Assembly: GCF_014202505.1 (NCBI RefSeq)
Contig: NZ_JACHGW010000002.1
Location: 1,240,001 to 1,304,000, forward strand
From: Armatimonas rosea
GTDB taxonomy: Bacteria > Armatimonadota > Armatimonadia > Armatimonadales > Armatimonadaceae
Reading direction: 5' to 3'
DNA: 64,000 bases
Shown one piece after another: positions 1 to 64,000 of this stretch. Position 1 is the stretch's first letter, and each line of letters opens with the position of its first letter. Below the pieces are notes generated by a model. The model made no database searches. It was not told where the DNA came from and saw only the letters and a list, made by a program, of their open reading frames with translations. A program made the position numbers and the translations under genes.

Positions 1-21
1 ACGCGGGGATCCGTAGCTTCT

Positions 22-74
22 CCGCGTCCTCGGGACGCTCCCTAATCCGTAGGCGGGGATTTCAACCCCCGCCG
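22..74. repeat. Intergenic palindromic repeat, family A copy 1
   Basis: Two small hairpins sit side by side just past the 3' end of the M61 peptidase gene. The first is GCGTCC-tcg-GGACGC (24-38). The second is an arm GGCGGGGAtt facing aaCCCCCGCC (52-73). A 22-base block at 22-43 recurs exactly at 34590-34611, and the second module recurs at 33046-33069 and 34618-34641. A short direct duplication of aacccccgccgt follows at 64-87. No ORF covers this stretch. Confidence 0.8.
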
Positions 75-96
75 TAACCCCCGCCGTATTTGACGG

Positions 97-1554
97 CTAG
101 CGTTTCTTCGCCAGCCAGAGCTTGCGCAGGCGCAGCTGCTCCTCGGAGGGCGTGGCGACCGAGCGAATCTCGCCCCGCTCGGCAAGCTCTAGGCCGACAT
201 AGGAGAGGGCTTGCTCGACCGGAAGCTCGCCGGGGGAGAGGACCAGCTTGTCGTAGAGCGGGCCAAACGACTCGCCGCCGGCGACGATCAGTTGCTTGCG
301 AATCTCGTCCTCCACAAAGCCCGGCTGGTTGTTGCGGCACTTTTTCCAGAGCGCGAACTCGACATCGTCGAGGCTCCGCTTTCCGTTGGTCTTTGCCAGG
401 AGCTCCAGGTCCAGGCAGAGCCCCACCACGAAGCCATCGTCGTAGTAGCTCAGCCCGAAGCCATTGCTATTGCCGCGCCCGTTGTTGGTCTCGCCGACAC
501 GGGCGCTGGACTCGTTGGGGGAGACGGTGAGGCGGGCGGGGGAGCGGCGCTGGCGGCGGACATTGCTGGCGATCTCGTTGTAGAGCTCTTGCTCGGGTGT
601 CCAGCCAAAGCGGCCCAGGAGCATCGTGGAGAAGTAGTCGGTCGTGCCCTCCAGCCACCAGAGGGCCCCGGTCTTGGGGAGCTGGGTGTAGTCGAAGGGG
701 CCGAGCACCTGGCTGCGGACGCGCTTGACATTCCAGAGGTGGAAGAACTCATGAGCTAGCAGGCTCGCCGTGCGCCGGGAGAACCCCGAGCCGAGGCTGA
801 TCTCCGTGCTGCTCAGGTGCTCCAGCCCCGAGCCCCCCATGCCCGCGCTTCGGACCGTGAAGTGCCAGACATACTTTCCGTAGGGAGCGCCGCCCATGAA
901 CTCCGTCTCGATCTTGGAGACTGTCTCACAGGTCTCGCGCAGGAGCTTCTTGTCGATCTTGTCTGCCGCGGCACCGCGTAGGGCGATGATGTGCTGCTTA
1001 CCCGCGACCTTGTAGGTCTCCTCGTAGTAGCTCCCCAGGGTCACGGGGTTATCGGCGAGGGTATCGTAGGAGTCAGTTTTGTAGCTGGGGCCGTTGCCGT
1101 CCAGCCCGACAGCCACCTTCCAGTCCTTGGGCGTCTCCAGGGTCAGCTTACAGCGCTCTTGGGTGCGCCCGACCACGTAGAGGTAGGTTGTGGGTCCGCT
1201 GTAGTGCCCGATGCCGTTTTGAAACTCCAGCGGCGCGGAGTAACGGAGCGTCACTTGCTTTGTCCCTGCGCTTGGGATCTTCCAGGTATGGTCATCGACC
1301 GCTGTCACCTCAAGGGGCTTGTTGTCTCTATCTGTTGCGACAAGATCCTTGACCCGTGCGCCGTTGTTCTGGAGCATGTAGTGCCCCGGCGACCAGTTCG
1401 GCATCTGCACCAGAGTCTCGGCGGCGCGCGTGGGAATGGTCACGGTGATGGCGAGCTGGCTGGTGTCGGGCTGGGGCTGGACCCTGTAGCCAATCTCGGC
1501 GTGGGCTTGGCTGGCTGCGGCGAGTACCAGCACGAGAGCGAGCGAGTTTTTCAT
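97..1554 (-). CDS. Secreted M61-family metallopeptidase (glycyl aminopeptidase-like)
   Basis: The 485-residue product begins with a clear signal peptide (hydrophobic core residues 4-15, cut after SQAHA). The zinc site is HEFFH near residue 270, followed by WNVKRVR. The third ligand is probably the Glu in WLEGTTDYF. Together these are the hallmark of peptidase family M61. The usual C-terminal PDZ domain of longer family members appears absent, since the protein ends about 130 residues after the catalytic core. The start codon overlaps the stop of the threonine aldolase gene by four bases (ATGA), so the two are probably cotranscribed and translationally coupled. It is likely periplasmic or extracellular, cleaving N-terminal Gly/Ala peptides; substrate is inferred from the family only. 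Confidence 0.87.
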   Translation of the reverse strand: MKNSLALVLVLAAASQAHAEIGYRVQPQPDTSQLAITVTIPTRAAETLVQMPNWSPGHYMLQNNGARVKDLVATDRDNKPLEVTAVDDHTWKIPSAGTKQVTLRYSAPLEFQNGIGHYSGPTTYLYVVGRTQERCKLTLETPKDWKVAVGLDGNGPSYKTDSYDTLADNPVTLGSYYEETYKVAGKQHIIALRGAAADKIDKKLLRETCETVSKIETEFMGGAPYGKYVWHFTVRSAGMGGSGLEHLSSTEISLGSGFSRRTASLLAHEFFHLWNVKRVRSQVLGPFDYTQLPKTGALWWLEGTTDYFSTMLLGRFGWTPEQELYNEIASNVRRQRRSPARLTVSPNESSARVGETNNGRGNSNGFGLSYYDDGFVVGLCLDLELLAKTNGKRSLDDVEFALWKKCRNNQPGFVEDEIRKQLIVAGGESFGPLYDKLVLSPGELPVEQALSYVGLELAERGEIRSVATPSEEQLRLRKLWLAKKR

Positions 1555-2567
1555 GCAAAATAGTCCTTGATAGCGTTGATAAAGCGTGCGATTCCCTCGG
1601 CATCGACATCGAGGTGGGTGACAAAGCGGGACTCGGGGGTGATGAGCGCCAGCAGGCCGCGCTCATTGAGGAAAGCTTGGAGGGGGGCGCAGTGCTCGTC
1701 GGGGAAGCGGGCGAAGACCATGTTGGTGGCGTGGCCCAGCACGGTCACGTGGGGAGTGTCGGCGAGCCCCGCCGCGAGCCGCGCCGCGTTGGTGTGGTCG
1801 TCGGCGAGGCGCTCTATATGGTGCTCCAGCGCATAGAGCCCGGCAGCGGCGAGAAACCCCGACTGGCGCATCCCGCCGCCCAGCACTTTCCGCCAGCGGT
1901 AGGCTTTTTCAATCAGCGGCTTGGAGCCCACCAGCACCGAGCCCACGGGGGCACCGAGCCCCTTGGAGAGGCAGATCGAGACCGAGTCAAAGCCCTCACA
2001 AGCCTCCGCGAGCGTGCTGCCCTGCGCGACCACGGCATTGAAGACCCGTGCGCCGTCGAGGTGCGTCGCCAGTCCGCGGTGGTGCGCCAGCTCGGTCGCC
2101 GCTTGCAGGTAGCCACGGGGGAGCACTTGGCCGTTGAAGGTGTTCTCCAGCGCCAGGAGCCTTGTGCGGGCGAAGTGCGCGCCCAGACCTGGCCCATAGT
2201 GCTTGATCGCCGCAGCGAGCTTCTCCAGCGGGAGCGAGCCATCGGGCTCATTCTCAATCGGCTGGGGGACAATCGAGCCCAGCACCGCCGCGCCACCGCC
2301 CTCGTACTTGTAGGTATGGGCGAGCTGCCCGACAAGGTACTCATCGCCGCGCTCACAGTGCGCCATCAGGGCCGCGAGGTTGCTCTGGGTTCCGGTCGGC
2401 AGAAACAGCCCGGCTTCTTTTCCCGCGGAGAGCGCCAGCGCGTCTTGTAGCTCCAAGACGGTAGGATCGTCGCCCCATACATCGTCCCCGACCTCGGCAC
2501 GGAGCATCGCCTCGCGCATCGCCGGGGTGGGGCGGGTTACCGTATCGCTTCGTAGATCAACTGTCAT
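1551..2567 (-). CDS. ltaE: Low-specificity L-threonine aldolase
   Basis: This PLP enzyme of fold type I splits L-threonine or allo-threonine into glycine and acetaldehyde in the cytoplasm. The N-terminus DLRSDTVTRPTPAMREAM and the block GDDVWGDDPTV are family signatures. The PLP lysine lies in LSKGLGAPVGS near residue 200. At 338 residues it has the standard length. It is the first gene of a two-gene unit with the M61 peptidase, which would feed it amino acids if peptide catabolism is the shared theme (inference). No clear Shine-Dalgarno precedes the ATG at 2567. Confidence 0.92.
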   Translation of the reverse strand: MTVDLRSDTVTRPTPAMREAMLRAEVGDDVWGDDPTVLELQDALALSAGKEAGLFLPTGTQSNLAALMAHCERGDEYLVGQLAHTYKYEGGGAAVLGSIVPQPIENEPDGSLPLEKLAAAIKHYGPGLGAHFARTRLLALENTFNGQVLPRGYLQAATELAHHRGLATHLDGARVFNAVVAQGSTLAEACEGFDSVSICLSKGLGAPVGSVLVGSKPLIEKAYRWRKVLGGGMRQSGFLAAAGLYALEHHIERLADDHTNAARLAAGLADTPHVTVLGHATNMVFARFPDEHCAPLQAFLNERGLLALITPESRFVTHLDVDAEGIARFINAIKDYFA

Positions 2568-2641
2568 GGAGGGTTATTTCTGGAGCTGAAGGGCAATATC
2601 CTGGTTGAGTGTGTAAAGCTCTGCGACTCGTCACGATGTCA

Positions 2642-3241
2642 TTAATCCGTGGCAGAGGCTCCAACCCACCATCCATTACCATCATTAGAAACTAGTGTCC
2701 AGAGAAATGCGCCCCACCACTCGTTGCCGGAATCGAAGTAGTTGGACCAGTCAGTAGACCATTTCCGAATGGTAAACTCGGAGAGGTCACTGAACAACCG
2801 TGTCAATGTTTGTGAACAAATCGTATTTGCTTCCTCAGCACTCTGGCAACGAATGCTGTAGGGAGGTTCCAGAAACGCATAGGTGTATTCGCGGATAAAG
2901 TCGTCTATGCTGACAAGCTCTGATGTTCCCTTGTTATTGTATTTGATGGAATAACGACTGTCTGGACCGAGTATGTTCGGATCAATTGGGTATGGAAAAC
3001 TGCCTGGGTCAGTGAATATTTTGTGCCTCAGGTTGGTGAAATACTCCTCGTTTCGCTTGAAACGTTCCTCCATGCCTTGAAGGGCAACTTGCTTGTGTAC
3101 GGTCTCGTCCTCTCTCGTGTTGGGAGGTGTTGCAAAGAGAAAACACTCGACAACGATCCCAACGCGATCCGCGAGATCTCTGAGATAGTCACCGTGGTGT
3201 CCGGTCCCGAATGAGTCTGTAAGGAGGGGGAAGGTGCTCAT
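2642..3241 (-). CDS. Unknown protein, translationally coupled to an FAD oxidoreductase
   Basis: I do not recognise this 199-residue protein. It has no signal peptide or membrane segment and is rich in aromatic and acidic residues, with a Trp-rich C-terminus (NEWWGAFLW and GWWVG). Its ATG follows the TGA of the upstream oxidoreductase directly (TGAATG), so reinitiation coupling is likely. Base composition is visibly more AT-rich than both neighbours, with many rarer A/T-ending codons, which hints at later acquisition. It could be an immunity-type or accessory protein, but nothing in the sequence decides this. Confidence 0.6.
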   Translation of the reverse strand: MSTFPLLTDSFGTGHHGDYLRDLADRVGIVVECFLFATPPNTREDETVHKQVALQGMEERFKRNEEYFTNLRHKIFTDPGSFPYPIDPNILGPDSRYSIKYNNKGTSELVSIDDFIREYTYAFLEPPYSIRCQSAEEANTICSQTLTRLFSDLSEFTIRKWSTDWSNYFDSGNEWWGAFLWTLVSNDGNGWWVGASATD

Positions 3242-4972
3242 TCACGGGGCCAGGATTTCGTCCCAGCGGAGCATCACCCCCTGGGCCTTGAGGCGGGCTT
3301 GGAACTCGGCGAGGAGTGCGGGGGAGTCGTGGACGGCGCTGGGGTCGCGCAGGTTTTTCTCCAGACAGAAGGCGGCCAGGGAGCCGGCGATCTCTCCGGC
3401 GAGGAACTCCGTGGGGTGCATCCGCGCCGATGCGAGGGCGAGGCGGCTAGCACCGAAGTTCTTGGCGGCGGGGAGGATATTGGTCGGCCCCGATGCCGGG
3501 AGAAACGCTCCGAGCGGGAGATGGTAGGGGAGCGCGACGGAGAGCAAGGGGGGCTCGCCCTTGCTGGGGTGGATGTCCATGGCGTAGAGCGCGCAGCCGA
3601 CCGTGTCGGGGAAGACCGTGCCCCACTTGGCGGCGGGATCGGGGGAGCGCAGGTGGTTCTGGGTGAGAGTCGTGCGGGCTTGCAGGCGGCGCGACTCGCG
3701 GATATAGGGGTGGATCGCCCAGCCGTCGGCGGGCACCTGCATTTCTGGGTAGCCGAGCTTGGTGGGGTCTTCGTCACGGGGGCACTCGGTCTGGAGCCAG
3801 TAGGCAAAGCCCTTGGCAAAGTTTAGGCCACGCTCTAAAATCCGCACTTGCTCGTCCACGGGCTTGTCGAGATAGCTCTCCTCGTGGAAGTCGTTGCCGC
3901 GCCAGTTGATAAGCGCGAGGTCCCCGACCGGTGAGGTCTTGCCCATGAAGCTCGATGCGGCGATCAGGCGGCGGTAGGTCCAGAAGGGCAAGTAGCCGCG
4001 GCCGTTTGCCTCGACTCGTCCCAGGACTTTATAGCGCACCGAGTAGGGCTCGGCCTTGTCGCGGTAGATGTAGTCGAGGGTGTACTCGCCCAAGGACTTG
4101 AAGTAGTCGTACTCGGCGGGTTTTTCGAGGATCGGGCCGGGGGCGGCTTGCCAGTCCATCAAGAAGCAGTAGGTGAAGCTCTGCACCCAGCTCGGGTTGG
4201 CGGTCTCGGGCGCGAGCGACTCTCCAAACTCGGCGAGAGATTCCTGGCCCAGGCGAAACGGGGAGCCCGCCAGCGCGAGCGCGGCACCGTCCTCGGTGGC
4301 ATCGAGCAGGAACTGGCAGCCGACACGGGTGATCTTGCCCGTCTCCAGATCGGCGAGATCGGCGTAGTTGATGCGCTCCTGCCCGGAGTAGCGTGTCACG
4401 GAGCGGAGCTGGTGGCGCATGAGAATGCGGCGGATCGTGCCGGATTTTTCGTAGGGGGCGAGGCGGTCTCGGATCGCCTTCTCCCAGACCGTGGGCAGGC
4501 CGGAGACGCGGCTGACCCAGCAGTCGCCGATGTTCTTGCCCGCGCCGCGCTTGACACCGGGCTGGGCGTTGTAGTAGTCGCGGACAGCCTGGCGGAGGGC
4601 GCGGTAGGTCTTGGTGGAGGGGCCGGGCTCTTTCTCGACATGGCTGTTCTCATCGGGGACGGGCACGAGCTGGCTGGTGAGCTGCCCGCCCAGCATCCGG
4701 GTGGGCTCGACCAGCACCACCGAGAAGCCCCGCTTGGCGGCGGCCTCCGCGGCCGCGACTCCACCCAGTCCCCCCCCGACAACAAGCACCTCGCAGCTCA
4801 GGCTCACATCGGAGGGCGCGACCGCGACCGTGACCGCGCGTCGCTTCTCGATATCCAGGACGCGGGTGAGCTCAAAGGGAGCGGGAACCGTGGGGGCTTG
4901 GGCGTGGGCTTCAGGCATGGCTAGGCTCAGGAAGGCAAGGAGGGCGAGGGACGGGACGGCTGAGAGGCGCAT
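3242..4972 (-). CDS. Exported FAD-dependent oxidoreductase (FAD_oxidored-like)
   Basis: The chosen ATG at 4972 gives 576 residues starting with a textbook signal peptide (MRLSAVPSLALLAFLSLAM, cut after EAHA), with GGGGAG upstream as ribosome site. A longer frame to 5140 only reads through the palindromic repeat. The dinucleotide fold is VVGGGLGGVAAAE near residues 60-72. The rest matches the large FAD-dependent family found next to carbohydrate-degrading genes in planctomycetes and Armatimonadota, with conserved blocks GGQLTSQ, LDATEDG and IRESRR. Substrate is unknown. It is coupled to the following unknown gene by an abutting TGAATG. Confidence 0.8.
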   Translation of the reverse strand: MRLSAVPSLALLAFLSLAMPEAHAQAPTVPAPFELTRVLDIEKRRAVTVAVAPSDVSLSCEVLVVGGGLGGVAAAEAAAKRGFSVVLVEPTRMLGGQLTSQLVPVPDENSHVEKEPGPSTKTYRALRQAVRDYYNAQPGVKRGAGKNIGDCWVSRVSGLPTVWEKAIRDRLAPYEKSGTIRRILMRHQLRSVTRYSGQERINYADLADLETGKITRVGCQFLLDATEDGAALALAGSPFRLGQESLAEFGESLAPETANPSWVQSFTYCFLMDWQAAPGPILEKPAEYDYFKSLGEYTLDYIYRDKAEPYSVRYKVLGRVEANGRGYLPFWTYRRLIAASSFMGKTSPVGDLALINWRGNDFHEESYLDKPVDEQVRILERGLNFAKGFAYWLQTECPRDEDPTKLGYPEMQVPADGWAIHPYIRESRRLQARTTLTQNHLRSPDPAAKWGTVFPDTVGCALYAMDIHPSKGEPPLLSVALPYHLPLGAFLPASGPTNILPAAKNFGASRLALASARMHPTEFLAGEIAGSLAAFCLEKNLRDPSAVHDSPALLAEFQARLKAQGVMLRWDEILAP

Positions 4973-5001
4973 GGAATTCTCTCGCTCCCCTTTGTATCGC
5001 T

Positions 5002-5171
5002 CCCATGAACGGGGGCGTCTCGCCCCCATGGAAGGGGGCGTCTTGCTGTCCTCGTGCCTCGGACACAAAGGGCGCTTCGCGCCCATGGGCGAAGCCCTTC
5101 GTGTCGGAGCCTGCGACGACAGCGAGACGCCCCCCTCCAACGGGGGCGATTAACCCTCCAACGGGGGCGAT
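5002..5171. repeat. Large imperfect palindrome plus direct repeats
   Basis: Between the FAD oxidoreductase and the phosphofructokinase lies a dense repeat. Bases 5034-5134 fold into an inverted repeat with about 48-base arms that match at most positions; the arms start GGGGGCGTCT and end AGACGCCCCC, and the tip reads gcgcttcgcgccc. It is flanked by related units of about 21 bases containing AACGGGGGCG. Two of these, at 5133-5150 and 5154-5171, are identical over 17-18 bases. I see no gene here; on the minus strand the repeat falls in the leader of the oxidoreductase. Confidence 0.75.
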
Positions 5172-5195
5172 ACAAACGGGGACGATCTAAACGAA

Positions 5196-6230
5196 CTACT
5201 TAAAGGTCGTCTTCATCAGCTCGACAAGCTGCGGCGGGACAACCTTGAGCACGGAGGTGGCGCCGACAATATCGACTCCCTTGACCTCGGTGCCGACCAG
5301 TGCGGCCATCTGGCCGAACTGCTTGTCGCGCACCAGCTCGGCGGCCTTGATCCCGACACGCATGCCCAGCACACGGTCGAAGAGGGTGGGGGCACCTCCG
5401 CGGTGGACATGGCCGACCACGGCGTGGCGGCTCTCCCAGCCGGTCTTCTCGGTGATCGTGCTGGCGACAAACTCACCCACACTGCGGTCCGAAAGCTTGA
5501 CATGGCCGAAGTCATCGACCGCCTTCTCCTCGCCGGAGAGCGCAGGGAGCTCGGTGCCCTCGGAGCAGACCACGAGGCCGTACTTCTTGCCACGAGCGCG
5601 GACCGCGTTGAGGTGGGCTACCATCGCATCGACATCGAGCGGCTCCTCAGGAAGGGTCACCCAGTCTGCGCCACCGGCCACACCGACATACCAGGCCACC
5701 CAGCCTGCGTGGCGGCCCATCACCTCGAGCACCATCACACGGCGGTGCGAGCGCGCGGTGTCGCGCAGGCGGTCGATGGCATCGAGGCCCACGGCAGCGG
5801 CGGTGTCGAACCCGAAGGTGAAGTCCGTGCCGGAGAGGTCGTTGTCCATGGTCTTGGGCACGCCGACTGTTGGGACCCCGTACTGGGAGTAGAGCTTCGC
5901 GGCAACCCCGAGCGTGTCCTCACCCCCCAGGGCGACGATGGCATCGAACTTGGCCTCTTTGATATTGCTTAGGACCGCTTCCAGGTCCTTCTCACCGCCC
6001 TTTTTGAAGGGGTTGGTGCGCGACGAGCCGAGCATGGTGCCGCCCTGGTAGATAATCTCCTCGACATCGCTGAGGCCCAAGGGGCGGTAGATTCCCTTGA
6101 CTAGCCCGCGCCAGCCCTCTTCGATCCCGACAAACTCGAAACCGAAGTCCATGCCACGGTAGACCACGCCCCGGATCGCCGGGTTCAGGCCGGGACAGTC
6201 GCCCCCGCCCGTCAAAATTCCAACTTTCAC
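5196..6230 (-). CDS. pfp: 6-phosphofructokinase, probably PPi-dependent
   Basis: It phosphorylates fructose 6-phosphate to fructose 1,6-bisphosphate in glycolysis. The GTG at 6230 is preferred because GGGGAG sits seven bases upstream; a TTG two codons earlier is possible. Family motifs are TGGGDCPGLNPAIRG at the N-terminus, PKTMDND (catalytic Asp) and the fructose site GGxxD-type residues later. Two positions matter. The loop reads GGEDT, with Asp (about residue 105) where ATP enzymes have Gly, and PKTMDND has Lys (about 126) where E. coli PfkA has Gly. This Asp/Lys pair marks pyrophosphate-dependent enzymes, as in Amycolatopsis PFP. If so, the step is reversible. Length of 344 fits group III PFKs. 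Confidence 0.88.
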   Translation of the reverse strand: MKVGILTGGGDCPGLNPAIRGVVYRGMDFGFEFVGIEEGWRGLVKGIYRPLGLSDVEEIIYQGGTMLGSSRTNPFKKGGEKDLEAVLSNIKEAKFDAIVALGGEDTLGVAAKLYSQYGVPTVGVPKTMDNDLSGTDFTFGFDTAAAVGLDAIDRLRDTARSHRRVMVLEVMGRHAGWVAWYVGVAGGADWVTLPEEPLDVDAMVAHLNAVRARGKKYGLVVCSEGTELPALSGEEKAVDDFGHVKLSDRSVGEFVASTITEKTGWESRHAVVGHVHRGGAPTLFDRVLGMRVGIKAAELVRDKQFGQMAALVGTEVKGVDIVGATSVLKVVPPQLVELMKTTFK

Positions 6231-6243
6231 AATCAAGCTCCCC

Positions 6244-6275
6244 GAAAAACGGCCCCGGAGAGTCTTCCGGGGCCG
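6244..6275 (-). terminator. Intrinsic terminator after hpf
   Basis: A 10-bp perfect stem (cggccccgga at 6250-6259 with tccggggccg at 6266-6275) with a six-base loop. Read on the minus strand it is followed by TTTTTC, so it ends the HPF transcript just before the phosphofructokinase gene. Confidence 0.85.
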
Positions 6276-6285
6276 CTTCGTTTTG

Positions 6286-6834
6286 TTATCGTTCGGGCTC
6301 TAGGATACCGTAATTTCCATCGGCTCGTCTATAGAGGACGCTTACTTGATTTGTGTCCGCGTTCTCAAAGACAAAGAAATCGTGGGAGAGGAGCTCCATC
6401 TGGGCGACCGCCTCAAGCTCTGTGAGAGGTTTAATCGCAAATCGCTTGCGTCGCAGAACTTTACCTTCGTCGGTGTCCTCAGGCTCGTCGGTGTCGTCGC
6501 CCACAGCCATGCGACGGGGAGAGTCGTGGTCGTGGTGGGCGCCGCGGTGGTGCCACTTGTGACGCTCCTTGTACTTGGACATGCGGCGCTCGAGCTTGTC
6601 TACCACACGATCGATCGCGACATACATGTCCTCGGCGCGATCTTCTCCCCGGAGTAGGATTCCATCGCCTTCGAGCTGGACCTCCACACGGTGCTCTTTC
6701 CCCGAGATACTCTGGGTGACCGTCGCCGCATGGAGCGCTGCGAAGTGCTTGGAGAGCTTGTTGACTTTCTTGTCTGCGTAGGCCCGCAGAGCATCAGTAA
6801 TGACGACTCCTTTGCCGCGTACCTGAACTTGCAT
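6286..6834 (-). CDS. hpf: Long-form ribosome hibernation promoting factor
   Basis: The ATG at 6834 has GGAGG nine bases upstream. The 182-residue protein has an N-terminal S30AE/HPF domain (1-95) that binds the 30S decoding centre. A charged linker follows, then a C-terminal ribosome-dimerisation domain (130-180, ending LYRRADGNYGILEP). That layout is the long HPF that forms 100S ribosomes in stationary phase. The linker carries an unusual histidine cluster, HHRGAHHDHD at 95-104, which could bind metal (inference). It is followed by an intrinsic terminator. Confidence 0.93.
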   Translation of the reverse strand: MQVQVRGKGVVITDALRAYADKKVNKLSKHFAALHAATVTQSISGKEHRVEVQLEGDGILLRGEDRAEDMYVAIDRVVDKLERRMSKYKERHKWHHRGAHHDHDSPRRMAVGDDTDEPEDTDEGKVLRRKRFAIKPLTELEAVAQMELLSHDFFVFENADTNQVSVLYRRADGNYGILEPER

Positions 6835-6892
6835 AGTGAATAACCTCCACGAATAAGTTTCGGTTAAGAAGGCGAAAAATCCTCCTGGTAAC

Positions 6893-7387
6893 TTAGTGAG
6901 ACTCTGCACACAGCAGGGCGACCGCGTGGGCGCAGATCCCCTCGCGGCGGCCCACAAAGCCCAGGCCCTCGTTGGTGGTCGCCTTGATCCCGACCGCATC
7001 GACCGAGACCTCCAGAGCGGCTGCGATCACAGCCTTCATCTGGTCGGCGCGCGGCCCGATCTTGGGGGTCTCGGCGATTACCGTGATATCGACATTGCCC
7101 ACTCTCCAGCCCCGCTCGGCCAAAAGCGCACGCACCTCGGTGACAAACTCGATACTGGGGCGGTCTTTGTGGCGCAGCTCCGACGGGGGGAAGTACGTGC
7201 CGATATCGCCTAGGCCCGCGGCTCCCAGTAGCGCATCGCAGAGGGCGTGGAGCAGGACATCGGCATCGGAGTGACCCGCGAGCCCGAGGGGGGAGTCGGG
7301 GAAGTGCACGCCCCCCAGCCAGAGCGGTCGTCCCGGAGCGAAGGGATGAATGTCGTAGCCATGGCCGATACGGAACAAAGGGGGCAT
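6893..7387 (-). CDS. ispF: 2-C-methyl-D-erythritol 2,4-cyclodiphosphate synthase
   Basis: IspF catalyses the fifth step of the MEP isoprenoid pathway, cyclising CDP-ME 2-phosphate. The 164-residue protein shows the metal-binding DIHPF (GHGYDIH) and the HSDADVLLHA signature near residue 40. It also has the C-terminal TTNEGLGFVGRREGI. A longer upstream frame exists but aligns with nothing in the family, so the ATG at 7387 is chosen. TATACT lies ten bases before that ATG and there is no Shine-Dalgarno, which points to a very short or absent leader. No other MEP gene is adjacent. Confidence 0.94.
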   Translation of the reverse strand: MPPLFRIGHGYDIHPFAPGRPLWLGGVHFPDSPLGLAGHSDADVLLHALCDALLGAAGLGDIGTYFPPSELRHKDRPSIEFVTEVRALLAERGWRVGNVDITVIAETPKIGPRADQMKAVIAAALEVSVDAVGIKATTNEGLGFVGRREGICAHAVALLCAESH

Positions 7388-7397
7388 CTTAGCGATC

Positions 7398-7403
7398 AGT
7401 ATA
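7398..7403 (-). promoter_or_regulatory. -10 box TATACT for ispF
   Basis: TATACT on the minus strand ends ten bases before the ispF ATG; the predicted start of transcription leaves a leader of about four bases. No convincing -35 is visible. Confidence 0.5.
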
Positions 7404-7435
7404 GCATAGGACACCTGAGTGCAGGGGCACAACAC

Positions 7436-7465
7436 TTGACAAGTGGGAATTGCCTGCGATAGAAT
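7436..7465 (+). promoter_or_regulatory. Sigma-70 promoter for the LacI-type regulator
   Basis: TTGACA (7436-7441), an 18-base spacer and TAGAAT (7460-7465) form a near-consensus promoter. Transcription should start near 7472, giving a leader of about 57 bases. That leader carries CTTTG-aggaaa-CAAAG (7506-7521), a small hairpin with the Shine-Dalgarno in its loop. Confidence 0.75.
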
Positions 7466-7528
7466 CTGCGAAACATAGTTTTTCACCCGTTGTCGGGTTC
7501 GATTTCTTTGAGGAAACAAAGTTTTTTA

Positions 7529-8551
7529 ATGGCACGGCGGCTACCTACAATTCGGGACGTGGCGGCGCAGGCGGGGGTCTCGGTCGGGACTGCTTCCAAA
7601 GCGCTCAACAACCAAGGACGGATCTCCACGGAGACACGCTCGGCGGTGCTGCGTGCTGCGGAGGAGCTGCGGTTTGCCCCCAATGCCTTGATTCGCTCGC
7701 TTCAGCGTGGGCGGACCGGGACCGTGGGCCTGCTGACCTGGCCGGTGCGGGAGACAGGAATTCTCAGTGTCGATCTAGCCCTGCTCACCGGGGTCTCCCA
7801 TGGCCTTGCCGCAGTTCAGACCGATATGCTGCTCTACGCCCGCTGTCCCGGGCGGGAGCTGACAACCATTCTCCTCGATGGGCGGGTCGATGGCGCGATC
7901 CTGGTGCCCCATGAGCTCGATGAAGCGACCTTGGGCAGCCTCGCAAGTGCAGGGCTGCCGACGGTCGCTCTCTATCAGGCCGAGGTGCCGCAGGGAATGG
8001 GCTATGTGAAGGTGGACAATGGCTCTGGGATGCGGCAGGCAGTGGCACATCTGGTGGCGCGGGGACACAAGCGGATTGCCTACTACTCTCCCCTGAGCTC
8101 TGCCGACTTTCGGGAGCGCTGCGCGGGCTATAAAGAGGCCTGCCGGGAACTTGGTGCCAGCACGCGTGTTGAGCTCTGTGTGACCCCCGCAGACTACCAT
8201 GCGCCTCTGCTTCCCACTTGGGAGAGCTGGTGTGCGCTCGACGAGCCGCCCACAGCGCTGATCGTGGGCAACGATGGTTTTGCGATGAAGTGGCTGGAGT
8301 TTCTGGAGACGCAGCAGGTCTCCGTGCCTCAGCAACTCTCGCTGGTTGGTTTTGACGATGCTCCTATTGCCAGCACAGGAGTAGGCCTGACGACAGTGCG
8401 ACAGCCCGGTCTTCAGGTAGGAGAGCTGGCGGCGGCGTTTGTGGATCGCTTGATTCAGGGCGCGCCTGCTGACGAGTGCCGCCGGACCCTTCCGGTAGAG
8501 CTCGTGGTGCGTGGTACGACCGGTCCGCCCTCTTTGGAGGGGCGACGGTAA
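7529..8551 (+). CDS. LacI-family transcriptional regulator
   Basis: A 340-residue LacI/GalR regulator. The DNA-binding helix-turn-helix is [20 protein letters not shown] near the N-terminus, followed by the hinge and a periplasmic-binding-protein-like sensor domain (ending near LVVRGTTG). The effector is probably a sugar, unidentified. The ATG at 7529 is preferred over an in-frame TTG at 7490 because the family begins close to the helix-turn-helix. It is followed within 26 bases by a prepilin gene and a lipoprotein gene, so it may control or be cotranscribed with them. It has its own good promoter upstream. Confidence 0.92.
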
Positions 8552-8558
8552 CTTTATT

Positions 8559-8572
8559 TACCTTGAAAGGTA
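8559..8572 (+). promoter_or_regulatory. Palindrome over the prepilin ribosome-binding site
   Basis: TACCTT-ga-AAGGTA is a perfect 6-bp inverted repeat whose right arm contains the AAGG ribosome site of the next gene, five bases before its ATG. It could mask initiation or be an operator; both are inference. Confidence 0.4.
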
Positions 8573-8577
8573 CGAAA

Positions 8578-9381
8578 ATGTCACAGAAAGACACTAAACG
8601 GAGCGCGTTTACGCTCATTGAACTTCTCGTTGTTATTGCAATCATTGCCATCCTTGCAGCGATCCTCTTCCCGGTCTTTGCCCAGGCACGTGAGAAGGCG
8701 CGCGCCATCTCCTGCCTCTCTAACATGAAGCAGCTGGGAACGTCGTTCATGATGTATGTCCAGGACTACGACGAGACCTTCCCCCTGGGTGTCCAGGAGG
8801 ACTGGAACAATGGCTGGCCGACCGCCGTTCAGCCCTATGTCAAGAGCCTGGGGATCTTCCGCTGCCCCGACGACGGCGATCTTACCCAGGTGGACTGGAC
8901 CGTGGGCTGGGCAGGCGTCCCGATCTCCTACGCCACCAATGGCTTCCAGCAGTGGAATGGCTCTACCTGGCAGGTCTTTGGCCTGATCGGTGTCTCTCAG
9001 GCCTGGATGGGGAGCGGGGCTGCTGGTCGTGGCATGGCGATCATGAACCGACCCGCCGACACGATCCTCCTGGCAGAGAAGCACAACCGTGAGGTGCGAC
9101 GCAATGGTGGGACCGGAAATCTCTCGGGCTGGGGACCGGGCCACACGATCACCGGAGTGAACTGGTGGGACTGGGTTGGCCCTGGCCAGATGCCCGATGG
9201 TACCCGCTCCCTGACCGCTGCCTACCCCAATGGGCGCAATGGTGCCGTGAGCTTCAAGCACAACGAGCGCAGCAACTTTGTCTTTGCGGACGGCCATGCT
9301 AAGTCCATGGTGCCCTACACCACCAACCCGGACCCGGTAAACCGCCCTCTCGATAACATGTGGAATGCACAGCGAAACTAA
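8578..9381 (+). CDS. Prepilin-like protein with H-X9-DG domain
   Basis: The start is set by AAAGG before the ATG and by the type IV/II prepilin leader that follows ([20 protein letters not shown]). The leader is cleaved and N-methylated by a prepilin peptidase before Phe. The 267-residue protein then has the block [12 protein letters not shown] and a C-terminal H-X9-DG signature ([12 protein letters not shown]). This is the domain type expanded in planctomycetes and Armatimonadota, usually as many paralogues of unknown cargo or surface role. It follows a LacI regulator and overlaps nothing, but is two bases from a lipoprotein gene. A second copy lies at 19863. Confidence 0.9.
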
Positions 9382-9382
9382 G

Positions 9383-9613
9383 ATGCCAAAGAACCTTTTT
9401 GTGATTGCAGCACTAGCCCTCATGGGCATGGCGCTCCTCGCGGGTTGTGGGGATAAGGGCGCGGATGCTCCCAAGACCCCGCAGGAGGTCAAGGACTTCA
9501 AGGGCGGGCCACCGCCCCCAGAGGCCCAGGCCAAGATTCGTGAGATGATGCAGAAGGGCGGCGGTCCCGGTGGGGCACCGCCACAGGCGGGTCAGCCACC
9601 CGCAGGGCGCTAA
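9383..9613 (+). CDS. Small Gly/Pro-rich lipoprotein
   Basis: The ATG at 9383, one base after the prepilin stop, gives 76 residues. A lipobox (LLAGC) ends a 20-residue hydrophobic leader, so the mature protein is a lipid-anchored peptide of about 53 residues rich in Gly, Pro and Gln (GGPPPPEAQ, GGGPGGAPPQAGQPP). Some members of this type follow prepilin genes, and the spacing here implies cotranslation. No enzymatic motif. An alternative ATG at 9365 lies inside the prepilin gene. Confidence 0.72.
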   Translation: MPKNLFVIAALALMGMALLAGCGDKGADAPKTPQEVKDFKGGPPPPEAQAKIREMMQKGGGPGGAPPQAGQPPAGR

Positions 9614-9620
9614 AAAACAA

Positions 9621-9660
9621 AAAACTCCGGGGGAGGCTGGCCTCCCCCGGAGTTTTTTTT
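9621..9660. terminator. Strong bidirectional intrinsic terminator
   Basis: A perfect 16-bp stem (9621-9636 with 9641-9656), a four-base loop ctgg and an eight-T run. It separates the convergent lipoprotein and aldo/keto reductase genes; A and T tracts on both sides let it work on both strands. Confidence 0.92.
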
Positions 9661-10698
9661 CTACTTCAGTGCCTCTTCAATCGCTGCGATCTCATCGGCA
9701 GCGAACTTCGTCTTTTCCGCGGCTTTGACATTCTCCACAATCTGCTCCGGGCGGCTTGCCCCGATCAGTGCCGATGTCATCCGGGAGTCACGGAGCACCC
9801 AGGAGAGCGACATCTGTGCCAGGCTCTGGCCCCGGTCGGCGGCAATCGCATTGAGGCGGTTGAGCTTGGCGACCGTCTCCGGGGTGACTGCCGACTCTTG
9901 CAAGAAGCCCGAGGGCTGCTTGGCGCGGGAGTCGTCGGGGATCGTGCCGGTGAGGTACTTGTTGGTCAGGAGCCCCTGTGCGAGCGGGCAGAAGGCGATC
10001 AGGCCGATGCCGCGATCCCCGCAGACATCGGTCAGGCCGTTCTCAATCCAGCGGTTGAGCAGGGAGTAGCTCGGCTGGTGCAGGATGGGCTTGATGAACC
10101 CATTGGCCTCACAGACCGCCAAGGCCAGCTTGGTCTGCTCCGCAGAGTAGCTGGAGATCGCGGCATAGAGTGCCTTCCCCGAGCGCACAGCGGAGTCGAG
10201 TGCGCCCATGGTCTCCTCCAAGGGCGTGTTGGGGTCGGGGCGGTGGGAGTAGAAGATATCGACGTAGTCTAGCTGAAGGCGCTTGAGGCTGGCATCCAGG
10301 CTCGCGAGCAGGTACTTGCGGCTCCCCCACTCGCCGTAGGGGCCGGGCCACATCCGGTAGCCTGCCTTGGTCGAGATAATCAGCTCATCCCGGTAGCCGG
10401 CGAAGTCGTCCTTGAGAATCCGCCCGACCCGCGTCTCCGCAGCACCTGGGGAGGGGCCGTAGTTATTGGCGAGATCGAAGTGGGTGATGCCATTATCGAA
10501 GCTGGCAAAGAGCATCTGCCGTGCGTTCTCATGGAGCGAGGCTTCGTCGGTGTGGCGTGCCGCATCGGTGCCGGGGTCCCCAAAGTTGTGCCAGCAGCCA
10601 ATCGAGATCGCCGGGAGGTGGAGCCCGGAGCGCCCACAGCGGCGGAACCAGCCGGCCGTGTTTTCGTAGCGGGAAGAAGAAGGAGTGTAGTTGGACAT
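9661..10698 (-). CDS. Aldo/keto reductase, YghZ-like
   Basis: A 345-residue NAD(P)H-dependent TIM-barrel reductase. The catalytic tetrad is visible as D and Y in FDLANNYG, K in IISTKAGYRM and H in FYSHRPD. The GYRMWPGPYGEWGSRKY block is typical of the YghZ / KCNAB-like subgroup, which reduces L-glyceraldehyde 3-phosphate or methylglyoxal. Substrate is by analogy only. The ATG at 10698 is chosen because the longer frame overlaps the divergent gene's promoter. It ends at the shared bidirectional terminator. Confidence 0.9.
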   Translation of the reverse strand: MSNYTPSSSRYENTAGWFRRCGRSGLHLPAISIGCWHNFGDPGTDAARHTDEASLHENARQMLFASFDNGITHFDLANNYGPSPGAAETRVGRILKDDFAGYRDELIISTKAGYRMWPGPYGEWGSRKYLLASLDASLKRLQLDYVDIFYSHRPDPNTPLEETMGALDSAVRSGKALYAAISSYSAEQTKLALAVCEANGFIKPILHQPSYSLLNRWIENGLTDVCGDRGIGLIAFCPLAQGLLTNKYLTGTIPDDSRAKQPSGFLQESAVTPETVAKLNRLNAIAADRGQSLAQMSLSWVLRDSRMTSALIGASRPEQIVENVKAAEKTKFAADEIAAIEEALK

Positions 10699-10746
10699 AG
10701 CAGGACTAGGTTCGGCAACGAGGGAGAACTTACCTGCCCAAAACCG

Positions 10747-10755
10747 TGCTATAAT
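10747..10755 (+). promoter_or_regulatory. Extended -10 promoter TGcTATAAT
   Basis: TG at 10747-10748, one base, then consensus TATAAT at 10750-10755. It ends nine bases before the ATG of the small membrane protein at 10765, implying a leader of about three bases. The -35 region is weak, as expected for an extended -10. Confidence 0.65.
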
Positions 10756-10764
10756 GCCTTTGCA

Positions 10765-11124
10765 ATGAACCAGGCTGAGGAAAAATCTCCCCCAACCGCT
10801 CCTCCCGCTACGCCACCAAAGATGGTTGCCGTGCGTCGCCGTACCCGCCGCCGCCGCTCTGCGCCGCCCGTGCGCCGCAAGACACTGAGTGTTCTCTTGG
10901 TCTGCTTCGTCGTTGTCTTCATCCTGGCCGCGGTCCCCGAGCTGAGAAACGCCATCGCGAGCTACCTCCACCAGCTGTTCGGCGGGAAGCGCATGCCGGT
11001 TGAGGTCGTGGCTCTCCTGCTTGCGGGCTTGGTGCTGGTCTATCTCATCCCAGGAGTCGAGGACAAGGTCCTTGTCGCGGTTGGGCTACGCAAGCGCTCG
11101 CGGAGCCGCAATAGCCACCGCTAG
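10765..11124 (+). CDS. Small membrane protein with Arg-rich N-terminus
   Basis: A 119-residue protein of unknown function. Residues 21-40 are strongly basic (RRRTRRRR, then RRK), followed by a membrane segment at about 41-57 (VLLVCFVVVFILAAV). A second one lies at about 77-95 (VVALLLAGLVLVYLIPG). The tail is again basic. The charges predict both termini in the cytoplasm. A TATAAT nine bases before the ATG suggests near-leaderless expression. It is convergent with the ComEA-like gene, eight bases away. Confidence 0.7.
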   Translation: MNQAEEKSPPTAPPATPPKMVAVRRRTRRRRSAPPVRRKTLSVLLVCFVVVFILAAVPELRNAIASYLHQLFGGKRMPVEVVALLLAGLVLVYLIPGVEDKVLVAVGLRKRSRSRNSHR

Positions 11125-11131
11125 TGCCTGG

Positions 11132-11872
11132 CTAGAGCGTGAGGAAGGGGCGCATCTTCTCCAGCTTCTTCTCACCAATTCCGCGCACTTCTTTAAGCTC
11201 CTCTAGCTCTTTGAACCCGCCGTTGCTCTGTCGGTAGTCCAGGATGCTCTGGGCCGTACTCGGGCCGACTCCGGGAAGCTTCTGAAGGTCCGCGAGAGTT
11301 GCGTTATTAAGCTTTACGAGGCCCTCTCCCGGCGTATGAAACTTGCCCGCGCTCCCGTGCGACGAGGGATGCGTTGCGGCGGGAGCGGAGACGGGGGGCG
11401 GTACGGGCTGGGCCTTTCCAAGCACGCGGCTGCCGATACCTGGAGGAGAACTGCTCACTTGGGGCTGCGCGACTGCCTGGCGGGTGGGCACATGGAGCTG
11501 GTCGGCGTCTTTTAGGTGGTCCGCGAGGTTGAGGGCCTCCTGCTGGGCGTTGCTCTGGAAGCCTCCGGCGCGCTGGATCGCATGGAAGAGCCGCTGGCCG
11601 GGGCGAAAGGTGTAGACGCCGGGACGCTTGACCGCGCCGCTGACATAGACCACAAGCTCCGTCGCCGCAGGTGTTGGGCGAGGCGTGCTGGGAGAGAGCG
11701 GAGGGGGCGCTGTAGGGGTTGGTCGTGCGCCGGCCTTGAGAACCGTGGGCTCCAGCGGCGTGGCGCGGGAGCGGTAGGCGGCACTTCCGAGACCAAAGAG
11801 CAGGAGAACCCCCACCGCGACGGCGAGACCAAAGCGTTCTCTATGGCTGAGAGAGGCAAGCGGGTTTTGCAT
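11132..11872 (-). CDS. comEA: ComEA-like DNA-binding protein
   Basis: The 246-residue protein starts at the ATG 11872 with AAAGGAA at proper distance. A membrane anchor (about 15-32, LAVAVGVLLLFGLGSAAY) is followed by a Pro-rich linker. An SLBB domain (about 70-130, VYVSGAVKRPGVYTFRPGQ) comes next. The C-terminal helix-hairpin-helix (about 185-245, LNNATLADLQKLPGVG and VRGIGEKKLEKMRPF) is the DNA-binding unit. This is the architecture of ComEA, the periplasmic DNA receptor for competence. No comEC or other competence gene is in the window. Confidence 0.9.
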   Translation of the reverse strand: MQNPLASLSHRERFGLAVAVGVLLLFGLGSAAYRSRATPLEPTVLKAGARPTPTAPPPLSPSTPRPTPAATELVVYVSGAVKRPGVYTFRPGQRLFHAIQRAGGFQSNAQQEALNLADHLKDADQLHVPTRQAVAQPQVSSSPPGIGSRVLGKAQPVPPPVSAPAATHPSSHGSAGKFHTPGEGLVKLNNATLADLQKLPGVGPSTAQSILDYRQSNGGFKELEELKEVRGIGEKKLEKMRPFLTL

Positions 11873-11941
11873 ATTCAAGAGTTCCTTTCTGTCGCTTCTA
11901 AAACGGTTGGGAACCCCGGAATCTGACAAAACCCGCAAGAT

Positions 11942-12844
11942 TTATTTTTTGGTGACTCCCCAGGCCCCTGTAAAGCTCTCGCCGGGCTCAAGCCGTTTGA
12001 GGCCCCACTCGGGGTGGTTGAAGGCATCGCTGCCGCAGGTCATGGGCTCGATCGCCAGGGAGCGGCGGCGGTAGGGAGCGGGCATGTTCTCCCCGGTGTA
12101 GAGCACCACATAGTCAAAGGCCTCGTCCATCCAGACCGTCACCTCAGCGTCCGCGCTTGCCAGGGTCACGTTGGCGCGGCCTTGGGCATCGCGCTGGGGA
12201 GCGAGGAAGCAGTGGTTGAAGACCGTGGAGCCGATAGCGGTGGGAGTGCGATAGTCCAGGCCCGCCTCTGCCACCGAGAAGATCGTCCCTGTGGGAATGA
12301 ACTGCTTCATCTCCAAGACCGAGTCAAACGGGAGCGTGAGCCGATCCCCATCGACGCGCTCGGAGCCAACCGTGAAGTAGGGATGGAAGCCCACCGCGAC
12401 CGGAGCCGCGTCCATGCCCGTGTTGGTGACTACAAAGCGACAGGTCAGCCCCGTGTCATCGAGAGAGTAGGTGAGCTCCAGCCCCAGAGGAAAGGGGTAG
12501 CCGTGTGCGCCCAAGAAATCGAGGGTGAAGCGCACCAGGCTCTCGCTCTGCTCCGCCACCTCCCAGACCAGGGTTCGGACAAAGCCATGGATCGCGTTGG
12601 GGCCGTCTTTATCGGTCTGGGGGAGCTGGTGGTAGGTACCGTCCCAGGCATAGGTCCCCCCCGCGACTCGTCCGGGGAAGGGGATGAGCACATCGCCTTG
12701 TCCCCCTTGCTTCTGCTCCTTGCCCTGGTAGCCGGTCGCGACCGGCTGGCCGTCTTTTGTCACGCCCCGTAGCGAGGCTCCGTAGGCGGCAACCGCCGCT
12801 TCCCATACGCCGTGGCGCAGGATGAGTTCTTGATCGTCGTTCAT
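11942..12844 (-). CDS. Aldose 1-epimerase (mutarotase)
   Basis: A 300-residue galactose-mutarotase-like protein that interconverts alpha and beta anomers of sugars. Substrate-contact motifs are IHGFVR, the catalytic-His block GFHPYF, and EPMTCGSDAFN with the general-base Glu. It is the third gene of a sugar-acid operon, its ATG overlapping the stop of the enolase-superfamily gene by four bases. The D-sugar handled is unknown. Confidence 0.88.
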   Translation of the reverse strand: MNDDQELILRHGVWEAAVAAYGASLRGVTKDGQPVATGYQGKEQKQGGQGDVLIPFPGRVAGGTYAWDGTYHQLPQTDKDGPNAIHGFVRTLVWEVAEQSESLVRFTLDFLGAHGYPFPLGLELTYSLDDTGLTCRFVVTNTGMDAAPVAVGFHPYFTVGSERVDGDRLTLPFDSVLEMKQFIPTGTIFSVAEAGLDYRTPTAIGSTVFNHCFLAPQRDAQGRANVTLASADAEVTVWMDEAFDYVVLYTGENMPAPYRRRSLAIEPMTCGSDAFNHPEWGLKRLEPGESFTGAWGVTKK

Positions 12845-13968
12845 AGTGTAAATTGCCCCAGCTGAAGGAGGTCCACGGTCACCCCGAGGCCGGGGGCTGT
12901 CGGGACAGTCGCCATGCCGTCTTCAAGCTCGATGCCCTGAGAGAATACCGCATGGAAGGGGTCTTCGAGTGTATCGGTCTCCAGTAGTGGGGGACGGAGC
13001 TCGACACGGCCGGGGTGGCGGATATCGGAGGCGAGAAAGTGTAGCGAGGCGGCGAGGTTGAGCGGGGTGCCCAGGGAGCGCGGCACGACATTGACCCCGT
13101 GTGCCGATGCCACCGTGCGGATCTTCTGTGCCTCGCTCAGGCCACCGCACCAGGCGGGGTTTACCTGGAAGGTGCCAATCGCCTGGGTGGCAAGAAGTGC
13201 CTCAAAGGCCCAGCGTGTCTGCTCGTAGCGCCCGGCCGAGAGCGGGAGCGTGGTCTGCGCGGCGAGGCGTGCCCAGGCGGTGACTGGCTCGGCGGCAAGC
13301 GGGTCGGCGAGGGCGGTGAAGCCCTGCTCGGCGAGGGCGCGGCAGATAATGGCGGCCTCGGGGACATCGTAGGAGCCGTGTGCCTCGGCGGCGAAGGGAA
13401 TATCGGGGAGCTCCTTGCGCAGGGCACGGGCGAGCGCGGCATCGGCGGCGAGGCTACGGCCCACCTGCACCAGCAAGGCACGCGCCCCGCTCTCGACCGC
13501 ACGGTGCGCCTCGGCGAGCATCCGGGGGATGCGCTCGCTCTCGGGGCCCTCGCGGAAGTAGAGCCCCGTGGCGTAGCAGGGAATGCGCTCGCGGGTGCGG
13601 CCCCCCAGAAGTGCGCTCACCGACTGCCCGAGGAGCTTGCCCTTGAGGTCCCAGAGCGCCATGTCGATCCCACTGAGCGCGCCGATCAAGACCCCCCGAC
13701 GCCCAAAGGGGAGCGCGGCCTGCCAGAGCCGATCCCAGAGCGGGTCGGTGGCAAGCGGGTCCTGACCACGAAGCAGCGGCCCGAAAAACTCGGTCACGGC
13801 GGGTGCCAAGACTGCCGGTGGCCCCGCACACTCGCCCCAACCCTCCGTGCCATCGTCGGCGATGACGCACACCAAGAGCGCCTCACGGACAGCAACCCGG
13901 CCCCGCGCCCAGCCGTAGGGCTCGGTAAGAGGGGCACGCAGTCGAAAGGCTCTGACTTCCCGAACCAT
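12841..13968 (-). CDS. Enolase-superfamily protein with altered active site
   Basis: The 375-residue protein has the two-part enolase-superfamily fold: N-terminal capping domain (1-125; GWGECAGPP, SGIDMALWDLKGK) and a TIM barrel. It resembles mandelate racemase/galactonate dehydratase-type members. By position-by-position reading, however, the usual catalytic set is rewritten. The first metal Asp is Glu195 (EAHGSY) and the second metal Glu is Asp222 (ADPL). The third metal Glu is Arg247 (LSAGRYE). The QPD Asp is Asn270 (VNPAWCGG) and the catalytic His is Arg297 (VVPRSLGTP). The KxK lysines are replaced around Gln168. The start ATG lies two bases after the aldolase stop. It may be a divergent enzyme or a non-catalytic paralogue. 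Confidence 0.8.
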   Translation of the reverse strand: MVREVRAFRLRAPLTEPYGWARGRVAVREALLVCVIADDGTEGWGECAGPPAVLAPAVTEFFGPLLRGQDPLATDPLWDRLWQAALPFGRRGVLIGALSGIDMALWDLKGKLLGQSVSALLGGRTRERIPCYATGLYFREGPESERIPRMLAEAHRAVESGARALLVQVGRSLAADAALARALRKELPDIPFAAEAHGSYDVPEAAIICRALAEQGFTALADPLAAEPVTAWARLAAQTTLPLSAGRYEQTRWAFEALLATQAIGTFQVNPAWCGGLSEAQKIRTVASAHGVNVVPRSLGTPLNLAASLHFLASDIRHPGRVELRPPLLETDTLEDPFHAVFSQGIELEDGMATVPTAPGLGVTVDLLQLGQFTL

Positions 13969-13970
13969 GT

Positions 13971-14615
13971 CTAGGCGCGCGCCTTGGCCACGGCGGCGAC
14001 AAAGGCCTTGGCAGTCTCGGTGAGGGCGGCCCAGTCCTTGTTCTTGAGGACCTCTTTGCTCACCAGCGACGATCCCGCGGCCACAGCGGCGCAGCCGGCC
14101 TTGATAAACTCGCCCGCGGTGTTGAGATCGACACCGCCCGTGGGGATGATCTGGAGCTGGGGCAGGGGAGCCTTGAGCGCCTTGATGTAGCTGGGGCCGA
14201 GGCCGTCGGCGGGGAAGATCTTGATAAAGTCCGCGCCCGCTTCGTGGGCGGTGAGCGCCTCGGTGGGGGTGTAGGCCCCGCAGACAATCGGGACGTTGTA
14301 GCGGCGGCACATCTCGATAATCTCGACCTTCATCACAGGGGAGACGGCAAACTGCGCCCCGGCAAGGATCGCCATGCGGGTGGTCTCAGCATCCAGGACC
14401 GTCCCGACACCCATCAGGATCGCATCGCCTAGCTCTTTGCGCACCGCGGTGATGACCTGGAGGGCGTTGGGGGTGGTCATGGTCACCTCCATCGAGGTCA
14501 CGCCTCCCGCCGCAAGGGCCTTGGCAACGTCCATTAGCTGCTCACTGGAGTCTGCGCGGATCACGGCCACGACGCCGGGGTTGAGCATTCGCTCGATAAT
14601 CTGATACTTACTCAT
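13971..14615 (-). CDS. eda: KDPG/KDPGal-type aldolase
   Basis: A 214-residue class I aldolase that cleaves 2-keto-3-deoxy-6-phosphogluconate (or -galactonate) to pyruvate and glyceraldehyde 3-phosphate. The Schiff-base Lys is K132 in DFIKIFPA and the general base is E43 in MEVTMTTP; GVGTV and PTGGV bind the phosphate. It leads an operon with an enolase-superfamily protein and a mutarotase, consistent with a sugar-acid pathway of Entner-Doudoroff or DeLey-Doudoroff type. Neither kinase nor dehydrogenase is present nearby. TATCAT lies ten bases before the ATG. Confidence 0.93.
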   Translation of the reverse strand: MSKYQIIERMLNPGVVAVIRADSSEQLMDVAKALAAGGVTSMEVTMTTPNALQVITAVRKELGDAILMGVGTVLDAETTRMAILAGAQFAVSPVMKVEIIEMCRRYNVPIVCGAYTPTEALTAHEAGADFIKIFPADGLGPSYIKALKAPLPQLQIIPTGGVDLNTAGEFIKAGCAAVAAGSSLVSKEVLKNKDWAALTETAKAFVAAVAKARA

Positions 14616-14625
14616 AGCGCTTTCT

Positions 14626-14631
14626 ATGATA
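14626..14631 (-). promoter_or_regulatory. -10 box TATCAT for the sugar-acid operon
   Basis: TATCAT on the minus strand ends ten bases before the aldolase ATG; no ribosome site is evident between them. Confidence 0.4.
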
Positions 14632-14649
14632 GCACAGCTTCGGGGACGT

Positions 14650-15102
14650 TTATGGTTTGGGGCGAGAGCGCAGGAAGCAGTAGACCGAAGACGAGGCACA
14701 GACCATCGCCAGTACCCAGCCCAGCTCGATCTTGACACCGTCACTGCCGTTGCCAAGACCCAGCCCGACCACGCTCGCAACCCAGACCAGCGCTAAGAAC
14801 GACAGAGTCCCCTCGATGCTCCGAGGGACCGCGAAGTGCTGCGTGTGGTTGAGCAGGGGGAGCAGGTTGGCGACGAGGGCAAGGCTTAGGATAAACCAGA
14901 GCGGAGTGGTCACTCCCAAAAAGTGAACGGTGCCATTGAAGGCCGAGAGAGTCACCTCCCCTCCCCCGAACATCAGCGCCACACGGGCAAACCCACTGAC
15001 CTCCGTGCCATCGAGCTTGAAGGTTACCCAGGGAAGGAAGAAGGCGAGGACACCCGCGATCAGTGCCACGAGGAGAACGGTATTTTTCTGCTTTGGATCC
15101 AT
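14650..15102 (-). CDS. Unknown membrane protein, four segments
   Basis: The ATG at 15102 (MDPKQKN) has GGGAGA upstream and gives 150 residues. Hydrophobic segments fall near residues 8-26, 60-82, 95-113 and 120-140, ending in a basic tail (RSRPKP). I do not recognise the family. It is divergent from the SIS gene at 15160, with about 57 bases between starts, and monocistronic as far as can be seen. Confidence 0.65.
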   Translation of the reverse strand: MDPKQKNTVLLVALIAGVLAFFLPWVTFKLDGTEVSGFARVALMFGGGEVTLSAFNGTVHFLGVTTPLWFILSLALVANLLPLLNHTQHFAVPRSIEGTLSFLALVWVASVVGLGLGNGSDGVKIELGWVLAMVCASSSVYCFLRSRPKP

Positions 15103-15147
15103 GGTTTTCTCCCGAACAAGAATTAAGGCAGTGTATCCGACCGTGGG

Positions 15148-15153
15148 TACAAT
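15148..15153 (+). promoter_or_regulatory. Leaderless -10 box TACAAT for the SIS gene
   Basis: TACAAT is followed by exactly six bases and then the ATG at 15160, so the A of ATG is the predicted +1. Confidence 0.65.
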
Positions 15154-15159
15154 AGGCAC

Positions 15160-16182
15160 ATGTCAATTCTTCTCTCTGAGATCAATGAGCAGCCTGTTGC
15201 GATGGAGCGGGCGCTGGCGGGCGGTAAGGACGCCATTGCGGAGCTGGTGGCGCAGATCAAGAAGCGCGAGGTGCGGTATGTCATTCTCGCGGCTCGTGGG
15301 ACCAGCGATAACGCGGCCACCTACGCAAAGTACTTGCTACAGCTTACGGTGGGGATTCCCTGCGGGCTCGCGGCACCGTCGGTGCATACCCTCTACGAGG
15401 CCGAGGTCAACTACAAAGACGCGCTGGTGATCGGGGTCTCGCAGTCCGGGGCGGGCGACGATATCAACGAGGTGATGGTGCAGGCCAAGAAGAGCGGCGC
15501 GCTCACCGCGGCGATCACCAACACGGAGGGCTCGCGGCTCTCGGAGATCGCGGAGCACGTGCTGTTCTGCAATGCGGGGCTTGAGCGGGCGGTGGCGGCC
15601 ACCAAGACCTACACCACGACCCTGGCCCTCTTTGCCAAGCTCGCCGCGCGCTGGGCCGGCGACACGGCGCTGGCGGAGACCCTCTGGCGGGTCCCGGATG
15701 CCCTGCGTACCGAGCTTCATCGCCTCTCGGGGCGGGCGGAGACAGTCGCACACTCCCTCACCCACGCGGAGCGGATTCTTGCCGTGGCGCGCGGCCTGCA
15801 CCTCTGCACCGCGATTGAGTCGTCGCTCAAGATCGCCGAGACCACCCACACCACCACCCAAGCGTTCTCGTCGGCGGACCTGCTCCACGGCCCGATCGCC
15901 AGTGTCCCCGCCAACACGCCCTGCCTGCTTTTGTTGCCTAATGGGAAGACCAAGCCCATGATGCTCGAAGTGGCGGCCAAGCTAGAAGGGCGAGGCGCGC
16001 GGGTGCTCACGGTCTCCACCGATGCCGATGCCGCGCTTCCCCTCACCGACACCGGCACCGAGCTTCTGGCCCCGCTGGTGGATATCCTGCCCGCCCAGCT
16101 CCTGGCCTACCACCTGACAGTCGCCCGTGGCCTCGATCCCGACAACCCGAGCGGCCTGACCAAGGTGACGGTCACTCGCTGA
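15160..16182 (+). CDS. SIS-domain sugar-phosphate isomerase/deaminase (GlmS-C-like)
   Basis: A 340-residue protein with two tandem SIS folds like the isomerase half of GlmS but without the glutaminase domain. The phosphate loops ARGTSDNAA and SQSGAGDD and the ATKTYTT block are visible, along with a Lys-containing C-terminus (DPDNPSGLTKVTVT) that is diagnostic of this group. NagB-II type glucosamine-6-phosphate deaminase is the likeliest role; GlcN6P or FN6P isomerase are alternatives. It reads from a leaderless-type start and overlaps the end of the convergent HD gene by 11 bases. Confidence 0.86.
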   Translation: MSILLSEINEQPVAMERALAGGKDAIAELVAQIKKREVRYVILAARGTSDNAATYAKYLLQLTVGIPCGLAAPSVHTLYEAEVNYKDALVIGVSQSGAGDDINEVMVQAKKSGALTAAITNTEGSRLSEIAEHVLFCNAGLERAVAATKTYTTTLALFAKLAARWAGDTALAETLWRVPDALRTELHRLSGRAETVAHSLTHAERILAVARGLHLCTAIESSLKIAETTHTTTQAFSSADLLHGPIASVPANTPCLLLLPNGKTKPMMLEVAAKLEGRGARVLTVSTDADAALPLTDTGTELLAPLVDILPAQLLAYHLTVARGLDPDNPSGLTKVTVTR

Positions 16183-16762
16183 TCCAGCCCTTCTCCACCG
16201 CCTCACGAATCCAGCCCTCTGCGACCTCCCAGAGGGCGGGAGCTCCCACCCCAATCGGTCGGTTGCGCTCCGTGACACGTGCGGCGCTCACCCCGTGCTC
16301 CACCCAGCTCCCGCCGCTGTTTTTGTAGTTGGGGAGCATCCCACATAGCCGGTCCACCGCAGCGGCAAACCGCGCCTCGGGGGTCTCTTGCGCCTCGAAC
16401 TCGTCCCAGAGAGCGCGGTACTCGGCGGCCTGGTCGGGTGGCAGGAGCCCAAAGATGCGCTCCGCCGCCGCTTCTTCCCGCTCCCGCTTGTCGGCCATGG
16501 CGCTTGTGTCGTAGACAAAGCTATCGCCCGCATCGATCTCTACCAGGTCGTGGATCAGGGCGATCTTGAGGACACGGGGCAGGTCCAGCGGCACCGGCGC
16601 GTGCTCCGCAAGCGTGAGAGCCATCAGCGCGAAGTGCCAGGAGTGCTCGGCGGTGTTCTCCTTGCGCGGGTCGTGGATCAGGGAGGTGCGGCGCAAGATG
16701 GTCTTGAGCTGGTCGGCCTCCGTGAGGAAAGCGAGCTGCTGGGAAAGTCGTTGTGAAGTCAT
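16172..16762 (-). CDS. HD-domain phosphohydrolase (YfbR-like)
   Basis: A 196-residue member of the HD_3 group. The metal ligands are H and HD in ENTAEHSWH and LIHDLVEIDAGD, with a later Asp in FAAAVDRL. Relatives such as YfbR dephosphorylate deoxyribonucleoside 5'-monophosphates. The ATG at 16762 is used because the region before it does not align with the family and is AT-rich. It converges on the SIS gene with an 11-base overlap of coding ends. Confidence 0.82.
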   Translation of the reverse strand: MTSQRLSQQLAFLTEADQLKTILRRTSLIHDPRKENTAEHSWHFALMALTLAEHAPVPLDLPRVLKIALIHDLVEIDAGDSFVYDTSAMADKREREEAAAERIFGLLPPDQAAEYRALWDEFEAQETPEARFAAAVDRLCGMLPNYKNSGGSWVEHGVSAARVTERNRPIGVGAPALWEVAEGWIREAVEKGWISE

Positions 16763-16934
16763 GGCCTTATCTAGCCAATATACCTTAATGTAAAAAATAC
16801 GAGGAACCTGGTAATCCTGCGGGTCGAGTGGGCCACCGAGAATCCCAACAAATATACGAGATAGAAAAAAGACGGGGTTTTCTTCGTCGTAAATCAGGAA
16901 CAACACTTAAGGGAAGCAGAGGGTAAGAATAAGG
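16763..16934. other. AT-rich intergenic gap between divergent genes
   Basis: The 172 bases hold no supportable gene. They are more AT-rich than the surroundings. A TATATT on the minus strand (16777-16782) lies 14 bases before the HD gene, and an AGAGGG (16917-16922) precedes the coiled-coil gene. Confidence 0.5.
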
Positions 16935-17729
16935 ATGGGGATAGTTGCTCCACACCTGGTAGGGACACTCTCAGAGATAGAGCTGCCTGTGGCAAAACCA
17001 AATACGGCAGTGGCACCAGCCTCAGTATACGCGGTCGAGCCGGAGATCCCGATTCCGCCGCCGCTCTCTTGGACTGTCCCTAGCCCGACCCCAAGCGCGC
17101 TGGCGTCTGTCACGCCTGCGGGCACGGTCAGCCAGGCCAGCGCTGTCGTCCCTGCGCCGGTTCAGGCCGCGCTGGGGGTGGGGGGAAGCTGGGAGCTCGG
17201 TGCGCTGATGACCCCGGAGCCGGCGAGCAGCTCCGCCGCGGCGCCCCAGTTTACGGCGGAGCATGCGGTGGACTTTCTCTCCAACCTCCCCAACTGCCTC
17301 GATGAGCAGGAGCGCTGTGGCAAGGTCCAAGAGCTCTTCAAGGGGCTCACCCACGATGAGAGTGCCCTGGCGGCTGGGCTGGTGGAAGAAGCGGCGGAGC
17401 AGATCGTGACGATCCGGCAGAACCTGCGCGGGATCGAGGTTGAGTTCCAGAGGGAGCAGGCCGACGATGAGCTCTGTATTCAGGTGCTGGAGGAGCGCCT
17501 GGTGCGCCTGCGGCGGCAGGTGCGGGAGCGGCAAGAGGGGATGGTGACCCAGCGCCGCGAGCTCAAGACACGCCTCGATGAGATGATGGGCGTGATCGTT
17601 TTCTTTGACCGTTACCAGGGCTTCCTGCGCCAGCAGAAGCAAGCCCCCATGACCGAGACTCCTGCCTTTATGCGGGACGATACCGTGAAAAATCTACTCA
17701 AGCACAATGGACGTCTGGCGTTTGTCTGA
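16935..17729 (+). CDS. Coiled-coil protein, tandem paralogue 1
   Basis: A 264-residue protein of unknown family. The N-terminal 110 residues are low-complexity, rich in Pro, Ala, Ser and Val. A conserved module follows: a helical piece VDFLSNLPNCL, an acidic stretch, and a heptad-patterned coiled coil (about 165-215; LEERLVRLRRQVRERQEG). A closing motif GVIVFFDRYQGFLRQQ ends it. The same module occurs in the next gene, so they arose by tandem duplication. No signal peptide or membrane segment. The ATG has AGAGGG about 13 bases upstream. Confidence 0.65.
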   Translation: MGIVAPHLVGTLSEIELPVAKPNTAVAPASVYAVEPEIPIPPPLSWTVPSPTPSALASVTPAGTVSQASAVVPAPVQAALGVGGSWELGALMTPEPASSSAAAPQFTAEHAVDFLSNLPNCLDEQERCGKVQELFKGLTHDESALAAGLVEEAAEQIVTIRQNLRGIEVEFQREQADDELCIQVLEERLVRLRRQVRERQEGMVTQRRELKTRLDEMMGVIVFFDRYQGFLRQQKQAPMTETPAFMRDDTVKNLLKHNGRLAFV

Positions 17730-17741
17730 GAATAGGGACGG

Positions 17742-18581
17742 GTGATCGACGGAAGCGATATGCCAAAGACCCCCGAATACCGAAGCCATAGTGAGCTAAA
17801 AGTGCTTGCTGCGCAGCTTGCAGCAGGCCGGCCCGCGCCCACGCCTTCGGGGGAGCCTACCCTACCCGTCCCACCGCCCTTTGGAGCTGAGCCCGGTGAG
17901 CCCGTCGATGGCACGGTCGTGGTGAGCGCCGCGCTCTCCCGCCCCTTGGTGCTCCCCAGCCAGACCCACGAGCCACGGCAAGAGCACCGCCCCGCCTCGC
18001 CCAGTGGCGTTGTCTCCTACCAGGACGCCCTCGCGGCGGTTTTTGCACAGGCGACGGAGGTACTCGACGACGAAGAAGAGATGCCGGCTGTGGCGGCCCC
18101 AAGTGCCCCGACGGTCGCGACACCCGAGGGCGTTGTCGCCTATCTGTCGTCGCTGCCGGGGCACCTCTCGCTGGAGTCGCGGTACGCCGCGATGGAGGAG
18201 GAGCTCGCCCGCTTCCCCAACAACGATCCCTCGGAGCTAGTGGGGGACGCCGCGGTCCAGCTGGTCGCGCTCCGGCGTGAGCTGCACAAGCACAACGCCG
18301 ACCACAACGAGGCGATCCAAGCGACCCGCTGGCGTATCGAGCTTCTGGAGCAGGAGCTGGAGCGCATGCGCGAGCAGCTAGCCGAGCGCGAGAGAACGGG
18401 TGTCGAGCACCGGCGCGAGCTCCTCACCAAGGTCGATGAGATGACCGGCGTGATTGTCTTCTTCGACGGCTACCAGGCCTATCTCTTGCAGCGTGAGCAG
18501 GAGCGCGAGCAAGAGGGGCACGGCCCACAGTTCCTGGACAACGAGACCGCCCTGCGGCTCTTGGAGCGTCGGGCTGCCTAG
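17742..18581 (+). CDS. Coiled-coil protein, tandem paralogue 2
   Basis: A 279-residue paralogue of the previous gene. The N-terminal Pro-rich part has diverged fully, but the module VAYLSSLPGHLSLESR, the coiled coil (LLEQELERMREQLAERER) and the motif GVIVFFDGYQAYLLQRE are retained. That is roughly 30-35% identity by eye over 130 residues. The GTG at 17742 is preferred; an ATG at 17760 with GACGGAAG upstream is an alternative. It follows the first paralogue by 12 bases, implying one transcript and possibly a hetero-oligomer. Confidence 0.65.
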   Translation: MIDGSDMPKTPEYRSHSELKVLAAQLAAGRPAPTPSGEPTLPVPPPFGAEPGEPVDGTVVVSAALSRPLVLPSQTHEPRQEHRPASPSGVVSYQDALAAVFAQATEVLDDEEEMPAVAAPSAPTVATPEGVVAYLSSLPGHLSLESRYAAMEEELARFPNNDPSELVGDAAVQLVALRRELHKHNADHNEAIQATRWRIELLEQELERMREQLAERERTGVEHRRELLTKVDEMTGVIVFFDGYQAYLLQREQEREQEGHGPQFLDNETALRLLERRAA

Positions 18582-18582
18582 C

Positions 18583-19206
18583 CTACGCCTCCCAGAGCGC
18601 CTTGACTCCCCCAATAATAAACTCCACCGCCACGGCCACCACGATCAGGCCCATGATGCGGTTGAGGATATTCATTCCCGTCTTTCCCAGTGCCTTGCCC
18701 ATCGGTCCCGCCATGCGCAGACAGAGCCACGCGGTGAAGCAGACCACCGCGATCACCCCCGTGACCCAGAGGATATGGGGAAAGAACGGCCCCTTCTGTG
18801 CCAGCAAGATCACCGAGCCAATGGCACCTGGGCCGGCCAGCAAGGGCAGCGCCAGCGGGACAATCGCGATATCGTCCCTGTGCTCGGCCTCCTCCGCCTC
18901 CTCGGGGGTCTGGCGGGAGCGGCTGGGCTGGGCATTGATCATCTCTAGGCCCATGAAGAGAAAGAGAATCCCGCCGGCCACTTTGAAGCTTGCGAGGCTG
19001 ATCCCAAAGAGCTCTAGGATGAGTTTGCCCACCAGAGCGCTGATGAAGAGGATCAGAAAGACCGCGACCGTCGCACGCCGCGCGGTGCGCTGGCGCTCCT
19101 TGGGGGCCTGGTGCTGGGTCAGCGTGAGAAAGACCGGCGCCGCCCCGATGGGCTCGACCACGACGACGAGCGCGACAATGGTCTTGAGGAGGGTGGTGGG
19201 GTCCAT
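18583..19206 (-). CDS. MarC-family integral membrane protein
   Basis: A 207-residue inner-membrane protein with six predicted segments, matching the MarC/YchE family in length and in the blocks VVVEPIGAAPVFL, FKVAGGILFLFMGLEM and LPLLAGPGAIGSVI. The family function is uncertain (once linked to antibiotic resistance, later disputed). The ATG at 19206 is nine bases after a TATACT. It is convergent with the coiled-coil pair, two bases apart. Confidence 0.9.
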   Translation of the reverse strand: MDPTTLLKTIVALVVVVEPIGAAPVFLTLTQHQAPKERQRTARRATVAVFLILFISALVGKLILELFGISLASFKVAGGILFLFMGLEMINAQPSRSRQTPEEAEEAEHRDDIAIVPLALPLLAGPGAIGSVILLAQKGPFFPHILWVTGVIAVVCFTAWLCLRMAGPMGKALGKTGMNILNRIMGLIVVAVAVEFIIGGVKALWEA

Positions 19207-19215
19207 ACCAGACGA

Positions 19216-19221
19216 AGTATA
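19216..19221 (-). promoter_or_regulatory. -10 box TATACT for the MarC gene
   Basis: TATACT on the minus strand, nine bases before the ATG at 19206, implying a leader of two or three bases. Confidence 0.5.
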
Positions 19222-19257
19222 CCGCGGTAGCCCTAAGAACAAGTCTTTGGGCTTGAG

Positions 19258-19319
19258 AAGGCGACGGGCACCTTCGTGCCCAATGAGTCTGATTGGCTGC
19301 GAAGGCAGCCGTCGCCCTT
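19258..19319. repeat. Cloverleaf-shaped palindromic element
   Basis: An outer stem (GGCGAC 19260-19265 with GTCGCC 19311-19316) encloses three arms. They are GGGCAC-cttc-GTGCCC (19266-19281), CAAT-N7-ATTG (19281-19295) and GCTGC-gaag-GCAGC (19296-19309). It lies between the divergent MarC and 19412 genes and carries no tRNA consensus. Confidence 0.7.
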
Positions 19320-19321
19320 TG

Positions 19322-19386
19322 AAGCCCGGACACTCGTTGTCCGGGCGAACCATGTTGTCCGGGGGGCTGCGTTACCGCGGTACAAT
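19322..19386 (+). repeat. Repeat family B copy 1, running into a promoter
   Basis: Hairpin GCCCGGACA-ctcgt-TGTCCGGGC (19324-19346) recurs identically at 39150-39172. A second TTGTCC (19355-19360) near the repeat edge lies 20 bases before TACAAT (19381-19386), so the repeat may supply a -35 element. Confidence 0.65.
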
Positions 19387-19411
19387 ACGCAAGCGATGAG
19401 GTGTGTTTCCC

Positions 19412-19816
19412 ATGAACCGTCGTAGGCTTGTTTTTCTCCTGCCCACGCTGCTGCTGACCGTCACTCTCGGGCAGCGGTGGCTTCAGTCGCGCCAAGAGGA
19501 CGAGCACGCGGCTAGGGAGGCGCGGGAGCTGGTCCTAAAGCAGTTCCGTCAGGAGCTAGAGAGCGATGCCTACACCTCTGCCCAGAAGTTTGTTCGCTCG
19601 CATCTCCTCCCCGCCCAGATCGCCTCAACGGCGCAGATTCGGGAGCTCAACTTGCAGCACCTGAAGCCGCACCGCTACAAGGTTCGTGGTGAGGTCGAGT
19701 GGACACAAGCCGATGGCAAGCGTGTTCGTCGGCGCGTTGAGGCCGATCTTCAGCACGGCCCGATGGACAAGAACTGGTACTTGCTCGACACCGAGTTTTT
19801 ACCGGTTGCGCCATAG
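19412..19816 (+). CDS. Small membrane-anchored protein of unknown function
   Basis: The ATG at 19412 has GAGGTG eight bases upstream and gives 134 residues. One membrane anchor or uncleaved signal (RLVFLLPTLLLTVTLG) is followed by a helical, charged stretch and a beta-rich C-terminus (YKVRGEVEWTQADGKRVRR). The latter resembles small nuclear-transport-factor-like or pilin-accessory domains; the fold call is tentative. An in-frame GTG at 19403 is less well placed. The second prepilin gene follows 46 bases later behind its own TATAAT. Confidence 0.65.
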   Translation: MNRRRLVFLLPTLLLTVTLGQRWLQSRQEDEHAAREARELVLKQFRQELESDAYTSAQKFVRSHLLPAQIASTAQIRELNLQHLKPHRYKVRGEVEWTQADGKRVRRRVEADLQHGPMDKNWYLLDTEFLPVAP

Positions 19817-19826
19817 AGAGTTGCTG

Positions 19827-19832
19827 TATAAT
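19827..19832 (+). promoter_or_regulatory. -10 box TATAAT for the second prepilin gene
   Basis: Consensus TATAAT with a leader of about 24 bases carrying GAGGAG, so this gene is leadered and Shine-Dalgarno driven. The -35 is poor (TTGCGC with a 15-base spacer). Confidence 0.6.
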
Positions 19833-19862
19833 GGCGCATCGTCTCGTTTGAGGAGTATTTAA

Positions 19863-20666
19863 ATGACGTCTCGCAGAAATGCATTTACCCTTATAGAGCT
19901 CTTAGTGGTCATTGCCATCATTGCCATCCTTGCCGCTATTCTCTTCCCCGTCTTTGCCCAGGCGCGTGAGAAAGCTCGGCAAGCTGCGTGTCTGTCCAAC
20001 GTGCGTCAGCTCTCCACCGCCGTGATGATGTACGTCCAAGACTACGACGAGCAGTACCCGATGACGGCTAACTACAACACGGGGGCCTTTACTCCGACGA
20101 TCTGGCCCGAGATGATCCAGCCCTATGTCAAGAACGACGGCATCTTTAAGTGCCCCAGCGCGATCCAGCCCGGCTATCCCGCCGACTGGGCCAACCGTGG
20201 CTATGCGTCGATTGGCATGAACGCCCAGCTCGCCTACCGTGATCCCAGCACCAGCGCCAACGCCACCGAGGCCTTTACCAGCACGCTCGGGCTGGCCAGT
20301 GTCGATGAGCCCGCCCGCCTCGCACTCTTCACCGATACCCCCAACTCTCCCTTTGGTAGTGGCAGTATCGGGCGCTACCGTGGGCATAACTTCGACCCCT
20401 GTGTGCCCACTGCAAAGGTCAACGCGGTCGATATTCGCCTCAGCACCCCGCTGATCGGGGACAATGACCTCGTGGCGACCAACCCTGCCATGGCAGCCGG
20501 TGCTCTCAAGCCTGTCTATGCCCGCCACCAGCGCACAGGGCAGGGCCAGGGTCTTGCGATGGTGCTCCACGGCGATGGTCACGTCAAGGCCTACTCCGCT
20601 AATGGGATGCTCGCCCAAGACAAGGGCGCGAACCTGATCTGGCGCGTGCGCGGCGTGTGCCCGTAG
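19863..20666 (+). CDS. Prepilin-like protein, second copy
   Basis: A 267-residue paralogue of the protein at 8578, with the same prepilin leader ([20 protein letters not shown]), [12 protein letters not shown] and YVQDYDE blocks. The ribosome site is GAGGAG. The C-terminal signature is degenerate: between the expected His and the final DGHVKAYS lie 15 residues rather than nine, with an inserted Gly/Gln-rich stretch (QRTGQGQG). Probably exported and assembled or anchored by a type II/IV pilus-type system; no assembly genes are in the window. Confidence 0.9.
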
Positions 20667-20686
20667 ATTAGTCTCGAGTGTCATCT

Positions 20687-20724
20687 CAAGGGGCAGGGCT
20701 TCTCCCAGAACCCACTGCCCCTTG
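20687..20724. terminator. Hairpin between convergent genes
   Basis: A perfect 10-bp stem (CAAGGGGCAG 20687-20696 with CTGCCCCTTG 20715-20724) with an 18-base loop, between the ends of the prepilin and VanW genes. There is no T run, so an intrinsic-terminator role is uncertain. Confidence 0.4.
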
Positions 20725-20727
20725 CAT

Positions 20728-22476
20728 CTAGCTCTCTGGAGACGCTAGGTAGACCTCTAGCCGTTTCTGAAGCTCCTCTGTGCTGTCGGGGGGAATCGAG
20801 GGAGTTGGGTTTAGTTCTCCAAGCCCGCACGCTGCTGAGGCAAGCACGGGCGCACCGGCGGCGAGGGCGTAGAGCAAGGGCCGGGGAGCATCTTCGGCGA
20901 CCGCGGGCTGCACGACGCACCGGGCACCCTCCAGCCAGGTCGCCAGGGTCTCGGCGTGCTCGGTGTGGACTCCCGCCCAGAAGTCTGCTCCTTCGAGCGC
21001 GCTGCCCCGCAGGCGCACGGTGAGCTGGAGGGCGCGGGCAGCGTCGCGGACCGCGTAGGTACCCTTGCGTGCGGCGGTCGGGCCGGCGAAGGCGATCACG
21101 CGACGGGTGCTCGGCTGCCAGGGGGCTGCCACAGTCGGCAGGTTCCAGGGGAGCTTTTGGGCACGCTCGGGGAAGAGGGCGGCCAGTGCGGCGTGCGGGG
21201 TGATGACCTGCCGGGCGGCAGCGAGTGCGGCGCGCTCCGCCTCGACAAGCGCCTCAGGGGCACGGAAGTCGCCCAGCAAGCGTGCCTCGGGGCGGCGGGC
21301 GAGGGCGGCATCGAGGTTATGATGGAGCACCGCGAGCGGAGCGCGGGTGAGGAGCACATCGAAGGTGCGGCCCCCCAGCCAGCCGCCTTGCCAGAGAGCG
21401 GGCAGGAGGCTTTGTGAGACCACCAGATGCGTGGTGTCGTAGGGGAGCTGGCGGCCCAGTGCCTCGGCGAGGGCGGCGGCACCGGCGAGCTGTGCGGCGC
21501 GGCGCTGGGGCGGTGAGAGCTTCTTACGTGCCTCCAGTGCGCGCAAGAGTGTCTGGAGAGCTGCGGTGTGCACCGCGGAGAAGCCAGCGGTCTCCCAGGC
21601 ATAGCGGCCCCGTGTGAGAGGCAAGAGTAGCACATCGTCGCGGCGCTTGGTGGCCGCGACCCAGTGGGCAAGCTCGGGCCAGCACTCCTCCAGCACAAAG
21701 GCGACCTTCTCGTCTGCCGCTGTCCGTGCCGCCTCTGCTGCGGGTGTGCTGTGCAGGTCGCAGTCCCCCATCCCGCATGAGTCGCAGCCGCGTGGGGTGG
21801 GCGTCAGGAGCTCGATCCGCTGGAACGTCCGGGGCGCATCGGCCCGTGGACGCTGGTCGCTCCAGAGGCGCACCATAAGTGTCTCTTCCGTGAGCCGTGC
21901 CTCGATCCGAAGGGGAACGGTGGGGGAGAAGCGCAGGTCCAGGTAGTTCCAGAAGACAGTCGCATCCTGCCCCAGCGCGGCGGCGGAGCCGGGAACGATC
22001 TGCGAGTGGGCGTGGCGCTCGAGAATCTCGCAGTGCGTGGTCAGCGCCAGCGCATAGAGGGCGTTGGAGAGCTGGCAGAGCCCACCGCCCACCGACGGAA
22101 CCAGGCAGCCCTCCCGAAGCTCGCGGCCCGCCACAAACCCGCGCCGCGTGGTGGCCCGCCCGAGCTGGTGCCAGAACGAGAACACCGCCCCCGCCGGAAC
22201 CACGACACCGTCTAGCGCACGGGCCGCAAGGCGCAAATTCTGTGCTTTTCCGAGCTGGAGCCGGCGCTCTGAGAGCACGAGGCTGGTCCAGAGCGGGGTC
22301 TGGGACTCGGCCAGGAGCAACGGAAGCGCTTGCTCTGTCTTGGAATGGCGGCGCGCGGGCGTTTTTAAGTCCTGTAGTGCGCGCTTGAGCTGTAGCCCAC
22401 CCGCTTTTAGACGAAAGAGGGCACTGGCCGCGTGGGAGTGGCGTCTTAAGAGCGGAGGTTGGGGCGACTGCGCCAT
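20728..22476 (-). CDS. VanW-domain / glycosyltransferase-like fusion
   Basis: A 582-residue two-domain protein. Residues about 65-210 form a VanW domain (VLSERRLQLGKAQNL; VPSVGGGLCQLSNALY). Residues about 275-580 look like a GT-B glycosyltransferase, with a nucleotide-sugar half from about 455 (IAFAGPTAARKGTYAVRDA) and the acceptor end EDAPRPLLYALAAGAPVLAS. The linker holds a cysteine cluster, CDSCGMGDC (231-239). VanW proteins occur in glycopeptide-resistance clusters and in spore/cell-wall contexts, without a firm enzymatic role. No signal peptide is visible. TAGAAT lies ten bases before the ATG. Confidence 0.78.
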   Translation of the reverse strand: MAQSPQPPLLRRHSHAASALFRLKAGGLQLKRALQDLKTPARRHSKTEQALPLLLAESQTPLWTSLVLSERRLQLGKAQNLRLAARALDGVVVPAGAVFSFWHQLGRATTRRGFVAGRELREGCLVPSVGGGLCQLSNALYALALTTHCEILERHAHSQIVPGSAAALGQDATVFWNYLDLRFSPTVPLRIEARLTEETLMVRLWSDQRPRADAPRTFQRIELLTPTPRGCDSCGMGDCDLHSTPAAEAARTAADEKVAFVLEECWPELAHWVAATKRRDDVLLLPLTRGRYAWETAGFSAVHTAALQTLLRALEARKKLSPPQRRAAQLAGAAALAEALGRQLPYDTTHLVVSQSLLPALWQGGWLGGRTFDVLLTRAPLAVLHHNLDAALARRPEARLLGDFRAPEALVEAERAALAAARQVITPHAALAALFPERAQKLPWNLPTVAAPWQPSTRRVIAFAGPTAARKGTYAVRDAARALQLTVRLRGSALEGADFWAGVHTEHAETLATWLEGARCVVQPAVAEDAPRPLLYALAAGAPVLASAACGLGELNPTPSIPPDSTEELQKRLEVYLASPES

Positions 22477-22484
22477 GGTTAGCG

Positions 22485-23462
22485 CTATTCTATCGCAAGT
22501 GCTAGCCTATGTCCTGAGAGATACGCACCCTCGACCCGCCCACCCTCGCACCAGTCGCCACATGCTCCGATCTGGCGAGCACCGTCCCAGAAGTAGGGCT
22601 GATCGAGCGCCGTGAGCGGCTTTGCGTAGCGCCAGCGGTGCGCCTGGCTCTGGGAGAGTGCGAGGGGGCCGAGAAGTGTCTCTAGCTCTGCAATCAGCGC
22701 CGCCTCGACCGTGGCCTGGCTCTCTTCCAGGTGCGCGGCGGTCCAAGCCGGGCCTGTGTGCGCGACCAGTGCGGGCGGTGCGCCTGGCCCGCGCTTGGTG
22801 TGGTCACGGGCGATCCAGGAGAAGACGGGGTGGTTGGTAAGCTCCAGGGCGGGCCAGTCCACGGCCAGGTCGGTCTCCAAGAGCGCCAGGAGCGCCCAGC
22901 AGGGCTCCAGAGTGGCCGTGGCGAGGAGGGTAGCGTCTTCGGGCGTCACGAGGTCGCTGGCGAGGGTGAGGAGCTGGACGGGGGGGACATTGAGAATGAG
23001 GGTCGTGCCGGCGAACTGACGCCCATCTTTTGCCTGCGCGACATAGCCGATATCTTCCCAGCTAATGCCCTGCACCTCCGCCTCCGTGATAACCGTCAGG
23101 CCCTCGGCGAGGTGCTTGGGAAGCGCACTGATTCCCTCGGGACAAGCATAGCGCGGGTGACCGTCGGGGCGGGGGTGGATCGTGCCGTCGCGCCACTCCG
23201 GGATCGAGCGGTACCACTCCTTGACCCAGCCCTCCGCGAGCCCTGCATCGACAATCGCTTGGAACTCCGGGGAGCGCGCGGTGAAGAACTGTGCCCCATG
23301 GTCCACACGCGCCGCGCCAAACCGCCGTGTCGCGGCCCGCCCGCCAACCCCACGCCCCTTGTCGAGCACCTGGACGGTCGCCCCGGCGGCTTGCACCTGT
23401 CGCGCAAACGCTAGCCCGGCTAGCCCCGCGCCAATCACGAGAAAATCTGTTGGTTCGTTCAC
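22485..23462 (-). CDS. Renalase-like NAD(P)/FAD oxidoreductase
   Basis: A 325-residue flavoprotein with the N-terminal Rossmann motif VIGAGLAGLAFARQ and the FAD-binding GRGVGGRAATRR block, followed by DHGAQFFTAR, typical of renalase-like amine oxidases. Substrate is unknown; bacterial relatives oxidise dihydro-NAD isomers. The start is GTG at 23462, with TACAAC exactly six bases upstream, suggesting a leaderless message. It ends eight bases before the VanW fusion gene, so the two may be cotranscribed despite that gene's own TAGAAT. Confidence 0.85.
   Translation of the reverse strand: MNEPTDFLVIGAGLAGLAFARQVQAAGATVQVLDKGRGVGGRAATRRFGAARVDHGAQFFTARSPEFQAIVDAGLAEGWVKEWYRSIPEWRDGTIHPRPDGHPRYACPEGISALPKHLAEGLTVITEAEVQGISWEDIGYVAQAKDGRQFAGTTLILNVPPVQLLTLASDLVTPEDATLLATATLEPCWALLALLETDLAVDWPALELTNHPVFSWIARDHTKRGPGAPPALVAHTGPAWTAAHLEESQATVEAALIAELETLLGPLALSQSQAHRWRYAKPLTALDQPYFWDGARQIGACGDWCEGGRVEGAYLSGHRLALAIE
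22487..22492 (-). promoter_or_regulatory. -10 box TAGAAT for the VanW fusion
   Basis: TAGAAT on the minus strand, ten bases before the ATG, overlapping the last codons of the upstream oxidoreductase gene. Confidence 0.4.
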
Positions 23463-23468
23463 GTTAAA

Positions 23469-23474
23469 GTTGTA
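23469..23474 (-). promoter_or_regulatory. Leaderless -10-like TACAAC before the GTG at 23462
   Basis: TACAAC then exactly six bases then GTG. The sixth base departs from the T consensus, so this is a weaker member of the leaderless set. Confidence 0.45.
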
Positions 23475-23492
23475 CCTGAGATTATGGATGGT

Positions 23493-24026
23493 TTAGCGCT
23501 CTTGGCGGCGTACGAGAGCCTGGACTTCTTCGAGAAGACTGAGCGCGGCGTTGCGCTCTAGGCGGATGCCAAAGCGCACCTCGCGGCCACCGACACGCAG
23601 ACAAAGTGCACCGCGCTCCAGTGTCCAGGGAAGATCGGCCTGCTTGCCCTTGGGAAGGGGGGCTGCAAGCGCTAGGCTGGCAAGCTGGTCCCAGAAAAAA
23701 TGCCACTGTCGCTTCCAAGGGCCAATGCGCCGGGTGAGCGTGAGGCCGTTGGACGTGCTTTCGATTGTCTCGGTGCCAAAAAGCTCCCAGAACAACAAGG
23801 GGACTATGCGCGAGGTGATGTACGGGTAGCCAAGCACTCGGCCAAGGGTGAGCGCCTGGTCATGGAGATGAGGCGGCCATGCGAAGAGTCCCAAGAGGCC
23901 ATTTGCAAACCCTAGTAGGCAGAAGAGAAGGCCAAAGCACCAGAGAGTAATCCAGCCGCCGCGCCGTTTTCTCGCGAAGGTTTGGTGTAGAGGAGCCGGT
24001 GTGTTAGAGAGGTGCTGCTGTTGCAT
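23493..24026 (-). CDS. Two-segment membrane protein with PH-like tail
   Basis: A 177-residue protein of unknown function. Two hydrophobic stretches (about 24-45 LWCFGLLFCLLGFANGLLGL and about 72-82) form a hairpin. A cytoplasmic beta-rich C-terminus (ESTSNGLTLTRRIGPWKRQW) resembles bacterial PH domains. The ATG at 24026 lies 22 bases inside the end of the preceding lipoprotein gene, so the two are coupled. Confidence 0.65.
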   Translation of the reverse strand: MQQQHLSNTPAPLHQTFARKRRGGWITLWCFGLLFCLLGFANGLLGLFAWPPHLHDQALTLGRVLGYPYITSRIVPLLFWELFGTETIESTSNGLTLTRRIGPWKRQWHFFWDQLASLALAAPLPKGKQADLPWTLERGALCLRVGGREVRFGIRLERNAALSLLEEVQALVRRQER

Positions 24027-24951
24027 GGGGAATGGGGTTGTCAAAGAACTCAGAACCGACAATTTTGGTGAGCTTGGTGCCATCAGACTTGATGGTGTAG
24101 AGATCGTAGCGCCTGTTGCGGTGAAGCTCGGAGAGGAAGTAGATATCTTGACCGTCGTGGGTGATACGAGGGTCTAAGAGATAGGATTTTAGGTTGGTGA
24201 GCTTGACATCATCGGCCTTGCTACTGCCTGCACGGTAGATCTCAAAGTCATAGTCCTTTTGGTAGTCGTCGATATAGATAGTGCTGCCCGCCGTGCGCGG
24301 GGTGATTCCCCAAGCGCCCTCTTCACGGTAGAGCGTGACAGTGCCCTGGCTATCAAGGCGGTAGACACGCTCTGCCTTTGTGTAAGCGGAGAAGAAAACA
24401 TCGCCTGTCGTGGCGCTGTAGCTTCCCGGATAGAGCTGGTAGTACAGGGAGTTGGTCAGCCGAGTGGCGTTGCCGCTCTGCACTTTGTAGAGATCCCACT
24501 GATCCCAGACATAGCCGCCCATGCTGTAGGGTCTGCGGCGATGGGCACGGTTGAAGTAGATTTCGGTGTTGTCCTTGCCGTAGAACGGGTGGTAGTCAAA
24601 GTAGGGGCCGTTGTCTAAAATCTTGGCAATCTTCCCACTGGCAAGCTCAATTTCGTAGATCGCCGACGATTTGTACCCCGCATCGGCCAGTGCAAAAGCA
24701 ACTTTTTTGCCATCGGGGGAGAAGTGTGGCGTCAGCTCATTGCCACGGAGCGCAGTTAGCACAGTCGCTCTGCGTGTGGCGATATCCAAGAGGAATAAAT
24801 CAGAGTCAGACTTGCCAAAGGCACAAAAGACAATTAATTTTTTATCCGGCGAGATATCAAAGGAGATCGTCCGATGGTCTTTGCGTGGATTGCCGATACA
24901 CCCGGTCAGTCCTAATGTAAGCAACAAGAGCGGAAAGAGCCGAGTTTTCAT
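24004..24951 (-). CDS. TolB-like beta-propeller lipoprotein
   Basis: A 315-residue lipoprotein: lipobox LTLGLTGC at residues 11-18, then repeated PD40-type blades (FSPDGKKVAFAL near 80; ISPDKKLIVFC near 33; ITHDGQDIYFLSE near 270). Propellers of this kind act as protein-interaction platforms in the periplasm, as TolB does. It is the first gene of a two-gene unit and has a perfect leaderless arrangement (TAGAAT, six bases, ATG). Confidence 0.82.
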   Translation of the reverse strand: MKTRLFPLLLLTLGLTGCIGNPRKDHRTISFDISPDKKLIVFCAFGKSDSDLFLLDIATRRATVLTALRGNELTPHFSPDGKKVAFALADAGYKSSAIYEIELASGKIAKILDNGPYFDYHPFYGKDNTEIYFNRAHRRRPYSMGGYVWDQWDLYKVQSGNATRLTNSLYYQLYPGSYSATTGDVFFSAYTKAERVYRLDSQGTVTLYREEGAWGITPRTAGSTIYIDDYQKDYDFEIYRAGSSKADDVKLTNLKSYLLDPRITHDGQDIYFLSELHRNRRYDLYTIKSDGTKLTKIVGSEFFDNPIPHATAAPL

Positions 24952-24957
24952 GTTTGC

Positions 24958-24963
24958 ATTCTA
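24958..24963 (-). promoter_or_regulatory. Leaderless -10 box TAGAAT for the propeller lipoprotein
   Basis: TAGAAT on the minus strand, then exactly six bases (gcaaac), then ATG at 24951. Confidence 0.65.
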
Positions 24964-24994
24964 CCTCTTCACCGAGGCGCTCTAGGAGTTCCGC

Positions 24995-25000
24995 TATAAT
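24995..25000 (+). promoter_or_regulatory. -10 box TATAAT, divergent from the lipoprotein promoter
   Basis: Consensus TATAAT eight bases before an ATG at 25009 and 29 before the better-supported ATG at 25030. The two divergent -10 boxes are only about 30 bases apart. Confidence 0.6.
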
Positions 25001-25029
25001 AGAGGGGAATGGAAAGGAAGGTTGAGATA

Positions 25030-25404
25030 ATGTCGGATTCCAAGCAGATCGAGCCTCAAGTCAATGGGGGACTGATCCTGGCACTGAGTATTTTAGGGCT
25101 ACTCCTCTGTGGCCCACTGACCATCGTGAGCTGGCTCATGGCCAACGGAGCCCTACGCACCCTATGGAACTACCCTCACTCCGGCCAACGGGGGCTTGCA
25201 CAGGCGGGGCAGGTCATCAGCATTATCGGGATGATTCTCTGGGTTCTGATTATCGGGGCGAAGGTGATTGCCCTCAACGAGAGGGGGCAACGTGCCAATC
25301 GCTCGTACGGGGCCAATATCACGATTGATGGTCGCCCGGCGAATCCAAACTCCTTGCGGGATCGGATCCTGATCGATTCTGTCTCGGGTGGGAGGGGCCG
25401 ATGA
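25030..25404 (+). CDS. Small DUF4190-like membrane protein
   Basis: A 124-residue protein with two membrane segments (about 15-40 LILALSILGLLLCG and about 63-82 ISIIGMILWVLIIGAKV) linked by a short loop containing NGALRTL. This pattern is like DUF4190 proteins. The ATG at 25030 has AAGGAAGG upstream; an ATG at 25009 would add seven residues. Its stop overlaps the start of the M28 peptidase gene by four bases (ATGA). Confidence 0.7.
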   Translation: MSDSKQIEPQVNGGLILALSILGLLLCGPLTIVSWLMANGALRTLWNYPHSGQRGLAQAGQVISIIGMILWVLIIGAKVIALNERGQRANRSYGANITIDGRPANPNSLRDRILIDSVSGGRGR

Positions 25405-26630
25405 GGTTGCAGCTTAGTGCACGTGTCTCAAAAGCGCACTTAGAGCGAACCGTGCGCTCGCTGGCCGAGATACCGACGCGGCATACGCTCTCCGGGGCCA
25501 TGGGGGCGGATGCGGCGGCGGCGTGGCTGGAGCGGGAGCTGAGGGGCTACGGTGGGAACCTACAGGTGGCGCAGCAGCGCTGGGTGCAGGCGGCGGGGGG
25601 GCGCATGACGAAAGCCGTGGAGATTGGCAACGTCCTTGCAACCCTCCCCGGCACCGACTCCCCCGAGCGCGTGATTGTCGTCTCCGGCCACTACGACTCG
25701 CGCGTGACGGATGTGCTCGACGCGCGCTCGCCGGCACCGGGCGCCAACGACGATGCGTCGGGGGTCTCGGTCGTGCTGGAGTGTGCGCGGCTCATGGCGG
25801 GGATGCGCCCTCGCTGCACCGTGATCTTTGCGGCGGTGACCGGCGAGGAGCAGAGCCTGCTGGGCTCGGCGCAGCTGGCGAAGACCTTGAAGGAGCAGGG
25901 GAAGACCGTCGTGGCGATGGCGACCTACGATATCGTGGGGAACTCCGTGAGCCAGGAAGGCAAGCGCGACAACAAGCACATCCGGGTTTTCTCCACCTCT
26001 GACGAGCTAAATGAATTGCCCACTCAGGCCACGCGCCGTAAGGCGCTCGGCACCGACGGCGACTCGCCGGCGCGTACCCTCGCCCGTGCTATTGCGGACG
26101 CGGCGCGGCGGCAGGTGAAGGGAATCTCGGTCGCGCTCACCCTGCGCAACGACCGCTACGGGCGCGGCGGGGACCATAGCTCGTTTCTGGCCGCCGGCTT
26201 TCCCGCCGCCGTGCGCTTCACCGAGCCCGGGGAGGATTGGCGTCACCAGCACCAGGACCTGCGGACGGAGAACGGCGTGAAGCTTGGCGACCTCCCCGAG
26301 TTCGTGGACTTTGCCTACCTCAACCGAGTCACCCAAGTCGCCCTCGCCTGGCTCTCCGAGCTCGCGCTGGCACCGCCCGCCCCGGCGCGCGCCACGCTTA
26401 AGCAAGACCTCAGCAACGCCACGACGCTTACGTGGGCACCGGTCGAGGGCGCGGCGGGCTACGAGCTCCTCTGGCGTCGCACCACGGAGTTTGACTGGAG
26501 TGGGAGCAAGGCGATTGCTGGTGCCACAACGCAAGCCGCCCTGCCGCTCTCCAAGGACGACTACCTCTTCGCGGTGCGCGCAGTCGGTCCCAAGGGCGAG
26601 CGCGGTTTGCCAACCGTGGTGGGGCGCTAG
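25401..26630 (+). CDS. M28-family zinc peptidase with fibronectin-like tail
   Basis: A 409-residue protein. The M28 core is shown by VVSGHYDSR (His ligand), GANDDASG (bridging Asp), TGEEQSLLGS (catalytic and metal Glu) and a late His in QHQDL. After about residue 325 a fibronectin-III-like domain follows (TLTWAPVEGAAGYELLWRR). M28 enzymes are usually secreted aminopeptidases, yet no signal peptide can be seen at this start, which is fixed by the ATGA overlap with the membrane-protein gene upstream. Confidence 0.88.
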   Translation: MRLQLSARVSKAHLERTVRSLAEIPTRHTLSGAMGADAAAAWLERELRGYGGNLQVAQQRWVQAAGGRMTKAVEIGNVLATLPGTDSPERVIVVSGHYDSRVTDVLDARSPAPGANDDASGVSVVLECARLMAGMRPRCTVIFAAVTGEEQSLLGSAQLAKTLKEQGKTVVAMATYDIVGNSVSQEGKRDNKHIRVFSTSDELNELPTQATRRKALGTDGDSPARTLARAIADAARRQVKGISVALTLRNDRYGRGGDHSSFLAAGFPAAVRFTEPGEDWRHQHQDLRTENGVKLGDLPEFVDFAYLNRVTQVALAWLSELALAPPAPARATLKQDLSNATTLTWAPVEGAAGYELLWRRTTEFDWSGSKAIAGATTQAALPLSKDDYLFAVRAVGPKGERGLPTVVGR

Positions 26631-26633
26631 CGC

Positions 26634-27371
26634 TTACCCGCTCAGGAGGCCCGCATCGACCGTGAGGACCTGCCCCGTCATGCTGGAGTTGCGGGCGAGC
26701 ATCATAAAGGCATCCACCACATCGACCAAGTCGGTCGTTTTTTTGAGGAGCGCCTTCTGGCTGGTCGCGGCGAGCTGCTCGTCGGTGAAGCCCACGACCC
26801 AGCGGGTCAGGAGCAGGCCGGGGGCGACTGTATTGACCCGCACCTCGGGGGCCAGCGCGACCGCGAGGCACTTTGTCAGGTGGATCAGCGCGGCTTTGGA
26901 GGCAGCATAGGGAATGCTACTGCCCACCGGGGCGAGCCCGGCCACGGAGCTGGTGGAGAGGAACTGGCCACGGGTGGCGCGTAGGTGCGGCGCAGCGGCC
27001 TGCGCCAGGAAGAACGCCGCACGGGTATTGACCGCAAAGAGCTCGTCCCAGGCCGCTTCGTCGATTGCCTCAAGGTCGGAGAAGGCGGCAAAGCGCGTGG
27101 TTGCGGCGTTGTGGATCACCAGATCGAGCTGCCCAAAGGTGGCGACAGTCTCCTCCACAAGCACTCGGGCAGCGGCGGTCTGGGCGAGGTCGGCCTGGAA
27201 AGCGTGGGCGTCCGCGCCTTGCGCATGGAGCTCCGCGACGAGCGTCTCGGCGTCGGTCTGGGAGCGCGAGTAGGCAAGGGCGAGGCGCACGCCCTCACCG
27301 GCGAGGCGAAGCGCGAGCTCACGACCGAGGCCGGTCGCTCCGCCCGTCACCAGCGCGACTTTCCCCTGCAT
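26634..27371 (-). CDS. Short-chain dehydrogenase/reductase
   Basis: A 245-residue classical SDR with cofactor motif TGGATGLG (residues 9-16), the NAG-like HNAATT, catalytic Ser in TSSVAG and YAASK. The Arg near residue 37 after a beta strand favours NADPH. It resembles FabG and pteridine-reductase-like enzymes; substrate is unknown. It begins three bases after the ECF sigma gene ends, so sigma and SDR form one operon probably under TetR control. Confidence 0.88.
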   Translation of the reverse strand: MQGKVALVTGGATGLGRELALRLAGEGVRLALAYSRSQTDAETLVAELHAQGADAHAFQADLAQTAAARVLVEETVATFGQLDLVIHNAATTRFAAFSDLEAIDEAAWDELFAVNTRAAFFLAQAAAPHLRATRGQFLSTSSVAGLAPVGSSIPYAASKAALIHLTKCLAVALAPEVRVNTVAPGLLLTRWVVGFTDEQLAATSQKALLKKTTDLVDVVDAFMMLARNSSMTGQVLTVDAGLLSG

Positions 27372-27374
27372 GGG

Positions 27375-27953
27375 CTAGTTCAGCACCATGCGGTTGGTAA
27401 GAGACGGGAGGGTCTCGGGGTGCCAGGCGGTGAGGGAGCGGCGGACACGCTCGCGGCCACGGGAGAGGCGGGAGCGGACCGTGCCCACGGGGATGTGCAG
27501 GCTCTCGGCGATCTCCTGGTAGGCCATGCCCTGGATATCGGCCATCGCGACCACACGGCGGTACTCCTCCGGGAGGGTGCGGACCGCCTGAAGCAGGGCG
27601 GCGCCTTCGAGCTGGGACAGTACCTGGCGCTCCGGGGAGACATGCGGCGCGGTCGGCTGCTCGATCGAGCTACCATCGGCGTTCTCCAGCGGCACCTGGC
27701 GCGGCTCGCGGGACTTCTTGCGGTACATGTTGTAGAACAGGTTCCGCATGATCGTGTGGAGCCACGCGCGGGGGCTGCCATCGGAGCGGTAGGTATCGAA
27801 GCGGTCGAAGGCACGGAGCAGGGTCTCCTGCACCAGGTCTTCCGCATCGGAGGCGCTACGGGTCAGCGCCATCGCGGGGGCGTAGAGCGACGCCTCATGG
27901 GGGAGAATCACCTTTTCAAAAATCTCTGCTTGTGCGTTTTTCGTGTTTGGCAT
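27375..27953 (-). CDS. ECF-type RNA polymerase sigma factor
   Basis: A 192-residue sigma-70-family ECF factor. Region 2 includes SASDAEDLVQETLLRAFDRF and the -10-reading helix AWLHTIMRNLFYNMYR. Region 4 has the helix-turn-helix MAYQEIAESLHIPVGTVRSR. The ATG at 27953 has AGGAAA upstream; the longer frame overlaps the operator. No anti-sigma gene is adjacent; an SDR gene follows three bases on. Control may be transcriptional, through the 23-bp operator upstream, rather than by an anti-sigma partner. Confidence 0.92.
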   Translation of the reverse strand: MPNTKNAQAEIFEKVILPHEASLYAPAMALTRSASDAEDLVQETLLRAFDRFDTYRSDGSPRAWLHTIMRNLFYNMYRKKSREPRQVPLENADGSSIEQPTAPHVSPERQVLSQLEGAALLQAVRTLPEEYRRVVAMADIQGMAYQEIAESLHIPVGTVRSRLSRGRERVRRSLTAWHPETLPSLTNRMVLN

Positions 27954-27968
27954 TTTCGTGTTTCCTGA

Positions 27969-27991
27969 TGACTGGATACGTCTTTTGGTCA
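27969..27991. promoter_or_regulatory. Candidate TetR operator at the sigma promoter
   Basis: A 23-base site, TGACT-N14-GTCA, overlaps the -10 (TATCCA) and spacer of the sigma promoter. It matches a site at 28622-28644 before tetR at 17 of 23 positions. Confidence 0.6.
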
Positions 27992-28002
27992 GTGCGTTCC
28001 AA
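27973..28002 (-). promoter_or_regulatory. Promoter of the ECF sigma-SDR operon
   Basis: TTGGAA (28002-27997), 18-base spacer, TATCCA (27978-27973) on the minus strand. The operator-like site covers the -10. Confidence 0.5.
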
Positions 28003-28008
28003 AAAAAT

Positions 28009-28620
28009 CTAGCGTCGCCGAATCCCATGTAGGAGGAAGTCCAGCATCGCGTTTGCCTGGGTCTCCAGCCCCCGGCGGCACGACGGACTGGCGTGACAGG
28101 GGTTCAGGTAGGGCGGGAAGAAGGGGACCATGGCGAGCAGGAAGAGCGACGCGGCCTCGGTGGGCGTGCCGGGCAGGTCGAAGTCCCCCTCGGTGAGCAC
28201 CTGGGTGAGGAGCTCCAGCTGCGCCTTGCGCTCGGGCTGGCCACACTCCATCAGGCGCGGCGAGAGCAGCTCATTGACCAGCTCCGTCCCGTGCACCGTC
28301 ACCTGCGCGACATCGTGCACCGAGAGCACCGCAGCCAGCAGCATCCGCCGGAGCTTCTCCTCGGGCGAGGCCAGCGACTCGGTGATGGCGCGCATCTGGT
28401 CGGTGACATTGCGCTTGACCTCGCGGGCCAGGGTCAGCAGGAGCTCCTCTTTATTGTCAAAGTAGAGGTAGACCGTCCCCTTACCAATCCCCGCATCCGC
28501 CGCGATCTCGTCGATCGTGGTCTTCTTAAAGCCGTAGTGCAGAAAACGCTTGCGTGCTACCTCAAGGATGGCCCGCCGCGTCTCCTCGCCCCCTCCACAG
28601 TTGTTCTCTTTGATTGCCAT
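28009..28620 (-). CDS. TetR-family transcriptional repressor
   Basis: A 203-residue TetR regulator. The N-terminal helix-turn-helix is IDEIAADAGIGKGTVYLYF (residues about 37-55). It is preceded by the first helix (ILEVARKRFLHYGFKKTT) and followed by the NKEELL block. The C-terminal ligand domain is specific to this protein; ligand unknown. It lies 55 bases upstream of the ECF sigma gene, same strand. Matching 23-bp sites sit at its own transcription start and at the sigma promoter. Confidence 0.93.
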   Translation of the reverse strand: MAIKENNCGGGEETRRAILEVARKRFLHYGFKKTTIDEIAADAGIGKGTVYLYFDNKEELLLTLAREVKRNVTDQMRAITESLASPEEKLRRMLLAAVLSVHDVAQVTVHGTELVNELLSPRLMECGQPERKAQLELLTQVLTEGDFDLPGTPTEAASLFLLAMVPFFPPYLNPCHASPSCRRGLETQANAMLDFLLHGIRRR

Positions 28621-28621
28621 G

Positions 28622-28644
28622 TGACTAAAATCGTATTCTGGTCA
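28622..28644. promoter_or_regulatory. Candidate TetR operator at its own promoter
   Basis: TGACT-N14-GTCA, 23 bases, overlaps the predicted tetR transcription start (about 28640). It shares TGACT, the central CGT, and GGTCA with the site at 27969-27991. Confidence 0.6.
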
Positions 28645-28646
28645 TG

Positions 28647-28676
28647 AGTGTACCACCCCCTCTCTCGGTTTGTCAA
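28647..28676 (-). promoter_or_regulatory. Sigma-70 promoter of tetR
   Basis: TTGACA (28676-28671), 18-base spacer, TACACT (28652-28647) on the minus strand; near consensus. The leader would be about 20 bases. Confidence 0.7.
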
Positions 28677-28751
28677 GAGTATATGCGATAAAATTTTCGT
28701 GTTTTTTATGTCGTTGTCCCGCGAAGGGGCGTCGAGGGCGTACAGAAAGGC

Positions 28752-29279
28752 GTGACTGCATTGACGGAACCCGCTTCGAGCGGCTATACTCCCACCGACT
28801 TGGGAGAGGCTGTTGTGGAGATAAATGAGGGGGAGGAGGTGATCCTTGCCTGGCGCATCCACCGACTGCGGGACGAGCCGCAGAAGATCGGGCTGGTGGC
28901 GCTGGGCTATGGGATCGCCTTTGCGTTCTGGTGGCTGGCCTTTCCCTACCCCCTGGGGCTCTTCCTCCCCGTGGTTGCCCTTACCGGCGCGATGTCGGAG
29001 TACCTTCTGCCCGTGGACTACAAGCTCACCAACCAGAAGGCCTACTGCTCCTGCGGCCCCGCGATTAAGCTGGAACTGGCCTGGAGCGATATCCGCCGCG
29101 CCACGGTGGGCAAGGACGGTATCTACCTCTCTACCTTAAAGATTCCCTCCCGCCTCGACTCCTTCCGCGGGATTCGCCTGCGCTTCTCCAAAGACAACGA
29201 GAACGAGGCACTCCTGCGCGAGACCGTCAAGCGCTTGCTGCCGCGCGACGAGCCTAAAGATAAAGAGGAGACGCCATGA
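28752..29279 (+). CDS. Membrane operon gene 1: two-segment protein with PH-like domain
   Basis: A 175-residue protein starting at GTG 28752 (GAAAGG upstream). After an N-terminal acidic stretch come two membrane segments (about 51-85, with the pair FWWLAFPYPLGLF). A soluble C-terminus follows whose pattern (VDYKLTNQKAYCSC, then LELAWSDIRRATVG) resembles bacterial PH domains. It is the first of six genes packed without gaps to 32937. No function is known to me. Confidence 0.72.
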   Translation: MTALTEPASSGYTPTDLGEAVVEINEGEEVILAWRIHRLRDEPQKIGLVALGYGIAFAFWWLAFPYPLGLFLPVVALTGAMSEYLLPVDYKLTNQKAYCSCGPAIKLELAWSDIRRATVGKDGIYLSTLKIPSRLDSFRGIRLRFSKDNENEALLRETVKRLLPRDEPKDKEETP

Positions 29280-29560
29280 GCCTGGCGCAGTGGAACGAGC
29301 CCCTGCCGGAGGCGGAGCGCGAGGAGCTCTTAGAGAAGGTGGCCACGCAGGTGGCACGACGAGGGCTGAGTGTGCCCGCTATTATCGCCCTGGAGATGCA
29401 CCGGCCCATGGCCTTTGTGCTCTCCCAGGGAATGATCGCACTCACCCCACTCTTTGGCCCGCTGGTCGGGCTAAACCGGATGCAGACCTTGGGACGCTTG
29501 CTGGCAGAGCCCGGCGGTGTCGAGGCACTCATCCGTCGCATTGAGGATAAAACCATATGA
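29276..29560 (+). CDS. Membrane operon gene 2: small protein
   Basis: A 94-residue protein, mostly helical, with an acidic N-terminus and one hydrophobic stretch (AFVLSQGMIALTPLFGPLVG). It overlaps both neighbours by four bases (ATGA at each end), so translation is coupled on both sides. Not recognised; probably a membrane-associated accessory subunit. Confidence 0.7.
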   Translation: MSLAQWNEPLPEAEREELLEKVATQVARRGLSVPAIIALEMHRPMAFVLSQGMIALTPLFGPLVGLNRMQTLGRLLAEPGGVEALIRRIEDKTI

Positions 29561-30378
29561 ACCACGCAACTGGGCCTGCTTTTATCCTGCTGCTGGCAAT
29601 GTCGGTTGTCATTGTCATGACCGTCGTCTCGGCGCAGCGGGGAAAACAGTACTTTATTCGGCGTATTCCCGGACTCTCGGCTATCGATGAAGCCGTGGGG
29701 CGCGCCGTGGAGATGGGACGAGGGATCCTGCTCTCCACCGGCCTCTCCGATGGGATCGATATCATCACGCTCCAGGCACTGGCCATCTGCGCCAATGTCG
29801 CGGCCTCGGCGGCGCGCTACGGCACGCGAGTCCAGATGCCGGTCTACAACTCCGCCATGCTGCCAATCGCCGAGGACACGATCTCCAATGCCTACAACCA
29901 GGCCGGCCGCGGCGATGCGTACTCCCCCGACGATGTGCGCTATCTCTCCAACCAGCAGTTCGCCTACGCGGCGGGTGTGGCCGGGATGATCCAGCGCGAG
30001 AAGTTCGCCGCGACCTTCCTCTTTGGGACGTTCTTCGCCGAGTCGCTGATCATGGCAGAGAACGCCAACATGGTCGGAGCGATCCAGGTGGCCGGGACGC
30101 CATCGACCACGCAGGTGCCCTTCTTTATCGCCGCCTGTGACTATGTCATTATCGGAGACGAGTACTACGCCGCGACTGCCTATCTCACGCGCCAGCCGAC
30201 CCTGCTAGGCTCGATGGTGGGCCAAGACCGGGTGAAGATTGGGATCCTGGCGATGGTGGTGGTGGGCGCACTCTGCACGAGCTTTGTCAAGCCCCTCCAG
30301 CACCTCTTTGGTAACCTGCTCTCCGATCAAAATGTCCCCATTGGGAAGCTCTTGGACGCTCCCGAGGAAGGAGGCTAG
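29557..30378 (+). CDS. Membrane operon gene 3: DUF6754-like membrane protein
   Basis: A 273-residue protein with an N-terminal anchor (FILLLAMSVVIVMTVVSA). A conserved cytoplasmic or interfacial core follows, marked by IDEAVGRAVEMGRGILLSTG and EDTISNAYNQAGRGDAYSP. Further hydrophobic segments lie near 140-165 and 225-245. I recognise the core as DUF6754-like from memory; no biochemical role is established. It is probably the signature subunit of the operon. Confidence 0.72.
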   Translation: MNHATGPAFILLLAMSVVIVMTVVSAQRGKQYFIRRIPGLSAIDEAVGRAVEMGRGILLSTGLSDGIDIITLQALAICANVAASAARYGTRVQMPVYNSAMLPIAEDTISNAYNQAGRGDAYSPDDVRYLSNQQFAYAAGVAGMIQREKFAATFLFGTFFAESLIMAENANMVGAIQVAGTPSTTQVPFFIAACDYVIIGDEYYAATAYLTRQPTLLGSMVGQDRVKIGILAMVVVGALCTSFVKPLQHLFGNLLSDQNVPIGKLLDAPEEGG

Positions 30379-30380
30379 CT

Positions 30381-31361
30381 ATGGGAATGCTCTTTTTAGG
30401 ACTGCTACTGGGGCTGGTAGCGCTCTTTATTCTCACCCTCGTGCCCAACCGGCTCCGCAAGCCCCTGATCGCAGCGGTCACCCTGCTCTCGGGCTGTTTC
30501 TACGCGGTGGAGTTCTTCCTGCCCACCGGCGCGGTCGTGGCCAACAACAAGCAAAAGGCCGAGCTCATCAAGAAGTTTGGCGAGCAGCCCTCCACCCCCG
30601 TGGCCGAGAGCGAGATCACGGTCAAGCTGGAGCCCGATGCCCTCAAGAAGCTTCAGGAGCTCCCGCCCTCCGATGCACGCCTCGTGCTCAAGCAGCTCCC
30701 CACTGATGCGCCCAAGCCGCTCACCGCAGACGATGTCGAGAAGCTGACGGCACAGGAGAACTTCCTGACCCCGCGGCTGCAGACCGCCTCGGATGTCTCC
30801 AATGTGCTACAGGCCTTCGCGATCGGGCTGGGGATCTGGTCCCTGGTCTCGGTGCACCTGCGCAATATCGCGATGAAGCGCTCCGGCTGGGGCAACTCCG
30901 CGACCCTGATCGCAGCGATTGTCCTCATGGCACTGGCCCATATCGGCAAGGAGTATGTCAAAGAGGGGCCCTTCAAGACCCTCGATGACCTGCTCTACAA
31001 CGGGCTGATGAAGAACCTGGACGCCACCATGTTCTCCATTATCGCCTTCTACATTGTCTCCGCTGCCTACCGCGCCTTCCGTATCCGCTCCCTGGAGGCG
31101 ACCATTCTCCTCGTGGCGGCGGCGCTGGTGATGCTGGGCAATGTCCCGATTGGCCAGGCGCTCACCAACTGGATCCCCAACGACAAGCTTAGTGTCCTAA
31201 CCAACCTGCGCCTGGAGAATATCGGGCAGTGGATCCTCAAGAAGGCAAGCTCGCCCGCAACCCAGGCGATCGACTTTGGGCTGGGCGTCGGAGCGCTGGC
31301 CACCTCGCTGCGGCTCTGGCTCTCGCTGGAGCGTGGCTCGTACTTTGAGGAGGAGCTCTAA
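30381..31361 (+). CDS. Membrane operon gene 4: polytopic membrane protein
   Basis: A 326-residue protein. Two N-terminal segments are followed by an extracytoplasmic or cytoplasmic charged domain (about 55-130; helical, rich in Lys, Glu and Pro). Four or five further segments sit at about 135-290. Not recognised. It starts two bases after gene 3 and ends one base before gene 5. Confidence 0.7.
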   Translation: MGMLFLGLLLGLVALFILTLVPNRLRKPLIAAVTLLSGCFYAVEFFLPTGAVVANNKQKAELIKKFGEQPSTPVAESEITVKLEPDALKKLQELPPSDARLVLKQLPTDAPKPLTADDVEKLTAQENFLTPRLQTASDVSNVLQAFAIGLGIWSLVSVHLRNIAMKRSGWGNSATLIAAIVLMALAHIGKEYVKEGPFKTLDDLLYNGLMKNLDATMFSIIAFYIVSAAYRAFRIRSLEATILLVAAALVMLGNVPIGQALTNWIPNDKLSVLTNLRLENIGQWILKKASSPATQAIDFGLGVGALATSLRLWLSLERGSYFEEEL

Positions 31362-31362
31362 G

Positions 31363-32256
31363 ATGAAACTGCTTAGTGACCTGCTGAAGAAGCTCAGTAA
31401 CCTGGACCGCCGCTACCTCTACCTGATGCTGGCGATTGTTATCGCGATCCCACTCCTGGTGCCCGTGGTCTCCAAGCCGCTCCCCAAGCCCGCGATCACG
31501 AGCTTCACCAAGAGCTACTACGACGCAATCGAGGGAGTCGCCAACGATCCGGCGGCCAAGAACAAGATCGCCATTGTCGCCTGCAACTTCGCCGCAGGGA
31601 CCCTGGCGGAGAACCTCTCCCAGTGCGAGGCGACCGTCCGCCACCTGATGATGCGCAAGGTCAAGTTCGCTATCTTTGGCTTCAGCGACCCGCAGGGCCG
31701 CGAGCTTGGCCAGCAAGTGGTTGATAAGCTCGCCAAGGAGTACGACTACCAGTACGGCCGTGACTATGTCAACTGGGGCTACCGGCCCGCAGGTGCCTCC
31801 GTGGCCCTGATCAAGTCCGCAGTCAACGACCTGCCAGGTGCCCTGGGCAAGGACACGCGTGGGACCAATGTCGCCGATGTCCCCTGCATGGCGGGGATCA
31901 AGGGGGTCAACGATGTCTCGCTGATCGTCGAGATCGCCTCCGCCTCGACCTACGGGGTCTGGATTCAGTTCTACCAGCGCGCGGGCAAGCAGCCCATTCC
32001 CACCCTCTACTGCCCGACCTCGGTCATGGCAACCGAGGCGATCCCAAAGCTGGACTCCGGCCAGCTCCAAGGAATGCTCGTGGGGCTCAAGGGCGCGAGC
32101 GAGTACGAGCTCCTGCTCAAGGCCGAGGGGTTTGCGTCGTCGGCATCGGCATCGCTCTCCCTCTCGCACCTGCTGATCCTGGTGCTGATCGTGCTGGGAA
32201 ACCTGGGAATGTTTATGGAGCGCAAGCAGCGCGCACTGGCTGAGGGAGGACGCTAA
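31363..32256 (+). CDS. Membrane operon gene 5: anchored extracytoplasmic domain
   Basis: The ATG at 31363 gives 297 residues. One membrane segment near 20-38 and a second near the C-terminus (LILVLIVLGNLGMFME) enclose a domain of about 210 residues. That domain has alternating strands and helices (IAIVACNFAAG, FAIFGFSDPQG, VPCMAGIKGVNDVSLIVEI) suggestive of a Rossmann-like sensor or binding fold. Function unknown. Confidence 0.7.
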   Translation: MKLLSDLLKKLSNLDRRYLYLMLAIVIAIPLLVPVVSKPLPKPAITSFTKSYYDAIEGVANDPAAKNKIAIVACNFAAGTLAENLSQCEATVRHLMMRKVKFAIFGFSDPQGRELGQQVVDKLAKEYDYQYGRDYVNWGYRPAGASVALIKSAVNDLPGALGKDTRGTNVADVPCMAGIKGVNDVSLIVEIASASTYGVWIQFYQRAGKQPIPTLYCPTSVMATEAIPKLDSGQLQGMLVGLKGASEYELLLKAEGFASSASASLSLSHLLILVLIVLGNLGMFMERKQRALAEGGR

Positions 32257-32259
32257 ACC

Positions 32260-32937
32260 ATGAGTGATGGAATGCTCAAGTCGATTGTGGTGCTTCTGGG
32301 AGTGCTCACCACTCTGGGAATCTACTCAATCCTCTACAAAGAGAATAAGGTCTTCCGCTTCTTCGAGCACCTCTACCTGGGGCTGGCGGGCGGCTACGCG
32401 ATCGCGGCCAACTGGAACGATGTGCTCAAGCCCACTTGGTGGGAGCCGATGACCACCGATCCAGGCAAGAACTGGTGGATGGCGGCGCTCCTGCCCGCCG
32501 GTGCCCTGTTCTACTTTATCTACTCCAAGAAGAACGGCTGGATGGCACGCCTGATCTTTGGGCTCTTTATCGGCTTCGCCGCCGGGCAGTCGTTCCAGAG
32601 CTTCGCGGGGGACTACTTCCCGCAGTTCAAGAATGTCGCCACCAAGCCGCTCTGGGTGGAGGCCGACAAGATCAAGCCCGACTATCCGGTCGGGGCCTAC
32701 GCCACCGTGCTCAACAACTGGCTCGCACTGGCGATCCTAGGAGCCGTGATGGTCTACTTCTTCTTCTCGTTTGAGCAGAAGAACAAGACGGTCAATAAAG
32801 TCTCCAAGTTCGGGCGCTACGCCATGATGGTCGCCTTTGGCGCGATGTTTGGCAACACGATCATGGCCCGTATGGCGCTGCTGATCGGGCGCATCTACTT
32901 CCTGATCCACGCCCCCGAGTCCATGAGCGGGCACTAG
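32260..32937 (+). CDS. Membrane operon gene 6: polytopic membrane protein
   Basis: A 225-residue protein with about six hydrophobic segments (MLKSIVVLLGVLTTLGIYSI at the start; WLALAILGAVMVYFFFSF near 150). It starts three bases after gene 5 and is the last gene before the operon terminator. Not recognised. Confidence 0.7.
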   Translation: MSDGMLKSIVVLLGVLTTLGIYSILYKENKVFRFFEHLYLGLAGGYAIAANWNDVLKPTWWEPMTTDPGKNWWMAALLPAGALFYFIYSKKNGWMARLIFGLFIGFAAGQSFQSFAGDYFPQFKNVATKPLWVEADKIKPDYPVGAYATVLNNWLALAILGAVMVYFFFSFEQKNKTVNKVSKFGRYAMMVAFGAMFGNTIMARMALLIGRIYFLIHAPESMSGH

Positions 32938-32951
32938 CAGCCGGGGATTGT

Positions 32952-32972
32952 CCGGGGATTGAAAATCCCCGG
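32952..32972. repeat. Small GC-rich hairpin before the operon terminator
   Basis: CCGGGGATT-gaa-AATCCCCGG, a perfect 9-bp stem with a three-base loop, 15 bases after the operon's last stop. Confidence 0.6.
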
Positions 32973-32983
32973 CAGAAGAGAGG

Positions 32984-33041
32984 GAGCGTCCCGGGGACGC
33001 GCGGAGCCTATGGGGTTCTGCGTCCCCGGGACGCTCTTTTT
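32984..33041 (+). terminator. Intrinsic terminator of the six-gene membrane operon
   Basis: A perfect 17-bp stem (GAGCGTCCCGGGGACGC 32984-33000 with its complement at 33020-33036), a 19-base loop and TTTTT. The stem bears the same GCGTCC/GGACGC module as repeat family A. Confidence 0.88.
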
Positions 33042-33045
33042 CCTG

Positions 33046-33069
33046 AGGCGGGGATTTCCAATCCCCGCC
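33046..33069. repeat. Repeat family A module, copy 2
   Basis: GGCGGGGATT-tcc-AATCCCCGCC, a perfect 10-bp hairpin; the same module as at 52-73 and 34618-34641. It ends four bases before the TAAACT promoter of the glycosidase. Confidence 0.8.
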
Positions 33070-33072
33070 GGG

Positions 33073-33078
33073 TAAACT
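33073..33078 (+). promoter_or_regulatory. Leaderless -10 box TAAACT
   Basis: TAAACT, exactly six bases, then GTG at 33085. Confidence 0.55.
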
Positions 33079-33084
33079 CAACCC

Positions 33085-34551
33085 GTGAAGCGACGCGATT
33101 TTCTGACACTCTCGGCGGGCGCCGGGGCCGCACTGCTGGCAAGCGATGAGGAGGCACACGCCGAGGAGCTGGGGGCGCTGGAGAAGCCGCCGCCCATCCC
33201 GCGCGAGTTCCGAGGCCTCTGGGTTGCCAGCGTCACCAATATCGACTGGCCCAGCAAGCCCGGCCTGCCCCCCGAGGAGCAGCGTGCCGAGCTGATCGCC
33301 CTGCTGGATAGGGCACAACGCCTCAAGCTCAACGCGGTCCTACTCCAGGTGCGCCCCGCCTGCGATGCCCTCTACCGCTCCGAGAAAGAGCCCTGGAGCG
33401 AGTACCTCACCGGAGTCATGGGCCAGGATCCCGGCTGGGACCCCCTCGCGGAGGCCGTCAAAGAGGCCCACGACCGGGGAATCGAGCTCCATGCCTGGGT
33501 GAACCCCTTCCGCGCACGCCAGTCCGGGGCCAAGAGCCCCACCGCGGCCAACCATGTCTCGGTTAAGCACCCCGCCTGGGTCAAGGCCTACGGTACGCTC
33601 CAGTGGCTCGATCCGGGTGAGCCCGAGGCCAGTAAGCACTCGCTCGATGTCCTGATGGATATCGTCCGGCGCTACGATATCGACGGTCTCCATGTCGATG
33701 ACTACTTCTACCCCTACAAGCTCTACACCGACGAAAAAAACAAGGTCGAGAAGCCCTTCCCCGACGAGCCGGCCTGGAAGCGCTATGTTCAGGGAGGCGG
33801 CAAGCTCTCGCGCTCGGACTGGCGGCGCAAGAATATCGACGACTTCATCCGCACGCTCTATGAGCAGATCAAGGCGGAGAAGCCCCACGTGAAGTTTGGG
33901 ATCAGCCCCTTTGGCATCTGGCGCCCCGGCAACCCGCCCCAGATCACCGGCTACGACTCCTACGAGAACCTCTACGGCGACAGTCGCAAGTGGATGCAGG
34001 AGGGCTGGGCAGACTACTTCGCGCCTCAGCTCTACTGGAAGATCGACCAAGCCGGGCAGAGCTTTCCCATCCTGCTGATCTGGTGGTCGGAGCAGAACCC
34101 GCTCAAGCGCCACCTCTGGCCGGGGCTCTACACCAGCAAGTACCCGCCGCTGGAGATCGAGTACCAGATCAAGGTCGCGCGCGGGCTCTCGGGGACGCCC
34201 AGTGGCCACCTGCACTTCTCCGCCGTCGTGCTGAAAAAAGGCATGGAGTCCGATACCAACACGATGGCGGGCCGCCTCGCCACGGTGGTCTACCCCGAGC
34301 CTGCGCTCGTCCCCGCCTGCCCCTGGCTCAGCACCGTCCCGCCTCCCGCTCCCCGCAATGTCCGCATCAGTGGTGAGCGCATCACCTGGCAGCAGGTCGA
34401 GCGCGCCTTTGTCTACGCCGTCCAGTGGCGCACCGGCGACCGCTGGAGCACCGTCATCCTCCCCGGTGACCACGCCGCCCACGAGACCGGTGCACAGGTA
34501 GACCAAGCCGTCGTGACCGCCGTAGATCGGCTCGGGAATGCATCGGTATAG
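33085..34551 (+). CDS. Tat-exported family-10-like glycoside hydrolase (GHL10/DUF187)
   Basis: A 488-residue protein from GTG 33085. The twin-arginine leader KRRDFLTLSAGAGAALLAS predicts Tat export. The catalytic barrel has the GHL10 signatures FRGLWVASVTNIDWPSKPG, AVLLQVRPACDALY, PWSEYLTG and DGLHVDDYFYPY (with the candidate acid/base Asp pair). A C-terminal fibronectin-like domain follows near residue 410. Relatives occur in planctomycetes and Bacteroidetes and probably cut cell-wall or plant polysaccharide. It is leaderless by promoter spacing. Confidence 0.9.
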   Translation: MKRRDFLTLSAGAGAALLASDEEAHAEELGALEKPPPIPREFRGLWVASVTNIDWPSKPGLPPEEQRAELIALLDRAQRLKLNAVLLQVRPACDALYRSEKEPWSEYLTGVMGQDPGWDPLAEAVKEAHDRGIELHAWVNPFRARQSGAKSPTAANHVSVKHPAWVKAYGTLQWLDPGEPEASKHSLDVLMDIVRRYDIDGLHVDDYFYPYKLYTDEKNKVEKPFPDEPAWKRYVQGGGKLSRSDWRRKNIDDFIRTLYEQIKAEKPHVKFGISPFGIWRPGNPPQITGYDSYENLYGDSRKWMQEGWADYFAPQLYWKIDQAGQSFPILLIWWSEQNPLKRHLWPGLYTSKYPPLEIEYQIKVARGLSGTPSGHLHFSAVVLKKGMESDTNTMAGRLATVVYPEPALVPACPWLSTVPPPAPRNVRISGERITWQQVERAFVYAVQWRTGDRWSTVILPGDHAAHETGAQVDQAVVTAVDRLGNASV

Positions 34552-34553
34552 CC

Positions 34554-34641
34554 GCCGGGCAATCAACTGCCCGGCACAAGCTCTGTACGCCGCGTCCTCG
34601 GGACGCTCCCTCTCTGGAGGCGGGGATTTCCAACCCCCGAC
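34554..34641. repeat. Composite palindromic repeat, family A copy 3
   Basis: Three modules follow the glycosidase stop: GCCGGGCA-N6-TGCCCGGC (34554-34575), GCGTCC-tcg-GGACGC (34592-34606) and AGGCGGGGATTTCCAACCCC (from 34618). The middle block 34590-34611 is identical to 22-43. No gene occupies 34552-34650. Confidence 0.8.
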
Positions 34642-34650
34642 AGCACACCC

Positions 34651-35277
34651 ATGACAGTACTCCTCCTTGGCCCCCCCGACCCCTACGACGATACCCCGCA
34701 CGTGACGCCCCAGACGCTCGCGGAGGTGCTGCGCGCTACGCCGGAGCCGGTGAGCCTGATCGCGACCGGGGAGTTTGCCGCGCTCGCGGCGCTCTTGGAG
34801 GCCGACCCGGCGCTGATTCGCTCCAAGATTGCGCGCCTCTTTCTGGTGGGGGGGCGAGCGGAGGGCGTGCTGCCTATCGACCCGCGTCTCAAGGAGCGCT
34901 ACCCCGAGCGCTTCGGCGGTGCGCCCGACCCGACTTTTGCGCGTCTCCTGACCTCGGGGGAGGGCGTGATCTGGCTCCCCGGCGATCTCTGCCTCTGGCG
35001 GCACTGGGACGAAGACAAGCAAGAGGCGACTCTCCTCTCCACTTTGCCTGCGCTCTGCCTCGCCCGGCACCCCGAGCCGATGCCCTGGCTGCGCCTCTTT
35101 CGCACGGTCCCGGCGCGGGTTGCCGTGGACAATACCGGGCGTGTCACGGAGCTGACGGTCAATGCGCCCAGCCCCAATCTCTATGTCGTGGTCGCCATCG
35201 ACGGCGCGGCGCTCTCGCGTTTTCTCATCGCTGAGCTCCCCCGCCGGGCGGGGGCGGGGGGGCAGGTGGTATCCTGA
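34651..35277 (+). CDS. Unknown protein, possibly nucleoside-hydrolase-like
   Basis: A 208-residue protein. The central part (LIATGEFAALAALLEADP, then ARLFLVGGRAEG) recalls the ALGPLTNLA...MGG region of ribonucleoside hydrolases. The N-terminal metal site DxDxGxDD of true members is only weakly suggested by GPPDPYDD. A pseudo-enzyme or an unrelated fold is equally possible. It ends four bases before ruvC. Confidence 0.5.
   Translation: MTVLLLGPPDPYDDTPHVTPQTLAEVLRATPEPVSLIATGEFAALAALLEADPALIRSKIARLFLVGGRAEGVLPIDPRLKERYPERFGGAPDPTFARLLTSGEGVIWLPGDLCLWRHWDEDKQEATLLSTLPALCLARHPEPMPWLRLFRTVPARVAVDNTGRVTELTVNAPSPNLYVVVAIDGAALSRFLIAELPRRAGAGGQVVS
35270..35275 (+). promoter_or_regulatory. Leaderless -10-like TATCCT for ruvC
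   Basis: TATCCT, six bases, then GTG at 35282. It overlaps the end of the upstream gene. Confidence 0.5.
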
Positions 35278-35281
35278 CCCT

Positions 35282-35794
35282 GTGACAATTCTGGGGATCG
35301 ATCCGGGGACAGCCACCACAGGTTTTGGTGTCATTCGCTACGAAGAGGGGCGGCTGATCCCTGTGGATGTGGGGGTCTTGCTCACGACACCGGACATGGC
35401 GCTCCCCGACCGTCTCAAGTCCATCTACGACGATATCAACACGCTCTTGGACCGCTACACGCCCGAGCTAGTGGCCACCGAGAAGCTGTTTTTTGATAAG
35501 AATGTCACCAATGGGATCGCGGTGGGGGCGGCGCGCGGGGTGATCCTGCTCGCCTTTGCCCAGCGCGGGCTCTCCTGGATGGAGTACACCCCCATGCAGG
35601 TCAAGCAGTCGGTGACGGGCTACGGGGCGGCGGACAAGCTCCAGGTCCAGGCCATGGTGACACGCCTGCTCAACCTCGCCGAGGTGCCCAAGCCCGACGA
35701 TGCCGCCGATGCGCTGGCGGTCGCGATCTGCCACGCCCACTCCCACAAGATCAGCGGTCTCGGGCGTACCCGGAGCCGGGACAATCGAAGGTAA
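35282..35794 (+). CDS. ruvC: Crossover junction endodeoxyribonuclease RuvC
   Basis: RuvC resolves Holliday junctions with RuvAB during recombination. The 170-residue protein has the four acidic catalytic residues: D7 (GIDPG), E67 (ATEKLFF), D140 and D143 (DDAADAL). ruvA and ruvB are not in the window. The GTG start follows TATCCT by six bases, so the message may be leaderless. It is followed by a lipoprotein gene with a two-base gap at most. Confidence 0.95.
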   Translation: MTILGIDPGTATTGFGVIRYEEGRLIPVDVGVLLTTPDMALPDRLKSIYDDINTLLDRYTPELVATEKLFFDKNVTNGIAVGAARGVILLAFAQRGLSWMEYTPMQVKQSVTGYGAADKLQVQAMVTRLLNLAEVPKPDDAADALAVAICHAHSHKISGLGRTRSRDNRR

Positions 35795-35820
35795 GCATGC
35801 CGCCACGACTCAAACAATCC

Positions 35821-36555
35821 ATGAAGACGTTTCGGGGGCTTGCTCTCCTGCCACTGACTCTGCTGACGAGCTGCGCAAAAGTTCCGCCCGTTACCGGGGA
35901 TGTTCCTAAGCTCCTGCGGGTCACCTTTGCCCTGCGGGGTGAGGTGCAGACCAACGAGACAGGCCTGCCCTACTACTACTTTGTCACCATCAACCGCACC
36001 GATAACCCCACCGATAACGGCCCCGTGCCGGTTGTCAGTGTGCCCTGGGGCAATGGCTTCGCCGCCGCCAACTCCGCGACAGGGCAGGGGTTTGTGGGCT
36101 TTGTCGCCTTCAACTACCGCGGCCCGGGCTTCCAGGTCTTCTCCTGCGAGAGCAATGGCGTCCTCAACAACCCGGTGAATGGAATCTTCACGCCCTTGGG
36201 AGTGCCCTTTCAGAGCACCCCGGTCTCTCGTGGGAGCAAGGTACTCTCCTTCCAGGTCGATCTCAACACGCTCCCGAACAAGACCGCCCGCTACGTCCAG
36301 CTCAATATCATCGCCACCAACAACGTCCCCCAAGGCGCTGAGGATGCCCCCAAGCTCTGGGATGCGCTTGGTGATGGGAGCCAGACGGGCTCACTCAATC
36401 AGTTTATTACGCTCGACACTCTCCAGAACCAGCTCAAGCGCAACAGCGACGACCGCCGGGAGCCGACACAAAACGATGTTCGCGACCACGTGGCAGCATT
36501 GGTGGACGAGCCCAACCTCGATATTGTCGACTGGGAGATTGAGTACCGGAACTAG
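35821..36555 (+). CDS. Lipoprotein of unknown function
   Basis: The ATG at 35821 gives 244 residues; an ATG at 35797, eight codons earlier, is also usable. A lipobox (LLTSC) ends the leader. The mature part is beta-rich with many Asn and Pro residues (YYYFVTINRTDNPTDNGP) and a conserved-looking C-terminus (IVDWEIEYRN). No recognised domain. Placement after ruvC is probably chance. Confidence 0.65.
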   Translation: MKTFRGLALLPLTLLTSCAKVPPVTGDVPKLLRVTFALRGEVQTNETGLPYYYFVTINRTDNPTDNGPVPVVSVPWGNGFAAANSATGQGFVGFVAFNYRGPGFQVFSCESNGVLNNPVNGIFTPLGVPFQSTPVSRGSKVLSFQVDLNTLPNKTARYVQLNIIATNNVPQGAEDAPKLWDALGDGSQTGSLNQFITLDTLQNQLKRNSDDRREPTQNDVRDHVAALVDEPNLDIVDWEIEYRN

Positions 36556-36568
36556 GCTGCGGTACAAT
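36539..36568 (+). promoter_or_regulatory. Promoter for the DsbD pair
   Basis: TTGAGT (36539-36544), 18-base spacer, TACAAT (36563-36568); leader of about 74 bases with GAGGAC before the ATG at 36649. Confidence 0.5.
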
Positions 36569-36648
36569 AATTAGGACTGGTCTCATTTTAGGCGAGGGAA
36601 CTTTCTACCGTCCCTGGCTTGTACAGTAACTACGAGGACTTTACGATC

Positions 36649-37122
36649 ATGTGGATTCGCACCGCAGCCCTGGCTGCTCTGGTTTCGTCGCTGGCATCCG
36701 CCGCTCCCGCACAGGCCCCCAAGCTTCCTGGCTTCTTCGCCGCAGCCAAGGCGACAGTCGCTCCGGTCAGTGTCAAGGCGGGGGCGAAGGCCACCCTGAC
36801 CGTCACCATCACCATGGCTCCTGGCTTTCATATCTACGACCCCAAGCCCGGCGATGAGTTTGCCATCCCCTCCGAGGTGACTCCCACCAAAGTAGCAGGA
36901 GTGACCTACGGCAAGGCGGTCTGGCCCGCCCCGACCCTGCACGAGAAGACCCGAATCCACGAGGGGACGATCACGGTCACGGTGCCCATCACGCTCGCCA
37001 AGACGGTCAAACCGGGTACTCTGAAGCTGGGAGCGGCGGTGAAGGCCCAGGGCTGCAACGCCACCGGCTGCCTCCCGCCAGAGACGGTTCAGCTCTCCGC
37101 GCCGCTGACGGTGAGTAAGTAG
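36649..37122 (+). CDS. Secreted DsbD N-terminal-like domain protein
   Basis: A 157-residue exported protein (signal peptide ending APAQA) equivalent to the nDsbD domain alone. It has the paired cysteines in AQGCNATGCLPPE, which in DsbD pass electrons to periplasmic partners, and the block PGFHIYDPKPG. It precedes full-length dsbD by two bases. The operon therefore encodes one free and one attached copy of the same domain. Confidence 0.85.
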   Translation: MWIRTAALAALVSSLASAAPAQAPKLPGFFAAAKATVAPVSVKAGAKATLTVTITMAPGFHIYDPKPGDEFAIPSEVTPTKVAGVTYGKAVWPAPTLHEKTRIHEGTITVTVPITLAKTVKPGTLKLGAAVKAQGCNATGCLPPETVQLSAPLTVSK

Positions 37123-37124
37123 TC

Positions 37125-39053
37125 ATGCGACGCCTCCTTGCCCTCTTTGTGCTCGCGGCGGTTGCGGTTGGCAGTGCCTTCGCAACCCCCACAAAGCCGA
37201 CTCTCTTCGCCACTGTCGCGCCAAGCCCCGCGCGGGCCGGTGAGTTTATCACGGTCCTGGTGACGGCAAAGCTCGCGCCCAAGATGCACATCTACGCGCT
37301 CGATGCCAACCCCGATCTCTTCACCGCCACCGAGCTAAAAGTCGAGGGCAAGGGCCTGACCGCGCTGGGAAAACCCGGCGAGTCCAAGCCAGAGCCGTTC
37401 TATAGCGCGCCCGACAAGGCCACGGTTGGGGTACATGCCAACGAGGCCACGTTCTCCCAGAACCTCAGCCTTGCCAAAGACACGTCCGCAGGCAACCTCC
37501 CCCTCAAGGTAACGCTCCGGTACCAGGTCTGCGACGACACCGGCTGCCTCCCCCCGACCACGGAAGAGGTCAAGCTCGCTCCGCTAACGGTCGAGGCCGG
37601 CACCGCCCGCCCCGAGTTCAGCAAGCCCCCCTTCGCGAAGCCGGAGGGGGTGGCGAGCCCCAGCGAGCCGGGGGAGGCAAAAAGCAAGTCTCCCTCAGAT
37701 GCAGCGCCGACAAACCTGCTGACCTTTATCCTCACAGCCTTTGGTGCAGGGCTCCTGGCGCTCATCACCCCCTGTGTCTTTCCCATGATCCCCGTGACCT
37801 TTGCCTACTTTACCAAGGTCGCAACCGCCAAAGACGATGACCCCACGGTGGTGAACAAGACCATCTTTCGGCTGGCCGTGCTCTATTGCCTGGGGATTGT
37901 CGTGAGCTTTGTGGTCTTTGGGCTGATCACGGCGCTGACGGTCGGGGCGGCGGGCGCGACCCGCTTTGCGGCCAATCCGATTGTCAATGTGGGCTTTGGG
38001 CTGATCTTTATCGGCTTTGGCCTCGCGCTCTTGGAGGTCTTTGAGCTCAAGCTGCCCAGCAGTGTCCAGCAGCTCACCGGTGCGGGCCGCAAGACCGGCG
38101 GTTATCTCGGCGTGTTTCTGCTGGGGCTGACTTTTGTGATCGCCAGCTTCACCTGCGCCGCTCCCTTTGTCGGGACGGTCATGGTGCTGGCGGCCAAGGG
38201 GGGCGAGCCCATGCTGGCCGTGCTGGGAATGGCGCTCTTTGCCACCGCACTGGCACTGCCTTTCTTCCTGCTGGCGCTCTTCCCGAGCCTGCTCAAGAAG
38301 CTCCCCAAGTCCGGCGACTGGCTCACCACGATCAAGGGTGTCATGGGCTTCTTGGAGCTCGCCGCCGCGGTGAAGTTCTTCTCCAACGCCGACCTGGTCT
38401 GGAACTGGAACCTGCTCACCGTGCCACTCTGCCTGGCGCTCTATGGCCTCGCGTTATTAGGCTGTGGACTCTGGCTGCTGGGCAAGCTCTATGTCGGCTT
38501 CAATACCCCACAGGACAAGCCAACTATCGCACGTCGGGTCTGGGCGGGGCTCTTTATCGCCGCTGCCCTGTACTGTGTCTACGGTGTCTCCGGCCGCCCG
38601 ACCCACCCGCTTCTCTCTGGCTTCCTGCCCCCCGCCGACCACACCGGCTTTGGGGTACGCAAGGGCGAGAACGAGCTGGAGTGGGAGCGGGACTTTGAGA
38701 AGGCCAAGTCGCTGGCGAAGGCAAGTGGCAAGCGCGTGATTATCGACTTCACGGGCCATACCTGCACCAACTGCCGCGATGTCGAGACCCGTGTCTTTCC
38801 GGAAGTCGCGGTCAAGACAGAGCTGGAGAAGTACATCCGAGTCCGCCTCTACACCGACCGCGACGGTGGCAAGTACGCGACGCCTGAGGAGGGCAGCCGC
38901 AACGCCGATCTCGCGATGACCTACTTCGACGCGATTGTCAACCCGCTCTACGCCGTGGTCGATGCCGATGGCAAGCTGATCGCCAAGACCGACTACAACC
39001 TCGCCAAAGACCCCACCCGTATGGCCGAGTGGCTCAAGAACGGCCACAGCTAG
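37125..39053 (+). CDS. dsbD: Thiol:disulfide interchange protein DsbD
   Basis: A 642-residue transmembrane electron carrier that moves reducing equivalents from cytoplasmic thioredoxin to the periplasm. It has a signal peptide, then the nDsbD domain (20-165; CDDTGCLPP). The membrane domain spans about 195-485, with redox Cys in TPCVFPMIP and FTCAAPF. A C-terminal thioredoxin domain (CTNC near residue 546) ends it. Residues 168-185 (FAKPEGVASPSEPGEA) are encoded by a 53-bp repeat found also inside the WD40 gene. Confidence 0.93.
   Translation: MRRLLALFVLAAVAVGSAFATPTKPTLFATVAPSPARAGEFITVLVTAKLAPKMHIYALDANPDLFTATELKVEGKGLTALGKPGESKPEPFYSAPDKATVGVHANEATFSQNLSLAKDTSAGNLPLKVTLRYQVCDDTGCLPPTTEEVKLAPLTVEAGTARPEFSKPPFAKPEGVASPSEPGEAKSKSPSDAAPTNLLTFILTAFGAGLLALITPCVFPMIPVTFAYFTKVATAKDDDPTVVNKTIFRLAVLYCLGIVVSFVVFGLITALTVGAAGATRFAANPIVNVGFGLIFIGFGLALLEVFELKLPSSVQQLTGAGRKTGGYLGVFLLGLTFVIASFTCAAPFVGTVMVLAAKGGEPMLAVLGMALFATALALPFFLLALFPSLLKKLPKSGDWLTTIKGVMGFLELAAAVKFFSNADLVWNWNLLTVPLCLALYGLALLGCGLWLLGKLYVGFNTPQDKPTIARRVWAGLFIAAALYCVYGVSGRPTHPLLSGFLPPADHTGFGVRKGENELEWERDFEKAKSLAKASGKRVIIDFTGHTCTNCRDVETRVFPEVAVKTELEKYIRVRLYTDRDGGKYATPEEGSRNADLAMTYFDAIVNPLYAVVDADGKLIAKTDYNLAKDPTRMAEWLKNGHS
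37626..37678 (+). repeat. Intragenic repeat, copy in dsbD
   Basis: 53 bases, in frame within dsbD, matching the complement of 48640-48692 at 52 of 53 positions. It starts CCCCCCTTCGCGAAGCC and ends GCCGGGGGAGGC, and encodes a Pro/Gly/Ser-rich linker between two DsbD domains. Confidence 0.9.
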
Positions 39054-39082
39054 GCAATCGTCCCACCCAAGGAACGAGTATG

Positions 39083-39172
39083 GCCGGAACCACCAGGGTT
39101 CCGGCTTAAGAGGGCGATCCACCCGCTTGCGGGTGGATCGCCCTCTCAAGCCCGGACACTCGTTGTCCGGGC
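39083..39172. repeat. Composite palindromic repeat, family B copy 2
   Basis: Three perfect hairpins follow dsb[19 protein letters not shown] (39083-39105), a 17-bp stem (39109-39125 with 39130-39146, loop cttg), and GCCCGGACA-ctcgt-TGTCCGGGC (39150-39172). The last is identical to 19324-19346. The 39054-39214 gap has no gene. Confidence 0.85.
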
Positions 39173-39178
39173 TTCACA

Positions 39179-39208
39179 TTGTCCGGGCTCCTACGTTTCC
39201 CGTATAAT
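39179..39208 (+). promoter_or_regulatory. Promoter TTGTCC-N18-TATAAT, leaderless
   Basis: TTGTCC (39179-39184), 18 bases, TATAAT (39203-39208), then exactly six bases to ATG 39215. The -35 is the edge of repeat family B. Confidence 0.75.
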
Positions 39209-39214
39209 GCCTTT

Positions 39215-41056
39215 ATGAGTAAGACGCTTTTCTCGTTTCTCGCCCAGCCGCCGACGATGCGCAATGGGATTCCGCTCCAGCCCGCAGGAAAGATCATCCC
39301 GCCGATTGGGATGACCCTCAGCCCCACCGATAAGACCGCCCTCACCGATGGAGTCGCGGCGCTGGGGGCCAAGACCGACGCGCTCAAGAAGCACCCGCTC
39401 TGGCCCGATGTGGAGATCTACCGAAAAGCAGTCGCCTGGAGCCTGGAGGCCAACACGATCTACAATGCCCGCGAGCTTCAGACCGCCAAGGAGCTCCTGA
39501 CCGAAGGCACCGCCCGCGCCGATGCCCTTGCACGCGGCCAAGCCCCGTGGACCAAACAAACCGGGCTTGTGGTGCGCGCCTACACCAGCAAGCTCGATGG
39601 CTCCGTCCAACCCTACGGCCTCGTGATCCCCGACAGCGCCTTCGACGGTCAGAAGCACCGCCTCGACCTGTTCATGCACGGGCGCGGCGAGAACCTGACC
39701 GAGCTCTCGTTTCTAGAGCAGCGTCGCAAGAGCCCCGGTGAGTTCACCCCTCCCGGCGCGCTCGTGCTCCACCCGTACGGGCGCTTCTGCAACGCCAACC
39801 ACCTCGCCGGAGAAGTGGATGTCTTTGAGGCGATCGCCCATGTGCAGAGCCAGTACAAGATCGACGAGGACCGCATTATCCTGCGTGGCTTCTCCATGGG
39901 TGGGGGCGCGACCTGGCACCTATCGGTCCACCACCCCGACTACTGGTGCGCCGCCGCGCCCGGCGCGGGCTTCGCCGACACGATCCGCTTCTCCAACCTG
40001 AAAGAGAGCGAGATTCCAGGCTGGCAGCGCAAGCTCCTGCGCCTCTACGACCCGGTGGACTGGGCGGTGAATCTGGCGCAGTGTCCGCTGGTGGTCTACT
40101 CAGGCGAGATCGACGGCCAGAAGCTGGCGGCCGATGACATGGAGGCGGCACTGAAGGCAGAGGGGCTGCCCATGACCCATATTATCGGGCCAAAGACGGG
40201 CCACTCCTACCATAAAGACAGCAAGCCGCTCATCAATGCGGAGCTGGATAAGTACGCCGCGCGGGGCCGCGACAAGAACCCCCAGAAGGTACGCCTGACC
40301 ACCTGGAGCCTGCGCTACGCCAAGTCGAACTGGCTGCAGATTACGGGGCTGGCCAAGCACTGGGAGCGCGCCCGCGCCGAGGCCGAGCAGAGCGCCGATG
40401 GCAAGAGCGTGACGATCAAGACCAGCGGGGTGACCGCCCTCCAGCTGGCGCGGAGCTTCAAGAGTGTCAACCTGGATGGCCAGCAGCTCGCGGGGGCGGT
40501 TTTTTATAAGGACAAAGATGGGAAGACCTGGCGCGCTGGTGAGCCCCGTGGGAAAGAGCTTCGCAAGAAGCCTGGTCTGCAAGGCCCCATCGACGATGCC
40601 TTTATGAACCGCTTTGTCTTTGTGCGCCCGACCGGGATTCCCAAGACCCCTGAGCAAGGGGCGTGGGCGAAGAAGGCTATGGAGCAGGCAATCGACGACT
40701 GGAAGACCTTCTTCCGCGGCGAGGTCGTGGTGGTCGACGACGATAAGCTGACGGCAGAGCAGATCCGCAACGCCAACCTGGTGCTCTGGGGTGACCCGGC
40801 ATCCAATAGCGTGATCGGGCGCATCTCGGCCAAGGTGCCCCTCGGCTGGACCCCGGAGACTGCACCCGTGGGAATCTACCCCAACCCGCTCAACCCGAGC
40901 CGCTACGTGGTCTACAACTCGGGCTTTACCTGGCACGACTACATGTCCGGCTCCAACGCCCACCACACCCCCAAGCTCCCCGACTGGGCGACCGTTCGGG
41001 TGGCGGATGGGAGCGTGGTCGCACAGGGCTTCTTCGACGAGAGCTGGAAGAAGTAG
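39215..41056 (+). CDS. Esterase/peptidase of the alpha/beta-hydrolase fold
   Basis: A 613-residue protein. An alpha/beta-hydrolase core runs over about 115-360. The nucleophile is Ser in RGFSMGGGATW, the acid is probably Asp in YSGEIDGQ, and the His is in GPKTGHSYH. This resembles PHB-depolymerase and prolyl-oligopeptidase-like exported esterases. A C-terminal region of about 250 residues (TWSLRYAKSNWLQI, PLGWTPETAPVGIYPNP) is typical of fused families of this sort. No signal peptide is visible from this start, which is fixed by the promoter. Confidence 0.82.
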   Translation: MSKTLFSFLAQPPTMRNGIPLQPAGKIIPPIGMTLSPTDKTALTDGVAALGAKTDALKKHPLWPDVEIYRKAVAWSLEANTIYNARELQTAKELLTEGTARADALARGQAPWTKQTGLVVRAYTSKLDGSVQPYGLVIPDSAFDGQKHRLDLFMHGRGENLTELSFLEQRRKSPGEFTPPGALVLHPYGRFCNANHLAGEVDVFEAIAHVQSQYKIDEDRIILRGFSMGGGATWHLSVHHPDYWCAAAPGAGFADTIRFSNLKESEIPGWQRKLLRLYDPVDWAVNLAQCPLVVYSGEIDGQKLAADDMEAALKAEGLPMTHIIGPKTGHSYHKDSKPLINAELDKYAARGRDKNPQKVRLTTWSLRYAKSNWLQITGLAKHWERARAEAEQSADGKSVTIKTSGVTALQLARSFKSVNLDGQQLAGAVFYKDKDGKTWRAGEPRGKELRKKPGLQGPIDDAFMNRFVFVRPTGIPKTPEQGAWAKKAMEQAIDDWKTFFRGEVVVVDDDKLTAEQIRNANLVLWGDPASNSVIGRISAKVPLGWTPETAPVGIYPNPLNPSRYVVYNSGFTWHDYMSGSNAHHTPKLPDWATVRVADGSVVAQGFFDESWKK

Positions 41057-41089
41057 GGCCACTCCCTAACCCCCGTCGGTAGGGGGAGG

Positions 41090-41095
41090 TACAAT
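41090..41095 (+). promoter_or_regulatory. Leaderless -10 box TACAAT
   Basis: TACAAT, six bases, GTG at 41102. Confidence 0.65.
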
Positions 41096-41101
41096 AACCC
41101 T

Positions 41102-41905
41102 GTGAGAACACAACAAGTGGCGCAGCCGGTCTGTCATCTGTGGCAAGAGACCCGGCGGCGGGAGAACGACCGCGTCTCGCAGGTCCTACTGGGAAGCACG
41201 GTCAGCGTGCTGGAGACCTCCGATGATGGCGAGTGGGTGCGGGTCCAGGGCGACGATACCTACCGGGGCTGGGCGGAGACACGCTTCTTGGTGGATGAGG
41301 TGGCACCGGAGGCGACTGTCTCCGTGCCCTTCGCCGATGTCCGTGCCGAGGCGCGTGCCGATGCTCCCCTCGTGGCGCGGCTCTCGATTCTGAGCACGCT
41401 TACGGCGCACCCGCCCGTGGGGGACTGGTGCCCCGTCACCCTGCCCGGCGGCGCGTCGGGCTGGCTCCCCGTGGCGGCGCTGGCACCGCTACCCAAGAAA
41501 TCCCCCGAGGTCTGGGCCACCGAGTTTCTCGGGACCCCCTATCTCTGGGGGGGATCGTCGGCGTTTGGCCTCGACTGCTCCGGGCTGGCGCAGCTCTGCT
41601 ACCGGCTGGCGGGAATCACCCTGCGCCGGGATGCCGATATCCAGCGCGACGATCCCCGGTTTATTCCCGTGGCGCAGGACGCCCTCGAACCGGGGGACTT
41701 GGTCTTTTTTGGCAAGCCCGAGAAGATCACCCACGTGGGGCTGCACCTTGCAGGAAAGACGTTTATTCATGCCGCGGGGGGAGCCGGGACGATTCTTACC
41801 GAGTGGGGCGACACGCGCTACTCTCCCAGCTATGTCGATGCCCGGCGGCTCAACCCGCAGCGAGCGAGCGACCCCGTGATCCGTTTTGAGGCCGAGACCC
41901 GATGA
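41102..41905 (+). CDS. NlpC/P60 cysteine peptidase with SH3-like domains
   Basis: A 267-residue protein. Two SH3b-like domains (about 1-65 and 70-130) precede an NlpC/P60 domain. The catalytic Cys is in GLDCSGLAQLCYRL, the His in HVGLHLAGKTFIHAAG. The order and the short N-terminus are like gamma-D-glutamyl-L-diamino acid endopeptidases that recycle murein peptides (YkfC, DipA). No signal peptide is apparent. Its last codons overlap the YgfZ gene by four bases. Confidence 0.87.
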   Translation: MRTQQVAQPVCHLWQETRRRENDRVSQVLLGSTVSVLETSDDGEWVRVQGDDTYRGWAETRFLVDEVAPEATVSVPFADVRAEARADAPLVARLSILSTLTAHPPVGDWCPVTLPGGASGWLPVAALAPLPKKSPEVWATEFLGTPYLWGGSSAFGLDCSGLAQLCYRLAGITLRRDADIQRDDPRFIPVAQDALEPGDLVFFGKPEKITHVGLHLAGKTFIHAAGGAGTILTEWGDTRYSPSYVDARRLNPQRASDPVIRFEAETR

Positions 41906-42804
41906 CCCTCCCCGAGTGCTTTTATCTCCCCCTGGAGCGCGACCTCCTGCGCCTGACCGGCCGCGACCGCCAGAGCTTCTTGCAGGGTATGGTCACCAAC
42001 GAGATCGCCTCCCTGACCCCGGGACAGGGGTGCTACGCCTTCCATCTCACCAGCAAGGGCCAGATCCTCGCCGACTGCCGGGTCGCCTGCCTTGAGGACA
42101 GCCTGCTCATCGACACCGAGCCCGGCTGGGGTACGCCTCTGGCAGAGTCGCTAGACCACCACCTGGTCATGGAGCGCGTCAAGATTACGCCTCTGACCGG
42201 AATTCTCTCCACGTTTGTGGGAGGCGAGGAAGCCGAGGAGATTCTTCGTGGGCTACAGCTTCTCCCTGAGCCTGGTGAGGGGAGTAATGTCACGCAGAGC
42301 TTCGTCGGGCAGCAAGTCATTGTGGTGCGTACGCACTGGATTGCCGGTACGGGCTTTATGATCTATGCCAGTGCGGAGACAATGGCGATTGTGCACGATA
42401 GTGCAGGGGAGCTCTTAGACAGCGCGGTTTTTGAAGGGCTACGGATCGAGGCGGGGATTCCCAAGGGGCGCGTGGACTTCGATGAGAAGACCCTCGCGCC
42501 GGAGACTGGGCAGGCAAGCCGGGCGATTCACTACAAGAAGGGCTGCTATATCGGGCAGGAAGTGGTGGCACGCATCGATGCGCGGGGCCACACCAACCGC
42601 GGCTTTGTCCGGCTGACCCTCGACGCTCTTGTGGCACCAGGAACCAAGCTCTATACCGACGGTAAAGAGGTGGGCTGGCTGACGTCCGTGGCACCGGGAC
42701 CGACCTTGGGGGAGCCGCGGGCTCTGGGGTACCTACGCAATGAGTTTGCCGCGCCTGGAACACAGGTTGCGGTGGGCGAGAGTGGCATGGGAGTCGTGGT
42801 ATGA
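41902..42804 (+). CDS. ygfZ: Folate-binding protein YgfZ/GcvT-like
   Basis: A 300-residue protein of the YgfZ/IbaG-57 family that uses tetrahydrofolate to support maturation or repair of some iron-sulfur enzymes. The diagnostic motif KGCYIGQE is present near residue 212, preceded by KGRVDFDEKTL. It overlaps the genes on both sides by four bases, forming a three-gene translational chain with NlpC/P60 and a small anchored protein. Confidence 0.9.
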   Translation: MTLPECFYLPLERDLLRLTGRDRQSFLQGMVTNEIASLTPGQGCYAFHLTSKGQILADCRVACLEDSLLIDTEPGWGTPLAESLDHHLVMERVKITPLTGILSTFVGGEEAEEILRGLQLLPEPGEGSNVTQSFVGQQVIVVRTHWIAGTGFMIYASAETMAIVHDSAGELLDSAVFEGLRIEAGIPKGRVDFDEKTLAPETGQASRAIHYKKGCYIGQEVVARIDARGHTNRGFVRLTLDALVAPGTKLYTDGKEVGWLTSVAPGPTLGEPRALGYLRNEFAAPGTQVAVGESGMGVVV

Positions 42805-43283
42805 AACGTCCCGTTCTCTGGATAGCCGTAGCGGCAGTTCTGGTTCTGGGGGGGATTTTCTGGGCAGTCAATGCCTGGGAGTACCAGCAGATCGGCGAGA
42901 GCCATGTCCGGCGGCACCTCGTCCGCGGCGTCGTTGAGATCGAGCGTGGGGGGCGCTGGGAGGCACCGTTTGTGGTCGATCCGCGTGCGCCCCTGCTGAC
43001 TCGGGAGGACCTCAAGCGCATCAAGCTCAGCAACCTCCAGTGGGGCGATGCCGGGCTCCTCTGTGCCACCGCGACCGTCTCTCCGGGAAAGCCCCTGAAC
43101 GGCCGCCTTGTCTTTGTGGTCCAGATCCGCGAGACCAAGGACGGCGCACGCATCCGCGACCGTGGGATTCGTCAGACCATCGCTTGGCCGGGGGGCGCGA
43201 CGGTTCCCTTTGTCTTGCCGACCGATCTGTTTAAACCCATCCGCAACCAGCAGACCCTGGTGCACCTAGAAACCATAGAATAG
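42801..43283 (+). CDS. Anchored protein of unknown function
   Basis: A 160-residue protein with one N-terminal membrane segment (PVLWIAVAAVLVLGGIFWAV). An extracytoplasmic beta-rich domain follows (DLKRIKLSNLQWGDAGLL, RLVFVVQIRETKD, ATVPFVLPTDLF). The pattern recalls small immunoglobulin-like domains. Its ATG overlaps the YgfZ stop (ATGA). Confidence 0.65.
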   Translation: MKRPVLWIAVAAVLVLGGIFWAVNAWEYQQIGESHVRRHLVRGVVEIERGGRWEAPFVVDPRAPLLTREDLKRIKLSNLQWGDAGLLCATATVSPGKPLNGRLVFVVQIRETKDGARIRDRGIRQTIAWPGGATVPFVLPTDLFKPIRNQQTLVHLETIE

Positions 43284-43295
43284 GAAGTTTTTGAC

Positions 43296-43709
43296 ATGCG
43301 TACCTCAACCAACACCCGCTTTAGCCAGTGTGGATTTCATCACATGGCACTCCGTGCCGTGAACTTTGACGCCTCTCTTGCCTTCTACACAGAGGGGCTT
43401 GGCTTTCCTGTTGCCCACTCCTGGGGGGAGGGGGAGAAGCGAATCGCTCTGCTCGACCTGGGGGATGGAAACTACCTGGAGCTCTTTGCCTGCCCAGAGG
43501 GAACTGAGATTGTGGGAGGAAACCAGTTTTTTCACCTCGCTCTGCGCTCCATAGATGTCGATTCTGATATAGAAAAAGTACGTTTATTGGGCTGTCCGAT
43601 TACCATTGAGCCAAAAAGTGTGGAGGTTAATGGCAAGACTATTCGTGTTGGGTTCTTTCTTGGGCCTGAGGGAGAGACACTAGAGTTCTTTCAAAACGAC
43701 GAGCTATAG
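43296..43709 (+). CDS. VOC-family (glyoxalase/bleomycin-resistance) protein
   Basis: A 137-residue single VOC unit. The two beta-alpha-beta-beta-beta halves carry the metal His in FHHMALR, Glu in YLELFA, a second His in FFHLALR and Glu in ETLEFFQ, so a metal site is likely. Reactions in this superfamily vary (glyoxalase I, dioxygenases, thiol transfer); no specific substrate is readable. GGAAG stands upstream of the ATG. Confidence 0.85.
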   Translation: MRTSTNTRFSQCGFHHMALRAVNFDASLAFYTEGLGFPVAHSWGEGEKRIALLDLGDGNYLELFACPEGTEIVGGNQFFHLALRSIDVDSDIEKVRLLGCPITIEPKSVEVNGKTIRVGFFLGPEGETLEFFQNDEL

Positions 43710-43744
43710 GATAAACTGAGCTTAAAGGAAATCAACGAACAAGG

Positions 43745-44077
43745 ATGCGTCAGAAACGTCGATCTAGTAGTAGTGATGCTATCTGGATCCTGATCTTAAT
43801 TATAGTGGGGGCTCTATTTGCCTGCTTGCTGGTCTCTCCGTACCTGCGCTATCAGCTTGGGGGCAAGTGGTCTCTCCCTATGATTGGGATCGCTTTTCTG
43901 ATCGTCCTCTATCTCCAGCCCCCGGTGGCACGGCGTGTTCACCAGTGGCGTGCGGACCAGCGTGATGAGGCGGAGAAGCGCTGGTGGCGCGAGCGTGACA
44001 AGCGTGAGCAGCAGGCACAGCTCCGCGCCGAAGCACTCCGGCTGGGTAAGATCCAGCGGGATAAGAAAAATAAGTAG
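43745..44077 (+). CDS. Small two-segment membrane protein with basic tail
   Basis: A 110-residue protein with membrane segments near 14-33 (IWILILIIVGALFACLLV) and 46-60 (MIGIAFLIVLYLQP). A helical tail dense in Arg, Lys, Glu and Gln follows (EKRWWRERDKREQQAQ). Not recognised. The terminator at 44099-44140 ends it. Confidence 0.65.
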   Translation: MRQKRRSSSSDAIWILILIIVGALFACLLVSPYLRYQLGGKWSLPMIGIAFLIVLYLQPPVARRVHQWRADQRDEAEKRWWRERDKREQQAQLRAEALRLGKIQRDKKNK

Positions 44078-44098
44078 CGCCAACACCTACGACAAAAA

Positions 44099-44140
44099 GA
44101 AACCGCAGGCGGGTAGCTCACCCGCCTGCGGTTTCTCGTT
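44099..44140. terminator. Strong intrinsic terminator between convergent genes
   Basis: A perfect 16-bp stem (44099-44114 with 44120-44135), five-base loop, then a T-rich tract (TCGTTTTGTTT) on the plus strand and A-rich on the other, ending both neighbouring genes. Confidence 0.88.
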
Positions 44141-44152
44141 TTGTTTGACTTG

Positions 44153-44374
44153 TTAGTCGTCGATTCGCTGGCCTTCCAGAGTGAAGAGGAGAACGGGTCC
44201 CCAGAACGCCATTCCCCAGCCGGCGAAGGTCAGGAGCTGCTGCTCCACCGGATGGGCCGCGACAAAGTCTTGCTTACCGATGGTGAAGAGAAGCAGAATA
44301 CCTGCGAGCATGCTGAGCCAGCCGGCAAGGGCACGCAGCTGCCAGGGAAGCTTTGTGAAAAATAGTTCAATCAT
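44153..44374 (-). CDS. Small two-segment membrane protein
   Basis: A 73-residue protein with two hydrophobic segments (about 15-31 LAGWLSMLAGILLLFTI and about 49-66 FAGWGMAFWGPVLLF). A short charged loop and a C-terminal QRIDD complete it. Not recognised. It has a good promoter (TTGCAA, 17 bases, TAAAGT) nine bases before the ATG, so the leader is very short. Confidence 0.65.
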   Translation of the reverse strand: MIELFFTKLPWQLRALAGWLSMLAGILLLFTIGKQDFVAAHPVEQQLLTFAGWGMAFWGPVLLFTLEGQRIDD

Positions 44375-44383
44375 TATGGTATG

Positions 44384-44412
44384 ACTTTACCGGATTTCCT
44401 GGTGTTTTGCAA
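44384..44412 (-). promoter_or_regulatory. Promoter TTGCAA-N17-TAAAGT
   Basis: TTGCAA (44412-44407), 17-base spacer, TAAAGT (44389-44384) on the minus strand, nine bases before the ATG at 44374. Confidence 0.6.
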
Positions 44413-44427
44413 CGGTTCGTCGTTGCT

Positions 44428-44664
44428 CTACATCTTGAAGTACTTTTCATCCTCAGCGATGGGGGGAATCTCAAACCCGTGGGTCGTGGCCCACTCGACG
44501 GTCTCTTGCCAGCGCTCCTGCCGATGGGCATCGTTGGTGATGGCAGGGAGCAGGTGGGGAGGCTCGGGAATCTCCTCGTCCGCGCGCTCACTCCACTCGC
44601 GATGTAGCTTCTCGTAGATGGAGGACCACTTCCACGGAAAGGGGCAGATAAATTGTTCGTCCAT
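44428..44664 (-). CDS. Small soluble protein of unknown function
   Basis: The ATG at 44664 with AGAGGT upstream gives 78 residues. No membrane segment or signal. It is acidic and Trp-rich (PFPWKWSSIYEKL, QERWQETVEWATTHGFEIP). Not recognised; it may be a small adaptor. A TACAAT lies 19 bases before the ATG, giving a short leader. Confidence 0.6.
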   Translation of the reverse strand: MDEQFICPFPWKWSSIYEKLHREWSERADEEIPEPPHLLPAITNDAHRQERWQETVEWATTHGFEIPPIAEDEKYFKM

Positions 44665-44735
44665 GACACATACCTCTGCTTGTATTGTAACAAACCTGGG
44701 GGAAAACATCGTGGTTTTCCTCAAATTTTTTTAAA

Positions 44736-45461
44736 CTATCCAAAGGCCTTCGCGAGAGCGTAGGCGACTCCCGCGGCGAGGCCCCCAATTCCTGCTGTCT
44801 CTAGTGCACTTCTCCAGGGACTGGTGCCCGTGAAGCGGCCCTTGACATAGCCAAACACACACAGTGCGGCAAGGGTCACGAGGCACGAGAGGCGAAAGGC
44901 GGCGGCGTGCTCTTTCAGGAAGATGTAGGGCGCTAAGGGAATCAGGCCGCCCACAATATAGGAAACCCCGATTGTGACTGCGCTCTGGAGGGCACGCTTG
45001 GGGTCGGGCTCCTCGAGGCCCAGCTCGAAGCGCATCATGAACTGGACATAGGCCTCAGGATTGCGCTCCAGGGCGGCGATAATGGGGGTGATCTCCGCCT
45101 CAGTGAGGCCGTAGCCCTCGAAGACCTCACGGATCTCTGCGGCCTCTGCCTCGGGCTTGTGGACCACTTCCCAGGCCTCACGCTTTTTTTCGCTCTGGTA
45201 GTGCTCCGCCTCGCTACGGGCGGCCAGATAGCCCCCGAGCCCCATGGCAATCGAGCCCGCGGCGATCTCCGCCAGCCCCGCGGTGACCACGATATTGGTG
45301 CCCAGGATCGCGCCTGAGAGGCCTGCGGCGAGGGCAAAGGGGACAGTGAGCCCATCTGCCATCCCAATGACCACATCCCGCACACTCTCCGAGGACTGGA
45401 AGTGTGCCTCATGATGGTGGTCGTGGTGCGGGGGAGAGGTGTGGTGGAGATGGGTGTCCAA
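44736..45461 (-). CDS. VIT1/CCC1-type iron or manganese transporter
   Basis: A 241-residue five-segment membrane protein. The signatures of the family are VVIGMADGLTVPFALAAGLSGA, the TM2 region AGLAEIAAGSIAMGLGGYLAA and the cytoplasmic helical EREAWEV region that chelates metal. Relatives export or store Fe2+/Mn2+. A histidine-rich N-terminus (HLHHTSPPHHDHHHEAH) is unusual and could bind metal. The start appears to be TTG at 45461, five bases after the preceding gene's stop. Confidence 0.87.
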   Translation of the reverse strand: MDTHLHHTSPPHHDHHHEAHFQSSESVRDVVIGMADGLTVPFALAAGLSGAILGTNIVVTAGLAEIAAGSIAMGLGGYLAARSEAEHYQSEKKREAWEVVHKPEAEAAEIREVFEGYGLTEAEITPIIAALERNPEAYVQFMMRFELGLEEPDPKRALQSAVTIGVSYIVGGLIPLAPYIFLKEHAAAFRLSCLVTLAALCVFGYVKGRFTGTSPWRSALETAGIGGLAAGVAYALAKAFG

Positions 45462-45466
45462 GCGTG

Positions 45467-47632
45467 CTAGCGTCCGATCTTGATTCCGCCCTCACGGGGT
45501 GCGGTGATGGTGATAGGGGCCGTGCTATCGGTGGGAGCATCGGCGTTGCGGCCACCGGTCGTGCCCACGAACACCAGCTTCAAGGGAGGGAGCTTAGGGT
45601 CGCGGGTCCCGAGGTACCGTGAGCCATCGGTTCCGCGCAGGGTAAAGCTGACCTCGTCCTTGTTGCCCGGAACATAGATCGCCCCCTGGTTGATGGTGAT
45701 TCCGGGCGGGAGGCCCAGAGGAGAGATTACCACATCGCTGCGGCCATTGGTAGGGCGGGAGATCTTGATCGTGACGGTCGCGGTCTTGCCGGGGCCAAGA
45801 TCGAGGCTCTCTACCCCCAGAACGGAGAGGCCAAAAGGAGGCTCCTCTCGGGCGACTCCGATAAAGGCGGCACTTCGCTCGATCGGGCGGACATTGTTGT
45901 TCTGGGTGCGGTAGAGCTCGATGGGGCGAGCCTGGCGCTTCAGTGTCTTGACATTCCCCTGGCTATCCGTGAGCTGGGTCGTCCCCTCTACGGTGATCGT
46001 CCCCCCACCCAGCGCCGCTTTATCGTCCACGGTGATCAGGATCAGCGCTTTGTCGTCGTCGGGCGGGATAACCCCCACCTCTGCCTTGACCCCCTCAGGG
46101 AGGCCCTTGAGGGTCAGGACAATGGGCTCCTGGAGCGCCTCACGCCGCGTGGCACGCACCAAGAGGGCGGCGCGGCGGCCCGGAGCGAGGTTGGCACCGT
46201 CTGGGGTGACAGTCAGGGAGAAGTCCGGGATGCCGGCCCCGATTGTCTCCCAGCAGTAGGCACCGGTGGTTGCGGCGGAATCGCGCACCTCGACCACGTA
46301 CTCTCCCTCCTTGGGAAAGCAGCCCGGCATCCGCAGCTCGTCGTCGCCGTCCATCACCCGTGTCTGCACCACAGCGTCTTTTGCATCTTTGATGGTCACA
46401 CGGGGCCGTAGGGGAGAGCCCAGGCGCTTGGTGTAGAGCTCGAGTCCCATACCTGGCTTGAGGGCCCGGACCCGGAAGCGGTCCACCTGGTTCTCACCCG
46501 TCAAGCGCCCCGAGAACATCGCGGGGAGGCTAACTGCGGTCGCAAGCTCGACGGCATCCACAGGACCACCACCGTCGGGCAAGTCGCGGACCAGAACGGG
46601 GGTGTCACCGAGCATGGTGGGGACCATGGTCACCCCCGCGGCATCGCGTGCGACCCGGGCCTCGACCGGAACATTGCCCATCAGGGCGGAGATATTGCTC
46701 CCCGGGCGCGCCACGAGGTTGGGTAGGGTCGTGTCCGTCGGGAGATTGCCCATGGCCAGGCGGTAGATCGAGGCGGGGTTTCCCTTCCAGAGCAGGTCGC
46801 GCACCAGGAGCGTGTACTCGCCGTCGGCGGGGCAGATCCACTCGACAATCGGGTCGATCTCCAGCTTGCCCAGGCTCTTGGTCAGCTCTTTTCCCTTGCT
46901 ATCGTAGAGGTAGAGCACGGGGTTGAAGAACATGGGGCACTGCTCGTTGATCCGGTAGGCCTTGAGGTTAAACGTCAGCCCCTCGCCTTTTTTCGCGGAG
47001 AAGACAAAGCGATCCCGCTGTGCCGACTGGGTGAGAGCCCCGTTGATCACCGCGGGGAGGGTCACGTTCAGGCTCGCATTGGGGAGAGCGAGCTGCTCGG
47101 GGAGGCCGCTTACCTCAAATAAAAACGGGCTGGAGACTCCCTGCTCGGTGATGAGGCGCACCTCACGCAGGCCGGGAGGAGCATCGGCTGCGACTGTTAG
47201 CTTGGCGGTCACTTGCCCCGCACGCGCCCGTGCCTGGAGCCAGCTCACCACTTTATCGCGGTCGTCTTTCTTGATATCGGCACCACGCGCGGTGATCATC
47301 CGGTCCACGGTCGCGGCCCACTGCTCGGGGGACATGGTCCGGTTGTCGGGGGAGCGCGCCTCGTGGCAGGTGACACACTTGGCATTGAAGAGGGGACGGA
47401 TCGTGTCATCGACCGCTGCCCCACTGCCCATGAGCTCCGCCTTGACACCGGCTGCCCCATTGACCACGACTCGCTTGGCTCCCGCGAGCCCACCGCCGCG
47501 GATGGCAATCTCGACGGTCTTTCCCGCCTGTGCTCCGGCGGGGTAGAGCGCGGCGATGCGTGGGTTCTGTGCCAGCGCCATCGGGGCGAGGGCGGCGGTG
47601 AGGGCAAGAATCAATCCTGAAGTGCGTTTCAT
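45467..47632 (-). CDS. Exported haem-c and PPC-type multidomain protein
   Basis: A 721-residue secreted protein (signal peptide ending APMALAQ). An N-terminal IPT/TIG-like domain is interrupted by a CxxCH haem-c site (AKCVTCHEARS near residue 92). Pre-peptidase C-terminal (PPC) beta-domains and further Ig-like domains follow. This fits the planctomycete/Armatimonadota cytochrome-containing proteins that accompany DUF1501 proteins. Its ATG overlaps the WD40 stop by four bases. Role in polymer degradation or electron transfer is inferred from context. Confidence 0.82.
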   Translation of the reverse strand: MKRTSGLILALTAALAPMALAQNPRIAALYPAGAQAGKTVEIAIRGGGLAGAKRVVVNGAAGVKAELMGSGAAVDDTIRPLFNAKCVTCHEARSPDNRTMSPEQWAATVDRMITARGADIKKDDRDKVVSWLQARARAGQVTAKLTVAADAPPGLREVRLITEQGVSSPFLFEVSGLPEQLALPNASLNVTLPAVINGALTQSAQRDRFVFSAKKGEGLTFNLKAYRINEQCPMFFNPVLYLYDSKGKELTKSLGKLEIDPIVEWICPADGEYTLLVRDLLWKGNPASIYRLAMGNLPTDTTLPNLVARPGSNISALMGNVPVEARVARDAAGVTMVPTMLGDTPVLVRDLPDGGGPVDAVELATAVSLPAMFSGRLTGENQVDRFRVRALKPGMGLELYTKRLGSPLRPRVTIKDAKDAVVQTRVMDGDDELRMPGCFPKEGEYVVEVRDSAATTGAYCWETIGAGIPDFSLTVTPDGANLAPGRRAALLVRATRREALQEPIVLTLKGLPEGVKAEVGVIPPDDDKALILITVDDKAALGGGTITVEGTTQLTDSQGNVKTLKRQARPIELYRTQNNNVRPIERSAAFIGVAREEPPFGLSVLGVESLDLGPGKTATVTIKISRPTNGRSDVVISPLGLPPGITINQGAIYVPGNKDEVSFTLRGTDGSRYLGTRDPKLPPLKLVFVGTTGGRNADAPTDSTAPITITAPREGGIKIGR

Positions 47633-48765
47633 TGCGGAGTTCCTGGTGTTCCTGGGGTTGCGGGTGCGGTCGGGGGGGGAGGGAACTCGCGCACCAGCTT
47701 ATTTTGAGTCACATCGTAGAGGCGGACATAGCCATCGAGGGAGGCGGCGGCGACCAGCTGGCTATTGGGGGAGATCGCGAGGCTCCAGATGTCTGCGGTT
47801 GCCTCGGTGAACTCTTTCTCCATGCGGTTGCGCCCCAGGTTCCAGACCTTGACCTTCTTGTCCGCGCCACCGGAGGCGACCGTCTGGCCATTGGGGGCCA
47901 CCGCGACCGCGTAGACACCGTCGGGGTGGGCACCGCCAAAGGTCTGGCCGACAAACCCCGTACGCGGGTCGGGCTCCTTGGGATCGCGCGCCTTGCCATC
48001 GCTGCGGACCCCAAAGACCCGGAGGGCACCATCGCCGCTCCCTACTAGAAAGCGCCCCGGTTGGGGGAGTGCGGCGACACACCAGACCACGCTACCACAC
48101 TGGTCGAAGTTCACCACCACCCGCCGCTTGTCGGCGTCCCAGACCTTGAACATCTTGTCGGCACCGCCCGTGGCAAAGAGCGCACCACCGTCTTGCTGGC
48201 TCGCCCGCGCCGGTACCGTCACGGCTAAGCAACGCCCCACATGCTCGGAGAGGGTCCCGATTGTCTGGCCCGTCATGGCATCGGTCACACAGACCTTCTC
48301 ATCGTTGGCGGCGGAGAGAATCTGCGCCCCCAGAAACGCCACGGACTCGACCGTGTCGTAGTGCGGCTTGAGGGACTTGATGACCTGGCCCGTGCTGGCA
48401 TTCAGGAGCAAGACCACGCCGCTCAGACCTGGGACGCCCGTGCCTGCCGCGAGCACCGCCCCATCGGGGGAGAAGGCGAGGGAGCGAATCGCATCGGAGG
48501 AGACCACCCAGTCCGAGAGCTTGTTGCCGCTGGCGACGTCGTAGACCAGCACGCGCCGGTAGGTTCCCACCGCGAGGCGTGCTCCGTTCGGGGAGAAGGC
48601 CACGGCCCAGCACGGCGGGAGCTTCGTGGCGATCGGGAGGCCTCCCCCGGCTCGCTGGGGCTCGCCACCCCCTCCGGCTCCGCGAAGGGGGGGAGTTTTT
48701 TGGGGGGATTTTACCGGGCTTTTGCCTTTACTCGCCGGTTTCTTCTGTGATCGTGTCACCCACAT
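47629..48765 (-). CDS. WD40 beta-propeller protein
   Basis: The ATG at 48765 has GGAGGAAGG eight bases upstream, inside the preceding MOSC gene (38-base overlap), and gives 378 residues. A Lys/Pro/Gly-rich N-terminus partly encoded by a 53-bp repeat precedes about seven WD40-type blades (WAVAFSPNGARLAVG, VAVAPNGQTVASGG, LAISPNSQLVAAAS). The C-terminus is Pro-rich. A cytoplasmic or exported scaffold; no signal peptide seen. Confidence 0.83.
   Translation of the reverse strand: MWVTRSQKKPASKGKSPVKSPQKTPPLRGAGGGGEPQRAGGGLPIATKLPPCWAVAFSPNGARLAVGTYRRVLVYDVASGNKLSDWVVSSDAIRSLAFSPDGAVLAAGTGVPGLSGVVLLLNASTGQVIKSLKPHYDTVESVAFLGAQILSAANDEKVCVTDAMTGQTIGTLSEHVGRCLAVTVPARASQQDGGALFATGGADKMFKVWDADKRRVVVNFDQCGSVVWCVAALPQPGRFLVGSGDGALRVFGVRSDGKARDPKEPDPRTGFVGQTFGGAHPDGVYAVAVAPNGQTVASGGADKKVKVWNLGRNRMEKEFTEATADIWSLAISPNSQLVAAASLDGYVRLYDVTQNKLVREFPPPPTAPATPGTPGTPQ
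48640..48692 (-). repeat. Intragenic repeat, copy in the WD40 gene
   Basis: Complement of the dsbD copy at 37626-37678 with one mismatch in 53 bases. Here it is read in a different frame and encodes PLRGAGGGGEPQRAGGG before the first propeller blade. Confidence 0.9.
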
Positions 48766-49135
48766 GAATTTCGCCTTCCTCCAGCACCCTTGCTCGAATC
48801 CCCGCTTGATTGACCAGCCGCCGAGCAAGGCCGGGACGCTGGGTGTGCGCTTCTAGCTTTGCGCAGGGCTGGCAGAGCTCAGTGCCCTCACAGAGGACGC
48901 CGCCCACACGAAAGCGCTTGCCCACCAGCGGGTTGAGCGCCACTCCCGTCACCGTGATATTGCGCCGCGACTCGCCCGGAGCGAAGCCCTCGGTATCGAC
49001 CACCTCCGCCTCGATCAGCGTGATGTTCTCGGTCTCGCGGTCTCCGGCAATGCCGCTGTCTTTGAGAAGCCGCGCCGATGTGACGGACTCCATCGGAGCC
49101 CAGGACGTTGCGGCGACATGTATGGTTCGTATCAT
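48728..49135 (-). CDS. MOSC-domain protein, tandem copy 2
   Basis: A 135-residue stand-alone MOSC domain, the fold shared with the C-terminus of molybdenum-cofactor sulfurases. The typical FAPGESRRNITVTG and LCQPCAKLE (conserved Cys) are visible. MOSC domains carry sulfur to metal cofactors or protect against N-hydroxylated bases (YiiM). It follows a paralogue and overlaps it by four bases; the next gene starts inside it. Confidence 0.88.
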   Translation of the reverse strand: MIRTIHVAATSWAPMESVTSARLLKDSGIAGDRETENITLIEAEVVDTEGFAPGESRRNITVTGVALNPLVGKRFRVGGVLCEGTELCQPCAKLEAHTQRPGLARRLVNQAGIRARVLEEGEIHVGDTITEETGE

Positions 49136-49581
49136 AGCTCTTCTAACTGGAGAGAGTCTCCAAGCTCAATCAGCCCCCCCTCGATAATCTTGGCGCGGAG
49201 CCCCCCGCGTCCGACTAGTTGTTGCACCAGGCCGGCTCGATTGGTCAGACGCTCCAAGTGTACACAGGGTTCACAGAGGCGGATGCCTTCGCAGTGCGTG
49301 ATGCCGATGCGGAAACGCTTGCCCACGAGCGCGTTGAGGCGAATTCCTTGGGTCGTGAGGTTGCGCCGAGACTCGCCAGGAGCCAGCTCCACCTCCGCGA
49401 GAACCTCCGACTCAATGAGGGTTAGTTCACGATCAAAGGGGCGCGGTGCGAAGGTTCCCTTCCCTTCTTCGTAGCGATCCCCCACGAGGCCAAATCCAGC
49501 GTGGAGGATTGCCGCGGGGACGGACTCCATTGGCCCGGCGGCGTGCCGGGCCAGGTGGATTGCCACGAGGGTGGCTGGCAC
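49132..49581 (-). CDS. MOSC-domain protein, tandem copy 1
   Basis: A 149-residue MOSC domain starting at GTG 49581, whose first base is the last of the DUF1501 stop (cTAGTG). The family blocks are LAPGESRRNLTTQG and LCEPCVHLERLT. It aligns along its length with the next gene, so the pair came from duplication. An internal GTG at 49569 is possible. Confidence 0.85.
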   Translation of the reverse strand: MPATLVAIHLARHAAGPMESVPAAILHAGFGLVGDRYEEGKGTFAPRPFDRELTLIESEVLAEVELAPGESRRNLTTQGIRLNALVGKRFRIGITHCEGIRLCEPCVHLERLTNRAGLVQQLVGRGGLRAKIIEGGLIELGDSLQLEEL

Positions 49582-50906
49582 TAGACCAGCTCGCCGATAT
49601 GCCGACCGCCGCGGGAGAGGGTGATGCGGACGCCTTCCGGGGACGTGATGGACTGGGTGTAGTCGATCCCGAGGCACTGGTAGATGGTGGCGGCGAGGTC
49701 TTCCGGCTTGACCGGGCGCTCGGCAGGCTCGAAGCCCTTGGTGTCCGACGATCCCACGACCACGCCACCCTTGACACCGCCGCCCGCCACGAGCACGGAG
49801 AAGCAGCGCGCGTGGTGGTCACGGCCACCATCGCGGTTGACGATCGGGGTGCGGCCAAACTCGCTCATGACAATGACCATGGTCGTCTTGAGGAGGCCCC
49901 GCTGCTGGAGATCGTCGATAAAGGCCGCGACCCCCTTGTCAAATGTCGGCAAGAGGTTGCGCGAGAGGTTGTTGAAGGCGTTGTTGTGCGTGTCCCAGCC
50001 CCCCGACGAGACCGTCACGAAGCGCACGCCGCCCTCCACCAAGCGTCGCGCGAGCAAGAGGCTCTGCCCGAGCTGGGTTCGGCCGTAGGCATCGCGCACC
50101 TTGGCGGGCTCTTTGCTCACGTCAAACGACGCGCGTGCCTCGGCGGAGCTGAGCAGGCCGTAGGCGCGGTTGTAGAACGAGTTGACTGCCTTGGCGCGGT
50201 CGGAGCCCTTCTCAAAGCGGGAGAAAGCGGAGTCCACGGCCTCGCGCAGGGTCTTGCGACGGTCCATGCGCTCCAGGGTCATCCCACTGGGCAGGTCCAG
50301 GTCGCGCACCTTGAAGCCGCCGTTGCTGGGATCGCCGCCCGGAGCGAACGGGTCGAGCGCTGCACCGAGGAAGCCAGCACCGCCGTACTGAATCTGTCCG
50401 GGAACCGCGATGTAGGGGGGGAGAGCGGACTTGGGCGGGAGGAACTTGGCCGCCACCGAGCCGAAGCTGGGAACCCCAAAGCCGGGCAGGGGCTGGAAGC
50501 CGGTGAGCATGTAGTGCGTGCCGCGCTCGTGGGCCGCCTCGCCCGTGGTCATGGAGCGGATCAGGGAGAACTTATCGGCCTGCTGTGCCAGGAGCGGCAG
50601 GTGCTCCGAGATCTGCATGCCATCGGCCTTGGTGTTGATCGGGTTGAACTGCCCGCGAATCTCCGCGGGGGCATCGGGCTTGAGGTCGAAGGTATCGAGG
50701 TGGCTCGCGCCGCCCCCCAGCCAGATCACGACTGCGGACTGTGCGGTCGCGCCTTGCAGGCCCGCTGCCTGTGCCTCTTCTGCCTCAAAGAGGTCGGTCA
50801 TGCTTAGCCCGAGAAGTGCCCCTGCCTTGAGGCCCGTGCTTAAAAAGTTTCGTCGAGAGAGTGCATTGTACTCCGTACAAGCGTTTGGGTCGGTTTCTTC
50901 CGTCAT
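49581..50906 (-). CDS. Tat-exported DUF1501 (sulfatase-like) protein
   Basis: A 441-residue protein with a twin-arginine leader (SRRNFLSTGLKAGALLGLS) and the DUF1501 core of the alkaline-phosphatase/sulfatase superfamily (VVIWLGGGASHLDTFD, LPGFGVPSFGS, MSEFGRTPIVNRDGGRDHH). These occur in many copies in planctomycetes and Armatimonadota. It heads the six-gene operon through to the VIT1 gene. TACAAT lies about 37 bases upstream on the minus strand. Confidence 0.9.
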   Translation of the reverse strand: MTEETDPNACTEYNALSRRNFLSTGLKAGALLGLSMTDLFEAEEAQAAGLQGATAQSAVVIWLGGGASHLDTFDLKPDAPAEIRGQFNPINTKADGMQISEHLPLLAQQADKFSLIRSMTTGEAAHERGTHYMLTGFQPLPGFGVPSFGSVAAKFLPPKSALPPYIAVPGQIQYGGAGFLGAALDPFAPGGDPSNGGFKVRDLDLPSGMTLERMDRRKTLREAVDSAFSRFEKGSDRAKAVNSFYNRAYGLLSSAEARASFDVSKEPAKVRDAYGRTQLGQSLLLARRLVEGGVRFVTVSSGGWDTHNNAFNNLSRNLLPTFDKGVAAFIDDLQQRGLLKTTMVIVMSEFGRTPIVNRDGGRDHHARCFSVLVAGGGVKGGVVVGSSDTKGFEPAERPVKPEDLAATIYQCLGIDYTQSITSPEGVRITLSRGGRHIGELV

Positions 50907-50942
50907 GGCGTCCTAAATTCCTCTACTCTGGTTCGATTGGTC

Positions 50943-50948
50943 ATTGTA
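50943..50948 (-). promoter_or_regulatory. -10 box TACAAT for the DUF1501 operon
   Basis: On the minus strand, leaving a leader of about 30 bases. It is divergent from the cysM promoter 15 bases away. Confidence 0.5.
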
Positions 50949-50963
50949 ACATTAATCGGTAGG

Positions 50964-50969
50964 TACAAT
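50964..50969 (+). promoter_or_regulatory. Leaderless -10 box TACAAT for cysM
   Basis: TACAAT, exactly six bases, ATG at 50976. Confidence 0.65.
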
Positions 50970-50975
50970 CAAGGT

Positions 50976-51914
50976 ATGAAGCTTTCCACTCTCACCGACC
51001 GCATTGGCGCAACGCCTCTGGTCCTACTGCCCTCACCGAGCCCCGCTGTCCCCATTCTAGGGAAGATGGAGGGAAACAACCCTGGTGGGAGTGTCAAAGA
51101 CCGGCCCGCCTGGTCGATGATCCGGCGCGCGGAGGAGCGGAGGGAGCTAAAACCCGGTATCACGCTGATCGAGCCGACCAGCGGCAACACGGGGATCGCG
51201 CTGGCGATGATCGCAGCGGCGCGAGGCTACAAGCTAGAGCTGGTCATGCCCGCCAACAGCACCGCGGAGCGTGTCCAGACCATGCGGGCCTTTGGGGCCA
51301 AGGTGGTTCTCACCCCCGCGGCGGGGGGGATGGAGGCGACCATTGACTTTGCGCACGCCCGGCTCGCGGCCAACCCGGGAACCTACCTCATGCTCAACCA
51401 GTTCGCCAACCCCGATAACTGGCGCGCCCACTACGAGACCACCGGCCCGGAGATCTGGCACGACACGGAGCACCAGATCACCCACTTTGTCTCGGCGATG
51501 GGGACCACGGGCACCATCATGGGAGTCTCGCGCTACCTCAAGGAGCAGAACCCCGAGGTTCAGATTGTCGGCTGCCAGCCCACTCCCGGCTCGCGGATTC
51601 CAGGGATTCGGCGCTGGGCTCCCGAGTACCTGCCCAAGATCTTTGAGCGGGAGCGGGTGGACCGGGTGATCGATATCGAGCAGGGTGTGGCGGAGTCCAC
51701 GGCACGCACGCTCGCCGCGACCACGGGAACCTTCACGGGAGTTTCGGCGGCGGGGGCGCTCTGGGCGGCGCAGCAAGTGGCCGGCGAGCTGGCAAGCGAG
51801 GGAAAGAGCGGCCTGATCGTCACCATTCTCTGTGACCGCGGCGACCGGTATCTCTCGTCGGACCTGTTTGCCGATGGCCACCCCGAGCTGGGAGAGCTGG
51901 AGATTGTTGCATGA
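50976..51914 (+). CDS. cysM: Cysteine synthase (CysM/CysK family)
   Basis: A 312-residue PLP enzyme making cysteine from O-acetylserine (or O-phosphoserine) and sulfide or thiosulfate. PLP Lys is K41 in GGSVKDRPAW, the substrate loop is TSGNTGIALAM, and the phosphate-binding loop is GTTGTIMGVSR. The PNSxAERV-like loop favours the CysM type. The stop overlaps the OsmC start by four bases. Confidence 0.92.
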   Translation: MKLSTLTDRIGATPLVLLPSPSPAVPILGKMEGNNPGGSVKDRPAWSMIRRAEERRELKPGITLIEPTSGNTGIALAMIAAARGYKLELVMPANSTAERVQTMRAFGAKVVLTPAAGGMEATIDFAHARLAANPGTYLMLNQFANPDNWRAHYETTGPEIWHDTEHQITHFVSAMGTTGTIMGVSRYLKEQNPEVQIVGCQPTPGSRIPGIRRWAPEYLPKIFERERVDRVIDIEQGVAESTARTLAATTGTFTGVSAAGALWAAQQVAGELASEGKSGLIVTILCDRGDRYLSSDLFADGHPELGELEIVA

Positions 51915-52396
51915 GTACCGTCAAGATCACGATCGAGCGGGTGGGGCCGTGCGCCTACGACGCCAAAGATGCGCTGGGCAATACGATGCGCCTCGCGGGC
52001 TCGGCGGAGCTGGAGCAGCAGATCCGCGAGCGCCTCCCCGATCCGACAGTCTTCCCGGAGACGCTTCCCGCGCGGGAGAACACCGGCCCCGGGTTTCGCC
52101 CGATGGCGCTGCTGCTGATCTCTCTGGCGGGCTGTAGCGCGCTGGATTTAGGGCTGATCCTGGCCCGGCAGCGCCAGGATGTCCGGGGGCTCTGGATCGA
52201 GGCGGAGGGGGAGCGCCCCGAGACAACTCCCGCACCCTACACCCAGATTACGCTGAAGTTTATCGCCGCAGGGCCGGTCGATCCCGCCGCACTGGAGCGG
52301 GCCGCTGAGCTCGCGGTGCGCCGCTACTGCTCGGTTGCGGATACGCTCAGGCCGGAGATCACAGTGTTGACCGAGGTTCAGCCTCCCGCACCGTAG
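51911..52396 (+). CDS. OsmC-family peroxide-reductase-like protein
   Basis: A 161-residue OsmC/Ohr family protein. The two redox cysteines are in SLAGCSALDL (about residue 77) and RYCSVAD (about 142). OsmC proteins reduce organic peroxides through a Cys-pair. It is translationally coupled to cysM, so sulfur supply and thiol defence are linked. Its end overlaps the convergent GGDEF gene by 19 bases. Confidence 0.86.
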   Translation: MSTVKITIERVGPCAYDAKDALGNTMRLAGSAELEQQIRERLPDPTVFPETLPARENTGPGFRPMALLLISLAGCSALDLGLILARQRQDVRGLWIEAEGERPETTPAPYTQITLKFIAAGPVDPAALERAAELAVRRYCSVADTLRPEITVLTEVQPPAP

Positions 52397-54060
52397 TGCG
52401 CGACCGCCACGCTGTTGCGGTGTACCTTGGCCTGGTAGAGAGCGGAGTCGGTGAGGGCGATGAGCCCGCTCAGGCCCTCGGTAGTGTCGCCCGAGGGAGA
52501 GGAGGTGCCGCTCCACGTGGCGATTCCCAGGCTGGCGGTGATCGCTCGCTTGGGCCAGACCCGGCTCTCGATCTGGCTACGGACACGCTCTGCCCAGCGC
52601 TGGGCAGAGGCAGAGTCGGTGTGGGGGAGGACGATCATAAACTCTTCCCCTCCATAGCGAATCACGGTATCGTCCGTGCGAATCGTGGAACGTAGGAGGG
52701 TGCCTAGCTGTCGGAGAACCTGGTCGCCACAGACATGACCAAAGGTATCGTTGTAGGACTTGAAGTGATCCACATCCAGTAAGACGACAGAGAGAGCCTT
52801 GCCTTCCTTTTGCGCTCTCTCCCAGGCATCTGGCAGGCACTCTTCAAGCACGTAGCGGTTGAATACCCCGGTGAGGGCATCGACTGTAGCCTGCACCTCC
52901 AGCCGCGAGTTGGTGTGGTGAAGCGCCTCTTCCTGGGCGCGGTGTGTGGAGATATCGGTGCCAGTGACAACAAAGCGTTGGACTTCTTTTTCCCCGCCGA
53001 AAATGGGGACGGTTCGCATGAGGTGCCAGCGAAGTGCTCCGTCTTTACGACGAATCCTTAGCTCGCACTCGTAGGGCTCGGTACACTCGGCGAGGGAGTC
53101 AACAGCACACTCATAGATCGGAATATCGTCGGGGTGTACCAGCTGCCGCCAGTGAATCTCTGCGGTGGGAGTGGCGGGGTCGAGCCCGGTGAAGCTGAAA
53201 AAATGGCCGTTGTAGTAGTGTGCAAAACCATCGGCATCGACCAGGATCGCCAGGTGCGGCATGACATCGAGCACCTCCGTGAGGACCCGCTCGCGACGGA
53301 GCTGCTCTTGCTCGGTAGCCTTCCAGGCCGTGATGTCTTGTGAGGTGCCCACCAGATTGATAATGGCTCCTGTCTTATCCCGAACCGCTCGCCCGAGGCA
53401 GTGCACCCAGCGTTGCCTGCCATCGTCAAGGACCACGCGTAGGGAGAGATCATAGGGGATGCCCTCGACCATGGCACGCTGCACTGCCGCAGCCAAGAGC
53501 GGCTGGTCGTCGGGGTGGTGGCGGGCTAGATGCGCTGCGTAGTCCGGAGGTCCCGCGGCAGGGTCGAAGCCAAAGAGCCGAAAGGTCTGGTCAGACCAGG
53601 TGATCTTGCCGGTGGCGAGCTCAAACTCCCAGGAGCCGATCTGCGCGACACACTGGGCCTCAGCGAGGCGACGGTTCGCTTCCTGCGCCTCGTGTGCGAG
53701 CCGCCGCTGCTCGGTAATATCGTAGGCCTCACCGACCACACCCCGTACCGCGCCCGAGTCATCACGCAGGACATTGAGTGTCAGATCAATAAAGACATGT
53801 TTCCCATCACCACGGCGGACCTCTAGCTCTTGGTGGCGTGACTGCTTCTTGCTGACCACCTGCCGAAAGAGCCGTTTGATCGGCGTGCGCTCTTGCGGAA
53901 GCCAGATCGGGAGCTCCCAGAGAAGCGTGCCAATTGCTTGCGCAGGCGTGAGGCCACAGAATGCCAGCGCGGCGGTGTTGGCATCTAGAATATAGCCCTC
54001 CGGGGAGAGAAGACCGACAAGGTGGGACATCCCATCGACCATCGCACGGGCAGGGAGCAT
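52378..54060 (-). CDS. Diguanylate cyclase with three PAS domains
   Basis: The ATG at 54060 gives 560 residues. Three PAS units (about 10-125, 130-255, 260-385) with PAC motifs are followed by a GGDEF domain. The active motif is RYGGEEFMIVL and a product-inhibition I-site RTDD lies five residues before it, so it should make c-di-GMP under feedback control. The PAS inputs are unknown. A GTG at 54084 is an alternative start. It is divergent from the carboxyltransferase gene. Confidence 0.9.
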   Translation of the reverse strand: MLPARAMVDGMSHLVGLLSPEGYILDANTAALAFCGLTPAQAIGTLLWELPIWLPQERTPIKRLFRQVVSKKQSRHQELEVRRGDGKHVFIDLTLNVLRDDSGAVRGVVGEAYDITEQRRLAHEAQEANRRLAEAQCVAQIGSWEFELATGKITWSDQTFRLFGFDPAAGPPDYAAHLARHHPDDQPLLAAAVQRAMVEGIPYDLSLRVVLDDGRQRWVHCLGRAVRDKTGAIINLVGTSQDITAWKATEQEQLRRERVLTEVLDVMPHLAILVDADGFAHYYNGHFFSFTGLDPATPTAEIHWRQLVHPDDIPIYECAVDSLAECTEPYECELRIRRKDGALRWHLMRTVPIFGGEKEVQRFVVTGTDISTHRAQEEALHHTNSRLEVQATVDALTGVFNRYVLEECLPDAWERAQKEGKALSVVLLDVDHFKSYNDTFGHVCGDQVLRQLGTLLRSTIRTDDTVIRYGGEEFMIVLPHTDSASAQRWAERVRSQIESRVWPKRAITASLGIATWSGTSSPSGDTTEGLSGLIALTDSALYQAKVHRNSVAVAHYGAGG

Positions 54061-54138
54061 AGGATTGTGCGGGGGTAGAGACACTCTAAGAGAGTTATGC
54101 CCGGTTTCCCCGTAAAAATCACTAATTTCTTTCTCGGG

Positions 54139-54144
54139 TACAAT
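54139..54144 (+). promoter_or_regulatory. Leaderless -10 box TACAAT
   Basis: TACAAT, exactly six bases (cgtgcc), ATG at 54151. Confidence 0.65.
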
Positions 54145-54150
54145 CGTGCC

Positions 54151-55719
54151 ATGGAGCTGCTCGACACCGCTGTTGACACCGCCGCGCCGACCTTTCGGCA
54201 GAACGCGGCACACTACGAAACCCTGATCGCGACCCTGCGCCAGAAGCAGGCGGCTGTCTGTGAGGGCGGCGGCCCGGAGACGGTCGCCAAGCACCGGAGC
54301 CGAGGCAAGAAGCTGGCGCGGGAGCGCATCACAGCCCTCCTCGATCCGGGTGCCCCGTTTCTGGAGCTCTCCACCCTCGCCGCCGATGGGCTCTACGGTG
54401 ACCAGGCACCCGGCGCGGGGATTGTCACGGGGATTGGGACCATCCAGGGCCGCCCCTGCGCGATTGTCGCCAACGATGCGACTGTCAAGGGAGGAACCTA
54501 CTTCCCGCTGACCGTCAAGAAACACCTGCGCCTCCAGGAGCTCGCGCTGGAGAACCGGCTTCCTTGCCTCTACTTGGTGGACTCCGGTGGTGCCTTTCTC
54601 CCGCTCCAGGCCGAGGTCTTCCCCGACAAAGAGCACTTTGGACGCATCTTCTACAACCAGGCCCAGATGAGCGCGGCGGGGATTCCCCAGCTCGCGGCGG
54701 TGCTGGGAAGCTGCACCGCGGGGGGAGCCTATGTCCCGGCCATGAGCGACCAGACCGTGATTGTCAAGGGCAATGGGACGATCTTTCTGGGCGGTCCGCC
54801 GCTGGTCAAGGCCGCCACTGGCGAGGAAGTCACCGCGGAGGCGCTGGGGGGCGGCGAGGTCCACACCCGGCTCTCCGGGGTCGCGGATTACTTAGCGGAG
54901 ACCGAGGACGAGGCCCTGGCGCTGCTACGTGAGGCCGTGGCGCACCTGCCCTACACACCGGTCGCGCCGCCCTATGCCCCCGAGGAGCCGCTCTATCCCG
55001 CCGACGAGCTCTACGGCATCTTGCCCGCCGACCTGCGCCAGCCCTTTGAGATCCGCGAGGTGATCGCACGCCTCGTGGATGGCTCGCGCTTCCATGAGTT
55101 CAAGCCTAGCTACGGCCAGACACTGGTCTGCGGCTTTGCGCGCCTGGAGGGCTGGCCGGTGGGGATTGTCGCCAATAATGGGATTCTTTTCTCGGAGTCC
55201 GCGCTCAAGGGGGCCCACTTTATCGAGCTCTGCTGCCAGCGGGGGATTCCGCTGCTCTTTCTGCAGAACATCACGGGCTTCATGGTGGGGAGCCGCTACG
55301 AACACGAGGGGATCGCCAAGCACGGGGCAAAGCTGGTGATGGCCGTGAGCTGTGCCCGTGTCCCCAAGTTCACCGTGATTGTCGGGGGGAGCTTTGGGGC
55401 GGGCAACTACGGCATGTGTGGCCGTGCCTTCGGGCCGCGCCAGCTCTGGATGTGGCCGGGTGCCCGTATCTCGGTGATGGGCGGCCCCCAGGCCGCCGCG
55501 GTGCTCAAGACCGTCAAGGGCGAGGCGATGACCGCCGATGAAGAAGCGGCGACTATTACTACCTACGAGCGCGAGGGCAACCCCTACTACGCCACGGCGC
55601 GCCTGTGGGACGATGGCATCCTCGACCCCTGTGACACCCGACGCGCCCTCGGCCTCGGGCTGGCCGCCGCCTGCGCTCACCCTGCCGAACCCACGACCTT
55701 TGGAGTGTTTAGGATGTGA
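54151..55719 (+). CDS. Acyl-CoA carboxylase carboxyltransferase (methylcrotonyl type)
   Basis: A 522-residue beta subunit with N- and C-terminal crotonase-like halves. Motifs include [42 protein letters not shown] and [19 protein letters not shown], strongly like 3-methylcrotonyl-CoA carboxylase beta. It transfers CO2 from biotin to the acyl-CoA in leucine breakdown. No biotin carboxylase or BCCP gene is nearby. Its end overlaps the MFS gene by 11 bases. Confidence 0.92.
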
Positions 55720-56968
55720 GCTTGCGGGGCTTGACCACAACGAGCGAGAGAATAAAACCAAGTGTGAGAATTCCCGCCGCGAGATAGAAGATAAAGTGAT
55801 GGCCCGACCCCACGGTGTAGAGGGGTGAGGAGAGGATAGAGCCGAGCATCGCGCCGATCCCCTGCACCATGCGGACGGCTCCGATCATCCCCCCCCGCTC
55901 CTTTTCCGGGGCCATCTCCGCGACATAGGCCATGTAGGAGGGGAACGCGAGCACAAAGCCCACTCCCATCAGCGTCCCAAAGACAATGATCAGGTTCTGG
56001 TGTGCGCCAAAGAGCAGCCCCCAGAGGGCGACCGCACAGAGCGCGGTGCCGAGCTGGATCGCCTGGGTCTTGCCCCACCTATCCGCGAGCCTTCCCAGCG
56101 GTGCCGCCACAAGGCCGATCAAGACCGCCGGAGCAAGCAGCAGGTTCCCAAAGCTCTCCTCCGAGATCGAAAAGCGCTCCATGAAGTAGGGCTTGGCATA
56201 GGGCGCGATAAGGCCAATCGCCACAAAGATCAGGCAGATCAGGCCTAAGAGCCAAGGGATCTTCCGCAGAGCGTCGAGGAGCGCACTCTTGGACACCGGC
56301 GCGTGCTCCCCATCCGTAGGGGCAGCATGCGCCTCGCTCCGGCGTGGGGCGATAAAGTAGGAGAGCACCGATGTTGCGGCAAAGCACCCCGCGGCAAAGA
56401 CAAACGACGGCACGTAGCGCCCCGGCTCCGATGCCGCAAAGCTCTTCCCAAAGGTCTCGTTGAGCCATCCCCCCACCTTGGGACCAATCGCGATCGTGGC
56501 CATGTAGGCCATGGTGATGAGGGTGTTGGCCTGTGCCTGTCGCTCGGGCGCGACCCGATCCGCCGCCGACGCATAGACATTGGGCCAGAGCATCGCCGCT
56601 CCCAGGCCGTCGAGGGCACGAAGCAGCAGGACGAGGGCGGTCACGCCTAGGATCGAGAGAGCACCCACCGGGGTATGGATCTGCGAGGTCGCCAGGCAGG
56701 TCAGGATGGAGAGACAGGTTCCCAAGACCATGAGCCGCCGCCGTCCCAGGCGGTCGGCGAGCGCTCCCATGGGCGAGTTGGCGAGCGCCTCAACGAGGTA
56801 GTAGGCCGCCAGCGCGATTCCTGGTAGGTTGGGGAGGTGTAGCCCGAACTTCAAGAACACAGGGAGCGAGGAGATATTGACGATCACGAACCCTAGCTCG
56901 GCCAGGGCTGAGACGGCACACAGAGCGAGGAGAAAGAGCCATTCGGGCGGCGGCGGCTTGCGGGTCAT
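55709..56968 (-). CDS. MFS transporter
   Basis: A 419-residue protein of about 12 membrane segments. The loop 2-3 motif [15 protein letters not shown] is present, and a repeat of it ([14 protein letters not shown]) follows the central loop near residue 255. This is drug/metabolite:H+ antiporter-like; substrate unknown. The ATG at 56968 lies seven bases after TACAAT, so leaderless or nearly so. Confidence 0.87.
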
Positions 56969-56975
56969 TGCCTCA

Positions 56976-56981
56976 ATTGTA
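56976..56981 (-). promoter_or_regulatory. -10 box TACAAT for the MFS gene
   Basis: On the minus strand, seven bases before the ATG at 56968. Confidence 0.55.
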
Positions 56982-57020
56982 CCGTGTGGGGCGGGGAGGG
57001 CTATAGGAAAATAGTCCTTG

Positions 57021-57059
57021 CCCTAAATGCAGACAGTCCTAATGATTTTAGGGTATGAT
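57021..57059 (+). promoter_or_regulatory. Candidate operator and promoter of hppD
   Basis: CCCTAAA (57021-57027) and TTTAGGG (57047-57053) form an inverted repeat, with a third CCTAA half-site at 57038-57042. They abut TATGAT (57054-57059), a likely -10. A leader of about 15 bases with AGAGG precedes the ATG. Confidence 0.45.
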
Positions 57060-57080
57060 GGAGACAATAGAGGTTCAAAG

Positions 57081-58181
57081 ATGATTCAGGACATTCCCCT
57101 GCGGCGCATCCACCACGTGCGCTTTTTTGTCGGCAACGCGCGCCAGTCCGCGTATTTTTATCGCAATGCCTTTGGGTTTGAGATCGCGGCCTATAAAGGG
57201 CTGGAGACCGGCTCCCAGACCGAGGCGGGCTATGTGATGCGCCAGGGCAATATCACCCTGGTGCTGGAGTCGCCGCTACGTGCCGGGCACCCGGAGGCCG
57301 GCCGGCTCCAGCTCCACGGCGACGGGGTCCGCGATGTGGCGCTGGAGGTGGACGATGTGGCGCTCTCCTACCAGCTGGCGGTCGAGCGCGGCGCGGTGGG
57401 AGTCACACCGCCCACCACAATCACCGATGACCATGGCAGTGTGACCTTTGCCAGCATCAAGGCCTATGGCGACACGACCCATAGCTTTGTCAACCACGAC
57501 CACTACACCGGAGTCTTCGCGCCCGGCTACGCTCCCCTCGATCCCGACCGCTACCGCAAGCCCGCAGTCGGCTGTGGGCTGGAGGCGATCGACCATATTG
57601 TCGGCAATGTGGAAGAGGGCAAGATGGACGAGTGGGTGGGCTTCTACGAGCGCATCCTGGGCTTCTCACAGCTGGTGCACTTCGATGAGAAAGATATCTC
57701 CACGGAGTACACGGCGCTGATGAGCAAGGTGGTTCAGGGCGGCAACGGGCGCATCAAGTTCCCGCTCAACGAGCCCGCCGAGGGGCGTAAGAAGAGCCAG
57801 ATCGAGGAGTACCTGGAGTTCTACGGCGGCCCTGGCGTGCAGCATATCGCCATGGGCACCAAGAACATCCTCCAGACCGTCCGCCAGCTCCGCGCCAACG
57901 ACGTAAACTTCCTCCGCGTCCCCCAGACCTACTACGATGCCCTCCCCGACCGTGTGGGGGAGATCGACGAGGACTTTAAAGAGATCGCCGAGCTGGGAAT
58001 CTTAGTGGACCGCGACGACGAAGGCTATCTGCTTCAGATCTTCACCGCGCCGGTCGAGGACCGCCCAACCGTCTTCTTTGAGATCATCGAGCGCCACGGC
58101 TCTCGCAGCTTCGGGAAGGGGAACTTCAAAGCCCTCTTCGAGGCTATCGAGCGCGAGCAAGAGCGCCGCGGGACGCTGTAA
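57081..58181 (+). CDS. hppD: 4-hydroxyphenylpyruvate dioxygenase
   Basis: A 366-residue two-VOC-domain dioxygenase that converts 4-hydroxyphenylpyruvate to homogentisate in tyrosine degradation. Fe ligands are His in EAIDHIVGN, His in VQHIAMGT and Glu in FFEIIERHG; the C-terminal gating helix (GNFKALFEAIE) is present. The ATG at 57081 with AGAGG upstream is chosen over one at 57027, whose extra residues read through the operator. No other tyrosine genes are adjacent. Confidence 0.93.
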   Translation: MIQDIPLRRIHHVRFFVGNARQSAYFYRNAFGFEIAAYKGLETGSQTEAGYVMRQGNITLVLESPLRAGHPEAGRLQLHGDGVRDVALEVDDVALSYQLAVERGAVGVTPPTTITDDHGSVTFASIKAYGDTTHSFVNHDHYTGVFAPGYAPLDPDRYRKPAVGCGLEAIDHIVGNVEEGKMDEWVGFYERILGFSQLVHFDEKDISTEYTALMSKVVQGGNGRIKFPLNEPAEGRKKSQIEEYLEFYGGPGVQHIAMGTKNILQTVRQLRANDVNFLRVPQTYYDALPDRVGEIDEDFKEIAELGILVDRDDEGYLLQIFTAPVEDRPTVFFEIIERHGSRSFGKGNFKALFEAIEREQERRGTL

Positions 58182-58539
58182 ACCGCCAAAAATAATAGGC
58201 TCCCATACCGCCGACGAGATACCATGTCATGTCCCACGGGTCCCCGATAAAGCGCGGGGAGAGCAGGGGGAGCCACAGCTCGAAGATCACGGTCCAGCCC
58301 GCCGTGGGCACGAGCACTTCCCCCAAGAGCGGCGGCGCATCGGTCTTGCGGAGCCCCGCTTTTCGGGAGAGCCACAGCAAGATCGGGAGCCAGAACGGCA
58401 CGCAGATCAGGTCGTTGAAGTGCTCGTGCAAGAAGCCGCCGCTCGTCAGCGGCTTTCCCACAAACCGATTGAGAAAATACAGCACCAGACAGACCAGAAA
58501 CAGCGGATCGCGCAGGTAGCCAAACGAGCGAGCTTGCAT
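58144..58539 (-). CDS. Unknown membrane protein, three to four segments
   Basis: A 131-residue protein with segments near 11-25, 48-62, 80-95 and 104-118 (PLFLVCLVLYFLNRF; DMTWYLVGGMGAYYFW). Not recognised. It starts two bases after the upstream gene's stop and its last 38 bases overlap the end of hppD on the other strand. Confidence 0.62.
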   Translation of the reverse strand: MQARSFGYLRDPLFLVCLVLYFLNRFVGKPLTSGGFLHEHFNDLICVPFWLPILLWLSRKAGLRKTDAPPLLGEVLVPTAGWTVIFELWLPLLSPRFIGDPWDMTWYLVGGMGAYYFWRFTASRGALARAR

Positions 58540-58541
58540 TG

Positions 58542-59171
58542 TCAGTGCCCCGTGGGAACGTCAAGTGCGGCCATTGCGACTGCGCCAAAGATAGTCACCG
58601 CAAAGAGCCCAAGGAGACCGCCGTAGTTCAGTACATGCCAGGTTTTAGTGCGCTTTGGAGCGTTTTCTTCTTCCTTGGAAAAGTAGGGGGTAAGAAACCA
58701 GAGCAGTCCGTTCAGGACGCACAGACCAAAGCATTTCTGGAGATAGTCATCTGTCCACGGGTTTTGAAACCCTTGAAGTATTTGTCTGATTGTGGGTTTG
58801 GGGAGGCGCTTTGTCTCTGAGGTAAAGTCCGCATCAACTCCCTCGCCGCCGAGCTTGCCATCTCGTCCCAGCGTGCGAAGAATTGCTTGCGAGCCGTGGC
58901 GCTCATAGACCAACGGTCGCTTCCAAGCATCCAGGTTTTCGTCTTTCGCTAGTGGCAAATCGGCAAGGGTATCCGGGAGCTTTCCGTGATCTTTCTGGTA
59001 TTGCTCAATACGTCGCATCACCCTTACCATGGACACCTGCGTACTTCCGTTGTGGAAGGTATGTCCTGATAGGATCTTTGGAAGGCTTTGTAGCACCACA
59101 AGTGCGGTGACCAAAAACGCCACCAGACCCATCACAAACGCCATCAGGAAACGCTTTGTCTTGCTTCGCAT
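58542..59171 (-). CDS. Membrane protein with GspG-like extracytoplasmic part
   Basis: A 209-residue protein. One N-terminal segment (FLMAFVMGLVAFLVTALVVL) is followed by a domain (about 45-105; MRRIEQYQKDHGKLPDTLADLP, LRTLGRDGKLGG). That domain is like the C-terminal part of type II pseudopilin GspG, including its Ca-loop-like end. Two C-terminal membrane segments follow. The classical prepilin cleavage motif is absent. Unknown role; coupled to the next gene. Confidence 0.62.
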   Translation of the reverse strand: MRSKTKRFLMAFVMGLVAFLVTALVVLQSLPKILSGHTFHNGSTQVSMVRVMRRIEQYQKDHGKLPDTLADLPLAKDENLDAWKRPLVYERHGSQAILRTLGRDGKLGGEGVDADFTSETKRLPKPTIRQILQGFQNPWTDDYLQKCFGLCVLNGLLWFLTPYFSKEEENAPKRTKTWHVLNYGGLLGLFAVTIFGAVAMAALDVPTGH

Positions 59172-59270
59172 ATCCCAATAACGCTTCCCGCCCCACCCCG
59201 GTTACGGAACCCCCAAGGAGGCCCATTCATGGGTCTTGCCGCACCCGCGGGCCGCTTTAGCCGCCCGTCT
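59172..59270. other. 99-base gap before recN
   Basis: No gene. A small stem GCCCAT-tc-ATGGGT (59212-59225) and a GC-rich imperfect hairpin (about 59252-59268) could end recN transcription, but no T run follows either. Confidence 0.35.
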
Positions 59271-60929
59271 CTATCCACCTGGTTGGAGCATCTCGCGGGC
59301 GTGGGCGAGCACGGTCTCGGAGCCGTTGCCGCCGAGCATGCGGGCCAGCTCTTGCACCCGCGCTTCGCCGTCGAGGGGGAGCACGCTGACCGTCGTGCGG
59401 CCTTTTTCGGTGCGTTTCTCGATAAAGAAGTGCGCATCGCCGCGCGCTGCTATCTGCGGTAGGTGCGTGATGCAGAGGGTCTGGGCGGCTTGGCTGAGCG
59501 TGTGGAGCTTCTGTGCCAGAGTCGTGGCCGTGCGCCCCCCGATCCCCGTGTCGATCTCGTCGAAGACTAGGGTCGGGGGAGCGACATGCTTGCTCATCAC
59601 GGACTTAAGGGCCAGCATGACGCGCGAGAGCTCGCCGCCCGAGGCGATCTTTGCCAGGGGCTTGAGCGGCTCGCCGGGGTTGGGGGAGATCAGGAACTCG
59701 ACCGCATCCGCGCCGCCGGGGCCGTGCTCGCGTGGCTCGACCGAGACCGCGAAGCGCGTGGCCGCCATCGCCAGGTCCTTGAGCTCGGTCTGGATTCCCT
59801 TGGCGAAGGGCTCGGTTGCCTTCTTGCGCGCCTTGGTCAGCGCGGCGGCATACCGCTCCACCTCCGCGAAGGTCGCTTTCTCCAGCGCCTCCAGCTCCGC
59901 GAGGCGCTCCTCGGCGTTTTCCAGAGTCGTGAGCTTCTGCCCGATCTCATCTCGGTAGGCTAAAATGGCGGGAATGTCCTCGCCGTACTTGCGCTTGAGG
60001 GTTTTGAGGGTATCGAGCCGGTCCTCGATCTGCGAGAGGCGCTCCGGGTTGAACTCGACCGAGTCCCGGTAGGCACGCACCTCGCGCATGGCATCGTCGG
60101 CGGCGTAGAGCGCGGTGTTGAGAATCTCTAAAAGAGAGCCCAGGCCATCGTCGAACTTCAGCGCCCGCTCGATCTCACGGACCGCTTGGGAGAGACCATC
60201 GAGTGCTCCGCCTTGCAGTGCCGCATAGGCCGCCGCCGATGCCCCGTGCAGGCGCTCGGCGCTCCCGAGGCGTAGCTTCTCGGCCTGTGCCTCTTCTTCC
60301 TCGCCGGCAACAAGCGCTGCGGCGTCGATCTCATCGCGCTGGTAGGAGTAGAGATCGAGGTTGCGGGCGCGCTCACGGGCCTCGCGCAGGAGGGCTTCAC
60401 GCTCCGCACGGGCGGCGGCGTAGGCGTCCCAGGCCCCGCTCACCGCGTCCTTGAGCCTCTGGATCTCGCCGCCGCACCAGGCATCCAGCAGGTCCACATG
60501 GCGCTCCACCTGCATTAGGGACTGGTGCTCGTGCTGGCCGTGGATATCCACCAGCGCATCCCCAATCGCCTTGAGGGTCGCGACTGTCACCGGGCGGCCG
60601 TTGATCCGGGCGCTGCTCTTGCCGCTGGCGCTCAGCTCACGGGAGAGGATCAGCAGGCCGTCCTCGGTCTCGATTCCGGTGCTCTCCAGGGCGGGCGCGA
60701 GCCGGGGATCGCTGCTACTGACCGTGAAGACCGCCTCCACACGCGCCTTCTCCGCCCCGTGCCGCACTGAGTCGCTGCTCGTGCGCTCACCCAAGACCAT
60801 GCCCAAGGCATCGAGCAGGATGGATTTTCCCGCCCCGGTCTCGCCCGTCAGCAGGTTCAGCCCCGCCCCAAAGCGAAGGCGCACCCGCTCGACCAGCGCA
60901 AAGTTCTCGACTGATAGTTCCGTAAGCAT
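59271..60929 (-). CDS. recN: DNA repair protein RecN
   Basis: A 552-residue SMC-like ATPase that tethers broken DNA ends. Walker A is GETGAGKS (about 30-37), the signature and Walker B region is SGGELSRVMLAL...TLVFDEIDTGIGG, and the central region is coiled coil. The start ATG follows TATAAT by 14 bases. It is divergent from the McsB-like gene, and the two promoters overlap in under 75 bases. Confidence 0.94.
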   Translation of the reverse strand: MLTELSVENFALVERVRLRFGAGLNLLTGETGAGKSILLDALGMVLGERTSSDSVRHGAEKARVEAVFTVSSSDPRLAPALESTGIETEDGLLILSRELSASGKSSARINGRPVTVATLKAIGDALVDIHGQHEHQSLMQVERHVDLLDAWCGGEIQRLKDAVSGAWDAYAAARAEREALLREARERARNLDLYSYQRDEIDAAALVAGEEEEAQAEKLRLGSAERLHGASAAAYAALQGGALDGLSQAVREIERALKFDDGLGSLLEILNTALYAADDAMREVRAYRDSVEFNPERLSQIEDRLDTLKTLKRKYGEDIPAILAYRDEIGQKLTTLENAEERLAELEALEKATFAEVERYAAALTKARKKATEPFAKGIQTELKDLAMAATRFAVSVEPREHGPGGADAVEFLISPNPGEPLKPLAKIASGGELSRVMLALKSVMSKHVAPPTLVFDEIDTGIGGRTATTLAQKLHTLSQAAQTLCITHLPQIAARGDAHFFIEKRTEKGRTTVSVLPLDGEARVQELARMLGGNGSETVLAHAREMLQPGG

Positions 60930-60943
60930 AGCGACGCGTGAGA

Positions 60944-60949
60944 ATTATA
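60944..60949 (-). promoter_or_regulatory. -10 box TATAAT for recN
   Basis: On the minus strand, 14 bases before the ATG; leader of about eight bases. Confidence 0.55.
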
Positions 60950-60991
60950 CCGCCAGAGACTCTCTGGCGTAGCCGAAAACCGGAAAGCGGC

Positions 60992-60997
60992 TATAAT
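60992..60997 (+). promoter_or_regulatory. Leaderless -10 box TATAAT
   Basis: TATAAT, exactly six bases (agccgc), GTG at 61004. Confidence 0.7.
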
Positions 60998-61003
60998 AGC
61001 CGC

Positions 61004-61999
61004 GTGAGTTTTGGCTGGCTGGAGGAGAGCGGGGCGGAGCGGGAGATCGCGGTCTCGACGCGGGCGCGGCTGGCGCGCAACCTGGCGGCCTTTCCCTTTC
61101 CCCACAAGGCGACCCCAACCGAGCGCAAGCGGGTGGCGCAGCTCGTGCGGGAGGCTGCTAAGATCGGGGACCTGACCCTGCTACACCCGGTGGAGCTCGC
61201 AAAGCTCACCGAGAGCCAGCGCCAGGAGCTCGTGGCCAACCAGCGCATCTCTCCCAAGCTTGCCGAGGGCACACCGGGGCAGTGGGCCCTGCTGGCCACT
61301 GATGGCGCGCTCTCGATTCTGGTCAATGAAGAGGACCACCTGCGCCTCCAAGCCCTCGCGTCGGGCTGCCAGCCCGAGCGTGTCTACCATCAAGTGAGCA
61401 CGGTGGAGCGCCTCCTGGCACGCGGCCTCGACTTTGCCCACGACGAGCGCTTTGGGTTTCTGACGGCATCGCTGGCCAATGTGGGGACGGGAATGCGGCT
61501 CTCGGTGCTGCTCCACCTGCCCGCCCTGACCTGGCTCAATGAGCTGGAGCCCAAGCTCGCCGCGGTCTCTGCGCTCGGGGGGACGGTCCGGGGGCTTCAT
61601 GGGGAGGGAACCCAGAGCACGGGGGCGCTCTACCAGGTCAGCCACGAGCGCACCTACCGCCCGGAGAGCGACCCGCTCAATCTGGTGCGCAGTGTTCAAG
61701 GGGCTGCCGAGGTGCTGATCGCCGCCGAGACCGATGCGCGCTCACGCCTCCCCCGGATAAAGCCCTGGACCCTCCAGCAGACCTGGGAGCGCACCACGGA
61801 GCGCATCAGCACCGCGGAGCAGCTGCCGAGCGAGGAGGCCCTGGAGCTTCTCTCGTATCGCCGCCTTGCCGGTCTGCTGGGCCTCACCGACCCGCTGGAG
61901 CCCACGGACTTTGCCGAGGCGCTTCTCTCCGTGGGGCAGGGCGAGTCGGTGCGACAGCAGCTCACCCGCGCCGCCCTCCTGCGAAACCTACGAGGGTGA
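61004..61999 (+). CDS. mcsB: McsB-like protein arginine kinase
   Basis: A 331-residue guanidino-kinase-fold protein, closest to McsB, which phosphorylates protein arginines and marks them for ClpCP. Motifs: VSTRARLARNL (ATP-binding Arg), NEEDHLR (catalytic Glu), VRGLHGEGTQ and NVGTGMR. The conserved Cys of McsB (LTSCPTNVGTG) is replaced by Ser156 here (LTASLANVGTG), with neighbours changed too. The start is GTG 61004 by promoter spacing; no mcsA, ctsR or clpC lies nearby. Confidence 0.88.
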   Translation: MSFGWLEESGAEREIAVSTRARLARNLAAFPFPHKATPTERKRVAQLVREAAKIGDLTLLHPVELAKLTESQRQELVANQRISPKLAEGTPGQWALLATDGALSILVNEEDHLRLQALASGCQPERVYHQVSTVERLLARGLDFAHDERFGFLTASLANVGTGMRLSVLLHLPALTWLNELEPKLAAVSALGGTVRGLHGEGTQSTGALYQVSHERTYRPESDPLNLVRSVQGAAEVLIAAETDARSRLPRIKPWTLQQTWERTTERISTAEQLPSEEALELLSYRRLAGLLGLTDPLEPTDFAEALLSVGQGESVRQQLTRAALLRNLRG

Positions 62000-62030
62000 A
62001 CAATCTCAAGAAAGGCTACGTCTGCGACTT

Positions 62031-63527
62031 GTGCAAGCACTCTTATTTCTTCTCCTGATCGGGGCCGCTCAGGCAAAAAACACGCCCCCACAAAAGAATA
62101 TCCCGCCGCCGCCGCCAACACTTCCTGCGGTGCCAAAGCTCCCCGCCAAGATTGCGTTTTCGAGTGAGCTGGCAGGCCGACGCGCCTATCTCGCCGCACG
62201 GGACACGGCCCACGCGACCAGCTTTCAGTGTGAGCTGAGCTCTATCGTGGACAGCCGAGGACGCGTCTCTGCGGGGCTGAGTGCGACAGAGACACTCTAC
62301 TCCGCTCCAGGAAACAAGCTGGCCCTCACCTATGAGTACGGCATCCCAGGCCGGCGCTCGGTCCGAAAGGCGATCTCCGACGGTGAGTCTCTCCTGGCCG
62401 TGACCCTCGATGAGCGCAACAAGCAGACCACACGTGAGTTCTCCCGCCTCTACTTTGCCGAGGTGAAACCCATCAGCCGGACACTTCAGTACGCACGGCT
62501 CGACGCGCTGGGGACGAGCTGCGGGGCGCAGCTGGCCATTGAGCCCGAGCGGGCGATGCTGAGCCGCATCTGGCAAGACAGCGACGGGAGCGTGCTGGAG
62601 ACGGATAGCCTGATTCCCCGCCCCGGTCGGCCCCAGCGGATCCGGCGCTATCGGTTCACGTCGAGCCACACGCTCGCCGCCGCCGAGGAGTGGGAGCTGC
62701 GCGAGGGGAGAACCACCTACCGCAAGGAGACCTACAAGCCCGCGCCCAAGAACGTCGCGCCCTTTGACCAGGCACTTCCGTCCAACTATATCGAGAAGGC
62801 CATCAAGGTCCAGGAGCGCCCACAGGAGCCGCCTCCCGTGCAGTCCGATCCCCAGGCCCTCGCCCTGCTTGAGAAGTGGGAGCGTGCCCACCAGCGCTTC
62901 TTTACCCTCCATGCGGCCGCGACTGTCACGACCCAGCTTGTCAAGCGCAGTGAGCTCTCCCGCGATCCCGGTCGCGGCGGTGGCTACAACGGCACCTACG
63001 ACCTCTGGCTCCAGCGGCCCGGGAGCGCGTTGGTTACCGTGAAGGGGAAGGACGCCTTCCCGGTGAGCCAGATCCTCCGCGCCGACGGCACGCAGATTAT
63101 CGTCGAGGACACCGACGGTAAGAAGCGCCCTTCGCCCCTGCGGGAGGGAGCCCGCCTGGAGACCAGCCTGCGCCAGGCCGCGCTCCGCAGTGCTCTGGAG
63201 CCGCTCCAGTGGCTCCTGGAAGGTCCCCCCGCGCTCACCGGCTACGAGGCCGTGCGCCTCCTGAGCCCCGTGACCCTCCCCGATGGCACCCAGGCCGATG
63301 TGATCGAGCTGGTACGCACCGTCCGCGGCACGGGGGGACGGGCTGACCGCCCGATGGTCTCCGCGACCTCGGAGCGTGTCTGGCTCAATAGAAACGGGAT
63401 TCCGGTTGGCTTTGAGACCACCCGAAGGTCCGATATCGAGGGAGCCTTCGAGCGCGATCAGCCCCCGACCACGATCGTCAGTATCGTCCTGCGAGGAGTC
63501 TCCACCGACCGCGAGCCGCCGTTTTAG
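62031..63527 (+). CDS. Exported protein of unknown function (LolA/DUF2092-like repeats)
   Basis: The GTG at 62031 gives 498 residues beginning with a signal peptide (ALLFLLLIGAAQA). Two halves each look like the unclosed beta-barrel of LolA/DUF2092 proteins. The first has FQCELSSIVDSRGRVSAGL and the start of a Pro-rich linker near 245. The second has RFFTLHAAATVTTQLVKRSE. A frame extending to 61866 only overlaps mcsB. Function unknown; such folds bind lipids. Confidence 0.6.
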   Translation: MQALLFLLLIGAAQAKNTPPQKNIPPPPPTLPAVPKLPAKIAFSSELAGRRAYLAARDTAHATSFQCELSSIVDSRGRVSAGLSATETLYSAPGNKLALTYEYGIPGRRSVRKAISDGESLLAVTLDERNKQTTREFSRLYFAEVKPISRTLQYARLDALGTSCGAQLAIEPERAMLSRIWQDSDGSVLETDSLIPRPGRPQRIRRYRFTSSHTLAAAEEWELREGRTTYRKETYKPAPKNVAPFDQALPSNYIEKAIKVQERPQEPPPVQSDPQALALLEKWERAHQRFFTLHAAATVTTQLVKRSELSRDPGRGGGYNGTYDLWLQRPGSALVTVKGKDAFPVSQILRADGTQIIVEDTDGKKRPSPLREGARLETSLRQAALRSALEPLQWLLEGPPALTGYEAVRLLSPVTLPDGTQADVIELVRTVRGTGGRADRPMVSATSERVWLNRNGIPVGFETTRRSDIEGAFERDQPPTTIVSIVLRGVSTDREPPF

Positions 63528-63603
63528 CGCGCTGCTCAGGGAGGAAATCGCGGCGTGTCTCTGGAACTAGAGAGCATTCCAATTGGAGAAACGAACCTAA
63601 CTC

Positions 63604-63957
63604 ATGCCCAAACTAACCGTTGAAGGCCACGGGACATTCGATGTTCCCGAAGGCAAGAAGCTTGTCCTTGCGATCGAAGACGCAGGAATCCCGATCCTGC
63701 ACCGCTGTGGGGGAGTCCCCGCCTGCACCACCTGCCGCGTCCGAATCCTGGAGGGCGAGGTGTCCCCCATGTCCGACGAGGAAGAGTCCACCCTGGAAGA
63801 CCCGGAGCTGATCGCGACCCACCGGCTCTCCTGCCAGATCCGTGTCCAGAACGACCTGACGGTCGCGGTCTGGGGCGAGGTGGGCAAGGAGGCACGCGGC
63901 GCGTTCTTCACCGACGGCAAGGTCTTCGACAGCGCCGGCGAGCGCCCCGCCGACTGA
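63604..63957 (+). CDS. [2Fe-2S] ferredoxin, plant type
   Basis: A 117-residue ferredoxin with ligands C35, C41, C44 and C77 (CGGVPACTTC, RLSCQI), spaced C-X5-C-X2-C-X32-C, that carries one electron between redox partners. The extended C-terminal acidic tail is like Synechococcus or Rhodobacter small ferredoxins. GGAGAA lies upstream of the ATG. The following 43 bases (to 64000) start an inverted repeat cut by the window edge. Confidence 0.92.
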   Translation: MPKLTVEGHGTFDVPEGKKLVLAIEDAGIPILHRCGGVPACTTCRVRILEGEVSPMSDEEESTLEDPELIATHRLSCQIRVQNDLTVAVWGEVGKEARGAFFTDGKVFDSAGERPAD

Positions 63958-64000
63958 GCCGCTCGGAATCGCCCCGTTTAGACCGCCCCGGTTAGAGCGG

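Follow-up and report, generated by a model that had tools for sequence, protein, structure and literature searches.

An eight-protein system that includes a MutL-type ATPase recurs as a unit across many distantly related bacterial groups and is undescribed. Six of its genes, g1 to g6, form an operon at positions 28752-32937 on the + strand of the window analyzed here, a stretch of 64,000 nt of the Armatimonas rosea contig NZ_JACHGW010000002.1 (1,240,001-1,304,000; all positions below are window positions). The eight-gene module itself is well shown by gene order, by co-occurrence and by the counts of core and cassette genes. We tentatively propose that the window operon encodes the membrane part of an eight-component, ATP-driven envelope module, whose most likely job would be the transport or assembly of an envelope substrate.

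All six genes were located as open reading frames. ATGA overlaps join g1 to g2 and g2 to g3, and the genes from g3 to g6 are separated by 1-3 bases, as the sequence-only reading of this DNA had described. Its account of an undescribed membrane operon was also borne out, and the operon is conserved: the gene order was kept in related loci while the flanking genes, including a TetR neighbor, were retained only in the nearest relative (L002). The g1 gene starts with GTG, with a Shine-Dalgarno-like AGAAAGG immediately 5', and g5 starts with ATG, a longer TTG reading frame that overlaps g4 being unnecessary. The intergenic region (28621..28751) between the operon and the divergent TetR-family gene (28009-28620, minus strand) is the presumed promoter region. 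As the TetR gene was unconserved beyond the nearest relative, we do not argue for TetR control of the operon. A perfect 17-bp inverted repeat followed by a T-run (32984-33036) was found 3' of g6, which agrees with the strong 17-bp terminator reported earlier, but this structure is part of a dispersed palindromic element (32953..33067), a copy of which also lies 3' of the MutL gene on a different contig. The element 3' of g6 could serve as the operon terminator.

Pfam and NCBIfam searches of g1-g6 showed that g3 was the only member of a named family, and g1, g2, g4, g5 and g6 matched no family in either collection. The g3 protein (29557..30378, +) is a full member of DUF6754 (PF20539), with an E value of 1.2e-91 and 306.9 bits against a cut-off of 27 over profile positions 13-249 of 257, and the DUF6754-like core proposed earlier is thereby established. 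Its topology, derived like that of the other parts from hydropathy and charges, comprises a TM helix, a cytoplasmic alpha/beta domain and a C-terminal TM helix. The alpha/beta domain was present in the AlphaFold model (pLDDT 91.4), about 50 near-invariant residues were aligned in the cytoplasmic domain, and in homologs from deeper lineages an extracytoplasmic Fn3/Ig-like region precedes the conserved part. The g5 protein (31363..32256, +) has a predicted N-terminal TM helix, an extracytoplasmic alpha/beta domain and a C-terminal TM helix; E83, Q234, G237, G241, G244 and N280 were invariant in the alignment, and the AlphaFold model (pLDDT 94.8) fits the anchored Rossmann-like extracytoplasmic domain first suggested. 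In a fold search against the PDB, neither the g3 nor the g5 model gave a match at E <= 0.001, TM-scores were low, and neither model matched a known complex. Weak matches to generic Rossmann-like folds (for g3, an RCK domain and MurG) were not accepted as identification.

The remaining four proteins were searched for in 82 records. The g1 protein (28752..29279, +, 175 aa) has a central hydrophobic segment, probably a hairpin, followed by a hydrophilic domain, and W34, W111, L126-x-P128 and R139-G140 are conserved in its family; a homolog was found in 66 records, at the first operon position every time. The PH-like character first suggested for g1 was unconfirmed by profile, as g1 matched no bPH profile in the Pfam and NCBIfam searches. 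The g2 protein (29276..29560, +, 94 aa; homologs in 68 records) has one moderately hydrophobic stretch and the invariant residues E40 and P44. Both g4 (30381..31361, +; 81 records) and g6 (32260..32937, +; 76 records) are polytopic membrane proteins, with a conserved FSLLAFFIASAAYRAFRARS-EATLLL motif in g4 and conserved N29, E36-H37, YFFFS and GxxxxLMxxFGAxFGxTVMxRxxLLIGR in g6. The outer regions of g3 and the insertions in g4-g6 gave weak Fn3/Ig-like matches only, and no substrate-binding domain was recognised in them.

The g1-g6 order was unbroken across 80 related loci, while the flanks varied. The complete order was present in 60 records, the window included; nearly all of the incomplete Armatimonadota loci were cut by a contig end, and ten Poribacteria loci carried g3-g6. 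Because the order recurs across genomes, the genes are not independently scattered, and the objection that they might recur independently of each other fails. Two extra genes lie between g2 and g3 in deep Armatimonadota as well as in other bacterial groups, encoding a MutL-family ASKHA ATPase and an RnfC-like barrel-sandwich domain protein (BSH). The order g1-g2-MutL-BSH-g3-g4-g5-g6 was found in deep Armatimonadota (L084, L087, L089, L090, L093, L094) and at six loci outside the phylum (L112, L116, L118, L127, L130, L137), and another locus, L131, had seven of the eight genes. Both partner genes are present in the window genome as lone genes outside the operon, unlinked to each other; they have been relocated elsewhere in the genome in this lineage. 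The six genes as a unit therefore hold in their conserved order but not as the functional unit, because the widespread arrangement has eight. Likewise, the lack of a known transporter, kinase or enzyme motif holds for g1-g6, but the system includes the MutL ATPase, and it appears enzyme-free only when viewed from a lineage in which both partner genes have left the operon.

The co-occurrence data pointed to the same eight genes. The presence patterns of MutL and BSH were identical in 62 genomes (both in 50, neither in 12), and g5 was absent from the 12 genomes without them. Within this set BSH was found in all 42 genomes with DUF6754, and among 80 genomes outside the phylum it was found in 22 of 24 with DUF6754 versus 0 of 56 without it (P 1e-17). 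Two DUF6754-positive genomes (G406, G425) gave no BSH match and a third (G378) gave a weak match only, so the cassette may function there alone or with a diverged core. DUF6754 was present in 252 of 291 Armatimonadota genomes, in 59 of 59 Poribacteria and, in a sample of about 106 genomes from outside the phylum, in 24. That unrelated genes were brought together by chance or by history alone, as the unlinked MutL and BSH genes of the window genome might suggest, has practically no likelihood: the module order is unbroken while the flanks change, MutL, BSH, DUF6754 and g5 were gained and lost jointly, and this co-occurrence across lineages refutes it. A survey of neighboring genes revealed no theme shared by all loci; in Fimbriimonadales, for example, GlmU-Prs lies upstream and a gene reading like RecO lies downstream. 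As no DUF6754 or BSH relative was found in IMG/VR viral contigs, the module is not phage-borne within that collection, and an anti-phage defence system was rejected because none of the eight proteins matched a PADLOC defence model.

The MutL of the module matched PF13941 with an E value of 2e-125. The window-genome MutL (G000:C1:1053186-1054595) is also a full PF13941 member, covering the whole profile (1-450, E 2e-121) with its ATPase motifs DCGSTTTKA, DIGGATTDV and GSGGVLAHAP intact. The MutL/GlmL family (methylaspartate mutase accessory protein) has been described as a reactivation chaperone of glutamate mutase (PMC4682846). By analogy, the module could be a membrane-associated biosynthetic or B12-linked complex, in which MutL would be the chaperone that uses ATP to reactivate a mutase or a DUF6754 enzyme, and at three loci outside Armatimonadota glycine cleavage genes lie directly 5' of g1. 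We consider this improbable, however, because MutL fell below the cut-offs of all NCBIfam GlmL models (169.9 against 204 bits for TIGR01319 and 222 against 475 bits for NF040745), glutamate mutase E, the B12 mutase looked for, was missing from all 50 MutL-positive genomes, and the glycine cleavage neighborhood is not widespread. On the missing E subunit, a glutamate mutase link was rejected for the module MutL, which also differs from GlmL in its linkage to membrane genes.

The BSH protein gave matches below the curated cut-offs to RnfC_N (E 1e-4, 22.8 bits, cut-off 25.6) and NQRA_N (6e-4, 20.3 bits, cut-off 25) in Pfam, and to RsxC in NCBIfam (0.002, 16.6 bits against 345). These likenesses suggest an ion-translocating or redox membrane complex related to Rnf/Nqr, with BSH in the role of RnfC or NqrA. 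Such a complex is very improbable: the match is limited to the barrel-sandwich part, about 40-90 residues, outside which BSH resembled nothing found and gave no SLBB, Fe-S or flavin match; the window-genome BSH has one cysteine in the entire protein; RnfA/B/D/E/G and NqrB-F were not matched in g1-g6 by Pfam or NCBIfam; and those complexes have no place for MutL. With sub-cut-off matches and a single cysteine, Rnf/Nqr membership was rejected. Searches of the PDB by sequence with g3, g5, BSH and MutL gave no significant match.

In several genomes a single core (g1, g2, MutL, BSH) is accompanied by two to six g3-g4-g5-g6 cassettes, with cassette tandems in L113, L114, L115, L118 and L130, and the cassettes fall into two anciently diverged clades that co-occur within the same genomes. 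The stable stoichiometric complex that the sequence-only reading deduced from coupled translation is an inference, and where the copy numbers of cassette and core are unequal, the parts are unlikely all to be present at 1:1. Paralogous cassettes with one common core, and a constant inner core with variable outer regions, would also fit a membrane receptor or signalling complex, in which the g3 Fn3/Ig region and g5 sense the outside, DUF6754 binds a nucleotide-like ligand or catalyzes its formation or breakdown, and MutL and BSH are downstream switches. The near-invariant DUF6754 residues, among them R35, R49, E52, Q134, R147, E162, E168, Q177, Q186, C194, D195, E202, D224 and K227, resemble a ligand or active site. 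This explanation is nevertheless unlikely, since the extremely conserved polytopic g4 and g6 exceed the needs of a sensor, no output domain, histidine kinase, cyclase or regulator was linked, and near-universality within a single phylum points to a housekeeping function. The module is phylum-wide and mostly single-copy, with beta-sandwich outer domains and without enzyme motifs in g4-g6, and these features could also describe an inner-membrane scaffold or envelope tether that neither transports nor catalyzes. There is little likelihood of this, however, as a passive role is hard to reconcile with an ASKHA ATPase of such high conservation and with an invariant cytoplasmic domain rich in polar residues.

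Under the preferred explanation, an ATP-driven envelope module, the eight proteins would together form one inner-membrane complex. A soluble cytosolic MutL-BSH pair would dock on the DUF6754 domain in the cytoplasm. As MutL bound and hydrolyzed ATP, the membrane cassette (g3-g4-g6) would change state and relay this change to the extracytoplasmic domain of g5 and, in proteins that have one, to the g3 Fn3/Ig region. Such a complex would most probably move, load or remodel a cell-envelope substrate. Several points stand against this explanation: profile searches gave no transporter, channel, secretion or enzyme signature in the module proteins except MutL, no neighboring substrate gene was recurrent enough to name a cargo, some DUF6754-positive genomes lack a clear BSH match as noted above, and members of the MutL family are known chiefly as soluble chaperones that reactivate glutamate mutase (PMC4682846), not as membrane motors.

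Known systems resemble the module in part. Pfam treats DUF6754 as a sequence family only, attaching neither function nor partner to it, and the operon, MutL and BSH lie outside its description. In group II ECF transporters, several substrate components (S-components) share one energising module, and different cassette types on the common core might likewise serve different substrates. The likeness would be one of logic only, one core with several exchangeable membrane cassettes, since the module has no ABC ATPase, EcfT or S-component homology, and ABC ATPase and membrane-domain profiles were unmatched in g1-g6, MutL and BSH. The PilMNOP platform of type IV pili also combines an ASKHA ATPase with bitopic and polytopic membrane proteins. 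The Poribacteria cassette adjoins aroK-aroB, as pilMNOPQ does in gammaproteobacteria, but the module differs in topology, and PilM, PilN, PilO, PilP and PilQ were unmatched. No paper on DUF6754 was found in the open library, and the literature on GlmL and novel families gave general background only.

Eight protein families, of which seven lack functional annotation, are thus joined in a single module that is nearly universal in two phyla and occurs in roughly one in four of the genomes sampled from other lineages. Partners are assigned to PF20539 and to an orphan branch of PF13941, as far as we found for the first time, and unlinked MutL and BSH genes become predicted subunits. It is possible, though doubtful, that the module represents a new class of envelope machine, driven by ATP through a MutL-type ASKHA protein and not by ABC, AAA or Sec components, with exchangeable cassettes of four membrane proteins in two ancient types, distributed across many bacterial lineages and carried by nearly all Armatimonadota and Poribacteria. 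If the module is a transport or assembly machine, its absence from the usual model organisms (none of 14 control genomes had DUF6754) would explain how a major envelope system has so far gone unnoticed.

All six closely packed ORFs claimed in the sequence-only reading were found on the + strand of the window: g1 (28752-29279), g2 (29276-29560), g3 (29557-30378), g4 (30381-31361), g5 (31363-32256) and g6 (32260-32937), joined by two ATGA overlaps and thereafter spaced by 1-3 bases. The gene called DUF6754-like, g3, encodes a full member of the DUF6754 family (PF20539; E 1.2e-91), the single copy in the genome. Profile searches of g1, g2, g4, g5 and g6 against Pfam and NCBIfam gave no family above cut-off. 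Where a strong 17-bp terminator was claimed, 3' of g6, there is a perfect 17-bp stem and a T-run, but they sit inside a dispersed palindromic element. This GC-rich element (stem GAGCGTCCCGGGGACGC) was repeated at several intergenic sites of the genome (window 32953-33067, with partial copies at 21-74 and 34591-34639; locus L109:9944-10084). This dispersed repeat lies directly behind both g6 and the unlinked MutL gene on another contig, and may also act as a terminator.

The locus search, restricted to a single genome for each species, yielded 80 loci. Iterated profiles on 82 records, counting the window and an own-genome fragment, identified homologs of g1 in 66, g2 in 68, g3 in 82, g4 in 81, g5 in 81 and g6 in 76. 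The g1-g2-g3-g4-g5-g6 order, proposed from the window alone, recurred unbroken and on one strand in all records, 60 of them complete. Most incomplete Armatimonadota records were truncated by a contig end; g1 was not matched in L035 and lay about 1.6 kb off in L034. The ten Poribacteria loci had g3-g6. DUF6754 was present in 252/291 Armatimonadota genomes, 59/59 Poribacteria genomes and 0/14 model-organism genomes.

Of the genomes compared, only the nearest relative has the operon's flanking genes in the window (TetR, an ECF sigma factor, a GHL10 hydrolase and a RuvC-like gene) at its own copy. In Fimbriimonadales (e.g. L053, L056, L059) the surroundings are a stable housekeeping neighbourhood, with GlmU-Prs upstream and a RecO-like gene downstream in most loci; the latter, named from reading only, was found in 27 loci. 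In Poribacteria (e.g. L050, L052) aroK-aroB precede the g3-g6 cassette. In gammaproteobacteria, aroK-aroB follow the type IV pilus genes pilMNOPQ, and these neighbours common to both are probably a coincidence.

In deep-branching Armatimonadota, g2 and g3 were separated by about 3 kb holding two genes, that of the MutL-family ASKHA ATPase (MutL; PF13941, E 2e-125) and then BSH (about 378 aa, with a weak RnfC_N/NQRA_N barrel-sandwich match). Both are lone, sole-copy genes in the window genome, on contigs C1 (MutL, 1053168-1054934) and C2 (BSH, 607029-608159). In some Armatimonadota (e.g. G206, G217, G223, G235) they were adjacent to each other and away from the g3 operon, an intermediate between the eight-gene operon and the dispersed state of the window genome. 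The motifs DCGSTTTKA, DIGGATTDV and GSGGVLAHAP were intact in the window genome's MutL; across the alignment the first two were invariant and the third largely so. MutL/GlmL has been described as a glutamate mutase chaperone (PMC4682846). However, because MutL scored under the NCBIfam GlmL cut-offs and glutamate mutase E was found in 0/50 MutL-positive genomes, that usual role was ruled out.

Thirty additional loci outside the phylum were read for gene order. The complete order g1-g2-MutL-BSH-g3-g4-g5-g6 was found in L112, L116, L118, L127, L130 and L137, and L131 had it minus g1. The g3-g4-g5-g6 cassette occurred twice in tandem in L113, L115, L118 and L130, several times in L114, and as extra cassettes without the core (g1, g2, MutL, BSH) in L119-L124, L126, L129, L136 and L138-L140. 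In a tree of 71 DUF6754 domains, the non-Armatimonadota cassettes formed two large groups (supports 96/95 and 89/95), both represented in G382, G417, G357, G450, G451 and G452. Since BSH was present in one copy in nearly all genomes, whereas DUF6754 reached six, and both groups occurred in the same genomes, the two cassette types, which separated long ago, appear to share a single core. Several Armatimonadota had the DUF6754 gene alone duplicated in tandem (g3-g3) within the operon (L096:7885-9470, L099:7506-9271, L086:7031-10215), and the copies of each genome paired together in the tree. In three non-Armatimonadota genomes, co-directional glycine cleavage genes lay directly upstream of g1 (L116:14582-17781, L118:170-1594, L137:13700-18237), with gcvPB near g1 and, where the locus reached farther upstream, gcvPA, gcvH or gcvT.

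Over 62 genomes (58 Armatimonadota and 4 Poribacteria), the presence of MutL and BSH was identical, both in 50 and neither in 12 (Fisher P 5e-13, a value inflated by kinship among Armatimonadota), and all 42 DUF6754-positive genomes had both. Among the 20 genomes without a DUF6754 match, 12 also lacked MutL, BSH and g5; the remaining eight had MutL and BSH, six of them being assemblies <88% complete and one having g5. Outside Armatimonadota, DUF6754 was found in 24 of about 106 genomes, sampled one per family and including the Poribacterium G387. In 80 of these genomes, BSH was present in 22/24 with DUF6754 (weakly matched in G378, no match in G406 and G425) versus 0/56 without it (P 1e-17, far less affected by kinship at family level).

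The AlphaFold model of g3 (pLDDT 91) showed a TM helix (6-27), an alpha/beta domain (40-211) and a long C-terminal helix (214-243); about 50 positions were at least 90% identical over the sampled lineages. In deep-branching Armatimonadota, g3 has an extra N-terminal Fn3/Ig-like region, which is extracytoplasmic. That region ahead of TM1 and positive residues past TM1 would place the alpha/beta domain in the cytoplasm. The g5 model (pLDDT 95) had an alpha/beta domain between N- and C-terminal TM segments, and its positive ends, being inside, suggest that this domain is extracytoplasmic. Neither model had a fold neighbour in the PDB at E <= 0.001. Both g4 and g6 are polytopic, with Arg-containing motifs under strong conservation. 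In g1, a hydrophobic segment resembling a hairpin is combined with a C-terminal domain; g1 may be PH-like, as claimed, and matched no PH profile. The g4 of L089 (8406-9644) carries a large extracytoplasmic insertion that by reading resembles a carbohydrate-binding-module beta-sandwich and has no Pfam match; g6 of L133 and L100 also has large insertions.

The reading that best suits the combined anatomy is an ATP-driven machine of the cell envelope, working in transport or assembly. MutL and BSH would act as ATPase and adaptor in the cytosol, facing the cytoplasmic domain carried on the membrane protein g3, while g4 and g6, the outer domain of g5 and variable outer beta-domains would complete it, one core being shared among exchangeable cassettes. 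Observed were the set of genes, their linkage and joint inheritance, the preserved ATPase motifs and the duplicated cassettes; in the proposed mechanism the proteins would form a complex, couple ATP use through the membrane and handle a substrate. The strongest rival is that the same parts form a signalling complex.

The component families are partly known (PF20539, PF13941). The assembled system corresponds to no known system among those tested, and its partner set of g1-g6, MutL and BSH had no description in the open-access literature or databases covered; DUF6754 had no mention in the open-access literature, and an earlier description may exist in subscription journals. Within Armatimonadota, DUF6754, MutL, BSH and g5 were jointly missing from G001-G003, G005, G006, G015, G016, G045 and G047-G050, apparently through several independent complete losses, and such genomes are useful for phenotype comparison.
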